This document shows positions 1 through 32,866 of a stretch of 32,866 nt of DNA, in pieces. The translations under genes and the position numbers were made by a program. A model generated the notes under the pieces. That model was not told the origin of the DNA, made no database searches, and saw nothing but the letters and a program-made list of their open reading frames with translations. Each line of letters opens with the position of its first letter. The first letter of the stretch is position 1. Source of the DNA: Chitinispirillales bacterium. GTDB lineage: Bacteria; Fibrobacterota; Chitinivibrionia; Chitinivibrionales; Chitinispirillaceae. Where the stretch lies: positions 1-32,866 of the forward strand of contig JAITFI010000053.1 of assembly GCA_031281485.1 (NCBI GenBank), in the 5' to 3' direction.

Positions 1-110
1 CAAATTCTTTAAATCTTTTTTAGACGAAGCCTAAAAAAGTCAAATTCTTTAAATCTTTTTTAGACGAAGCCTTCGGCTTCATAGGATATGCGGGGCTAAA
101 CCCCGCATAT
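1..110 (+). repeat. Modular palindromic intergenic repeat, copy 1
   Basis: A 32-base AT-rich module (A, 1-32) is repeated exactly at 41-72 with a period of 40. It runs into a short hairpin (66-80, stem GAAGCC/GGCTTC) and then module C (81-110), whose stem ATATGCGGGG (86-95) pairs with CCCCGCATAT (101-110) around the loop CTAAA. The same A-hairpin-C order recurs at 32731-32823 and, inverted, at 187-300 and 8541-8690. No open reading frame of substance covers it. It resembles REP/MITE-like intergenic elements. Whether it is mobile, a terminator or an mRNA end structure cannot be decided from sequence. Confidence 0.85.
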
Positions 111-186
111 ATAAAATCAAAAGTAACGTCAAAATCAACGGCAACGGCGGGACGGCGTGTAGGGGTGGTGCCTTTGACGTTGACTC
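111..186. other. Spacer between two inverted repeat copies
   Basis: Seventy-six bases separate the inward-facing copies at 1-110 and 187-300. The spacer shares short blocks (AACGTCAAAA and GCCTTTGAC) with the sequence following module C at the right edge of the window (32824-32855). It is therefore probably part of a longer repeat unit and not unique sequence. No gene is seen. Confidence 0.5.
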
Positions 187-300
187 ATATGCGGGGTTTG
201 GCTTCGCCGAGATAAACAAGTTAGCCCCGCATATTCTATGAAAGGGCGCGATTTATCGCGCCCTTTCGTCTAAAAAAGAATTAAAAGATTTTGATTTAAG
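187..300 (-). repeat. Modular palindromic intergenic repeat, copy 2 (inverted)
   Basis: Read on the minus strand this is A (267-300), then a GC-rich hairpin with a 12-bp perfect stem (AAAGGGCGCGAT, 241-252, with 255-266), then module C (187-234). The C loop is enlarged by about 24 bases that contain a further small hairpin GGCTTCGCC. Relative to copy 1, the hairpin between A and C has a completely different sequence but is still a perfect palindrome. Confidence 0.85.
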
Positions 301-392
301 TTCGGGGGTTTATCCCCCGAACTATCCTATGACGGCGCGCCCTTTCGTCTAAAAATGATTTTAAAGAATTTGATTTTAAAGATTTTGACTTA
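301..392 (-). repeat. Modular palindromic intergenic repeat, copy 3 (variant)
   Basis: On the minus strand, A-type sequence (about 353-392) is followed by a decayed GC-rich hairpin (about 333-346) and a C-position hairpin whose stem is TTCGGGGG/CCCCCGAA (301-308 with 314-321) in place of ATATGCGGGG. The conserved flank ATAGGAT is kept. The A module overlaps the 3' end of the neighbouring gene and supplies its last four codons and stop. Confidence 0.75.
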
Positions 393-1395
393 CGCTGATA
401 ATCAACGACACCCTCTCCGACTTCCCGTCTACCGTCTTTACCGTGCCCTTGACCAAATACGTTCCTGCCGGGACCGGGCGGCCATTGGCGTCTTTTAGGG
501 GCCATGAACCGACATGGCGCTTGGATTGGCTCTGAACGCCGCCGCCGGTCTTGACATCATTAATAGCTATCTTGCCGATGAACTTGCCGGCGTTGTTGTA
601 GACTTTCAGCGAAGAACTCTTAACTTGCTTGCCTACTCGGTAGAAGTTGACGAGACCCGCGGACTTGGGCACGGGATTTGGGCCAGCGGCGAGATCGGTT
701 GGCGACAATGTGATTTCCGGCAACATCATCACGGCGGTTACAGCTGCGCCGGTAGCGGTCTGCGAGACTGTCCGGGCGGATTCGTGGACTTTGGATGGTT
801 CGGGGTCCTCCCATGGTTCGGGTTCCCACGGTTCGAATAACAAGTATTCCAGTTTATCGCTCCAAACCCATTGCCAAGTTTCATCATCAAAGTGACTACG
901 CGGAAAGTAGTATATTTTCAGGGTGGTATCGATTAATTCAAACGTTTGGGCACCCCTTAAAGCATAAAAATATTTTTGATCTTCAGGTACTCCTCCGGGA
1001 CCGCCCTCAAAAACATTGTGCGGTTCCCCGAAAATACGAGTGAAATCGGACGTATACTCAACGTTATAACGATGATAACTCTCAATACTACCAAACCACT
1101 CCGTACTTGATAATCTTCCTGAATAACGAAAATCCATCGGATCAAATTCAAGCGTATACCATTGCTTAACACTATATATTAACCACGGATTGTCACTTTC
1201 TTCAACAAGAACCGGATCTATGCCATGCCAATACGTACTGCGATCAGCTTCTGTGAAATCGCCTGTTGCGACATCAACATATCCAACTAATCTCCATTTT
1301 GTACCCAGCAATACCGACGGATCTTCCTCACCTACCGCCGTGAGCGCCAGTAAAGCCAAAATAAATGTCAATCGTATGAAGATTCTTTTTTTCAT
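376..1395 (-). CDS. Exported lipocalin-like protein with C-terminal FlgD/Ig-like domain
   Basis: A 339-residue secreted protein of unknown function. The ATG at 1395 is chosen because GGAGG lies 5 bases upstream (1401-1405); an in-frame TTG at 1407 would place that site inside the gene. Residues 1-21 form a signal peptide (KKR, then a leucine-rich core) with no lipobox cysteine. Residues about 30-200 carry a GTKWRL start and alternating aromatic strands, like small lipocalin-like domains; the downstream neighbour (1521-2171) has a matching GTSWRL. A proline/glutamate-rich linker follows. Residues about 235-339 look like a FlgD/Ig-type beta domain (GPNPVP, then DANGRPVPAGTYLVKG), of the kind that ends many exported Fibrobacterota and type IX-secreted proteins. 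The last four codons and stop lie inside a repeat module. A hammerhead ribozyme sits in its leader. Confidence 0.75.
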   Translation of the reverse strand: MKKRIFIRLTFILALLALTAVGEEDPSVLLGTKWRLVGYVDVATGDFTEADRSTYWHGIDPVLVEESDNPWLIYSVKQWYTLEFDPMDFRYSGRLSSTEWFGSIESYHRYNVEYTSDFTRIFGEPHNVFEGGPGGVPEDQKYFYALRGAQTFELIDTTLKIYYFPRSHFDDETWQWVWSDKLEYLLFEPWEPEPWEDPEPSKVHESARTVSQTATGAAVTAVMMLPEITLSPTDLAAGPNPVPKSAGLVNFYRVGKQVKSSSLKVYNNAGKFIGKIAINDVKTGGGVQSQSKRHVGSWPLKDANGRPVPAGTYLVKGTVKTVDGKSERVSLIISVSQNL

Positions 1396-1400
1396 GATTT

Positions 1401-1405
1401 CCTCC
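1401..1405 (-). promoter_or_regulatory. Ribosome binding site GGAGG fixing the start at 1395
   Basis: GGAGG on the minus strand, 5 bases before the ATG at 1395 and 13 bases 3' of the hammerhead core. It would remain on the downstream fragment after ribozyme cleavage. A competing hairpin GAGC/GCTC (1422-1419 with 1412-1409) overlaps the 3' strand of ribozyme stem II but leaves the site free. Confidence 0.7.
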
Positions 1406-1417
1406 AAAGAGCTACCT

Positions 1418-1478
1418 GGCTCGTCAGTACCCGTAGGTTATCTCGGGTAGACATGCGGGTCACCCAGCTTGTTTCGCC
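1418..1478 (-). ncRNA. Type II hammerhead self-cleaving ribozyme (candidate)
   Basis: On the minus strand every conserved core position of a hammerhead is present in the circular order of a type II molecule (open at stem II). The 3' strand of stem II is GGC (1478-1476), then GAAA (1475-1472). Stem III (1472-1451) closes with A15.1-U16.1 and C-G pairs and a GGG/CCC hairpin with loop UGA. The cleavage-site C17 is 1450. Stem I is UACCCG (1449-1444) paired perfectly with CGGGUA (1433-1428) around a 10-base loop. CUGACGA (1427-1421) follows with no gap, then GCC (1420-1418) closes stem II with the required G10.1-C11.1 pair. Cleavage would fall between 1450 and 1449, about 54 bases before the ATG at 1395. 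Stem II is short (3 bp, then a purine-rich internal loop), which is the weakest point. Confidence 0.82.
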
Positions 1479-1520
1479 TTGCCGTAAATTTAGATAGACC
1501 CACTAATTCTGGCAAACAAA

Positions 1521-2171
1521 TTACATTTTGGTGAAAGTCCTTACCCACGTGTAAAAGGTTCTAAATCCTCTTGCATCACCCTCTCCTTCCCAGCAATTAC
1601 CTAATAGCAACATCGCTCCGTCATCGTTTAAAACTTTGTAATTTATTTCTTCACCGCAAATGTCATTACCGCCTTCTATTCTGTTCGTTGTATCATGAAT
1701 TTTTAAAATACCATTTTTTGTATCTTCGTCCTTAAAAAAAGCATATAAATGCTCTCCATTTGTTAATCTTTCAAACACAAATGTCTCATCGGGCAGCCCA
1801 GCTACCAACAGATCATTATTTTCTTTAAATGTAAAAGTAACATTTCTTTCCAAATATTCAACTTCTGCATACAATCTGTAATTCTTATAAGCGGTGAGTT
1901 TATTCAACCTCCAAGACGTTCCAGATATCACCAAGCCGTCTGCCGTCATAAATGTAGCTGGCGGGCGAACATCACAAATGTTCTGGTTATCCGGGACCTC
2001 AGAGTTATTTGACGAAGGAATCTCACCATTGTTCGGATTATCTGGGACTTCAGAATCTATTGTGTTGTTATTTAGGGTGACTAGTGATCCCCTATTATTG
2101 CCGTTACATCCCAATCCGTTAAACGTTACCAACGACAACGCGAGCAATAATAATAAGCGTACGTTTTTCAT
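1521..2171 (-). CDS. Lipocalin-like lipoprotein, function unknown
   Basis: A 216-residue predicted lipoprotein. The ATG at 2171 follows AAGGAAG at a good distance; a GTG one codon upstream is also possible. The signal peptide ends in a lipobox, NGLGC, with the cysteine at about residue 22. A low-complexity Asn/Ser/Pro linker follows in which SEVPDN occurs twice, probably a flexible tether above the membrane. The folded part (about residues 78-216) begins GTSWRL and is rich in beta-strand pattern, matching the GTKWRL start of the next gene downstream (376-1395), so the two are probably distant paralogues. Two Cys-Gly motifs and a further cysteine near the end could form a disulphide. No catalytic motif was recognised. 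Confidence 0.75.
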   Translation of the reverse strand: MKNVRLLLLLALSLVTFNGLGCNGNNRGSLVTLNNNTIDSEVPDNPNNGEIPSSNNSEVPDNQNICDVRPPATFMTADGLVISGTSWRLNKLTAYKNYRLYAEVEYLERNVTFTFKENNDLLVAGLPDETFVFERLTNGEHLYAFFKDEDTKNGILKIHDTTNRIEGGNDICGEEINYKVLNDDGAMLLLGNCWEGEGDARGFRTFYTWVRTFTKM

Positions 2172-2234
2172 CACATCTTCCTTCTTTTGAGTGAATGCCT
2201 TTATCCTCTTCTTGAGGTGGCTTAGTTTTTAGAC

Positions 2235-2334
2235 CGTTTTACAGATCATTTTAAATCAAAATCTTTAAATTGGCTTCGCCGAACTTCAGTCAACTGCCAA
2301 AGCCAACTGCCAAAGTCAAAACAATTAAATTTTG
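2235..2334. repeat. Partial repeat module and short tandem duplication
   Basis: The stretch 2252-2284 carries a degraded A module (ATCAAAATCTTTAAAT) followed by the small hairpin GGCTTCGCC seen in other copies. After it, CAACTGCCAAAG is repeated at 2291-2302 and 2304-2315 (period 13). The region separates the nuclease-like gene (stop at 2335) from the lipoprotein gene starting at 2171. No convincing terminator was seen. Confidence 0.5.
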
Positions 2335-4059
2335 TCACCCACCTTTTCTTACTTCACATCTTTTTTTATAAAAACCGATGCCGTATTTGATAATATTTTT
2401 ATAGCCTTCTTTGTCCCAAGCGGCAATGTAGTTCTTGTCCTCTATCTGCTTAAGGGCTTTTTCACACGCAATAGGCAACATATTAAATTCTTTAGCTACC
2501 TTAAATTCAAATATGACGGCTATGCTGTCTTTTCCGTTTGTACGGTACAAGACCAAATCGCCGCGTCCATCTCCGCTCTCTCTGTTGGATGCTACCATAT
2601 AGCCATTTAACTGTGCCAGAATCCCCAACACTCCGGCCATAAATCCGTGGTAGGAGTTCTCGGCGCTGTCCATGTAACTTATGCTTTCCGAAAGAAGCGT
2701 CGATAGCTCATTTTGGAATGTTTCGACGTCTCCGTTCAGAATGGTGTTGAGGAGTGTGTCGAGATTCTTTCCGGCCATTCGTTTTTTGAACCATTCTTGT
2801 ATCTTGGTTTTGTAGACATACCTCAATTCAATATTGGGGATTGACAAATCCAATGTTAATTCACCGTCGGCATTCTGACACCCATTCCTTATTTTTTTCA
2901 AATAACCGGTAAAAAACAAGAAATTCCAAAAGTTTTCGACATCATCATCTATTTCTTTGTATGTGATATCCTCATGAATAACCTTTGAAATGGTTTTACC
3001 GGCCATTAAGGTTTCAAGGTCGGCTTTCATTTCCGCGGTCGCTTTGTCCACCAAGTCATGGACAATGCTATTGCTGCTGGTGTTAACCCAATAGGGTTTA
3101 GGACGCTCATCTCTGTCCGCAAGCCAGTTATCCACCACAAACACAGAACTCCACGGATTATACACCTCTGTATTCCCAAACAGATAGCCGTTATACCAAT
3201 CCCTGACGATTTGCCTCTTATCCGAAAAACCGTAGTATTCCAACATATTATCCATCTCTACTTGCGTAAAACCGAAGTACTCGGAGCAATATTTATCGAG
3301 TATCGAGATTACTTTGAGATTGTTCAGCCCTGTAAAAATGCTCTCTTTGGAGACGCGCAAGCATCCTGTCATCACGGATAGTTGCAGGTGCGGGTTGTCT
3401 TTGAGCGCGCTACTAAGGAGCGGACGGATAAAACCGACCATTTCATCGTAAAAACGGGCGGAACAAGACCAAGCGTTTTCCAGCGGGACGTCGTACTCGT
3501 CAATTAAGATTATGGCCTTTTGGCCGTGGTAAGTCTCCAAACATTTACTCAAAAATTTGAGCGATGTGGAATAATCCATATCGGTACCGTCACCCGACAA
3601 CAACTTATCAAACATCTCACGATCTTCTTTGGGGAATATTTTTTCGGAAATATAGCCGTGCCGCTTAAATTCACCGACAATTTCATCTTTCAACATGCGA
3701 TACGAACGCTCAAACGTATCACGCTTTACCTCCTTAAAACTCAAGAATATCACCGGATACTTCCCTTGATGCTCAAGATACCGCTCGCCCGCATCCTCTA
3801 TCTTCAACCCGCGAAACAGCGCCCGCGTATCCTTGCCGCCTATTGGCGTCGTATCTTCAAAAAAACACTTTAGCATCGTCTGGTTCAGCGTCTTGCCGAA
3901 CCGACGCGGACGGGTGCAGAGGGTAACCTCCGCTCGTCTATCTAATATATCTTTGACAAACAAAGTTTTATCGACATAGTAACAACCCTCCTCGATCACT
4001 TTGTCGAAGATTGATTTACCTATCGGCAACGGCCTATTATTTACGTTTGTATCAGCCAT
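2335..4059 (-). CDS. AAA-ATPase-like / PD-(D/E)XK nuclease family protein
   Basis: A 574-residue two-domain protein of the AAA-ATPase-like plus PDDEXK_9 type (PF09820/PF08011 by recollection), a family expanded in gut anaerobes and of uncertain function. The start at 4059 (MADTN) is preferred to an upstream start at 4128, which would overlap the enzyme I gene; AAGG lies 5-6 bases upstream. Residues 10-45 are the family N-terminus. CTRPRRFGKT (48-57) stands where a Walker A loop is expected but is not a canonical GxxxxGK[ST]. IILIDEYD (183-190) is the Walker B-like strand. Near the C-terminus, GRGDLVL (D501) and EFK (E518, K520) form the nuclease signature, followed by QIEDKNY. The gene starts 22 bases after the enzyme I stop and is probably cotranscribed. 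DNA cleavage is inferred, not shown. Confidence 0.88.
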   Translation of the reverse strand: MADTNVNNRPLPIGKSIFDKVIEEGCYYVDKTLFVKDILDRRAEVTLCTRPRRFGKTLNQTMLKCFFEDTTPIGGKDTRALFRGLKIEDAGERYLEHQGKYPVIFLSFKEVKRDTFERSYRMLKDEIVGEFKRHGYISEKIFPKEDREMFDKLLSGDGTDMDYSTSLKFLSKCLETYHGQKAIILIDEYDVPLENAWSCSARFYDEMVGFIRPLLSSALKDNPHLQLSVMTGCLRVSKESIFTGLNNLKVISILDKYCSEYFGFTQVEMDNMLEYYGFSDKRQIVRDWYNGYLFGNTEVYNPWSSVFVVDNWLADRDERPKPYWVNTSSNSIVHDLVDKATAEMKADLETLMAGKTISKVIHEDITYKEIDDDVENFWNFLFFTGYLKKIRNGCQNADGELTLDLSIPNIELRYVYKTKIQEWFKKRMAGKNLDTLLNTILNGDVETFQNELSTLLSESISYMDSAENSYHGFMAGVLGILAQLNGYMVASNRESGDGRGDLVLYRTNGKDSIAVIFEFKVAKEFNMLPIACEKALKQIEDKNYIAAWDKEGYKNIIKYGIGFYKKRCEVRKGG

Positions 4060-4081
4060 AAAAACCTTAAAACCTCCGGCT

Positions 4082-5881
4082 TTACACAGCGCCCTCAATA
4101 TTAGGAATCTTCTTAAGCACATCCCCAAGAAGCCGATTATTAAGGTTTTTGAGCCACTCCAGCATTTCGTCGGTAGACTCGATAACGTCTATCAGCGATA
4201 TGCTCGCCGCCGCTTCGGCGAAGCTGATGTTGGATATGATCTCTTTTATGAGCGGGATGTTTCTCGGGATCACGCTGAATCTGCGCAGGCCCAGTCCCAC
4301 CAAAAGCACCGTGTGCAACGGGTGTCCCGCCATTTCGCCGCAGATTGACAGTTGTTTGCCGTTGTCGTTGGCGGTTTTTATGGCGGTTCTGAGGATTTTA
4401 AGGAACGCGGGTTCTACCGGGTTATAGAGGTAGTTGACTTTAGAGTTGTTGCGGTCGGCGGCGCTGAGGTACTGTATCAGGTCGTTTGTGCCTATAGACG
4501 CGAAGTCTATCTCTCTCATGAACATGCCCATTTCGAGGATGGCCAGCGGCACCTCGAAGAGCACGCCGCACTTGGGCATATCCACGCCGAGCCTTGACGC
4601 CACTTCGCGGATGAAGGCTTTGGCCTCGATCCACTCTTGGAGGGTGGTGACCATCGGGGCCATAATGGAGTAGTCGTGGCCTTGGCCGGCTTTGAGGATA
4701 GCCGTTATTTGGGTCTCGAATATCTCTTTGCGTTCGAGGAATATCCTTATCGCCCGCCAGCCCATGAACGGGTTGAACTCTTGGGGCATGTCGAAGAACT
4801 GCGGGATCTTGTCGCCGCCTATGTCCATGAGCCTTATAGTGCATTGCTTCCCGCGGCCGCCTTTCAGGATAGCCTCGTAGTAAGCAAGGTGCGCCTCTTC
4901 CGGCGGCATGTCTTTGCGGTTTGAGAGCAGGTATTCGGTGCGCACAAGGCCTATGCCGTCGGCCCCGTTCGCCACGGCGTCGTCGACGTCTTCGGGGAGG
5001 GATATGTTGGCCAGCACCTCTATGCGTATGCCGTCCCTCGTGTAGACGGGGCGGTCCCATTTAGCCCGCAGTTCCCTGTATATCGCCTCGCCGTGCGTTT
5101 TCTTCGCGTACTCTTCCACAACCGGCTTTTCGGGGTGGACGAAGACTATGCCTTTGTCGGAGTCGACAAGTATCTCGTCGCCCGGTCTTATGTGGTCGGT
5201 GATGTTGCGCACGCCGGAGATGACGGGGATGTTGTAGGAGCGGGCGAGTATGGCCGCGTGCGAGGTTTTACCGCCGCTCGTCGTTATGACGGCGCTGATC
5301 TTGGAGCGGTCGTAGGCTAAAATGTCGGTGGGGGTGAAGGTGCGCAGCACGACCAGCACGACCGGTTCGGCGAAGGTTTTGGCGCGTCCGGCTTCGTTGT
5401 TCAAGTAGGAGACCAGCTTTTCGCAGACTTCGACCACGTCGCCGGCGCGTTCCTTGAAGTAGGCGGTATCGGCGGCCTCGAACCCTTTTATGAACTCGTT
5501 CGACACCATCCGTATCGACGTTTCCAAATTGAAGAGTTTGACGGACATCATCTCCACCACCTGGCTTACGAAAGCCGGGTCGTCGAGTATGTACTCGTAG
5601 GTGTTGAGGATAGAGGAGTCTACGGCGCTGTCGCTGTCTAAGTCTTGCCTTAGTTTTTGGTAGTCTCTGTGGGCCTTATCGCGTATATCGTGGAAGCGTA
5701 TGATCTCGTTTCCTACCTCCTCGCGGGAGATGGACGCGACGGCGGCGGCGCTCTGCTGCTGGGCGGCGCGGCCGACTATGTAGGCCTTGCCGACGCCCCA
5801 CCCAAGGACGACGGACTCGCCTCTGAGCTCTTTCGGGACCTTTTTGTCCGCGGCGTTGTTTTCGGCCTTATCCTTTTTCAT
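4082..5881 (-). CDS. ptsI: Phosphoenolpyruvate-protein phosphotransferase (PTS enzyme I)
   Basis: A 599-residue enzyme I that moves phosphate from phosphoenolpyruvate to the histidine of HPr. The N-terminal swivelling domain (about residues 20-230) holds the phosphorylated histidine H208 in GGKTSHAAILAR, with the HPr-binding helices before it. The C-terminal PEP-binding barrel has LVRTEYLL, DIGGDK, GTNDLIQY and CGEMAG, so all catalytic landmarks are intact. There is no N-terminal GAF domain, so it is not a standard PtsP. An extra 15-20 charged residues precede the usual start. No HPr or enzyme II gene lies in the window. It starts 31 bases after the phosphorylase homologue and is followed 22 bases later by the ATPase/nuclease gene, suggesting one transcript. 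A regulatory rather than sugar-transport role is plausible, but that is inference. Confidence 0.93.
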   Translation of the reverse strand: MKKDKAENNAADKKVPKELRGESVVLGWGVGKAYIVGRAAQQQSAAAVASISREEVGNEIIRFHDIRDKAHRDYQKLRQDLDSDSAVDSSILNTYEYILDDPAFVSQVVEMMSVKLFNLETSIRMVSNEFIKGFEAADTAYFKERAGDVVEVCEKLVSYLNNEAGRAKTFAEPVVLVVLRTFTPTDILAYDRSKISAVITTSGGKTSHAAILARSYNIPVISGVRNITDHIRPGDEILVDSDKGIVFVHPEKPVVEEYAKKTHGEAIYRELRAKWDRPVYTRDGIRIEVLANISLPEDVDDAVANGADGIGLVRTEYLLSNRKDMPPEEAHLAYYEAILKGGRGKQCTIRLMDIGGDKIPQFFDMPQEFNPFMGWRAIRIFLERKEIFETQITAILKAGQGHDYSIMAPMVTTLQEWIEAKAFIREVASRLGVDMPKCGVLFEVPLAILEMGMFMREIDFASIGTNDLIQYLSAADRNNSKVNYLYNPVEPAFLKILRTAIKTANDNGKQLSICGEMAGHPLHTVLLVGLGLRRFSVIPRNIPLIKEIISNISFAEAAASISLIDVIESTDEMLEWLKNLNNRLLGDVLKKIPNIEGAV

Positions 5882-5912
5882 TTAACTACCCGCTCCGGGG
5901 AAGTGTTTTTTT

Positions 5913-8318
5913 CTAAATTATCTTCCATATACCGGCCGCAAAATCCCGAACAAGCCTATCTGTTGAGAACCAACCCATTTTAGATATATTTTTCAAGCAC
6001 CTGCTGCCCCAAGCCTCTTTGTCTTTGAACAGGGCGTCAACAGCCTCCTGCTTATTAATATAATCTGCAAAATCCAATAATGCAAAATTTCTGTCGGAAT
6101 CTTTTAAGGAGGATATCAGAGGATAGACGGCGTGGCCGCCCGGTATCGTCCGCAGGTGCGAGTCGAGCATGGTGAATATCTCGCGCAGGTTCTCGCTTTC
6201 GGCCAGCAGTTTCCCCGGGTTATACGAGCCGTTCATCGCCAAAAGCTCCTCCGCGCTCTTCCCGAAAACGAAGAGGTTTTCCTCGCCGAGGCGCTTCATC
6301 AGCTCCAGATTCGAGCCGCCGCGGCTCGCTATAGTCTGCGCCCCGTTGAAGGCGAATTTCATGTTGAACGTACCCGCCGGTTCGAAGGCCGCCGTGGATA
6401 TCTGCTCGGAGAGGTCGGCGGCGGTGACCAGCTGCTCGGCCCAATCCACGCTGAAGTTCGGTATGAAGACCACGCGCATCTGCTCGCGGACGGCGGCGTC
6501 TTCGTTGACTATGCCGGCGGCGATGTTGATCAGGTGGATGATCTGCTTGGCCAAAAAGTCGGACGGGGAGGCCTTGCCGGCAAATATGTGGGCGCGGCGG
6601 CAGGCGAGGTTCTCGCCCCTCTTTATTTTAAGGTAGCAGTGCAGTATGTACAAGATGTGAAGCACATGGCGTTTGGAGGTATGGATAGGCCGGCAGTTGA
6701 TATCGAAAAGCATGACCGGGTCTACCGCCACACCGACCTTCTCCCTAAGCTCCGCGCAAAGCTCCGACTTAGCCCTGCTCTTAACGTTCACGAAGCCCTT
6801 TAGTATCTCGGGGCTTTCGGCGTAGAACTCGAGCTTGGAGAGCTCCTCCGGACGCCGCACCCACCCGTCGCCGATAGGACGCGAGATAAGGGCTGAGAGC
6901 GGCCTATTGGCGCAGTAGAGCCAGCGGCGGTGCGAGACCCCGTTCGTCTTGCAGTAGAACTTCTCCGGATACTGGCTGTAATAGTTCGGGAAGAGGTGCT
7001 TTTTGAGTATCTCCGTGTGAGCGGCGGAAACGCCGTTAACCGAATTTGAGCCTAGCACCGCCATATCGGCGAAGCGTATCCGCTTGACCTCGCCCTCCTC
7101 GATGAGCGAGAGGTTGCGCAACAGCTCCAAATCGTTACACCCTCGGGAACGGATAAGATCCAGATGCTCTAAGTTTATATCGAAGATTACCTGCATTATC
7201 CGGGGCAGAAGCTGCGTGATCTTGAAAACCGGCCACGTCTCTACGTGTTCGCGCTGCACGGCGCTGCTTGAGTACGAGAAGATGCTCTGCGTCATCTTCC
7301 AAGCCTCTTTCCACTCCATGCCTTCTTGATCTACAAGCAGGCGCATCATCTCCGGGATGGCGAGCGCGCAACGGCTGCCGTTGAGGTGGATGGCGGTCTT
7401 GGCGCCCAAGTCCGCGATGTTGTTGCCGTTCTGCTTGTGGCGGCGAATAATATCTTGAATGACCGCGCTCACCAAGAAATACTGCTGGCGGATCCTGAGA
7501 TCGTGGGCGCGGCGGACGTCCTCGTCGGGGAAGAGCACTTTGGTTATGCGCCCAGACTGCGACTTCTCCTCGCAGGCCCTGACATAGTCGTTGTGGTTTT
7601 GGTAGTCGGGCAAGAACTCCTCATTCGCCCGAGCCGACCAAAGGCGCAGCGTGTTTACCACCTCGTTGCGGTATCCGACTATGGGGATGTCGTAGGGGAC
7701 GGCGTAAACCTCCTCGGCGTTTTTCCACACGTGCGGCCCGAGCGGCTTGTCCGGGTCGACGGGCGAGCTCTCTCCGGAAAATCTCACGACGCTTTCGTAC
7801 TCCGGCCTCACGATCTCCCACGGGTGCCCCTTGTGAAGCCAATCGTTCGGGAACTCCACCTGCACGCCGTTTCTTATCTCCTGACGGAACTGCCCGTAGT
7901 CGTAGCGCAACCCGTAAGCCATGGAGGGCAGACCCAAGGTCGCCATAGACTCCAAGACGCAGGCCGCCGTGCGGGCCTTGCCGCTGTTGCCCAAGTCAAA
8001 CTCGTCGTCCCTTTCGAAAAGCTCCTTTACGGAGATGCCCAAGGAGCCGACCGCCTCCGTAAAGACCTCCTCTATGCCGAGATTGACCATGTTGTTGTAG
8101 AGGCTCTTGCCAAGCATGTACTCCATGGAGAGTATGTATATCCTGCGCTTGCCGATGTACCCGCGCTGCGTGTTGATCCAGTGGTCGACAAACTCGCTGC
8201 GCACCGCGTAAGCCAGCGCCATGAACTTGTCGTACACGGTGGCGGTCATTTCGTCCTTCACAAGAAAGTTGCGAAGGTAGCGGACGTACATGTTTTGCAG
8301 GTATTTATAATCCATCAT
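5913..8318 (-). CDS. Glycogen phosphorylase homologue (GT35), probably catalytically altered
   Basis: An 801-residue GT35 protein of normal length, aligned by eye from end to end with classical glycogen phosphorylase (rabbit numbering in brackets). Kept: the PLP lysine K654 (K680), E646 (E672), SMEYMLG (E88), K549 (K574) and the NGVSAAH and KTNGV blocks. Changed: the glycine loop is GNSGKAR where GNGGLGR is expected (110-116); HLNGSRCALAIPE replaces QLNDTHPALAIPE (D339 to G, H341 to R); the active-site H377 is S352; the RIHEYKR block is PIHTSKR, so the phosphate-binding R569 is P544 and Y573 is S548; EASGTGNMKF is EPAGTFNMKF. The fold should persist but normal phosphorolysis looks unlikely. 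It is the first gene of a run with enzyme I. ATG ATG at 8318/8315, with a weak ribosome site (GGAGAG, 11 bases away). Confidence 0.9.
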   Translation of the reverse strand: MMDYKYLQNMYVRYLRNFLVKDEMTATVYDKFMALAYAVRSEFVDHWINTQRGYIGKRRIYILSMEYMLGKSLYNNMVNLGIEEVFTEAVGSLGISVKELFERDDEFDLGNSGKARTAACVLESMATLGLPSMAYGLRYDYGQFRQEIRNGVQVEFPNDWLHKGHPWEIVRPEYESVVRFSGESSPVDPDKPLGPHVWKNAEEVYAVPYDIPIVGYRNEVVNTLRLWSARANEEFLPDYQNHNDYVRACEEKSQSGRITKVLFPDEDVRRAHDLRIRQQYFLVSAVIQDIIRRHKQNGNNIADLGAKTAIHLNGSRCALAIPEMMRLLVDQEGMEWKEAWKMTQSIFSYSSSAVQREHVETWPVFKITQLLPRIMQVIFDINLEHLDLIRSRGCNDLELLRNLSLIEEGEVKRIRFADMAVLGSNSVNGVSAAHTEILKKHLFPNYYSQYPEKFYCKTNGVSHRRWLYCANRPLSALISRPIGDGWVRRPEELSKLEFYAESPEILKGFVNVKSRAKSELCAELREKVGVAVDPVMLFDINCRPIHTSKRHVLHILYILHCYLKIKRGENLACRRAHIFAGKASPSDFLAKQIIHLINIAAGIVNEDAAVREQMRVVFIPNFSVDWAEQLVTAADLSEQISTAAFEPAGTFNMKFAFNGAQTIASRGGSNLELMKRLGEENLFVFGKSAEELLAMNGSYNPGKLLAESENLREIFTMLDSHLRTIPGGHAVYPLISSLKDSDRNFALLDFADYINKQEAVDALFKDKEAWGSRCLKNISKMGWFSTDRLVRDFAAGIWKII

Positions 8319-8475
8319 TATGACAGAATCTCTCCGCTACCGTGCCCCTTTTTTGGCGGGCAGGCTGTTAATAGGTACACTTTTCTCAATATAATATATA
8401 TATGGAAAATAATACATTGCAGGGCTTGAGTGGGAATTTTTAATTAATATTTTTTGGGGGGGTAAGATTTTGGTG
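8319..8475. promoter_or_regulatory. Leader and AT-rich putative promoter region of the phosphorylase homologue
   Basis: The first part of a 410-base gene-free gap. On the minus strand an AT-rich run (about 8388-8403, TATATATATTATATT) could supply a -10 element about 70-85 bases before the start at 8318. A matching -35 box is not clear. A run of G on the plus strand (8456-8462) follows a 25-base AT stretch. No gene is seen. Confidence 0.35.
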
Positions 8476-8538
8476 TGTAAACCGCCCGGCAGGGCGCTGG
8501 TACCAATCCCGCGACGCGAACCGCCGATGGAATTTACA
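8476..8538. repeat. GC-rich element bounded by TGTAAA/TTTACA
   Basis: Sixty-three bases, much richer in GC than the sequence on either side, begin with TGTAAA (8476-8481) and end with its complement TTTACA (8533-8538). Inside is a hairpin CGCCC-GGCA-GGGCG near the left end and several CGCG steps. No frame has a start and enough length to be a gene. It could be a small structured RNA, a remnant of a gene, or a miniature inverted-repeat element. Which of these cannot be told here. Confidence 0.35.
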
Positions 8539-8540
8539 GA

Positions 8541-8690
8541 AAGTCAAAATCTTTTAAAGTCAAATTCTTTTTTAGACGGAAGGGTGCGATAGATCACGCC
8601 CTTCCATAGGATATGCGGGGTTCAGCCCCGCATATCCTATGAAGCCGAAGACTTCGTCTTAAAAAGATTTTAAAAGATTTTTATTTTTTA
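8541..8690 (-). repeat. Modular palindromic intergenic repeat, full-length inverted composite
   Basis: The most complete copy. Read on the plus strand: A module (8541-8577), imperfect GC-rich hairpin (8578-8605), module C with a perfect 15-bp stem (8606-8620 ATAGGATATGCGGGG with 8626-8640), a short hairpin (8641-8655, GAAG/CTTC), then inverted A (8656-8690). The whole unit is thus a nested palindrome A-hairpin-C-hairpin-A'. It begins 38 bases past the stop of the HTH gene and could define that transcript's 3' end, although no U-tract follows a hairpin. Confidence 0.85.
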
Positions 8691-8728
8691 GGCCGTTTTA
8701 CTTGAAAATCTGAGAAATATAACCCATG

Positions 8729-9046
8729 TCAACGACGTACCCCTTTACGCCGGACTTGCTTCTTGGCGGCGGTGCGCTTAGTCTGCTTCTTGGCGGCTGT
8801 ACGGCCGGCCTTGCGTTTGGCTGTCTTGGCCTTGATCCCTGTCGGATCAACGCCGTCGCGCTTTAGACGCTCGAACTCGGCTTCCGATACCACAAATACG
8901 GGCCGCGTCCCCGGCTTTACCGCCACTTTGGTGGGGGAGACCGCTATCAGACCGGCCTCTACATATTTGTAGACAGTAGTGCGGCCTTTGCGCAACAATT
9001 TATAGACTTGCGCTAGGGTGTAGACTTTGGCTTGTTTCGTTTTCAT
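8729..9046 (-). CDS. Small HTH DNA-binding protein with histone-like basic tail
   Basis: A 105-residue protein with a good start: GGAGG 5 bases before the ATG at 9046. Residues about 8-58 look like an excisionase/MerR-type helix-turn-helix (YTLAQVYKLLRKG, then TTVYKYVEAGLI and a short beta wing ending FVVSEAEFERLK). Residues about 72-105 are an Ala/Lys/Arg tail with TAAKKQ repeated, resembling histone H1-like bacterial tails. It probably binds DNA, the first part giving some sequence preference and the tail non-specific affinity. It stands alone between a terminator and a repeat, with its own candidate -10 element. No integrase or phage gene is nearby, so an excisionase role is not supported. 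Gene name unknown. Confidence 0.8.
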   Translation of the reverse strand: MKTKQAKVYTLAQVYKLLRKGRTTVYKYVEAGLIAVSPTKVAVKPGTRPVFVVSEAEFERLKRDGVDPTGIKAKTAKRKAGRTAAKKQTKRTAAKKQVRRKGVRR

Positions 9047-9073
9047 TATTGCCTCCGGTTGTTTAGATGGATA

Positions 9074-9104
9074 AACTTTTTATAAATATACATTATGGGT
9101 GGGA
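9074..9104 (-). promoter_or_regulatory. Putative promoter of the HTH gene
   Basis: On the minus strand the AT-rich block AATGTATATTTATAAA lies about 30-45 bases before the start at 9046 and resembles the AATAATATATTTATAAT blocks in front of pal and the transporter operon. A -35 hexamer at 16-17 bases is weak. The call rests on the shared -10 region only. Confidence 0.35.
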
Positions 9105-9111
9105 CCGAGGT

Positions 9112-9143
9112 CAAAAAAAAGGGGCGGGTTTAAAACCCGCCCT
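9112..9143 (-). terminator. Rho-independent terminator of the glycan-utilisation operon
   Basis: On the minus strand a hairpin with stem GGGCGGG/CCCGCCC (extended by A-T pairs; 9122-9142) is followed directly by a run of T (complement of the A-run 9113-9120). It sits 30 bases past the GH51 stop codon at 9174 and before the HTH gene, and is the only clear terminator downstream of the eight genes that begin at 23068. Confidence 0.85.
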
Positions 9144-9173
9144 TGCGACATCAAAATCAATACTTTACAATCA

Positions 9174-12100
9174 TTACTCCAGCGTAATCGTGACCACCGA
9201 GTGCGCCGGCATAGTTAGTTTCATTCCCGGCTTCACATCAACAGACTCATCCGTAGGCCCTTTCTTGGCGTTTTCCGCGCTAAGTTGGTGTTTCTTGGCC
9301 TTGCCTTGGAAGCCCGGAATGTTGACCGTAATATCCGCCGCGCTCTTGGGGTGCTTGTTGACGATCATGAGCGACTTTTTCTTTCCGTCGAGCGTGTAGT
9401 AACTCGAAACGCGGTCGTTACCGGTATTTGACTCTAAGAGCGACCCGCGGCCCAAGCTGTGGCTCGCCATTTTGAACGCCCAGTACGACGGACGCGCCAC
9501 ATTGTCGCCGTCCGGCGCGCCAGTACGCGAGAGGTAGCCGTAGTCGCCGCCCTCCGGGGTGATGCTGTTGTGAACATCCCAATACGACGCTTGTTCTATG
9601 TTGTGATGCGTCAGCATACCAAGGTAGTCGGCCACAAACAAAGCGTTGACTATGCCAAGCGTCTGGGGGCCCGGTTTAAAGTCCACCGAGTTCCACTCCG
9701 TAAGCCAGACCTCGTACTTCTTGCCGGCGGCGCCGAATTGCTCAAGCTGCTTGCGCACGCCCGGCAGGATCTCGTTCAAGGTCTGCGGCGCGGCCAAAAG
9801 CCCCGCGTCGTTCTCCTGACCGGTACCTTGCGGGTAGTGGTGGACGTTTACGCCGTCGACCACGTCTTTGAGCAACTCAAAGCTCTTCTTGTTCCAGTCG
9901 CCCTCAAGCATCCAAACCGCCGTAACGACGATGCTCGGATCCACCGCTTTCATCTGCTTGGCGAACTCCCTAGCGCGTTTGCCGTACTCCTCGGGCGTGC
10001 AGTGGTTGGCGTGCCAGTCGCCGTAGAGCTCGTTGCCGATCTCCCAATACTTAACGTTGGCCTTCTTGACCTTGTTTACATGGTTAACCCATTTGGCCGC
10101 CTCCTCCGGCGTGCCGGTGCCGAAGTTGATCGTGATCATAGGCGTCGTGTTCGTCTTCTTGCAGAACTCCAAGAACTCGTCCGTGTCTACCATCCAATCC
10201 TTTTTCTTGAGCACCTCCTCCCAGTGATCCTCGTCTGCGCGTAAACCGCCCGGATAGCGCAGGACGTGGTGGTTGACGTCCTTCACAAACTTCTCGGTGG
10301 CGGGGAGCAGCAAGTCACCGTCCCACAGCGCGACGTTTATGCCGAAGAGTCCCTCGTTTATCTTCTTCGTGACCTCCTTGTCGCTGCCGGTGATAGTTAC
10401 CGCGACCTTGGCCGGATCCTCTTTCACCTTGGCGACCCTGTCGTTGGTCAGTCTGATATTGTCGACCTTAAAGGTGCCGCGCGACCCCTCGCCGGCGGGT
10501 TTGAAGTCGAGCACTATGACGCCGTCAAGGTCGAACTTGCCGTTCTGCACAGCGTCTTCCGGCTGGTAGTAGGGGAACTTGGCAAAGTTCTTGAACGGGA
10601 CGACAACCTCCGTCCATCCCTTGTTGCCGCCCGCCGGCGCCACAAATATCTCGTTGCCCTTGTCCTGAATTTGGACGGTTATAGGCTGATAGGGCTTATC
10701 GGTGTAGAAGTCGAATTTAAGACCCCAGTGCTTCGTCCAATCGCGTTGATCGGCGGGGCGGTTCTGATCCCTGTAGTTGAATAGCACGTCGACCCAGTCG
10801 CCCAGTCTGTAGGTAATCTCCAGCGCCTTGCTGCCGCCACCGGGCGCGCCCGACTCGGAATACTTGAACGAGACCTCGGACTTTGGACCGTTTGAGGACT
10901 CCCACTTCTGATCGTTCTCCGTCTCAAAGTCGTGCAGCTTGACCTCGGGAGCGTTGGACTTGAACGCGTTCCAGTAGTCGTCCGGATTCACGTAACCGGG
11001 GATCTCCTCAATGAAAGAGACATCCTTCACGTAGAAAGTGACCGGGTCTTCGGCGGGGACCTTGTTCTCGCCCTTGCCTACGGAGAAACGCACCTCTTGT
11101 ATCTTCGTCCAATCCACTTTGCCGGAGACCTCGGCGTTCTTGCTGTCGTCCCAGTACAGCCCTTCCGGCCTGAAGGAGCGGATAGGCACCATGTAGTATT
11201 TCCACACAGGCTCGATCTTGGCGATGTCGGCGAGAAGCAGCTTCGTCTGCACCTTGACCTCCACGCCGGCGCTGTTCTTGCCCTGATTGTCCAAGAGGCC
11301 GATGCCGATATTGCTCACGCCCTCGCCGCCGCGCCCCCAGAAAGCGATACCGGCCGCCTTCGCCGATCTGGCGTTCGTCAAGTTGGCGAACTTGCCGTCG
11401 CCCAAAGAAACCGTGACGCCGGAGTATTCGTTGCCGTCCATGTAGCTGGCGAAAATCGGCGCGCCGGACTTCGTTTTCTGAACTTTGAAAGCGGTCTTGC
11501 CGCCGTAAACGTATGCGAATCCGACCGGATCGCCGCCCGTCACAACCTTGTCCGTCTCTTTGACGGCGGGCTTGCTCGACACCGGGATATCTTCAAGCAC
11601 CTCATCCTTATCATCCCAATACTTGACATCTTCGACGACCTTGGCTTCAAAGACGTTGCTTACAATAAAGATGTCGTCCACCCAAATACGGAAAGAGGGG
11701 TTTTCATTCTTCTTTATCTCTATACGGAACTCGCAGACCTTGTCCCACTGGAAAGGTTCCGGCACCTCAACGCGTTTCTTGGCGTCCCAGAAGACGCCGC
11801 GCTTGCCGAAATCGACGAGCGGAATGCTGATGAGCGTCCAATCCTTCGTGATGCCGCCGTAGTTGTTAATCGGGAGGCGCACGACGGTCTTCTTGCCGTC
11901 GCCGTTTTCATCATCTACAAGCGCCGCCATAGCGATTTCGCTGCCGTTAGCGCCCTTCACCCAAAACTGCAACGCGCCGGTGGAGATGTAGGGGTTGAGG
12001 TCGTACATCATATTGTACAGGCAGACGGATCCGCCCGAATAGTCGTTGGCGGCCAAGTCAAACTGCAACGCCACCTCGCCGTTCTTGCCGGAGTTTTCGG

Positions 12101-12332
12101 GGATGTACACCTTGGATTCGTCCGGGTAGACGTACTGGTATCCGCCGGAGACGAAGTCTTCGTCAAAGAAGCGGTATACCACCTGCGACTCGCCGGACGA
12201 CGCCTTTTTGGCGGCAGGCGCGCCGGTATCGACAGCCGCGCCGCCGACGGGCCTTAACTGTATGCCGCAACCGATAATAAACGCGGCGACCGTAAACAAA
12301 CCGGCTATGACAACTCCTGTCCTTCTATTCAT
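9174..12332 (-). CDS. Multimodular GH51 lipoprotein, Cel51A/endoglucanase F-like
   Basis: A 1052-residue exported glycoside hydrolase. The signal peptide ends in a lipobox (FIIGC, C22), so it should be lipid-anchored in the outer membrane or at the surface. Three beta-sandwich modules of CBM11/CBM30 type follow (about 50-225, 270-440 and 465-630; each has a YSGG, YSGV or comparable turn and ends in a VDD/VKD/VDN strand). The catalytic (beta/alpha)8 domain spans about 650-960: WEIGNE (763-768) gives the acid/base E768 and WLTEWNS (876-882) the nucleophile E879, the clan GH-A/GH51 pattern. A C-terminal beta domain completes it. Length and layout match what is known of Fibrobacter succinogenes Cel51A, an endoglucanase, though many GH51 enzymes are arabinofuranosidases. 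AGGAG lies 7 bases before the ATG. It is the last gene of the operon. Confidence 0.88.
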   Translation of the reverse strand: MNRRTGVVIAGLFTVAAFIIGCGIQLRPVGGAAVDTGAPAAKKASSGESQVVYRFFDEDFVSGGYQYVYPDESKVYIPENSGKNGEVALQFDLAANDYSGGSVCLYNMMYDLNPYISTGALQFWVKGANGSEIAMAALVDDENGDGKKTVVRLPINNYGGITKDWTLISIPLVDFGKRGVFWDAKKRVEVPEPFQWDKVCEFRIEIKKNENPSFRIWVDDIFIVSNVFEAKVVEDVKYWDDKDEVLEDIPVSSKPAVKETDKVVTGGDPVGFAYVYGGKTAFKVQKTKSGAPIFASYMDGNEYSGVTVSLGDGKFANLTNARSAKAAGIAFWGRGGEGVSNIGIGLLDNQGKNSAGVEVKVQTKLLLADIAKIEPVWKYYMVPIRSFRPEGLYWDDSKNAEVSGKVDWTKIQEVRFSVGKGENKVPAEDPVTFYVKDVSFIEEIPGYVNPDDYWNAFKSNAPEVKLHDFETENDQKWESSNGPKSEVSFKYSESGAPGGGSKALEITYRLGDWVDVLFNYRDQNRPADQRDWTKHWGLKFDFYTDKPYQPITVQIQDKGNEIFVAPAGGNKGWTEVVVPFKNFAKFPYYQPEDAVQNGKFDLDGVIVLDFKPAGEGSRGTFKVDNIRLTNDRVAKVKEDPAKVAVTITGSDKEVTKKINEGLFGINVALWDGDLLLPATEKFVKDVNHHVLRYPGGLRADEDHWEEVLKKKDWMVDTDEFLEFCKKTNTTPMITINFGTGTPEEAAKWVNHVNKVKKANVKYWEIGNELYGDWHANHCTPEEYGKRAREFAKQMKAVDPSIVVTAVWMLEGDWNKKSFELLKDVVDGVNVHHYPQGTGQENDAGLLAAPQTLNEILPGVRKQLEQFGAAGKKYEVWLTEWNSVDFKPGPQTLGIVNALFVADYLGMLTHHNIEQASYWDVHNSITPEGGDYGYLSRTGAPDGDNVARPSYWAFKMASHSLGRGSLLESNTGNDRVSSYYTLDGKKKSLMIVNKHPKSAADITVNIPGFQGKAKKHQLSAENAKKGPTDESVDVKPGMKLTMPAHSVVTITLE

Positions 12333-12357
12333 TGCACATCTCCTCTCTTATCTTAAA

Positions 12358-14475
12358 TTAAAATTTTACCGTTAAATAAACTTCAGGTTGCGTTGCGGTA
12401 TATTTTAACGTCTTCGGTTTGCCGGTATTCTCGTCAACACCCACCGGGCCCTCGCCGGAAAGCATTGTCAGCTTGACCGTCAACGCGCCGCCGTCGGCGA
12501 CCTTGTAGCCGAAACCTATGCCGAGATTGCTAAACGCGTATTCGGCGTCAGGAATACCCGACACGTTCTCTTCGCTCTTAATAGATGTTGCAAGCTGCTG
12601 GTAGCCGACCAAGAAACTGAAGCGCTGCACAAAATTGTAATTGAGCTCAACGCTTATAAGGTTGCTCGCGACGTCATGTTTGTAAGGGGCCGCGGTCGGC
12701 GGCACATTTCTTCCGTTATCGACAATACGAACATCGCCTATAGTGGAGTTGTACATCATATATGAGCCGCCGATCTTGAGTGAAGGGCCGACCGCCGGAA
12801 CGAACTTGGCGATATCGACGATAGCGCCGCCGCCCGCCGTCATGTACTCATTAATCGGAATTTTTGTACGTATAGTACCCGCCTCACCCGGAATGACGAC
12901 TCCCGGATCGTTCGGATCAATCGTTTCGTCGGTACTATACGGATACTCATTAGTCCACTCCCCTACTCCATTCAACATGGCCACTCGCGCGCCGATTTTA
13001 AAGGCCTCGTCCAAGAACGATCCGTCCAGCTTAACAACCGGCCCGCTGCGGTCGGCGGTGGCAAACCCGCCGGGGAGAGCGTCTTGGAAAACATTTGTCG
13101 GAAGTTTCGCTATCCCATTCTTATCGGCCGGAAATATAACGTTTGTGTACGCGTTCTTAGTGTACGGCCTCGATCCGCCGAAGTACTGCGACGGCGCGTA
13201 CTTGAATACCGACCTATACATCGCGTCAAACGGATTTATCAAACCAAGACCCGACAAGCCGTTCTCGTTGTTCATAATAGACCGCTGTAAGAACGAAGGG
13301 CTCTGCGCGGCCACGTTTATGAACGCCGAGTCGTTGAGGATATAATCCGCGGATATGCTAAACGCGTTGACATCATCAAAATTCAACTTGACGGAGAGAC
13401 CGGCGTTTATCCCCATACCGTCAACGGAGCAATCTTCTACGGTCGAATCCCTGCCGGCGGCGTTTTTCAACATGTTTTGATACTTATACGATGAAAAAGC
13501 CGCTTCCGCGTTAACGCCGATATGCACGAAATCGTCCGACATAAACGCGCGGTTGTCGAGATTCAGCCGGACGGCAAAAACATTGTTCGACGTCGCGTGA
13601 AACTTCGCGGTGTCCTCAAACTCACCGTTCATGATTATGCCGGTCTTATCAAAATCCTCTCCCCTATAGCTATCGACATGGTCGAATACGCTTATATTGC
13701 TTACGCCAAAACCGGCGCCCTTTATAATCTGCGTCGCGAGGTTAACGCCGACTAAATATTTATCGTACTTCGAGTCCCAATACATGCCGTTCACGCGCGT
13801 TGTATCGTCCGGAAACATTCCCGGCGCGATGGGCGCCGACTCGCCGGTACCGCGCGTCGCCAAACGGGCCCCGAAAACATCCACATCCAACTCATTCAAA
13901 TAAGGATAAACTTCCGCCTTAAACTCAACGTTCGCGCCTTGCAAGACACGTTTGTTTTCACCCAAAAACACCTCGGACATAGCAAGCTCGCGCCCCTGCG
14001 CGAATATCTCCGGCTCAAATAGGAGGTCAATGTCGGGAGACCAAAGAGTGAGCGGGGTCAGCTTCTTCTTATAGTCGCCCAAATTGTACTTAAGTATTCC
14101 CTGCGCCACCGATCCGTCGATACTCAGCCAACGGGTCGTTATAGGGTTTTGCACATCAGAGAAGAAGTTTCTCCAATCCTGATGAAGCCGAAATATCGCC
14201 CGCGCGCTAAGAGCGGTATTGGGCCTCGCCACAATGTCGAAGTCCACGCTCGTGTACTCCGCGCTCTCATTTTTCTTGCCGAAATCAGCCACGGCGTCTC
14301 CGTCGAGCGACGAATTCAAAAACTGCGACCGGAATTCCCCGCCGAAGTGAATTCCCGCCTTGGACATCACGCGGTCTATCTGCGCGCTAAGCCCGTCAAC
14401 CCTCTCCTCAAGAGAGCTTTCCGCCGCCAATGCGCACACCGACAGCGCCGCCACAAAAAGGAAAATTTTTTTCAT
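12358..14475 (-). CDS. Outer-membrane beta-barrel protein with N-terminal coiled coil
   Basis: A 705-residue putative porin-like protein. The start at 14475 (MKKIFLF) gives a typical signal peptide cleaved near ALA; a longer form from the ATG at 14541, which also has a G-rich ribosome site, would add 22 basic residues. The mature N-terminus is a short heptad region (LEERVDGLSAQIDRV) and the rest is alternating amphipathic strands ending in TVKF, with the terminal phenylalanine typical of Bam-inserted barrels. Length suggests a large barrel with long loops. No TonB box or plug motif was seen, so it is not SusC-like. It lies 25 bases before the GH51 gene and 80 after a second barrel with the same layout. 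A role in passage of cello-oligosaccharides is inferred from context only. Confidence 0.75.
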   Translation of the reverse strand: MKKIFLFVAALSVCALAAESSLEERVDGLSAQIDRVMSKAGIHFGGEFRSQFLNSSLDGDAVADFGKKNESAEYTSVDFDIVARPNTALSARAIFRLHQDWRNFFSDVQNPITTRWLSIDGSVAQGILKYNLGDYKKKLTPLTLWSPDIDLLFEPEIFAQGRELAMSEVFLGENKRVLQGANVEFKAEVYPYLNELDVDVFGARLATRGTGESAPIAPGMFPDDTTRVNGMYWDSKYDKYLVGVNLATQIIKGAGFGVSNISVFDHVDSYRGEDFDKTGIIMNGEFEDTAKFHATSNNVFAVRLNLDNRAFMSDDFVHIGVNAEAAFSSYKYQNMLKNAAGRDSTVEDCSVDGMGINAGLSVKLNFDDVNAFSISADYILNDSAFINVAAQSPSFLQRSIMNNENGLSGLGLINPFDAMYRSVFKYAPSQYFGGSRPYTKNAYTNVIFPADKNGIAKLPTNVFQDALPGGFATADRSGPVVKLDGSFLDEAFKIGARVAMLNGVGEWTNEYPYSTDETIDPNDPGVVIPGEAGTIRTKIPINEYMTAGGGAIVDIAKFVPAVGPSLKIGGSYMMYNSTIGDVRIVDNGRNVPPTAAPYKHDVASNLISVELNYNFVQRFSFLVGYQQLATSIKSEENVSGIPDAEYAFSNLGIGFGYKVADGGALTVKLTMLSGEGPVGVDENTGKPKTLKYTATQPEVYLTVKF

Positions 14476-14555
14476 GTCAAACAGCCTTTCTTGCTTTGAT
14501 ATGATATTTCGGTTTAGTTTACTCGTTTTTTTTATTTTCATCGTTTCACCCCCCA

Positions 14556-17363
14556 TTAAAACCACGTTTTAATTTCAAGAGAGAAAACCCACGTTCCCCA
14601 ATCGTTCTTATCCTGAGCGGTAAAATCCGTCACGGGCCGTTGCCCGTCTGCCGGACGACTTTTGTTCTCTTCACGCTGCGCCTGATTCACTTTTTCGTAA
14701 TACTCATTCAAGCCCTTGTCCTCATGAGTCACATACTTGACGCGTCCGTGCAACCCCACACGCTCGAGCATATCCCAGTCAAAACCGAGCCCGTAGGCCA
14801 TGTCGACGTAGTTGATGGGAACATTTACAAAATTATCCGGTTTGACACCCGAGGCGGTCAACTCCGCCTTATTTCCGGCCGTATTTATGTAAGTCAGCGT
14901 CGTAGGATTAACTATTCTGCCGTCGTTGGTATTCGTACTTTTGACGCGTATCATCCACGCGTCCCGCGCGCGCCAATTTTCATAACCAAAAAGCCCCAAC
15001 AAATAGAAACTCTTATGAAGCGCTATCGCCGGCTCAAGCCTTACATACATTGACCACATAAGCATCTCTTTCGCATCGTCGGAAAACGCCAACGGTTTCA
15101 CCGAACTTGAAATTCCGTGAAGCCCGACGTAACCGCCCACAAACAAATCTCTCTTGTAACCGAGAAACGCGCCTATGTCGTAAGCCGCGTCAAGCTCAAG
15201 ATTAAACGTATATTTCTTATTTTCCGGCACCCAAGACGAAGATGTGCTTAACGTAGTATCCCACACAAATTCCGTCGCGCTGTCCGGTTTGGAGGGATCG
15301 CCGTAAACCGCTTTGTAACCGCCGCTGAAAGACTGGTTCAATATTGTGGACGACGCGCTGTCTCTGGTAATTTCATAATAACCATAGCTCACGCCCGGAC
15401 GAAACGTATTTAAATGCCAGTTATTGTACGCGTCCGCCGCTGATTTATACGGGACAAATCCCTCCATCATGGCTAAAAAATCGCTCCTCAACCCGCCTGC
15501 GCCCGGTCCGGCGACCGCGCGCCAATCATTGTTCGTGGAATAAGAAGAGGCGTGCGCAAAACTCTCATCCCCCAACCTGCCTTTATAGTTCCTTCCCCTC
15601 GTTTTAACCGAGTTATCCACAATACCGTTCCCCCATCTGTTGTAAGAACTGTGGAAAAAAGAGAACATATCCGCCCCGTTAAGGCGATACGGGAAGAACA
15701 AGATGTCCCGTCCCTCCTCAATATTAAAGTGCTGGCCGTATTTGAGCCTCAAGTGTCCGTATCCCGATAATTTAGGGGTGAACGTCAGGTTCAAACCCGC
15801 CATATTCTGCGCGTACGGAGACCCCTCGCCGCGGGCGATAAACTTGCCGGCGCCCACCATGTTTGATCCATACGCGAAAAACGCGTCCTGAGGCACGGCG
15901 AAGGAAAACGGCGAGTAAAATCCCTTACTGATATACGCGATATCCGCCTCTACGGGCAAAAAGCCGTTGTTGTAACCCAGCTTTGTGTAAAAAGCTGGGA
16001 CGAAACCGCCGCCAACGACACCCTTGTTATTATAGTACTCCGGATGAGATCCCGAAATTCCGCCGGATATTTCGGCATCAACGGCATCCCCGCTCGTTCT
16101 ATACCCCAATCGATCTCTATCGGTACGTGTCGAGGACGTATCGTAAAACCACACGGTATCAACTTTACTTAACGCCACATCGGCGTGTATTGTGAACTTA
16201 TCGCTTATAGAACCCTTTATATCGGTGGAAATTATTTTAGGTTCCTTGACAAATATTGAATCTTTGCCGCCAAACTCGACAATCAGCGGATATTTACGCT
16301 CGTAGTTGGAGCTGTTACGGGCTACCCACGCGTTATCATTGGACACATACAAAATATCGTCAGTGTAATTAATGCCGACGTAGTTGAGTCCCCAAATCAT
16401 GTCCCCAAACATCTTCGCCTTCGCGAGACGGGCGTGAATAACGTGGCGGTATGAATCGCCCATGCCGTGCCCCTTTGCCGGAAACGGACCCTCCGCGCCG
16501 TCGGCGTAACCCAAATCGCCGCCGAAATCGACATATTCGCGCTCGAAGTTGTCGTAACGCTCAAACGTCCCGTAAACAAAGTTGGCGTAAATATCCGCCG
16601 GAAGGTTGATGCTCTCTACGTTTATGCCGTTGAAAGGCTTCTTGTTCCAAGCCGCGCGCCCGGACTTTTCGCCCTTGGCGATATTGTACTCGTAATACCT
16701 CGCTATAGGCTGCTCCACCTCAAAGGGCAGATACTCCCACGCGAAAGTACGCGGCTGCGCCTTCCAAACCGTGAGCGGGGAGGCCTCCGTCCACAAGGTA
16801 TTTCCGAGCTTCACCCAAAAGGAGGCCGGAACGGTGCGCACCGCAATGCCGGCGCACATATCCTCGTGGATCGTTATGCTGTTGCCGACCTTATCGTTTC
16901 TGTACTGGTACGGCAAGAAACCGTCGTCGTTGGGACCGTTGCTTGTACCGGTCTCACTATAATCGTGATATCCGACAAGCGTATGCTGGAACCCGAGTTT
17001 CGCCCACAAAACCGTATTTCTCCCGGCCCGCGCCACCATACCGAGGCGGAACAAGTTGTCGTTCCCCTCCCATCCGGACTGTATGTAGCTTCTGTCGGCC
17101 AGCATATACCCGGGAGCGTCATACCCCAAATCGTGGTACTGCACCTTAAGCCGCGCCTCGCCTGAAAACGAGACCGGGCTTGACCCGCCGGAGACAAGCG
17201 TCGACTGAACCTTGCCCTCAAGGTCGTCGACCGAACCGGCCAATCTGTCAACCCTGTCGGACAGCGACTCCGCATCCGTAACGGCAGGCATGGCAACGGC
17301 GAACATCGCAACCGCCGCAGCTATACGAGTTATGCGGACCATTCGTTTGTTAAAAATAGCCAA
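14556..17363 (-). CDS. Large outer-membrane beta-barrel protein with N-terminal coiled coil
   Basis: A 935-residue predicted outer-membrane protein. A TTG start at 17363 is chosen because AGGAGG lies 5 bases upstream, while the ATG seven codons in has no ribosome site. The signal peptide ends at about residue 31 (VTDA|ES). A heptad segment (LSDRVDRLAGSVDDLEGKV) is followed by VSFSGEARLKVQY, the first barrel strand, and aromatic-girdle strands to the C-terminal KTWF. The layout (signal, short coiled coil, SGE or GGE strand, barrel) matches the next gene, so the two may share ancestry or partner with one another. It lies 80 bases after the ABC ATPase stop and appears to belong to the same operon. 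No close named family is recognised. Adhesion to substrate is an alternative to porin function. Confidence 0.75.
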   Translation of the reverse strand: MAIFNKRMVRITRIAAAVAMFAVAMPAVTDAESLSDRVDRLAGSVDDLEGKVQSTLVSGGSSPVSFSGEARLKVQYHDLGYDAPGYMLADRSYIQSGWEGNDNLFRLGMVARAGRNTVLWAKLGFQHTLVGYHDYSETGTSNGPNDDGFLPYQYRNDKVGNSITIHEDMCAGIAVRTVPASFWVKLGNTLWTEASPLTVWKAQPRTFAWEYLPFEVEQPIARYYEYNIAKGEKSGRAAWNKKPFNGINVESINLPADIYANFVYGTFERYDNFEREYVDFGGDLGYADGAEGPFPAKGHGMGDSYRHVIHARLAKAKMFGDMIWGLNYVGINYTDDILYVSNDNAWVARNSSNYERKYPLIVEFGGKDSIFVKEPKIISTDIKGSISDKFTIHADVALSKVDTVWFYDTSSTRTDRDRLGYRTSGDAVDAEISGGISGSHPEYYNNKGVVGGGFVPAFYTKLGYNNGFLPVEADIAYISKGFYSPFSFAVPQDAFFAYGSNMVGAGKFIARGEGSPYAQNMAGLNLTFTPKLSGYGHLRLKYGQHFNIEEGRDILFFPYRLNGADMFSFFHSSYNRWGNGIVDNSVKTRGRNYKGRLGDESFAHASSYSTNNDWRAVAGPGAGGLRSDFLAMMEGFVPYKSAADAYNNWHLNTFRPGVSYGYYEITRDSASSTILNQSFSGGYKAVYGDPSKPDSATEFVWDTTLSTSSSWVPENKKYTFNLELDAAYDIGAFLGYKRDLFVGGYVGLHGISSSVKPLAFSDDAKEMLMWSMYVRLEPAIALHKSFYLLGLFGYENWRARDAWMIRVKSTNTNDGRIVNPTTLTYINTAGNKAELTASGVKPDNFVNVPINYVDMAYGLGFDWDMLERVGLHGRVKYVTHEDKGLNEYYEKVNQAQREENKSRPADGQRPVTDFTAQDKNDWGTWVFSLEIKTWF

Positions 17364-17443
17364 ACGGACCTCCTATCTTTAATCTTTAAATAGTATTTTT
17401 TTATCTTCAGACAACGTTTTTATTCCGGCGAATACAGCGGTCC

Positions 17444-18226
17444 TCACCTTTTAATCCATTCTTTATGTATTTCCGGAATATCTTCAAGCAGCTGTATTGT
17501 ATGCTCGCTCTTGGGGCGCAGCGTCACATCGTCGGGCGCGCCTTGTTCCACTATCTTTCCCTTGTGCATTATGAAGAGGCGGTCGCTGACGTAGTAGGCG
17601 AGACCGATGTCGTGCGTGATGAAGACTATCGTCATGCTTAACTCTTGTTTCAGCTTCATCAAATAATCCAAAATATTGGCCCGCACACAAGCGTCGACCA
17701 TGCTTGTCGGCTCGTCGGCTATCAGCACCTTAGGCTTCAGGACAAAGATTCTTGCCAAAAGCATCCGCTGCATCTGGCCGCCGGACAATTCAAAGGGGTA
17801 CTTCCCCTCAAGCTCGGAGGGTTTGACATTGACGGCAAGGAGCGCTTGGTCCACGCGCTCCTCCATCTCGCTGTTGGAGGGTTTTTCTTTATATATGCCG
17901 AAAGCCGCTTTGAGTTGCGAGCGGATCGTGAAGAACTGGTTGAAGCAACTGAACGGGTCTTGGAAGACCGCCTGCACCTCGCGCCAATGGACGTTGTAGT
18001 CGGTGATGGGGGCGCCCTTGTAGGTGAACGTGCCGGAGGTCGGGTGGTGCAAGCCGAGCATCATCTTGGCTAAGACGCTCTTTCCGCAGCCGGAACCTCC
18101 CACGAGCGAGACGATCTCGCCGTCCTTAATGTTGAACGACACGTCGTCCACGGCTTTCACTAATTTCTTACCGTGCCCGAACGTGCATACGCTGTTCTGC
18201 GCCTCAAATAGTATGTCATTCTGCAT
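17444..18226 (-). CDS. ABC transporter ATPase, OppF/DppF type
   Basis: A 260-residue nucleotide-binding subunit of an oligopeptide/oligosaccharide-class importer. Walker A GGSGCGKS lies near residues 43-50; the Q-loop is VFQDPFS; the signature is LSGGQMQR; Walker B is VLIADEPTS; and the switch histidine is in FITHD. GAGG lies 7 bases before the ATG at 18226. The start overlaps the end of the partner ATPase by 11 bases, implying coupled translation. It is shorter than many OppF proteins because the C-terminal Cys-containing oligopeptide-transporter extension is missing. In context it energises uptake through the two permeases upstream. Confidence 0.9.
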   Translation of the reverse strand: MQNDILFEAQNSVCTFGHGKKLVKAVDDVSFNIKDGEIVSLVGGSGCGKSVLAKMMLGLHHPTSGTFTYKGAPITDYNVHWREVQAVFQDPFSCFNQFFTIRSQLKAAFGIYKEKPSNSEMEERVDQALLAVNVKPSELEGKYPFELSGGQMQRMLLARIFVLKPKVLIADEPTSMVDACVRANILDYLMKLKQELSMTIVFITHDIGLAYYVSDRLFIMHKGKIVEQGAPDDVTLRPKSEHTIQLLEDIPEIHKEWIKR

Positions 18227-19187
18227 AATCGCACCTCACTTGCCTGTCGCCCACGATTCTTATCTCCTGTTTGTTCTGCTTGCACTCCGGTTTCGCCTGC
18301 GGGCAGCGCTCGGCGAAGCGGCATCCTGTTATGGGGTTGGCCAAATTGGGCGGCGCGCCCTCTATGGCCGTCGGCTTGCGCTGCTTCTGGCCCGGCTCGG
18401 CGCTGAGCATAGCGCCCATCAGCGCTTTGGTATACGGGTGGCGGGGGTCGAAGACCACCTGCTCCGCCGTGCCCTTCTCGACGATCTCTCCGGCGTACAT
18501 GATGGCTATGTTGTTGGCCACGTGGCGCAAGAGCGGCAGTTCGTGCGTGATGAAGATCATCGTCGAGAAGATGCCCTTTTCAAGCAGATCGAATATCATC
18601 TTTATGACGACCTTCTGCGTCGTGACGTCAAGCGCGGAGGTCGGCTCGTCGGCTATCACCATCTGCGGGTTTAAGAGCGTGGAGATGCCGATGACCGACC
18701 TCTGCCTCTCTCCGGCGGTGAGCTGGATCGGGTGTGAGTTGAGCACCTTGTTCGTATCCATCCCGAAGAGATCGAACCGCTCTTTCAAGCGTTCGTAAAT
18801 CTGCTTCTTGTCGACGCCCTTTATGTGGGCGGCCATCACGTCGGCCGCGATGTCCTTGACCTTGCGCGTGGGGTTCAGAGCGTTGAACGCGCCCTGAGGT
18901 ATCATAGAGACCTTGCGCGAAAGGATATTCGCGCGGACATCCTCAGGGGAGCGATTCATGAGCGACTCGCCGCCCACCCGCACATCCCCGCTTGTGGGGT
19001 AGAGCGGCGGGATGAAAAGCCCCATTAGCCCGTTCACAAGCGTCGACTTGCCGCAACCCGACTCACCCGCTATCCCCAATATCTCCCCTTGCTCCATAGT
19101 GAAAGAGACGTCGGTGACCGCGTGTATCTTCTGACCGAAGCGGGTCAGATAGTGCAAACTCAGTTTATCTACCTCAAATATAGCCAT
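18216..19187 (-). CDS. ABC transporter ATPase, OppD/DppD type
   Basis: A 323-residue ATPase partnering the OppF-type subunit. Walker A is GESGCGKS and Walker B is MVIADEPTSALD. The signature is LTAGERQR where LSGG(M/Q)RQR is usual, so one of the two composite ATP sites may be weakened, as in many heterodimeric ABC pairs. The C-terminal extension has the four-cysteine motif of the family (CRFAERCPQAKPEC, with a further C near the end), which in DppD-like proteins binds an iron-sulphur cluster. It lies 24 bases after the OppC-type permease and overlaps the next gene. Confidence 0.9.
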   Translation of the reverse strand: MAIFEVDKLSLHYLTRFGQKIHAVTDVSFTMEQGEILGIAGESGCGKSTLVNGLMGLFIPPLYPTSGDVRVGGESLMNRSPEDVRANILSRKVSMIPQGAFNALNPTRKVKDIAADVMAAHIKGVDKKQIYERLKERFDLFGMDTNKVLNSHPIQLTAGERQRSVIGISTLLNPQMVIADEPTSALDVTTQKVVIKMIFDLLEKGIFSTMIFITHELPLLRHVANNIAIMYAGEIVEKGTAEQVVFDPRHPYTKALMGAMLSAEPGQKQRKPTAIEGAPPNLANPITGCRFAERCPQAKPECKQNKQEIRIVGDRQVRCDYAE

Positions 19188-19211
19188 AGCGTTTTCCGTT
19201 CCCCTCCCCCC

Positions 19212-20045
19212 CTACTTACGCAGGCGGGGGTTGAAGACACCCTCCATGGAGGTATTGATAAGGTAAAGGGCAAAGACGATCAATGTGATGACGACCGTGG
19301 CGGGGATGAACGCCCACCATATACCGTCGCCGAGCGCGCCCGTGTTCTTCGCCTGATTCAGAATGGTCCCGAGCGACACCGTGTCCATCGGCCCGAGGCC
19401 GATCATGGAGATGGCCGCCTCGGAGAGTATGCCCGACGACACCTGCAAGATGAACACCATGAACACGTACGAGAATATGTACGGCAGGATGTGCACCAAA
19501 AGCACGCGCAACGTATTGTCGCCGTTCAGTTTTGCAAGCGATATGTGATCCTTGCTCTTGAGCGCCGCGGACTGGGCCCTCACGGCGCGGGCGCTCCACG
19601 TCCAAGTCGTCATGCCGATGATCACCCCGATAAGGGTGAGCGACCGCCCCTCGCTGAAACTCGCGCTTATAAGGATAAGCACCACGAACGAGGGTATGAC
19701 GACGAAGAGGTTCGTCACCATATTGAGTATATCGTCCACAACCCCGCCCCTGAAACCGCCGTAGATGCCTATCAGGGTGCCTATGGTAGTGGCTATGACC
19801 CCGGCCAAAAAGCCGACGAAGAGCGACGACCTGAGCCCCAGAAGCAAGAGCGAAACGTAATCGCGCCCGAGGTCGTCCATCCCCAAGATAAACTTGGCTG
19901 TGGGAGCGTCGTACTGGGCGCCCACGCGGGCCGTCGTTATCTTGTAAAAGAGCGGGCCGACAAGCGCGATAAGCAGCGTCAGCAAAAAGATCGACGCGCC
20001 TATTACAAACATCGGAGACTTCAATAAATTTTTCAGCAGTTTCAT
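19212..20045 (-). CDS. ABC transporter permease, OppC/DppC type
   Basis: A 277-residue inner-membrane permease. The ATG at 20045 is chosen (MKLLKNLLKSP); a TTG two codons upstream at 20051 would overlap the previous stop and is possible. The order is a short N-tail, TM1, a periplasmic segment containing FILGMDDLGRD (the family's typical LGTDxLGRD site), then four or five more membrane helices with the cytoplasmic EAA loop (LNGDNTLRVLLVHILP). It is translationally close to the OppB-type gene and completes a heterodimeric channel. Confidence 0.9.
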   Translation of the reverse strand: MKLLKNLLKSPMFVIGASIFLLTLLIALVGPLFYKITTARVGAQYDAPTAKFILGMDDLGRDYVSLLLLGLRSSLFVGFLAGVIATTIGTLIGIYGGFRGGVVDDILNMVTNLFVVIPSFVVLILISASFSEGRSLTLIGVIIGMTTWTWSARAVRAQSAALKSKDHISLAKLNGDNTLRVLLVHILPYIFSYVFMVFILQVSSGILSEAAISMIGLGPMDTVSLGTILNQAKNTGALGDGIWWAFIPATVVITLIVFALYLINTSMEGVFNPRLRK

Positions 20046-20047
20046 TG

Positions 20048-21124
20048 TCAAACCCCCTTACCCATCTGAAGACCGGCTTTGACGCGGGGATCGAGGAACC
20101 CGATCAATATGTCAACCGTAAAGTTCGCTATGAGCACCGACACGGTGACAATGAGCGTACACCCCTGAATCATCGGATAGTCGTTGTTCTGAATGGCCGT
20201 GAGCATCGCCATACCGAGCCCCGGATAGGAGAAGATCATCTCGGTTATGAGCGCCCCCCCGATCATCGTGCCCAAACTCAGGGCGAGGCCGGTGATCTGA
20301 GGCAGCATGGCGTTGCGGAAGAGGTAGGTCAAAATCTTCCCCTCCTTGAGCCCGAGCCATTTGGCGTACTTTATGTAGTCCGTCCCAAGTTCGTATATGC
20401 CCATCGACCTCATACCGATAGCCTGCCCGCCCGCCAAGATCAGGAAGATCGAGAAGAAGGGCAGCACGTAGTGGTAAGCCGCCGACGAGAAGAAGGCCAT
20501 TGAGAAGGAGGGCATGACGCTGTTGGCGTAACCGCCCATCGCCGGAAACCACGGCAACAGCACCGCGAAGTAGTAAACGAGCAGCATTCCGAACACGAAG
20601 AACGGGAAGGAGCTCAAAATCAGGGCGAACGGGAAGAAGACCTTGTCGAACACGCCGCGCCTGTACGCCGCCAGCGCCCCGAGTATGTTGCCGACTATCC
20701 ACCCGAAGAGGATCGTCGGAAGCTGCAGTGCGATAGTCCAGGGCACCGCCTCCTTGATCACATCGACCACCTTTTTGGGGTACTTCTGGAACGAGGTCCC
20801 GAGGTCGCCCATAAGGCACATCTTTATGTAGTTGCCGAACTGCTCAAGCCTTCCGGCCTTCATCGGCTTCCCCTCGGCGTCGCGCAGCAATTGACCGTCT
20901 TTTCCGACTTTGGCGAGGCCGAACTCTTGGAGGTACTTCTCCTCCTTCTTACGGGCGTCCTCATTGCTGAGGCCCGTGGCGGCCTTGCCCATGATGATGT
21001 CGACAGGGTTGTTCTTCCCAAGGCGCGGTAGGAAAAAATTAATCGTCACCGCGACCAAAAAGGTCAGGAAGTACCACCCCGCCCTCATCAGAACAAACCT
21101 GAGTGTAGGATACTGTTTAAGCAT
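20048..21124 (-). CDS. ABC transporter permease, OppB/DppB type
   Basis: A 358-residue permease with TM1 at about residues 13-33, a long periplasmic region of about 90 residues that includes the family motif GDLGTSF, and five further helices. The EAA loop is present (YAKWLGLKEGKILTYLFRNA), as is the C-terminal GFLDPR characteristic of this family. The start has AAGGGGAG just upstream. It follows the binding-protein gene after 108 bases that hold a hairpin, a common arrangement that lets the binding protein be made in excess over the membrane parts. Confidence 0.9.
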   Translation of the reverse strand: MLKQYPTLRFVLMRAGWYFLTFLVAVTINFFLPRLGKNNPVDIIMGKAATGLSNEDARKKEEKYLQEFGLAKVGKDGQLLRDAEGKPMKAGRLEQFGNYIKMCLMGDLGTSFQKYPKKVVDVIKEAVPWTIALQLPTILFGWIVGNILGALAAYRRGVFDKVFFPFALILSSFPFFVFGMLLVYYFAVLLPWFPAMGGYANSVMPSFSMAFFSSAAYHYVLPFFSIFLILAGGQAIGMRSMGIYELGTDYIKYAKWLGLKEGKILTYLFRNAMLPQITGLALSLGTMIGGALITEMIFSYPGLGMAMLTAIQNNDYPMIQGCTLIVTVSVLIANFTVDILIGFLDPRVKAGLQMGKGV

Positions 21125-21172
21125 GGCTCCCCTTAAAATCAGTGTTTAAAAACAATCACGTTGGGATCAAAT

Positions 21173-21200
21173 GCGGGGGCTCAAAATTTTGAGTCCCCGC
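21173..21200. repeat. Intra-operon hairpin between binding protein and permease genes
   Basis: An inverted repeat of 14 bases per arm with one internal mismatch (GCGGGGGCTCAAAA with TTTTGAGTCCCCGC). No T-run follows on the minus strand, so it is not a standard terminator. Its position 32 bases past the binding-protein stop fits an mRNA-stabilising or attenuating structure. The outer ATGCGGGG/CCCCGC bases resemble module C of the dispersed repeats. Confidence 0.6.
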
Positions 21201-21232
21201 GACCGCATATTAGATACAATCACAACTCAATA

Positions 21233-23068
21233 TCATTTGACCGGTTGGAGATTCCAGAGAATCTTTGTGCTGGCCCCGACCCACGGCAACAGGGGCGGCG
21301 CGTACGGGTTCGCGCTCGTCGGCCAGCCCTTCCACGCCTTGCTGCTGAACTCGTAGAACTGCTCCGGCAAATAGCAGAGCGGGAGCGCCGGCTGGTCCTG
21401 CATGAATATCTTGTTCAACTCGCGGTACGCGGCTATCAAATCCTCTTCCTTATCAAGCGTCGGGATCTTTTTCAGCAACTCGTCGACTTTGGGGTTGTAA
21501 CCTTTATCCTTGGGGCTGTTGTAGCGGCCCTGATTTTCGTTCATCTTGTTGTCGCCGCCCACGGGCACCCAGTTGCGGGAGGACATGACCGACTCGAAAC
21601 GGTTCCACGGGAGCGACGGCGTGACCGACGCCGCGGGCTTGTGCATGATCAGGTCGAAGTTGCCCGACGGCAACGCCGGCCAATAGAGGCTGGCGTCGAC
21701 AGGCCCTTCGCGCACGTCCATGCCGGCGGCGCGCAAACCCTTCACCGCGATCTGAACCATGGCCTCCCAGTCGGACCAACCGGCGGGGACTGTGATCGAC
21801 AAAACAGGCAGCTTGTTCCCGGCTTTGTCGGTCATGTAGTCGAGCGTGCTGTCTTTGTCGCCTCTCTTGTATACGGACTTGTAACCGGCGTCGGCAAGAA
21901 TCGCTCTGGCCTTCGCGGGATCGTAAGCAACGCCGAACTCTTTAGCGTCGTCGGCGTTGAAGTACTTGCCCTCGAGCCCCTGATTCATGATGAGGCCGGG
22001 CTGCACGTCGGGGGCGTAGCCGGAAACGGCCAGCTCCTTGATATCGGCGTAACTGATGGCGGCGGCCATGGCGCGGCGGTACTGCGGGTCATTCAGCGGC
22101 GCTTTGGTCGTGTTTATCAGCAGCATGGGCATCGCGCCCGGAACAAAGTAGGGGGCTTCGTCGTACCATGTGCTCACCCCGTCCTTCTTCTTCAGCCATA
22201 TACGCGGCATAAAGGTCTGCGAGGCGTCGAGCTTGCCCTGCTGGAGGGCGATCGCGAAGTGGTCGTTATTCTTATATATAGGATGTATGATGTACTCGGG
22301 CGCGGGGAGCTTGCCGCCGTATATGGCCTCGTTGCCCCAATAATCGTCGCGGCGTTTGATCACGATCCTCTCGTTTGAGGAGTGCTCTATATTGTAGGGG
22401 CCGGATACGACCGGATCCTTGTCGATCTTCAGCTTTTGAACGGCGCTCAGGTCGTTCCCGTTATCGGCCAGAAGCTTCTCAAACACGTGGGACGGGACGA
22501 TGCGGATAGCCTGCAGGTGGTCGAGGATAACGAGCGGGTTGTTGCGCTTGGTCTTATCAACCATAAACGAGAGCCGTTCCACGCCGTCAACCGTCTCAAC
22601 CTTGATCTCGGAGATGAAGTCGATGGCGAAAGCGGTGGCCGCGCCCGGGAAACGGCGCCCCAGCTCAAAGACGAACTTTACGTCCGTGGAGGTAACCGGC
22701 TGCCCGTCGCTCCACATGGCCTTGGGGTTCAGGTCGACGACGACCTTGTCGTTGTCGCGGGAGACCAGCGTGCCGAGTAACGGCTCGAACTTTCCGTCTA
22801 ACGAGTTGTAAGTCAGAATAGTCTCGTACATGAGGTTGAACTTATCGCCGACCGGCCACGCCGCCTGCCAACTCTCAGCAATGGGGTTGAATGTGTTCGG
22901 GTCGCCCCACTGCGAACCGGCCAAGTAAAGCGTTTTGCTCCGCGCAAACCCGGACTCGGAACCGCCCGACGCCTCTCCGTCGCTATCCTTCTTTCCACCG
23001 CCGCAAGACACAAGGCCCAAAAGCGCCGCGCCGACAACCAACTTTTTAAGAACCGAGACACACTTCAT
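21233..23068 (-). CDS. Substrate-binding lipoprotein of an oligosaccharide/oligopeptide ABC importer
   Basis: A 611-residue family 5 (cluster C) extracellular binding protein. The ATG at 23068 follows GAAGAGG at 5 bases; an upstream in-frame ATG at 23101 lacks this. The lipobox LVSC places the lipidated cysteine at about residue 22, and a Gly/Ser/Asp linker follows. DPNTFNP near the mature start and MWSDGQPVTSTDVKF are the family signatures. The C-terminal half contains GWPTSANPYAPP, which recalls sugar-binding members such as the Thermotoga beta-glucan binding proteins more than peptide binders, but this is by memory. With a cellulase and two barrels downstream, cellodextrins or related beta-glucans are the likeliest ligands. 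First gene of the operon. Confidence 0.87.
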   Translation of the reverse strand: MKCVSVLKKLVVGAALLGLVSCGGGKKDSDGEASGGSESGFARSKTLYLAGSQWGDPNTFNPIAESWQAAWPVGDKFNLMYETILTYNSLDGKFEPLLGTLVSRDNDKVVVDLNPKAMWSDGQPVTSTDVKFVFELGRRFPGAATAFAIDFISEIKVETVDGVERLSFMVDKTKRNNPLVILDHLQAIRIVPSHVFEKLLADNGNDLSAVQKLKIDKDPVVSGPYNIEHSSNERIVIKRRDDYWGNEAIYGGKLPAPEYIIHPIYKNNDHFAIALQQGKLDASQTFMPRIWLKKKDGVSTWYDEAPYFVPGAMPMLLINTTKAPLNDPQYRRAMAAAISYADIKELAVSGYAPDVQPGLIMNQGLEGKYFNADDAKEFGVAYDPAKARAILADAGYKSVYKRGDKDSTLDYMTDKAGNKLPVLSITVPAGWSDWEAMVQIAVKGLRAAGMDVREGPVDASLYWPALPSGNFDLIMHKPAASVTPSLPWNRFESVMSSRNWVPVGGDNKMNENQGRYNSPKDKGYNPKVDELLKKIPTLDKEEDLIAAYRELNKIFMQDQPALPLCYLPEQFYEFSSKAWKGWPTSANPYAPPLLPWVGASTKILWNLQPVK

Positions 23069-23129
23069 GCAGACCTCTTCCGAATAGGGTTTATGTTTCA
23101 TGTTAAATTTTACAGAATCAAAACGTCTA

Positions 23130-23157
23130 ATTATAAATATATTATTTGCAACATCAA
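23130..23157 (-). promoter_or_regulatory. Promoter of the transporter/porin/cellulase operon
   Basis: On the minus strand TTGATG (complement of 23152-23157) and TATAAT (complement of 23130-23135) are separated by 16 bases, a good sigma-70-type pair about 60 bases before the binding-protein ATG. The 17-base block AATAATATATTTATAAT that ends in the -10 box is identical in the promoter of pal. Confidence 0.65.
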
Positions 23158-23175
23158 AGGCAAAAAAATCTTTTT

Positions 23176-24147
23176 TTACGAACAGATCACCCCAACGGCC
23201 TCCCGTACCCTCTTGAGCGTCGCCGAGGCGACCTCTCTGGCCTTGTCCGCCCCCGTTTTTCTGACCTCATTTACATAATCCAAGTTATCCGCGAGCTCAG
23301 AGCGCCGCCGCCTGAAGGGCTCGAAATAGCCCCAAACCGCCTCAAACAGCTCCTTTTTGGCCTCGCCGTACCCGTACCCGCCAGCCCTGAAACGCTCGGC
23401 CATGGCCTGCGCCCTGCTTTCGTCGACAAACAGCTTATATATAGAATAGATAACGCTCTTATCCGGATCCTTGGGCGCCTCCACCGGCGTCGGGTCGGTC
23501 ACAATGCTCATGATCCGCTTGCGCACCGCCTTTTCCTCCCCGAATATCTCCACCGTATTGCCGTAAGACTTCGACATCTTCTGCCCGTCTACGCCCGGAA
23601 TGACGGCGACGGACTCGGCAATCTCCGGTTCCGGCAGCGTGAAAACCTCGCCGTAAGCCGAGTTGAACTTTACCGCGATGTCGCGCGTGACCTCCACGTG
23701 CTGCTTCTGGTCCCTGCCCACCGGCACGATGTTCGACTGGTAGAGCAGTATGTCGGCGGCCATCAGCACCGGGTAAGAGAACAGCCCGTGGTTCGCCGGA
23801 ACGCCCTTGGCCTGGGCGTCCTTGTAGGCGTGGCAGCGCTCGAGCAGCCCGACCGGCGTGACATTGCCGAGATACCATGTCAGCTCCGCGACCTCCGGTA
23901 CGTCGGATTGCAGCCAAAAGACGGAGCGCTGCGGGTCGATCCCGAGCGCCATCATGTCGATTAGCGCGTTCAACGTATTTTGCGCCATCCGCGGGCCGTC
24001 GAAGAGCGTGGTCAGGCTGTGCAGGTTGGCGATAAAGCAGAATAACAGCCCCCGCTCCTGAGACTCCACCATCGGGCGGATCATACCCAGATAGTTGCCT
24101 ATGTGGAGAGTGCCGGAGGGCTTGATACCGGATAGTATGCGCAGCAT
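23176..24147 (-). CDS. trpS: Tryptophanyl-tRNA synthetase
   Basis: A 323-residue class I aminoacyl-tRNA synthetase that charges tRNA-Trp in the cytoplasm. The HIGH-type motif is GTLHIGNYLG (HIGN at 15-18) and the KMSKS loop is at 190-194 (GQKMSKSYGN). GRDQKQHVEVTRDIA is the typical family block. Length and end-to-end layout are normal for bacterial TrpRS. It stands between the pal terminator upstream and the transporter operon promoter downstream, so it may be a single transcription unit. No clear T-box or trp leader was seen in the short upstream region, and the ribosome site (GAAAGAA) is weak. Confidence 0.97.
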   Translation of the reverse strand: MLRILSGIKPSGTLHIGNYLGMIRPMVESQERGLLFCFIANLHSLTTLFDGPRMAQNTLNALIDMMALGIDPQRSVFWLQSDVPEVAELTWYLGNVTPVGLLERCHAYKDAQAKGVPANHGLFSYPVLMAADILLYQSNIVPVGRDQKQHVEVTRDIAVKFNSAYGEVFTLPEPEIAESVAVIPGVDGQKMSKSYGNTVEIFGEEKAVRKRIMSIVTDPTPVEAPKDPDKSVIYSIYKLFVDESRAQAMAERFRAGGYGYGEAKKELFEAVWGYFEPFRRRRSELADNLDYVNEVRKTGADKAREVASATLKRVREAVGVICS

Positions 24148-24187
24148 TTTTGTTGTTCTTTCAATAGTATTATGGTTTTGGAATGTT

Positions 24188-24222
24188 AAAAAAACGGACA
24201 GACCCCCGCGGGGCCCGTCCGT
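24188..24222 (-). terminator. Rho-independent terminator after pal
   Basis: On the minus strand ACGGAC and GTCCGT arms enclose a GC-rich inner stem (CCCC/GGGG), followed by seven T residues (complement of the A-run at 24188-24194). It lies 33 bases past the pal stop at 24256 and before trpS. Confidence 0.85.
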
Positions 24223-24255
24223 CTATTAATCTCACAATCGAACAGCGGCGGCCCC

Positions 24256-24795
24256 TTACAGAGAGAGGATCCTCCACTCGACGCGTCTGTTCTTGGCGTG
24301 GCACTCGTCGTTGCCGGCGCAATTCGGGTTGGCCGGGCGCTCTTTGCCGTACGAGGTTATCTGTACCCTGTCGGCGTTTATGCCGTAGGAGACGAGATAA
24401 TCACGAACCGCGCGGGCCCTCGACTCGCCTAAGCCCATGTTGTAAGCGGAAGTACCGCGTTCGTCGGCGTGGCCCTCGGCCATCACCCTAACACTCGGAT
24501 ACTCGCGCATAACGCTTCCGGCTCTGCCCAGCGCGTTGATCGCCTCGGGTCTAAGCTCCGACTTGTCGTAGTCGAAGTAGATCGTCGACAGCGCGTTGCG
24601 CACGATGCTCTCCACGTCCACTGCCGGGGGCGGCGGAGGAGGAGGAGGGGGCGGAGGAGGAGGCGGAGGCTCCATAACCGGCGGGGGCGGAGGAGGCGGA
24701 GGGGGGGGCTCCGGCTGCACTACTTGTTTTTTACAACCCGACACCAAAACAAGCGTCAGGGCAAGAACTGCCAATCTTTTTAATGTTTTGTTCAC
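24256..24795 (-). CDS. pal: Peptidoglycan-associated lipoprotein (Pal/OmpA C-terminal domain)
   Basis: A 179-residue lipoprotein tying the outer membrane to peptidoglycan. The start is GTG at 24795, fixed by GGAGG six bases upstream. The signal peptide ends in the lipobox VSGC (C21). Two uninterrupted proline runs of 10 and 15 residues, separated by VME, make a rigid spacer. The OmpA-like domain (about residues 64-179) has IYFDYDKSELRP, EGHADERGTSAYNMGLGESRA and ITSYGKERP, the standard diaminopimelate-binding set. The usual tol genes are not next to it. It has its own promoter and terminator. The proline runs would be expected to need EF-P for translation. Confidence 0.95.
   Translation of the reverse strand: MNKTLKRLAVLALTLVLVSGCKKQVVQPEPPPPPPPPPPVMEPPPPPPPPPPPPPPPAVDVESIVRNALSTIYFDYDKSELRPEAINALGRAGSVMREYPSVRVMAEGHADERGTSAYNMGLGESRARAVRDYLVSYGINADRVQITSYGKERPANPNCAGNDECHAKNRRVEWRILSL
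24627..24714 (+). repeat. G-rich low-complexity tract (proline codons of pal on the other strand)
   Basis: About 88 bases composed mostly of GGA/GGC/GGG triplets on the plus strand, encoding the two proline runs of pal on the minus strand. Several runs of three to eight G could form quadruplexes on the template strand of pal. It is prone to length change by slippage. Confidence 0.8.
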
Positions 24796-24890
24796 AAAAA
24801 ACCTCCAGATTGAATTTTATAGTTTGTATTTGTTGACCGCAACTATGCAAAAAGCAACCGCGGCGGCGCGCCGAAACATACCCCACCGTC

Positions 24891-24918
24891 ATTATAAATA
24901 TATTATTCGGGAAGCCAA
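24891..24918 (-). promoter_or_regulatory. Promoter of pal
   Basis: On the minus strand TTGGCT (complement of 24913-24918) and TATAAT (complement of 24891-24896) are 16 bases apart, about 95 bases before the pal start. The -35 box lies inside the 3' end of aroB. The -10 block AATAATATATTTATAAT is identical to that before the transporter operon. Confidence 0.65.
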
Positions 24919-25997
24919 TGCGCAAATTTTTCTTTAAGAACCTGACGGACGTTTTCTTCGCCTACCGCGTAAGAGGCCTCCGCCTCGCCCGGCGCGACCG
25001 GCATTACGAAGCGCAATTGTCCCGATTCCGCCTTCTTATCGGCAAACATAGCCGCGTATATTTCGTCGATCCACGGCGCCGACGGCAGCGGCGGCAACGG
25101 CATACCTTGAAGTATTTCATCAAAATCGCCCCAATAATTACGCGGTAGCGCCCCGGTCTCCTTGGCAAGCGACACCGCGCACGCAATCCCCCACAAGACG
25201 GCCTCGCCGTGCAGCAGCCCCTCAAAGCCGTAGAACCGCTCCAGCGCGTGAGCGAATGTGTGGCCGAAGTTCAAAAGCGCCCGCACGCCCGCCTCCCGCT
25301 CGTCCCGGGCGACGATGCCGGCCTTTATGCGGACGCACCGCTCGATGCACTCCAACAGCAAATCGGAACCTCCCCCCAAAACCGCCGCCTTATTGCACTC
25401 CATGAAATCAAACATGGCACGCCCGCCCAAAAAAGCGTACTTAAACGCCTCCGCGTAACCCGCGATAAACTGCCGGCGCGGCAGCGTCTCCAAAAAGTTG
25501 ACGTCGGCCCAAACCGCAGCCGGCTGGTGAAACGCCCCGATCAGGTTCTTCCCCAGCGGATGGTCGACAGCGGTCTTACCGCCCACGCTCGAATCGACCA
25601 TGGCCAAAAGCGTGGTCGGAATCTGCACATAATCTATACCGCGCATAAAACAAGCCGCCGCAAAACCGACGACATCGCCAACAACGCCGCCGCCGAAAGC
25701 GATAAGCAAGCTTTTGCGGTCAAGACCGAATGTTATCAGCGCGTCGATAATGCCGTTCCACGTCTCAACGGTCTTGTACTTTTCGCCGTCGGGGATTGTG
25801 TGGACGACGCAGTTCAATTCGTTTTTGAGAACGTCTATGTACGATGAATATATCCCGTCGATAGTAGGATTCGTGATCAGCGCGCACCTGCGGCCTTTGA
25901 AACGCTCATTGACGTACGAGGGAAACTCGGAGGCTATGCCGCTGCCTATAAACACCGGGTAGGCCCCGGAGGCTGTGTTTACGGTTATTGTTTGCAT
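24903..25997 (-). CDS. aroB: 3-dehydroquinate synthase
   Basis: A 364-residue NAD-dependent enzyme that converts 3-deoxy-D-arabino-heptulosonate 7-phosphate to 3-dehydroquinate, second step of the shikimate pathway. The NAD-binding GGGVVGDVVGF, the substrate block PTTLLAMVDSSVGGKTAV, GKNLIGAFHQP and the metal-binding histidines in NFGHTFAHALE and HGEAV are all present. The ATG at 25997 (MQTITVN) is chosen; a GTG six codons upstream (26015) is also possible, and neither has a strong ribosome site. It lies about 33 bases after lolD, at the 3' end of the housekeeping run. Confidence 0.96.
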   Translation of the reverse strand: MQTITVNTASGAYPVFIGSGIASEFPSYVNERFKGRRCALITNPTIDGIYSSYIDVLKNELNCVVHTIPDGEKYKTVETWNGIIDALITFGLDRKSLLIAFGGGVVGDVVGFAAACFMRGIDYVQIPTTLLAMVDSSVGGKTAVDHPLGKNLIGAFHQPAAVWADVNFLETLPRRQFIAGYAEAFKYAFLGGRAMFDFMECNKAAVLGGGSDLLLECIERCVRIKAGIVARDEREAGVRALLNFGHTFAHALERFYGFEGLLHGEAVLWGIACAVSLAKETGALPRNYWGDFDEILQGMPLPPLPSAPWIDEIYAAMFADKKAESGQLRFVMPVAPGEAEASYAVGEENVRQVLKEKFAHWLPE

Positions 25998-26030
25998 TTG
26001 ATACCGCCAGTCCACGTTCAGACAACGTTT

Positions 26031-26738
26031 TTACCACTCATCGGCAACCGTAGTCGGCTTATCCGTATCGACTATCTTACCGTCGTCAAGATACAGCACC
26101 CGATTCATACCCAAGCTAAGTCTGCTATTATGCGTGGCGATCAGAAACGTCTGGTTCAACTCCTTGTTAGCCTTCTCGAATAGCTCCAATAACCGCTCGC
26201 CGTTCACCCTGTCCAAATTTCCGGTCGGCTCGTCGGCTAAAACCAGCGCCGGTTCGTTGAACATCGCCCTTGCCAAAGCCACCCTTTGACGCTCGCCGCC
26301 GGACAATTCCGTCGGGTAGTGGTGGAAGCGTTTTGACAAGCCGAAAATGTTGAGAAGGTCGGAGGCGCGCGACATACACTCCTGCCTGCTCTTCCCGGAA
26401 ATCAAGCCCGGTATCAGCACGTTCTCTACCGCCGTGAAATCCGGCAAGAGGTGGTGGAACTGGAAGACGAAACCGATGCGCCGGTTCCGATACTGCGCCA
26501 GCTCGTTATCGCTGAGCTTGTCCAAATTCTTGCCGCCGACCGCGACCGTCCCGTCGTCGCATTTGTCAAGCCCGCCGAGTATCTGCAAGAGCGTGGTCTT
26601 CCCCGCCCCGGAAGCGCCGACAAGCGCGACCATCTCCCCCGCCTCCACGGAGAAAGTGGCGTCCTTTAGGACATCAAATGTCCCGGCGTCGTCTTTAAAC
26701 TGCTTGCGGACGTTTTTTGCTTCAACCATCAGTTCCAT
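26031..26738 (-). CDS. lolD: Lipoprotein-releasing ABC transporter ATPase
   Basis: A 235-residue ATPase of the LolD/MacB branch. Walker A is GASGAGKT, the signature is LSGGERQR, Walker B is LVLADEPTGNLD and the switch is IATHN. With the FtsX-like permease 27 bases upstream it should form the inner-membrane machine that extracts lipoproteins destined for the outer membrane, fitting the many lipoproteins in the window. The ribosome site (AAGGGA, about 10 bases away) is modest. Confidence 0.92.
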   Translation of the reverse strand: MELMVEAKNVRKQFKDDAGTFDVLKDATFSVEAGEMVALVGASGAGKTTLLQILGGLDKCDDGTVAVGGKNLDKLSDNELAQYRNRRIGFVFQFHHLLPDFTAVENVLIPGLISGKSRQECMSRASDLLNIFGLSKRFHHYPTELSGGERQRVALARAMFNEPALVLADEPTGNLDRVNGERLLELFEKANKELNQTFLIATHNSRLSLGMNRVLYLDDGKIVDTDKPTTVADEW

Positions 26739-26765
26739 CGTATTCTTATCCCTTATATACTTGTT

Positions 26766-28013
26766 TTATTCATACCTTATAGACTCCGCCGGCAACAGCG
26801 ACGCCGCCGCCCTGGCCGGGTAGATCGTCGCCGCCCAGCATATCAAATTCGCCGCGATATATATGACCCCCACGTCAAGCAAACTGACTTCCATAGGTAG
26901 CGTGTTGACAAAATACAGTTCGCCCGGTATGGGGATGAAGCGCCACTTCTCCTGCAACAGTCCCAATGCCGCGCCTAATGTCACGCCTATCGTCGAGCCG
27001 AAGAAGCCCACCACGATGCCGTTTAACATGAAAACGCGCAACACCGCTCCGGCCGTCGCGCCCATGCTCATCAGTATCCCTATCTCCCGGCGTTTCTCCA
27101 ATATCATCATTATCAGCGACGAGATTATGTTGAACGCGGCCACCACCATGATCAGCGATATTACCACAAAGATAATCAAACGCTCCAACTTCATCCACTG
27201 GAAGAGCGAACGGTTCTGCGACTGCCAATCAAGCACGCGGTATGGATAACCGCCGAGATACGCCTTCACGGACTCGCCGATCTTATCGGCCTTGAAGAGG
27301 TCGGTCGTGCGTATCTGTATTCCCTCCACGCCGTTCATATTGAGCAGGTTTTGCGCCGACGCGAGCGATATGTAGACGAAATTCAGGTCGTACTCGTACA
27401 TCCCAGTCTCAAAAACCCCGGCCACGACGAAGCGCCCCATCTTGGGCGTCAACTCCTCCTGACCCTCGTCGGCGGGCAGACAGTAGATCACCACCTCCGC
27501 ACCCTCGCGGATCGTCATCTTGTCGGAGAGCCCCTTGCCGATGAGAACGCTCGGAAGCTGCCGCCCCCGGTTCGACGTGATAGTGTCGCTCATGTCGAAT
27601 TTGCCCATGACAATCGACTTGTGGATATCGGTTACCGTCGGCTCATATTGCGGGTCGACGCCGTTTATCACCACGCCCTCCTGAAACTGCTGGTACTCCA
27701 AGCCACCCTTGCCCGTGATGTACGGCGCGGCGCCGATAACCTCTGGATGCCCCAAGATCGTCTCGCGAAGAGACTCGTAGTCGTTCATCTGGTAGATGTG
27801 GTACCGCGATACCTTTACGTGAGCGAGCGTCCCGACGATGCGGTCACGTACCTCTTTCTCAAAACCGTTGGCGATAGAGAGCGCCAAAACAAGCACAAAC
27901 GAGCCGAGGCACACGCCGGCGGCGGAGATGTAGGTTATCCACGAGACAAATCCGATCTTGCGTTTGCCTCGGAGATAGCGTAACGCTACAAAGAGTTCCA
28001 TTTTTCCGTTCAT
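26766..28013 (-). CDS. Lipoprotein-releasing system permease (LolC/LolE family)
   Basis: A 415-residue FtsX/MacB-type permease. It has the N-terminal LFVALRYLRGKRK block, TM1 at about 23-48, a large periplasmic domain (about 50-265), then three helices (about 275-300, 320-345 and 375-400) and the C-terminal YPARAAASLLPAESIRYE motif of the family. Only one permease gene is present, so it may act as a LolCE homodimer (LolF-like) as in many bacteria lacking separate LolC and LolE. A second ATG at 28001 is a possible start. Confidence 0.9.
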   Translation of the reverse strand: MNGKMELFVALRYLRGKRKIGFVSWITYISAAGVCLGSFVLVLALSIANGFEKEVRDRIVGTLAHVKVSRYHIYQMNDYESLRETILGHPEVIGAAPYITGKGGLEYQQFQEGVVINGVDPQYEPTVTDIHKSIVMGKFDMSDTITSNRGRQLPSVLIGKGLSDKMTIREGAEVVIYCLPADEGQEELTPKMGRFVVAGVFETGMYEYDLNFVYISLASAQNLLNMNGVEGIQIRTTDLFKADKIGESVKAYLGGYPYRVLDWQSQNRSLFQWMKLERLIIFVVISLIMVVAAFNIISSLIMMILEKRREIGILMSMGATAGAVLRVFMLNGIVVGFFGSTIGVTLGAALGLLQEKWRFIPIPGELYFVNTLPMEVSLLDVGVIYIAANLICWAATIYPARAAASLLPAESIRYE

Positions 28014-28051
28014 TACTTTTTACTACCTTTTCATTGTATTGATAATCAGTG

Positions 28052-29587
28052 TTAATTATTCTCCGGTCTAAGTAGCGGGAATAGTACAGCGTCACGTAAA
28101 GTCATAGCGTTTGTTAATAACGCGACGATCCTATCTATACCCATACCCCATCCTGATATTGGCGGCATACCGTATTCCATACATAATAGGAAATCATTAT
28201 CAATGTCCATAGTCTCCGTGTCCCCGTGAGCCCTTGCGGCCGCTTGTTGACGGAAACGGGCGGCTTGGTCTATCGGGTCCACAAGCTCAGAGTAGGCGTT
28301 TACCACTTCCCAACCGTTCACTACTAATTGGAACCGATCAACTACCGTCGGATTGTCGTCGTTGCTGCGAGCGAGCGGCGACAGGTCGAGCGGGTGATGG
28401 GTGATGAAAATCGGGTTTATCAACGCCGGACGGGAGACCTTCTTATACAATAAATCGATAAGCGTCCCGCGCCCCGCCTTTGCCACGTTCACATCCGTCT
28501 CAAACTTTATACCGCGATTGTCAAGCTCTTTCTGCAACTCCTCTTTCGTGGCGAGCTTGTCTATATCAATACCGCAATCCCTCAGTATCAAATCCCGAAA
28601 CGATATCCTCGGCCAATCGCCGCCGAAATCGATCTCCGTATTCTCATACGTCAATTTAAACCCGCCCTTGATCACCGTCAGTAAATGCTTCATCAGCTTC
28701 TCGGTAAACGCCATGTTGTCAACGTAATTCCAATAGGCGGCATAGTATTCAAGCAACGTGAAATCGGGCAAGTGCGAGGCGTCGACGCCCTCGTTGCGGA
28801 AGGAGCGGGCGAACTCGTACACGCGGTCGAAACCTCCGGCGATAGCCCGCTTCAAGTACGTCTCCGGGGCGATGCGCAAATAGACGTCGATATCAAGCGC
28901 GTTGTTGTGCGTGACGAAAGGGCGCGCCAACGCGCCGGTCGCCTTATTCGTGAGTACCGGCGTGTCGATCTCCGTGAACCCGTTATCGTCCAAAAAATTC
29001 CTGATGGTACGGATGATCTTAGTCCGGCATACAAACCGCTCCCGCGACTCCTGAGAGGTGATCAAGTCAAGATACCGCCTGCGCAGCCGCAGTTCCGGGT
29101 CGGTAAGCCCGTGATGCTTCTCCGGCAGCGGGCGCAGCGTCTTCGACAAGAAGGTGAAAGACTTGACGCTGACCGTCTTCTCACCCGTCTTGGTGGTGAC
29201 CATTTCACCCTCAATCCCGACGAAATCCCCGATGTCAACCAAACTCTTGAAGCGGTCGAAAGCGTCGCCCAGCACATTCTTCTGTATCGAGAACTGCAGC
29301 TTGGCGTCTATATCGTAGAGGTGGCCAAAAGCGAGCTTCCCGAAATAGCGGAGAGAGACGACGCGCCCGGCCACGCGAACGCCTGCCGTCCCGTCCGAAA
29401 GCTTTGCCGCCTCGGCGATGGTGTGGCTGCGCTCGAACCGCTCGGCGTACGGGTGAAACCCGGCCTCGCGTATCTGCGGGATCTTGTCTATGCGCACCTG
29501 CATTTGCTCGTTTACGCCTAAATCGGAAGACGCGGCGCCGGCATTGTCATTGCCGTTGCCTGTTGCAAGTTCTTTCTTTGATTCCAA
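28052..29587 (-). CDS. lysS: Lysyl-tRNA synthetase (class II)
   Basis: A 511-residue class II synthetase with an N-terminal OB-fold anticodon-binding domain (about 60-170: GRVVSLRYFGKLAFGHL) and the catalytic domain after it. Motif 2 appears as RSFRNEGVDASHLPDFTLLE and motif 3 as GWGMGIDRIVALL, with the typical end RDAVLFPLLRPE. The TTG at 29587 is the start, with AAGGAA about 8 bases upstream. The first 25 residues are a charged, Asn/Gly-rich extension. It lies in the housekeeping run with about 32-base gaps on both sides. Confidence 0.96.
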   Translation of the reverse strand: MESKKELATGNGNDNAGAASSDLGVNEQMQVRIDKIPQIREAGFHPYAERFERSHTIAEAAKLSDGTAGVRVAGRVVSLRYFGKLAFGHLYDIDAKLQFSIQKNVLGDAFDRFKSLVDIGDFVGIEGEMVTTKTGEKTVSVKSFTFLSKTLRPLPEKHHGLTDPELRLRRRYLDLITSQESRERFVCRTKIIRTIRNFLDDNGFTEIDTPVLTNKATGALARPFVTHNNALDIDVYLRIAPETYLKRAIAGGFDRVYEFARSFRNEGVDASHLPDFTLLEYYAAYWNYVDNMAFTEKLMKHLLTVIKGGFKLTYENTEIDFGGDWPRISFRDLILRDCGIDIDKLATKEELQKELDNRGIKFETDVNVAKAGRGTLIDLLYKKVSRPALINPIFITHHPLDLSPLARSNDDNPTVVDRFQLVVNGWEVVNAYSELVDPIDQAARFRQQAAARAHGDTETMDIDNDFLLCMEYGMPPISGWGMGIDRIVALLTNAMTLRDAVLFPLLRPENN

Positions 29588-29619
29588 TTTTTCTGTTCCT
29601 TATCTTTAAAAGTCAAAGA

Positions 29620-29742
29620 TTATTCGTACTCGGATAACTCGCCCTTACGGCCTCCGGCGCCTTTTATCAGCACCCATAGCATAACGGTGACTATCGGCAC
29701 CAATAGAAAAAACATTGATTTCAGTAAAAAGTTCCTCGTCAT
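29620..29742 (-). CDS. Small single-span membrane protein (40 aa)
   Basis: Forty residues with a strong ribosome site (AGGGGGAG, 4 bases before the ATG at 29742). Residues about 5-26 form one hydrophobic helix (LLKSMFFLLVPIVTVMLWVL). A short basic stretch (KGAGGRK) and an acidic tail (ELSEYE) follow. The gene lies between the Sua5-type gene (71-base gap) and lysS (32-base gap). An in-frame extension upstream to 30117 overlaps the Sua5 gene antiparallel in frame and is not believed. The function is unknown. Confidence 0.65.
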   Translation of the reverse strand: MTRNFLLKSMFFLLVPIVTVMLWVLIKGAGGRKGELSEYE

Positions 29743-29813
29743 AATACTCCCCCTTTTGTTTAATTGTATATGGCGACGACCGGTGTAAATATAATAAATG
29801 GGAGGGAGTTGAG

Positions 29814-30860
29814 TTATCTTTTTATTTGAGGCGAGGCAATTTCGCCCTTCAGCGCCGCCCGGCTGAGCCTGTCGTTTATCGCCAGACCGAGCCCGACGGA
29901 CGGTACGGGGAGCGCCGCTATCGCATCCACTCCGGCGGCGTCGAGCCGGCGCATGGCGGCGAAGAGGCGGCAGGCGGCCTCGCGGAGGTCGCCGGAGGCG
30001 GAGAGGTACTCTATATTGACTACAGCCGGCGGCAAAGCGGCAGGGTCGGGGACGGACGCGGGGGAGAGCGCTATCAGGCCGATTTTGGCAATCGGCTTTG
30101 ATGGGTCGGTACACCATATATTGATACCGCCGATCTTGTCAACACCGCCTATCCGTATTAGCGGCGTAGATGTGGCGTAATGCGTTCCGCTCCGACCGGG
30201 CGACTGGTTGACCAGCTCCCCGTTACTAGGTATGACCACCCGGCCTATGACCGCCTCGATCTCTTCAAGCGCCGTCCCGCCGGGACGCAGCAGCGCGGGC
30301 TCCTCGCCCATGAACGAGACGATGGTCGACTCTATCCCCACCGAACACTCGCCCCCGTCGATGACCATATCCACCGCGGAACCGAGCTGCGCCATCACGT
30401 GCTCCGCCGCGGTGGGACTGACGGAGCCGAAGAGGTTGGCGCTCGGCGCCGCTATCGGGACGCCGGCGGCAAGTATCAAGCCGCGAGCGATCTCGTTTGA
30501 AGGCATCCGCAACGCCGCGCCCGGCAGGCCGGCGGTCACTATGTCGGGAACAACGGGCTTCTTGGGAAGGACGACGGTCAGCGGCCCCGGCCAAAGCGCG
30601 TCGATCAGCCTTTTGGCGGCCATTGGGACGTCAACCGCCAAATCGCCAAGCCACCCCCGCTCGGCGATGTGCAGAATCAACGGGTCAAAATAAGGCCGCC
30701 GCTTAACCTCAAAAACACGCGCCACGGCCTGAGCGTCAAACGCGTTGGCCCCGAGCCCGTACACAGTCTCCGTAGGAAACGCGACCACCCCGCCGCGGCG
30801 AATAATATCGGCGGCCTCTTGTATTTGTTCGTTTATATCCGTGAGTTCGTTTAAGGACAT
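29814..30860 (-). CDS. L-threonylcarbamoyladenylate synthase (Sua5/YwlC type)
   Basis: A 348-residue enzyme making threonylcarbamoyl-AMP from threonine, bicarbonate and ATP for the t6A modification at position 37 of ANN-decoding tRNAs. The YrdC domain (about 8-205) has GGVVAFPTETVYGLG, KRRPYFDPL, LWPGPLT, PSANLFGSVSPT and LLRPGG. A linker with SPGRSGTHYAT leads to the C-terminal Sua5 domain (about 235-340), so it is the long Sua5 form and not short TsaC. It starts 7 bases after the small lipoprotein gene and is probably cotranscribed. The tsaB, tsaD and tsaE partners are not in the window. Confidence 0.94.
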   Translation of the reverse strand: MSLNELTDINEQIQEAADIIRRGGVVAFPTETVYGLGANAFDAQAVARVFEVKRRPYFDPLILHIAERGWLGDLAVDVPMAAKRLIDALWPGPLTVVLPKKPVVPDIVTAGLPGAALRMPSNEIARGLILAAGVPIAAPSANLFGSVSPTAAEHVMAQLGSAVDMVIDGGECSVGIESTIVSFMGEEPALLRPGGTALEEIEAVIGRVVIPSNGELVNQSPGRSGTHYATSTPLIRIGGVDKIGGINIWCTDPSKPIAKIGLIALSPASVPDPAALPPAVVNIEYLSASGDLREAACRLFAAMRRLDAAGVDAIAALPVPSVGLGLAINDRLSRAALKGEIASPQIKR

Positions 30861-30867
30861 ATTTCTT

Positions 30868-31260
30868 TTACCTCAACCTCACCCCGTACCGCGCCTCAGC
30901 CGTCTCGTACCTGCCGCTCGCCGAGTCGCAACTCACCAACTCCCCGCTATAGTAGATCTTCACCGCGACGCTGCCGTTCACGTTTAAGGTCGCCGCCACG
31001 TACGCCGGAAAGATACCGCTGACGAACTTTCCGCCGTAGTACCTGTCGTCCCGAAACTGTATCTCGAAATCTTTGACCCACGGAAGCCTTATACCGCTGA
31101 ACGCCTCGTCGTCGCCGTACTCGTTGACGATCGACAAACTAACCCCGCCAACCGAAGCGAGTCCCGTGACCTCGTATTTGATCTTATACGTACAATCGTC
31201 GCCGCAGGTGAGGAGGAGCGGACAGAGCGTCAGGAAGATTATCGCGATGGTTCGTTTCAT
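30868..31260 (-). CDS. Small lipoprotein with MmpS-like beta domain
   Basis: A 130-residue predicted lipoprotein. The signal peptide ends LLLTC with the lipid cysteine at about 19. The rest is beta-rich (YKIKYEVTG, then LPWVKDFEIQF, AYVAATLNVNG, VAVKIYYSG), resembling the MmpS/transthyretin-like folds found in many small lipoproteins. Three cysteines besides the lipidated one may pair. No Shine-Dalgarno sequence precedes the ATG, while TATAAT lies only 9 bases upstream, so the mRNA may be leaderless. First gene of the housekeeping run. Function unknown. Confidence 0.72.
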   Translation of the reverse strand: MKRTIAIIFLTLCPLLLTCGDDCTYKIKYEVTGLASVGGVSLSIVNEYGDDEAFSGIRLPWVKDFEIQFRDDRYYGGKFVSGIFPAYVAATLNVNGSVAVKIYYSGELVSCDSASGRYETAEARYGVRLR

Positions 31261-31269
31261 GATTCAATA

Positions 31270-31301
31270 ATTATAGATAAACCTTAAACCAATTAGGTCA
31301 A
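31270..31301 (-). promoter_or_regulatory. Candidate promoter for the lipoprotein/sua5 run
   Basis: On the minus strand TTGACC (complement of 31296-31301) and TATAAT (complement of 31270-31275) are present, but the spacing of 20 is long. The -10 box ends 9 bases before the ATG at 31260, which would give a leaderless or near-leaderless transcript. The -35 lies at the edge of the repeat at 31296-31385. Confidence 0.4.
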
Positions 31302-31385
31302 ATTCAAAGTCTTTAAAATCAAATTCTCATTTAGACGGAAGGCTTCGCCTTCTATCTTAAAATGATTTAAAGATTTTGACTTTTT
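31296..31385. repeat. Modular palindromic intergenic repeat in the divergent region
   Basis: An A module (about 31300-31336) and an inverted A module (about 31356-31385) flank a perfect short hairpin (31338-31352, GAAGGC-TTC-GCCTTC). Module C is absent. The copy fills the space between two divergently read genes. Its outer ends read TTGAC outward in both directions. Confidence 0.75.
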
Positions 31386-31411
31386 TAGGCATTTGACACG
31401 TATAATATAAT
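31376..31411 (+). promoter_or_regulatory. Candidate promoter of alaA
   Basis: TTGACT at 31376-31381, in the repeat end, is followed after 19 bases by TATAAT at 31401-31406; a second TATAAT overlaps at 31406-31411. A perfect TTGACA at 31393-31398 is too close to these to be their partner. The leader to the ATG at 31509 would be about 95 bases. Confidence 0.4.
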
Positions 31412-31508
31412 TGATGGCGCCGGCGCGTCAAAAAAAATTTTCACCAACCCCACAGCGACAATGTATTTTATGTATTTGCTTAAACCGACCAACGCCAAGG
31501 AGCGTAAA

Positions 31509-32726
31509 ATGGCCATAATAAAGAAATCGACGAAGTTAGACAACGTCCTCTACGACATCCGCGGCCCCGTCGTAGACGAGGCCAAGCGGCTTGAGGATGA
31601 GGGGTACCAGATACTCAAGCTGAACACGGGCAACCCCGCGCCGTTCGGGCTGATGGCGCCCGACGAGATCATCCACGACATGGTGCTCAACCTGACCAAG
31701 TCGGAGGGCTACTGCGACTCGAAGGGGCTGTTCACGGCGCGTAAGGCGATCATGCAGTACTGCCAGCAGAAGAATATCCGCAACGTCGATATAGAGGACA
31801 TTTACATCGGCAACGGCGCGAGCGAGGTTATCCAAGTGGCCACGCAGGCGCTCTTAAACAGCGGCGACGAACTGCTCATCCCCACGCCCGACTATCCGCT
31901 TTGGACGGCCGCCACAAACCTCTCCGGGGGCAAGGCCGTGCACTACCTCTGCGACGAGGTGGCGAACTGGTACCCCGACATAAACGACATCAAGGCCAAG
32001 ATCACGCCCCGCACCCGCGGAATCGTGGTCATAAACCCCAACAACCCGACGGGGGCGCTATATCCGGTCGAGATACTCAATCAGATAATCGAGGTCGCCC
32101 GAGAACACGACCTGATCGTCTTCGCGGACGAAATCTACGACAAAATCCTCTACGACGACGGGGAGCACACCGCGCTGGCCTCCTTAGCAGACGATCTCCT
32201 CTTCGTCACGTTCAACGGCCTCTCGAAGGCCTACCGCGTGGCGGGCTTCAGGGTGGGCTGGATGGTGGTCAGCGGCAGGAAGGAGAACGCCAAGGACTAC
32301 TGCGAGGGGCTGACGATGCTCTCCTCGATGCGCCTATGCAGCAACGTCCCCGGGCAGTCGATCATCCAGACGGCGCTGGGCGGCTACCAAAGCATATACG
32401 ACCTGACCCGCGAGGGCGGGCGTCTGCGGGAGCAGCGCGACATCTGCTACAAAATGCTCTCGGACATCCCCGGCATCTCCTGCACCAAGCCGCAGGCGGC
32501 CTTCTACACCTTCCCGAAGGTGGACGTAAAAAAATTCAACATCACCGACGACGAGAAGATGGTCTACGACCTGCTGCGCAGCGAGCGCATCCTAATGATC
32601 CACGGCGGAGGCTTCAACTGGCCGCAACCCGACCACTTCAGGGTGGTCTACTTGCCGTGCCCGGAAGACCTTATGGAAGCTATGAATAGGATTACAAGGT
32701 TTTTCTCTACATATAAACAACAATGA
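31509..32726 (+). CDS. alaA: Glutamate-pyruvate (alanine) aminotransferase, AlaA-like
   Basis: A 405-residue PLP-dependent class I aminotransferase, the same length as E. coli AlaA. The ATG at 31509 is chosen because AAGGAG lies 6 bases upstream; the frame stays open further up without a ribosome site. GNGASEVIQ, INPNNPTGALY, FADEIYDKILYD and NGLSKAYRVAGFRVGW are present, K240 being the PLP lysine. It should make alanine from pyruvate and glutamate. It is the only plus-strand gene of the window, read away from the housekeeping run, and a repeat follows within a few bases of its stop. Confidence 0.94.
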   Translation: MAIIKKSTKLDNVLYDIRGPVVDEAKRLEDEGYQILKLNTGNPAPFGLMAPDEIIHDMVLNLTKSEGYCDSKGLFTARKAIMQYCQQKNIRNVDIEDIYIGNGASEVIQVATQALLNSGDELLIPTPDYPLWTAATNLSGGKAVHYLCDEVANWYPDINDIKAKITPRTRGIVVINPNNPTGALYPVEILNQIIEVAREHDLIVFADEIYDKILYDDGEHTALASLADDLLFVTFNGLSKAYRVAGFRVGWMVVSGRKENAKDYCEGLTMLSSMRLCSNVPGQSIIQTALGGYQSIYDLTREGGRLREQRDICYKMLSDIPGISCTKPQAAFYTFPKVDVKKFNITDDEKMVYDLLRSERILMIHGGGFNWPQPDHFRVVYLPCPEDLMEAMNRITRFFSTYKQQ

Positions 32727-32730
32727 TTAA

Positions 32731-32866
32731 ATCAAAATCTTTTTAAATCAAATTCTTTTTTAGACGAAAGGGCGCGATAAATCGCGCCCTTTCATAGGAT
32801 ATGCGGGGCTAAACCCCGCATATAAAGTCAACGTCAAAAGAAAAAAGCCTTTGACTTTGATTTTGA
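32731..32866 (+). repeat. Modular palindromic intergenic repeat at the right edge
   Basis: An A module (32731-32766) begins five bases past the alaA stop. A GC-rich hairpin with a perfect 12-bp stem (AAAGGGCGCGAT, 32767-32778, with 32781-32792) is followed by module C (32794-32823; stem 32799-32808 with 32814-32823). A tail follows (AACGTCAAAA and GCCTTTGAC) that matches parts of 111-186. The unit is cut by the window edge. Confidence 0.85.

Follow-up and report, generated by a model that had tools for sequence, protein, structure and literature searches.

The window analyzed here, all 32,866 nucleotides of contig JAITFI010000053.1 from a Chitinispirillales bacterium, very probably holds a genuine type II hammerhead ribozyme, phage-like in kind and probably active; the genes on either side share its strand and belong to a segment that reads as accessory and was probably acquired. 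The preliminary description had placed such a ribozyme in the 5′ leader of an exported-protein gene, and the sequence supports this. Our analysis at the level of sequence confirmed it as a sub-threshold yet convincing type II hammerhead in a typical position ahead of an untypical gene, and self-cleavage is likely, judged from the letters. Most known bacterial hammerheads are tied to phages. One whose neighboring gene encodes an exported protein and shows no sign of phage ancestry offers a tractable setting in which to ask if cleavage has any effect on a host message.

Architecture and covariance-model score

Read along the minus strand from 1478 to 1414, the elements follow in the order GGC-GAA-ACAAGCUGGGUGACCCGCAUGU-C-UACCCG-AGAUAACCUA-CGGGUA-CUGACGA-GCC-AGGU (Table 1). 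This is the type II permutation, with GAAA, stem III, GUC, stem I and CUGACGA in succession, stems I and III closed by loops, and stem II open. The strict core positions (C3 U4 G5 A6 N7 G8 A9, G12 A13 A14, the A15.1-U16.1 pair and H17, here C17) are all occupied as a hammerhead requires and are in register. All three helices are present at the core: stem I of 6 bp, stem II of 3 bp, and a stem III broken once by a mismatch and once by a bulge. The interior of stem III comprises an A·A mismatch, a bulged U, and a UGA loop; the isolated piece folds in this way at −5.8 kcal/mol, and this stem is weak. The core elements, their register and coordinates, the perfect 6-bp stem I, and the cleavage site at 1450/1449 were all found again as first described. 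The extent originally assigned to the motif, 1418–1478, covers these elements but not the whole, which reaches 1414 by way of a pseudoknot that had been overlooked.

Table 1. Features of the hammerhead locus and its flanking genes (positions are those of the window)
Feature	Position	Strand	Basis
Type II hammerhead ribozyme, including pseudoknot tail	1414..1478	(-)	RF02276, 29.1 bits; descriptor match unique in window
Stem II 5′ arm GGC and core GAA (G12 A13 A14)	GGC 1478-1476; GAA 1475-1473	(-)	sequence
Stem III	1451..1472	(-)	closing pairs A15.1-U16.1 (1472/1451) and C15.2-G16.2 (1471/1452)
Predicted cleavage site	1450/1449	(-)	after C17 (1450) of GUC; from hammerhead numbering
Stem I, UACCCG 1449-1444 / CGGGUA 1433-1428	1428..1449	(-)	6 perfect pairs, 10-nt loop
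Core CUGACGA (C3 to A9)	1421..1427	(-)	sequence
Stem II 3′ arm GCC	1418..1420	(-)	stem II is GGC/GCC, 3 bp
Pseudoknot strand ACCU within loop I	1435..1438	(-)	complementarity
Pseudoknot strand AGGU, first base right after stem II	1414..1417	(-)	complementarity; contact as in PMC3088659
Ribosome binding site GGAGG of downstream gene, outside ribozyme	1401..1405	(-)	sequence
Downstream gene, exported protein of 339 aa	376..1395	(-)	N-terminal signal peptide by eye
Upstream gene, putative lipoprotein of 216 aa	1521..2171	(-)	lipobox LGLGC by eye

The two pseudoknot strands form four Watson-Crick pairs at offset 0. In most type II hammerheads loop I can pair with the bases just past stem II, mutations that disrupt this pseudoknot cause a drastic fall in cleavage, and about 40% of all hammerheads probably rely on such a contact (PMC3088659). 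In one construct, shortening the pseudoknot from six pairs to four cost about 20-fold (PMC3088659). Because the covariance model contains no pseudoknot, the contact is evidence independent of the RF02276 score. The same criterion was satisfied by 9% of the chance descriptor matches in random sequence (see below) and by 46 of the 127 real phage type II hammerheads among the matches listed, so the pseudoknot alone lends the assignment modest support; one of about four or more pairs is common, not universal, in type II hammerheads.

At curated thresholds, Rfam reported no hammerhead in the window. When positions 1380–1530 were scanned under an E-value threshold, Hammerhead_II (RF02276) aligned along the whole model to 1479–1410 and scored 29.1 bits; for the 151 bases scanned and all 4227 families, E was 2e-4. 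The score is below the gathering score of 37 bits, and the element is therefore labeled a sub-threshold type II hammerhead and not a curated RF02276 member. The low score probably arises because stem III and the tail match the model poorly. The covariance-model check suggested in the preliminary description thus returned a Hammerhead_II match, though a sub-threshold one, and not an empty result. It is the top RF02276 match in its own genome (E = 6.8e-4; runner-up, 21.2 bits). Of 168 genomes of the phylum, three have matches at E ≤ 0.001 (G007, G105, and that of the window), and the window hammerhead ranks third. The type I and III hammerhead models gave nothing at E 0.1 across the genus. We also fetched the three stretches behind the weaker RF02276 matches in the same genome (21.2, 19, and 16.1 bits); these failed the core descriptor and are treated as chance.

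Genomic setting and position relative to genes

The GC content is 0.39–0.48 over positions 1–4000, compared with about 0.55 in the remainder of the window. The low-GC segment (1–4080) lies downstream of ptsI and carries an AAA-ATPase/PD-DEXK gene, the lipoprotein gene, the hammerhead, and the exported-protein gene. In five relatives, DNA similarity stops at ptsI in the direction of the segment (two of those contigs end soon after), and beyond ptsI a pilus-type operon is present in G003 (read from translations) and in G007 (by ORF layout). From the drop in GC, the end of similarity at ptsI, and the pilus-type operon found in its place, the stretch reads as an accessory segment. A search of the genus for orthologs of the hammerhead locus, which might have shown covariation, found none. 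Two over-threshold matches to Termite-leu RNA (RF01730), at 172–270 on the minus strand and 32763–32839 on the plus strand, lie one near each end of the contig; the pair hints that the contig broke at copies of a repeat and that the DNA may come from a termite gut.

The hammerhead sits between the stop of the upstream gene, which ends at 1521, and the downstream start codon at 1395. The downstream protein joins a rare N-terminal domain to a C-terminal sorting-like domain that is found in numerous proteins across the genus and shows only a faint likeness to FlgD-Ig and type IX sorting domains. Within the genus only the C-terminal domain recurs, apart from one weak N-terminal relative in G006, at whose locus the descriptor detected no hammerhead. 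Relatives of the downstream protein were absent from the genome_contigs, viral_contigs, and phages sets. It had been called lipocalin-like, a resemblance that found no backing in Pfam, NCBIfam, or PDB sequence matches to lipocalins. The putative lipoprotein encoded upstream has weak partial relatives in two genomes, and neither protein has a PHROG match or a usable PDB match.

The placement was compared with that of phage hammerheads. A pattern scan of viral contigs with 22 specified bases yielded at least 120 stretches (L064–L183), and 121 phage type II hammerheads had enough flanking sequence for analysis. Among the matches listed, 109 of these 121 are followed on their own strand, at no more than 150 nt, by an ORF with a ribosome site (29% at random positions), and in 98 of the 121 the distance is no more than 60 nt (13% at random positions). 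The distance from hammerhead to ORF has quartiles of 18.5, 24, and 30 nt among the phage matches listed; by the same measure, the window hammerhead is 22 nt from the start codon. An upstream stop codon usually adjoins the phage ribozymes (110 of 118 among the matches listed, with quartiles of 2, 3, and 6 nt), and such a stop occurs within 150 nt at 49% of random positions. Here the window hammerhead departs from the pattern, with a gap of 45 nt to the upstream stop versus the 2–6 nt typical of phages. The phage type II hammerheads fill the space from the stop codon, typically 2–6 nt before GAAAC, to the next ribosome site, and 15 of 120 viral loci carry more than one of them (among the matches listed).

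A position directly ahead of a gene, originally considered unusual, is thus the usual one in phages (98 of 121 within 60 nt, among the matches listed). The next-best RF02276 matches in the phylum also lie directly ahead of genes. Any functional account must explain why about four of every five phage type II hammerheads stand just before a gene led by a ribosome site. What is unusual in the window is the exported-protein gene, which has no phage-family match, and the low-GC segment, which relatives lack beside ptsI.

Proposed processing and alternative readings

We propose that the transcript would fold locally at 1478–1414 as it is made, and that pairing of loop I with the tail behind stem II would create the pseudoknot and so hold stems I and II together. 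The RNA would then cut itself between 1450 and 1449, after C17. The upstream product, the lipoprotein message, would have the stem III hairpin at its end and carry a 2′,3′-cyclic phosphate there; the downstream product, the exported-protein message, would start with a 5′-OH on the stem I hairpin. As had been predicted, a cut here would give the ATG at 1395 a 54-nt leader and keep the ribosome site GGAGG intact. Both ends might resist some nucleases. The preliminary description also proposed that 2171–376 is transcribed as one unit and processed into separately stable halves, which is reasonable given the shared strand, the 125-nt gap between the genes, and a pattern scan in which no terminator-like site was found. 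What the analysis shows directly is the sequence and its register, the model score, the complementarity of the pseudoknot strands, and a placement like that in phages; cleavage, co-transcription, and the effect on stability are things that we infer. The ribozyme was probably brought in by mobile DNA and probably acts on the message constitutively; nothing points to a regulated role.

Several observations weigh against an active ribozyme. The RF02276 score is under the gathering threshold, the locus lacks a detected ortholog and hence covariation at the site, stem III is weak, and four-pair pseudoknots can be slow (PMC3088659). Furthermore, competing secondary structures were favored, by 2.6 kcal/mol when the 68-mer was folded on its own and by as much as about 10 kcal/mol in longer transcripts, with neither the pseudoknot nor Mg2+ credited; the corresponding gap between hammerhead and competing fold is 1.0 kcal/mol for the over-threshold relative in G007 (contig C135). 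The weak stem III, the sub-threshold score, and competing folds favored by 2.6–10 kcal/mol without the pseudoknot, together with the non-phage setting, would also suit a decayed copy, that is, a true descendant of a phage hammerhead that folds or cleaves inefficiently in its transcript. Decay would be expected to strike some of the strict positions, however, and none of the core bases is lost; stems I and II and the 4-bp pseudoknot are likewise intact. We regard a decayed copy as unlikely.

Because the leader it occupies belongs to a gene unlike those of phages, the hammerhead could also be read as domesticated and regulated, its cleavage controlling the exported-protein gene, for example by way of a ligand or protein or by exposing the ribosome site. 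Similar regulatory roles have been proposed for other hammerheads (PMC3088659). The idea that cleavage releases the ribosome site was considered and rejected: predicted accessibility is essentially the same in cut and uncut transcripts with an identical end base (mean about 0.26 versus 0.27–0.32). Rfam recognized no aptamer-like domain in a scan of 1380–1530, and neither gene nor site is conserved in the genus; with these points against it, regulated control appears improbable. A broader proposal, in which a phage-type hammerhead domesticated in a bacterial accessory unit processes a host exported-protein message and determines how much of one exported protein is made relative to the other, seems to us doubtful.

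Chance expectation was estimated on a null of 14.2 Gb, simulated by a first-order Markov model from the dinucleotide composition of the window. A bare descriptor (core, stem I of at least 5 bp, stem II of at least 2 bp) matched this null 1054 times, corresponding to 0.005 expected per window and about 0.34 per genome. Requiring at least 6 bp in stem I, at least 3 bp in stem II, and the pseudoknot lowered the expectation to 5e-5 per window and 0.003 per genome, and adding a closed stem III to this fuller descriptor left no match in the 14.2 Gb. These lengths were chosen after the candidate was known, so the figures flatter it somewhat. That an intergenic stretch should look like a hammerhead by chance alone, a reading that would fit the score under the Rfam cut-off, the lack of conservation at an orthologous site, and the weak RF02276 matches elsewhere in the genome (about 16–21 bits) and in control genomes, is very improbable, since 29.1 bits is well above that background, the expectation is 0.005 per window for the bare descriptor and about 5e-5 or less for the fuller one, and the pseudoknot and the phage-typical distance give independent support.

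Comparison with known type II hammerheads

The strongest relative within the phylum belongs to the same genus (G007:C135, 1494–1559, minus strand) and scores 50.6 bits, over the cut-off. The contig is short and encodes a phage DNA polymerase processivity factor, and a small gene with a GGAGG ribosome site follows the hammerhead at about 22 nt; the type II arrangement and this spacing are those of the window hammerhead. In contrast to the latter, stem III is strong, stem I has 7 bp, the triplet is GUA, and the contig carries phage genes. A second match on this contig (L020, 3784–3854, minus strand; 23.9 bits) is cut by an assembly gap (a run of N) and lies ahead of the processivity-factor gene. 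No relatives of the G007 phage protein were found in viral_contigs. The other relative comes from a different family of the phylum (G105:C33, 4636–4707, minus strand, L063) and scores 35.4 bits. It shares the type II arrangement and stands about 30 nt before an ORF, but has a U4-to-C change in the core and an irregular stem II, and is near a RadC-like gene with a phage-family match.

Further afield, type II hammerheads of Colwellia and of an Alteromonadaceae bacterium (MAG) share GUCUACCC...GGGUACUGANGAG with the window, that is, the letters of the cleavage triplet and stem I. In these hammerheads, at L184 (3917–3970, plus strand) and L185 (709–760, minus strand), the window's GUCUACCC...GGGUACUGA letters are also found. 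Unlike the window hammerhead, these two have a perfect stem III and are surrounded by prophage genes; the regions look like Mu-like prophage, an identity read from translations.

With the RF02276 type II hammerheads (Perreault et al., 2011; PMC3088659), the window hammerhead has in common an open and short stem II, an intact core, a pseudoknot between loop I and the 3′ tail, and an intergenic placement. It is set apart by its score (29.1 bits, less than 37), its interrupted stem III, its particular pseudoknot (ACCU/AGGU), and an exported-protein gene in the place of phage genes. It is thus another type II hammerhead, in a gene-adjacent arrangement that is already the rule in bacteriophage genomes.

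Follow-up and report, generated by a model that had tools for sequence, protein, structure and literature searches.

A gene run in an uncultured Fibrobacterota bacterium linking two uncharacterised barrels with a Cel51A-like lipoprotein and a candidate oligosaccharide importer

Introduction

Fibrobacter is a rumen cellulose digester, and the source of the DNA described here is an uncultured relative. The passage of cellodextrins across the outer membrane of Fibrobacter is described as unknown or not delineated (PMC6851124, PMC4668043), in agreement with an earlier note on this DNA that had called the step poorly settled in Fibrobacter relatives. For F. succinogenes S85, a TonB-dependent route was proposed because TonB/ExbBD rose on cellulose, with no candidate barrel named (PMC6851124).

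Several described systems resemble parts of the locus. In the SusCD systems of Bacteroidota, an outer-membrane barrel, a surface glycan-binding protein and a surface glycosidase are encoded in one operon. The tmCBP-type importer of Thermotoga maritima combines two permeases and two ATPases with an SBP_bac_5 protein, tmCBP, in which the ligand is stacked by six tryptophans (PMC3850815). Cel51A of F. succinogenes (Fisuc_3111/FSU_0382), which has a signal peptide and a CBM30/CBM11/GH51 architecture, is a verified cellulase, with activity established for the S85 enzyme only (PMC3079729), and is constitutive in S85, without cellulose induction (PMC6204037). Cel51A and the CBM30 protein Fisuc_1525 were found in the S85 envelope on all substrates, and detection of the Opp ATPases Fisuc_1226/1227 was confined to growth on cellulose (PMC4619616). 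Exactly four genes separate Fisuc_1525 from the GH18 gene Fisuc_1530 (PMC3079729), the product of which is reported to be a cellulose-binding outer-membrane protein (PMC3079729, PMC4668043).

Results and discussion

An eight-gene run with an Opp-class importer

The source genome is a 2.28-Mb, 68% complete Fibrobacterota assembly, and the window is the whole stretch of 32,866 nucleotides that was analysed. The open reading frame list and translations contain eight genes, all open and all on the minus strand, extending from 23101 to 9174 in the order SBP (binding protein), OppB, OppC, OppD, OppF, barrel A, barrel B and a CBM30-CBM11-GH51 lipoprotein. The widest intergenic gap, between SBP and OppB, is 108 bases. 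The eight-gene run with gaps of about 110 bases or less that the earlier note had described is thus confirmed, and Pfam agrees with its identification of the binding lipoprotein, permeases and ATPases and also identifies CBM30 and CBM11. The SBP (21233–23101; PF00496, E 3e-46) is an SBP_bac_5 lipoprotein with the lipobox LVSC and a likely ATG start at 23068. It is followed by an OppB-type permease (20048–21124; PF00528, E 1e-41), an OppC-type permease (19212–20051; PF00528, E 1e-21), an OppD-type ATPase with an oligo_HPY tail (18216–19187; PF00005 and PF08352) and an OppF-type ATPase (17444–18226; PF00005, E 1e-31).

The best PDB matches of the SBP, aligned over its whole length with E about 1e-62, are Thermotoga sugar-binding proteins, among them the cellobiose-binding tmCBP (2o7i, 3i5o, 4jsd, 4jso) and mannoside-binding proteins. 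Four of the six ligand tryptophans of tmCBP (Trp15, 380, 383 and 535) are identical in the alignment, as W65, W442, W445 and W607, while Trp510 is replaced by Phe582 and Trp426 is lost; these tryptophans are partly common to the mannoside-binding relatives. Because of the similarity to Thermotoga sugar-binding proteins and the four retained tryptophans, the sequence argues for a beta-linked oligosaccharide rather than a peptide as ligand, leaving glucan versus mannan unfixed. Two permeases and two ATPases stand beside a binding protein closest to sugar-binding ones, as in the T. maritima importer, to which the source run adds predicted outer-membrane barrels and a putative surface GH51 protein.

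If the importer instead served peptides or other solutes, its position beside the barrel and GH51 genes would be incidental. The OppBCDF architecture suits such a function, and the NCBIfam models that match the importer components are named for oligopeptide or nickel transporters, but all score well under their cut-offs, with the OppA-type models far under theirs against the SBP (E 1e-6 to 1e-13). The earlier note had held that a peptide ligand would refute it; by sequence, the SBP falls among the oligosaccharide-binding members of the Opp class, away from peptide binders such as OppA/DppA. Given also the gene order seen in two families and the GH94 phosphorylase genes in the run of relatives, both described below, we regard a peptide importer as highly improbable.

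A likely Cel51A orthologue and neighbouring phosphorylase genes

The last gene of the run (9174–12332, minus strand; PF21582, PF03425) encodes a lipoprotein with the lipobox IIGC, CBM30 and CBM11 regions, GH51 matches in the PDB and both catalytic glutamates, Glu768 and Glu879, so that the GH51 lipoprotein named previously is borne out. It is likely an orthologue of Cel51A because the two have the CBM30-CBM11-GH51 architecture in common and because it is ~48% identical to homologues in Fibrobacter-like genomes. The Cel51A gene of Fibrobacteraceae lies apart from the barrel genes, whereas here the GH51 gene closes the putative operon.

In five relatives (L054, L055, L057, L063 and L064), a GH94 phosphorylase gene lies 3′ of the GH51 gene on the same strand, and L054 has two. 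The L063 protein scores 1312 bits against cellobiose phosphorylase and 482 against chitobiose phosphorylase in the PDB comparison; the second GH94 protein of L054 also matches cellobiose phosphorylase best, by a less clear margin. L064, from another family, carries the whole series SBP-OppBCDF-barrel A-barrel B-GH51-GH94 on one strand. A GH9 cellulase gene follows GH51 in L065, and the source genome has two GH94 genes, located elsewhere than this run.

Two predicted plug-less barrels of an uncharacterised family

Barrel A (about 14556–17342, minus strand) and barrel B (about 12358–14475, minus strand) each have a signal peptide, a short coiled coil and an invariant C-terminal Phe, preceded by Trp in barrel A. 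The TTG start of barrel A at 17363 is probably seven codons too early, and barrel B likely starts at an ATG 30 codons inside the listed frame. The two are remote paralogues (hhalign 95.7%, E 9e-9) with a PLT-x-W motif in both. Neither has a Pfam family above cut-off, an NCBIfam model match or a sequence match in PDB profile searches, and we found no published description of the family, including under its S85 locus tags; as far as searched, it is uncharacterised.

AlphaFold2 models, built on alignments of the source-stretch sequence and sequences of related loci only, predict a barrel of ~22–24 strands for barrel B (pTM 0.78, pLDDT 75) and a larger, poorly resolved barrel for barrel A (pTM 0.64, pLDDT 58), the latter at low confidence because its alignment is shallow and distant. 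Structural matches of both models are membrane barrels only: ushers, the barrel parts of TonB receptors, OprD/Occ, AlgE and DcaP. Like the porins DcaP and OprO/OprP, the two proteins would be barrels with a short N-terminal coiled coil, and DcaP is the top match of barrel A (Z 14.3), but they have no detectable sequence similarity to these porins and ~22–26 predicted strands rather than 16. Signal peptide, C-terminal aromatic residue and barrel fold together point to outer-membrane barrels, at low confidence for barrel A, and the two coiled-coil beta-barrels of the earlier description are accordingly retained as predicted membrane-barrel folds.

For barrel B, membrane-barrel matches reach Z 13–16, with the ushers FimD/PapC at the top (Z 16). 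Usher ancestry was not inferred, as 22-strand receptors, OprD and AlgE score almost as high. The barrels might nevertheless export the lipoprotein or secreted CBM/GH protein encoded next to them, or flip it to the surface, in a Slam- or usher-like manner, and their almost invariable pairing with one secreted CBM30-type protein would fit such a role. The usher match is generic, however; the likeness is one of fold only, a Pfam search at E 0.1 gave no usher family, and the Pfam-annotated neighbours in the source stretch include no chaperone or pilin genes. Export would also leave the linkage to an ABC importer and GH94 unexplained, and we consider it very unlikely.

Neither barrel has a Plug match in Pfam, and the models place the first strand after only ~40–55 residues. 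No SusD homologue was found in any of the eight genomes of the genus, which include the 68% complete source genome, and plug domains number 0–3 in each of these eight; SusD is present in 6 of 41 relatives. The description of the unit as one without SusC/SusD therefore stands. Unlike SusCD, the source run has no SusD and no plug domain, includes an ABC importer instead and is probably not TonB-driven. The two barrels and their CBM30 protein may together fill the role that SusCD has elsewhere, with proteins unrelated to it.

The barrel pair accompanies CBM30 proteins throughout Fibrobacterota

Of 167 phylum genomes, 145 encode a barrel A homologue and 145 a barrel B homologue, and no barrel A homologue was found on plasmids. 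Barrel A and a CBM protein resembling the GH51 gene product are both present in 143 genomes, both missing from 17 and found singly in 7 (Fisher p about 6e-17, a value that ignores shared ancestry and incomplete genomes). Outside Fibrobacteraceae, barrel B lies 3′ of barrel A in all 24 loci, and a CBM30-type gene adjoins the pair in 23 of them. In Fibrobacteraceae and Fibrimonadaceae, CBM30, barrel A and barrel B genes stand in tandem in 75 of 79 loci, mostly with a second barrel B, and a GH18-like gene is also present in 71. All 79 matches of this contig search belong to Fibrobacterota; the search used Fibrobacteraceae sequences only, and patterns specific to one subfamily have weak reach outside the phylum.

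The partners beyond this set vary. In families f2 and f3, the CBM partner is a protein of ~640 residues with a CBM30/CBM11 region and no GH51 domain, and the partner in the f5 locus L062 resembles it, a likeness judged without a domain scan. SBP-Opp genes accompany 13 of the 24 non-Fibrobacteraceae loci, co-directionally upstream in 8, divergently in 4 and downstream in 1, and they lie close to the barrels in 3 of the 79 Fibrobacteraceae-type loci. The eight loci in which SBP-OppBCDF immediately precedes barrel A-barrel B-GH51 on the same strand include two of family f6 (L063 and L064). The phylum-wide core is therefore a CBM30 protein with barrel A and barrel B, and the ABC importer and GH51 domain are lineage-specific partners, the ABC linkage being recurrent. 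Of the barrel-barrel-GH51 synteny that the earlier note suggested looking for, the pairing of the barrels with a CBM30 protein holds across the phylum and the GH51 domain does not; its refuting case, barrels found elsewhere only with unrelated genes, is contradicted by their CBM30 partners.

In S85, locus numbering indicates that the barrel equivalents would be Fisuc_1526–1528, the identity of Fisuc_1526–1529 being inferred from that numbering. Like the source run, the Fisuc_1525–1530-type cluster has a CBM30 protein and tandem genes for proteins like barrel A and barrel B; unlike it, the cluster lacks GH51 and Opp genes and contains a second barrel B, one more lipoprotein and a GH18-like protein without the catalytic Glu. 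The CBM30 partner of Fibrobacteraceae has no lipobox and was ruled out as a lipoprotein, again unlike the source run. The Glu of the DxxDxDxE motif is missing from the GH18-like protein (for example L146:14530–15594) in 71 of 71 loci and is Gln in 54, and the protein is therefore probably a binding protein rather than a chitinase. Since the CBM30 protein has no lipobox and the locus ends in the GH18-like protein, substrates may differ between the modules.

These observations bear on whether the barrels are instead mainly an adhesion or anchoring complex that holds the CBM30 (and GH51) proteins at the surface, while oligosaccharides enter through general porins or through the small number of TonB receptors. 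Adhesion is central to cellulolysis by Fibrobacter. What accompanies the barrels most constantly is a CBM30 binding protein rather than the ABC importer. The Fibrobacteraceae cluster also includes the GH18 protein that lacks its catalytic Glu, of which the S85 member, Fisuc_1530, is reported to bind cellulose (PMC3079729, PMC4668043). The co-directional, complete ABC importer in two families and GH94 in five loci suit uptake better, however, and anchoring would not need two or three large barrels. We judge adhesion unlikely, though less so than export.

A proposed route from surface cleavage to phosphorolysis

We favour, with moderate confidence, the reading that the run is a cellodextrin-uptake operon reaching from surface cutting to phosphorolysis. 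The CBM30-CBM11-GH51 lipoprotein, if it acts as Cel51A does, would grip single glucan chains at the outer membrane and cut them to cello-oligosaccharides. The two plug-less barrels would pass these into the periplasm, a role assigned to them because of their linkage and predicted fold, the absence of SusD and the small number of plug domains per genome, which leave few alternatives. The tmCBP-like lipoprotein, judging from homology and its ligand tryptophans, would bind the oligosaccharides and hand them to OppBC/OppDF, whose homology suggests ATP-driven import, and cytoplasmic GH94 phosphorylases would release glucose-1-phosphate from them. The sugar-type SBP, GH94 in five relatives and the likely Cel51A orthologue support the earlier proposal that the unit degrades and imports cellulose or a related glucan. 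The detection of Fisuc_1226/1227 on cellulose alone, and of Fisuc_1525 and Cel51A in the S85 envelope, also speaks for uptake (PMC4619616). As for the barrels being candidates for the outer-membrane step, their prediction as plug-less membrane barrels linked to CBM30 supports the proposal, while transport itself is inferred. Counting against uptake are the low pLDDT of barrel A, the lineage-specific ABC linkage, the constitutive expression of Cel51A, the differing module of Fibrobacteraceae, the overlap of the ligand tryptophans with mannoside-binding relatives and the TonB proposal for S85.

A wider generalisation, which we advance tentatively and with more doubt than the reading of the single run, is that Fibrobacterota have a glycan-uptake class of their own, made of two or three plug-less, TonB-independent paralogous barrels and a CBM30 surface receptor, coupled to an Opp-class importer and cellobiose phosphorylase in some lineages and occurring in GH51, GH18-like and GH20 substrate variants. 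The importer and the enzyme belong to known families; the barrel family is, as far as searched, the uncharacterised part of the proposed glycan-utilisation operon. Barrels A and B, and their putative equivalents Fisuc_1526–1528 in S85, are the best concrete candidates for the entry of cellulose fragments through the outer membrane. If this is true, glycan uptake in a major group of gut cellulose degraders relies on machinery unrelated to SusCD, which would bear on rumen fibre digestion and on engineered cellodextrin import.

Variant copies of the module were also seen. Genomes of f11 have barrel A-barrel B-barrel B copies (L036 in G159, and L035, the second copy of G158), and L036 adjoins GH20 and GH18 genes, which suggests a module for a GlcNAc-containing glycan. 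In family f3 (L058, L059 and L060), a divergent SBP gene, SBP_bac_5 in L058, lies directly before barrel A. One F. succinogenes metagenome-assembled genome has barrel A and barrel B in a single 1635-residue open frame (L072:10001–14908), which is either a true fusion or an artefact of assembly.

Flanking genes and transcription signals

A trpS gene (tryptophanyl-tRNA synthetase) lies upstream of SBP, and a glycogen phosphorylase gene (5913–8318) lies directly downstream of the GH51 gene. The latter is kept in genera g1 and g11 (L045, L046, L051, L052 and L053, besides the source stretch). Because trpS was seen upstream only in the source stretch and L051, its cotranscription with the run is not regarded as general. 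A gene for a DUF4914 protein occurs near the module in two genera (L050:16081–17958 and L056:1299–3173).

The earlier note had the run extend from one promoter to one terminator, of which the terminator stands. This intrinsic terminator (9122–9142, minus strand), a GC stem followed by U8, is convincing at the sequence level because a hairpin and U-run lie at the same position 3′ of GH51 in L045, L046 and L052 with a different stem sequence. The sigma-70-like promoter match TTGATG-16-TATAAT (23130–23157, minus strand) is weak evidence: it agrees with 10 of 12 consensus positions, matches of this type are common (18 found against 10.1 expected), and L051, the closest relative, does not retain it. 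As, in addition, no terminator was found in the interval between trpS and SBP, a single promoter is putative.

The SBP-OppB interval (21125–21232, minus strand) folds into a strong hairpin (-30.8 kcal/mol for the interval), and strong hairpins of unrelated sequence occupy the same gap in L045 and L052. This hairpin is likely an attenuator or mRNA stabiliser that tunes SBP relative to permease expression, and it may lower expression of the genes downstream.
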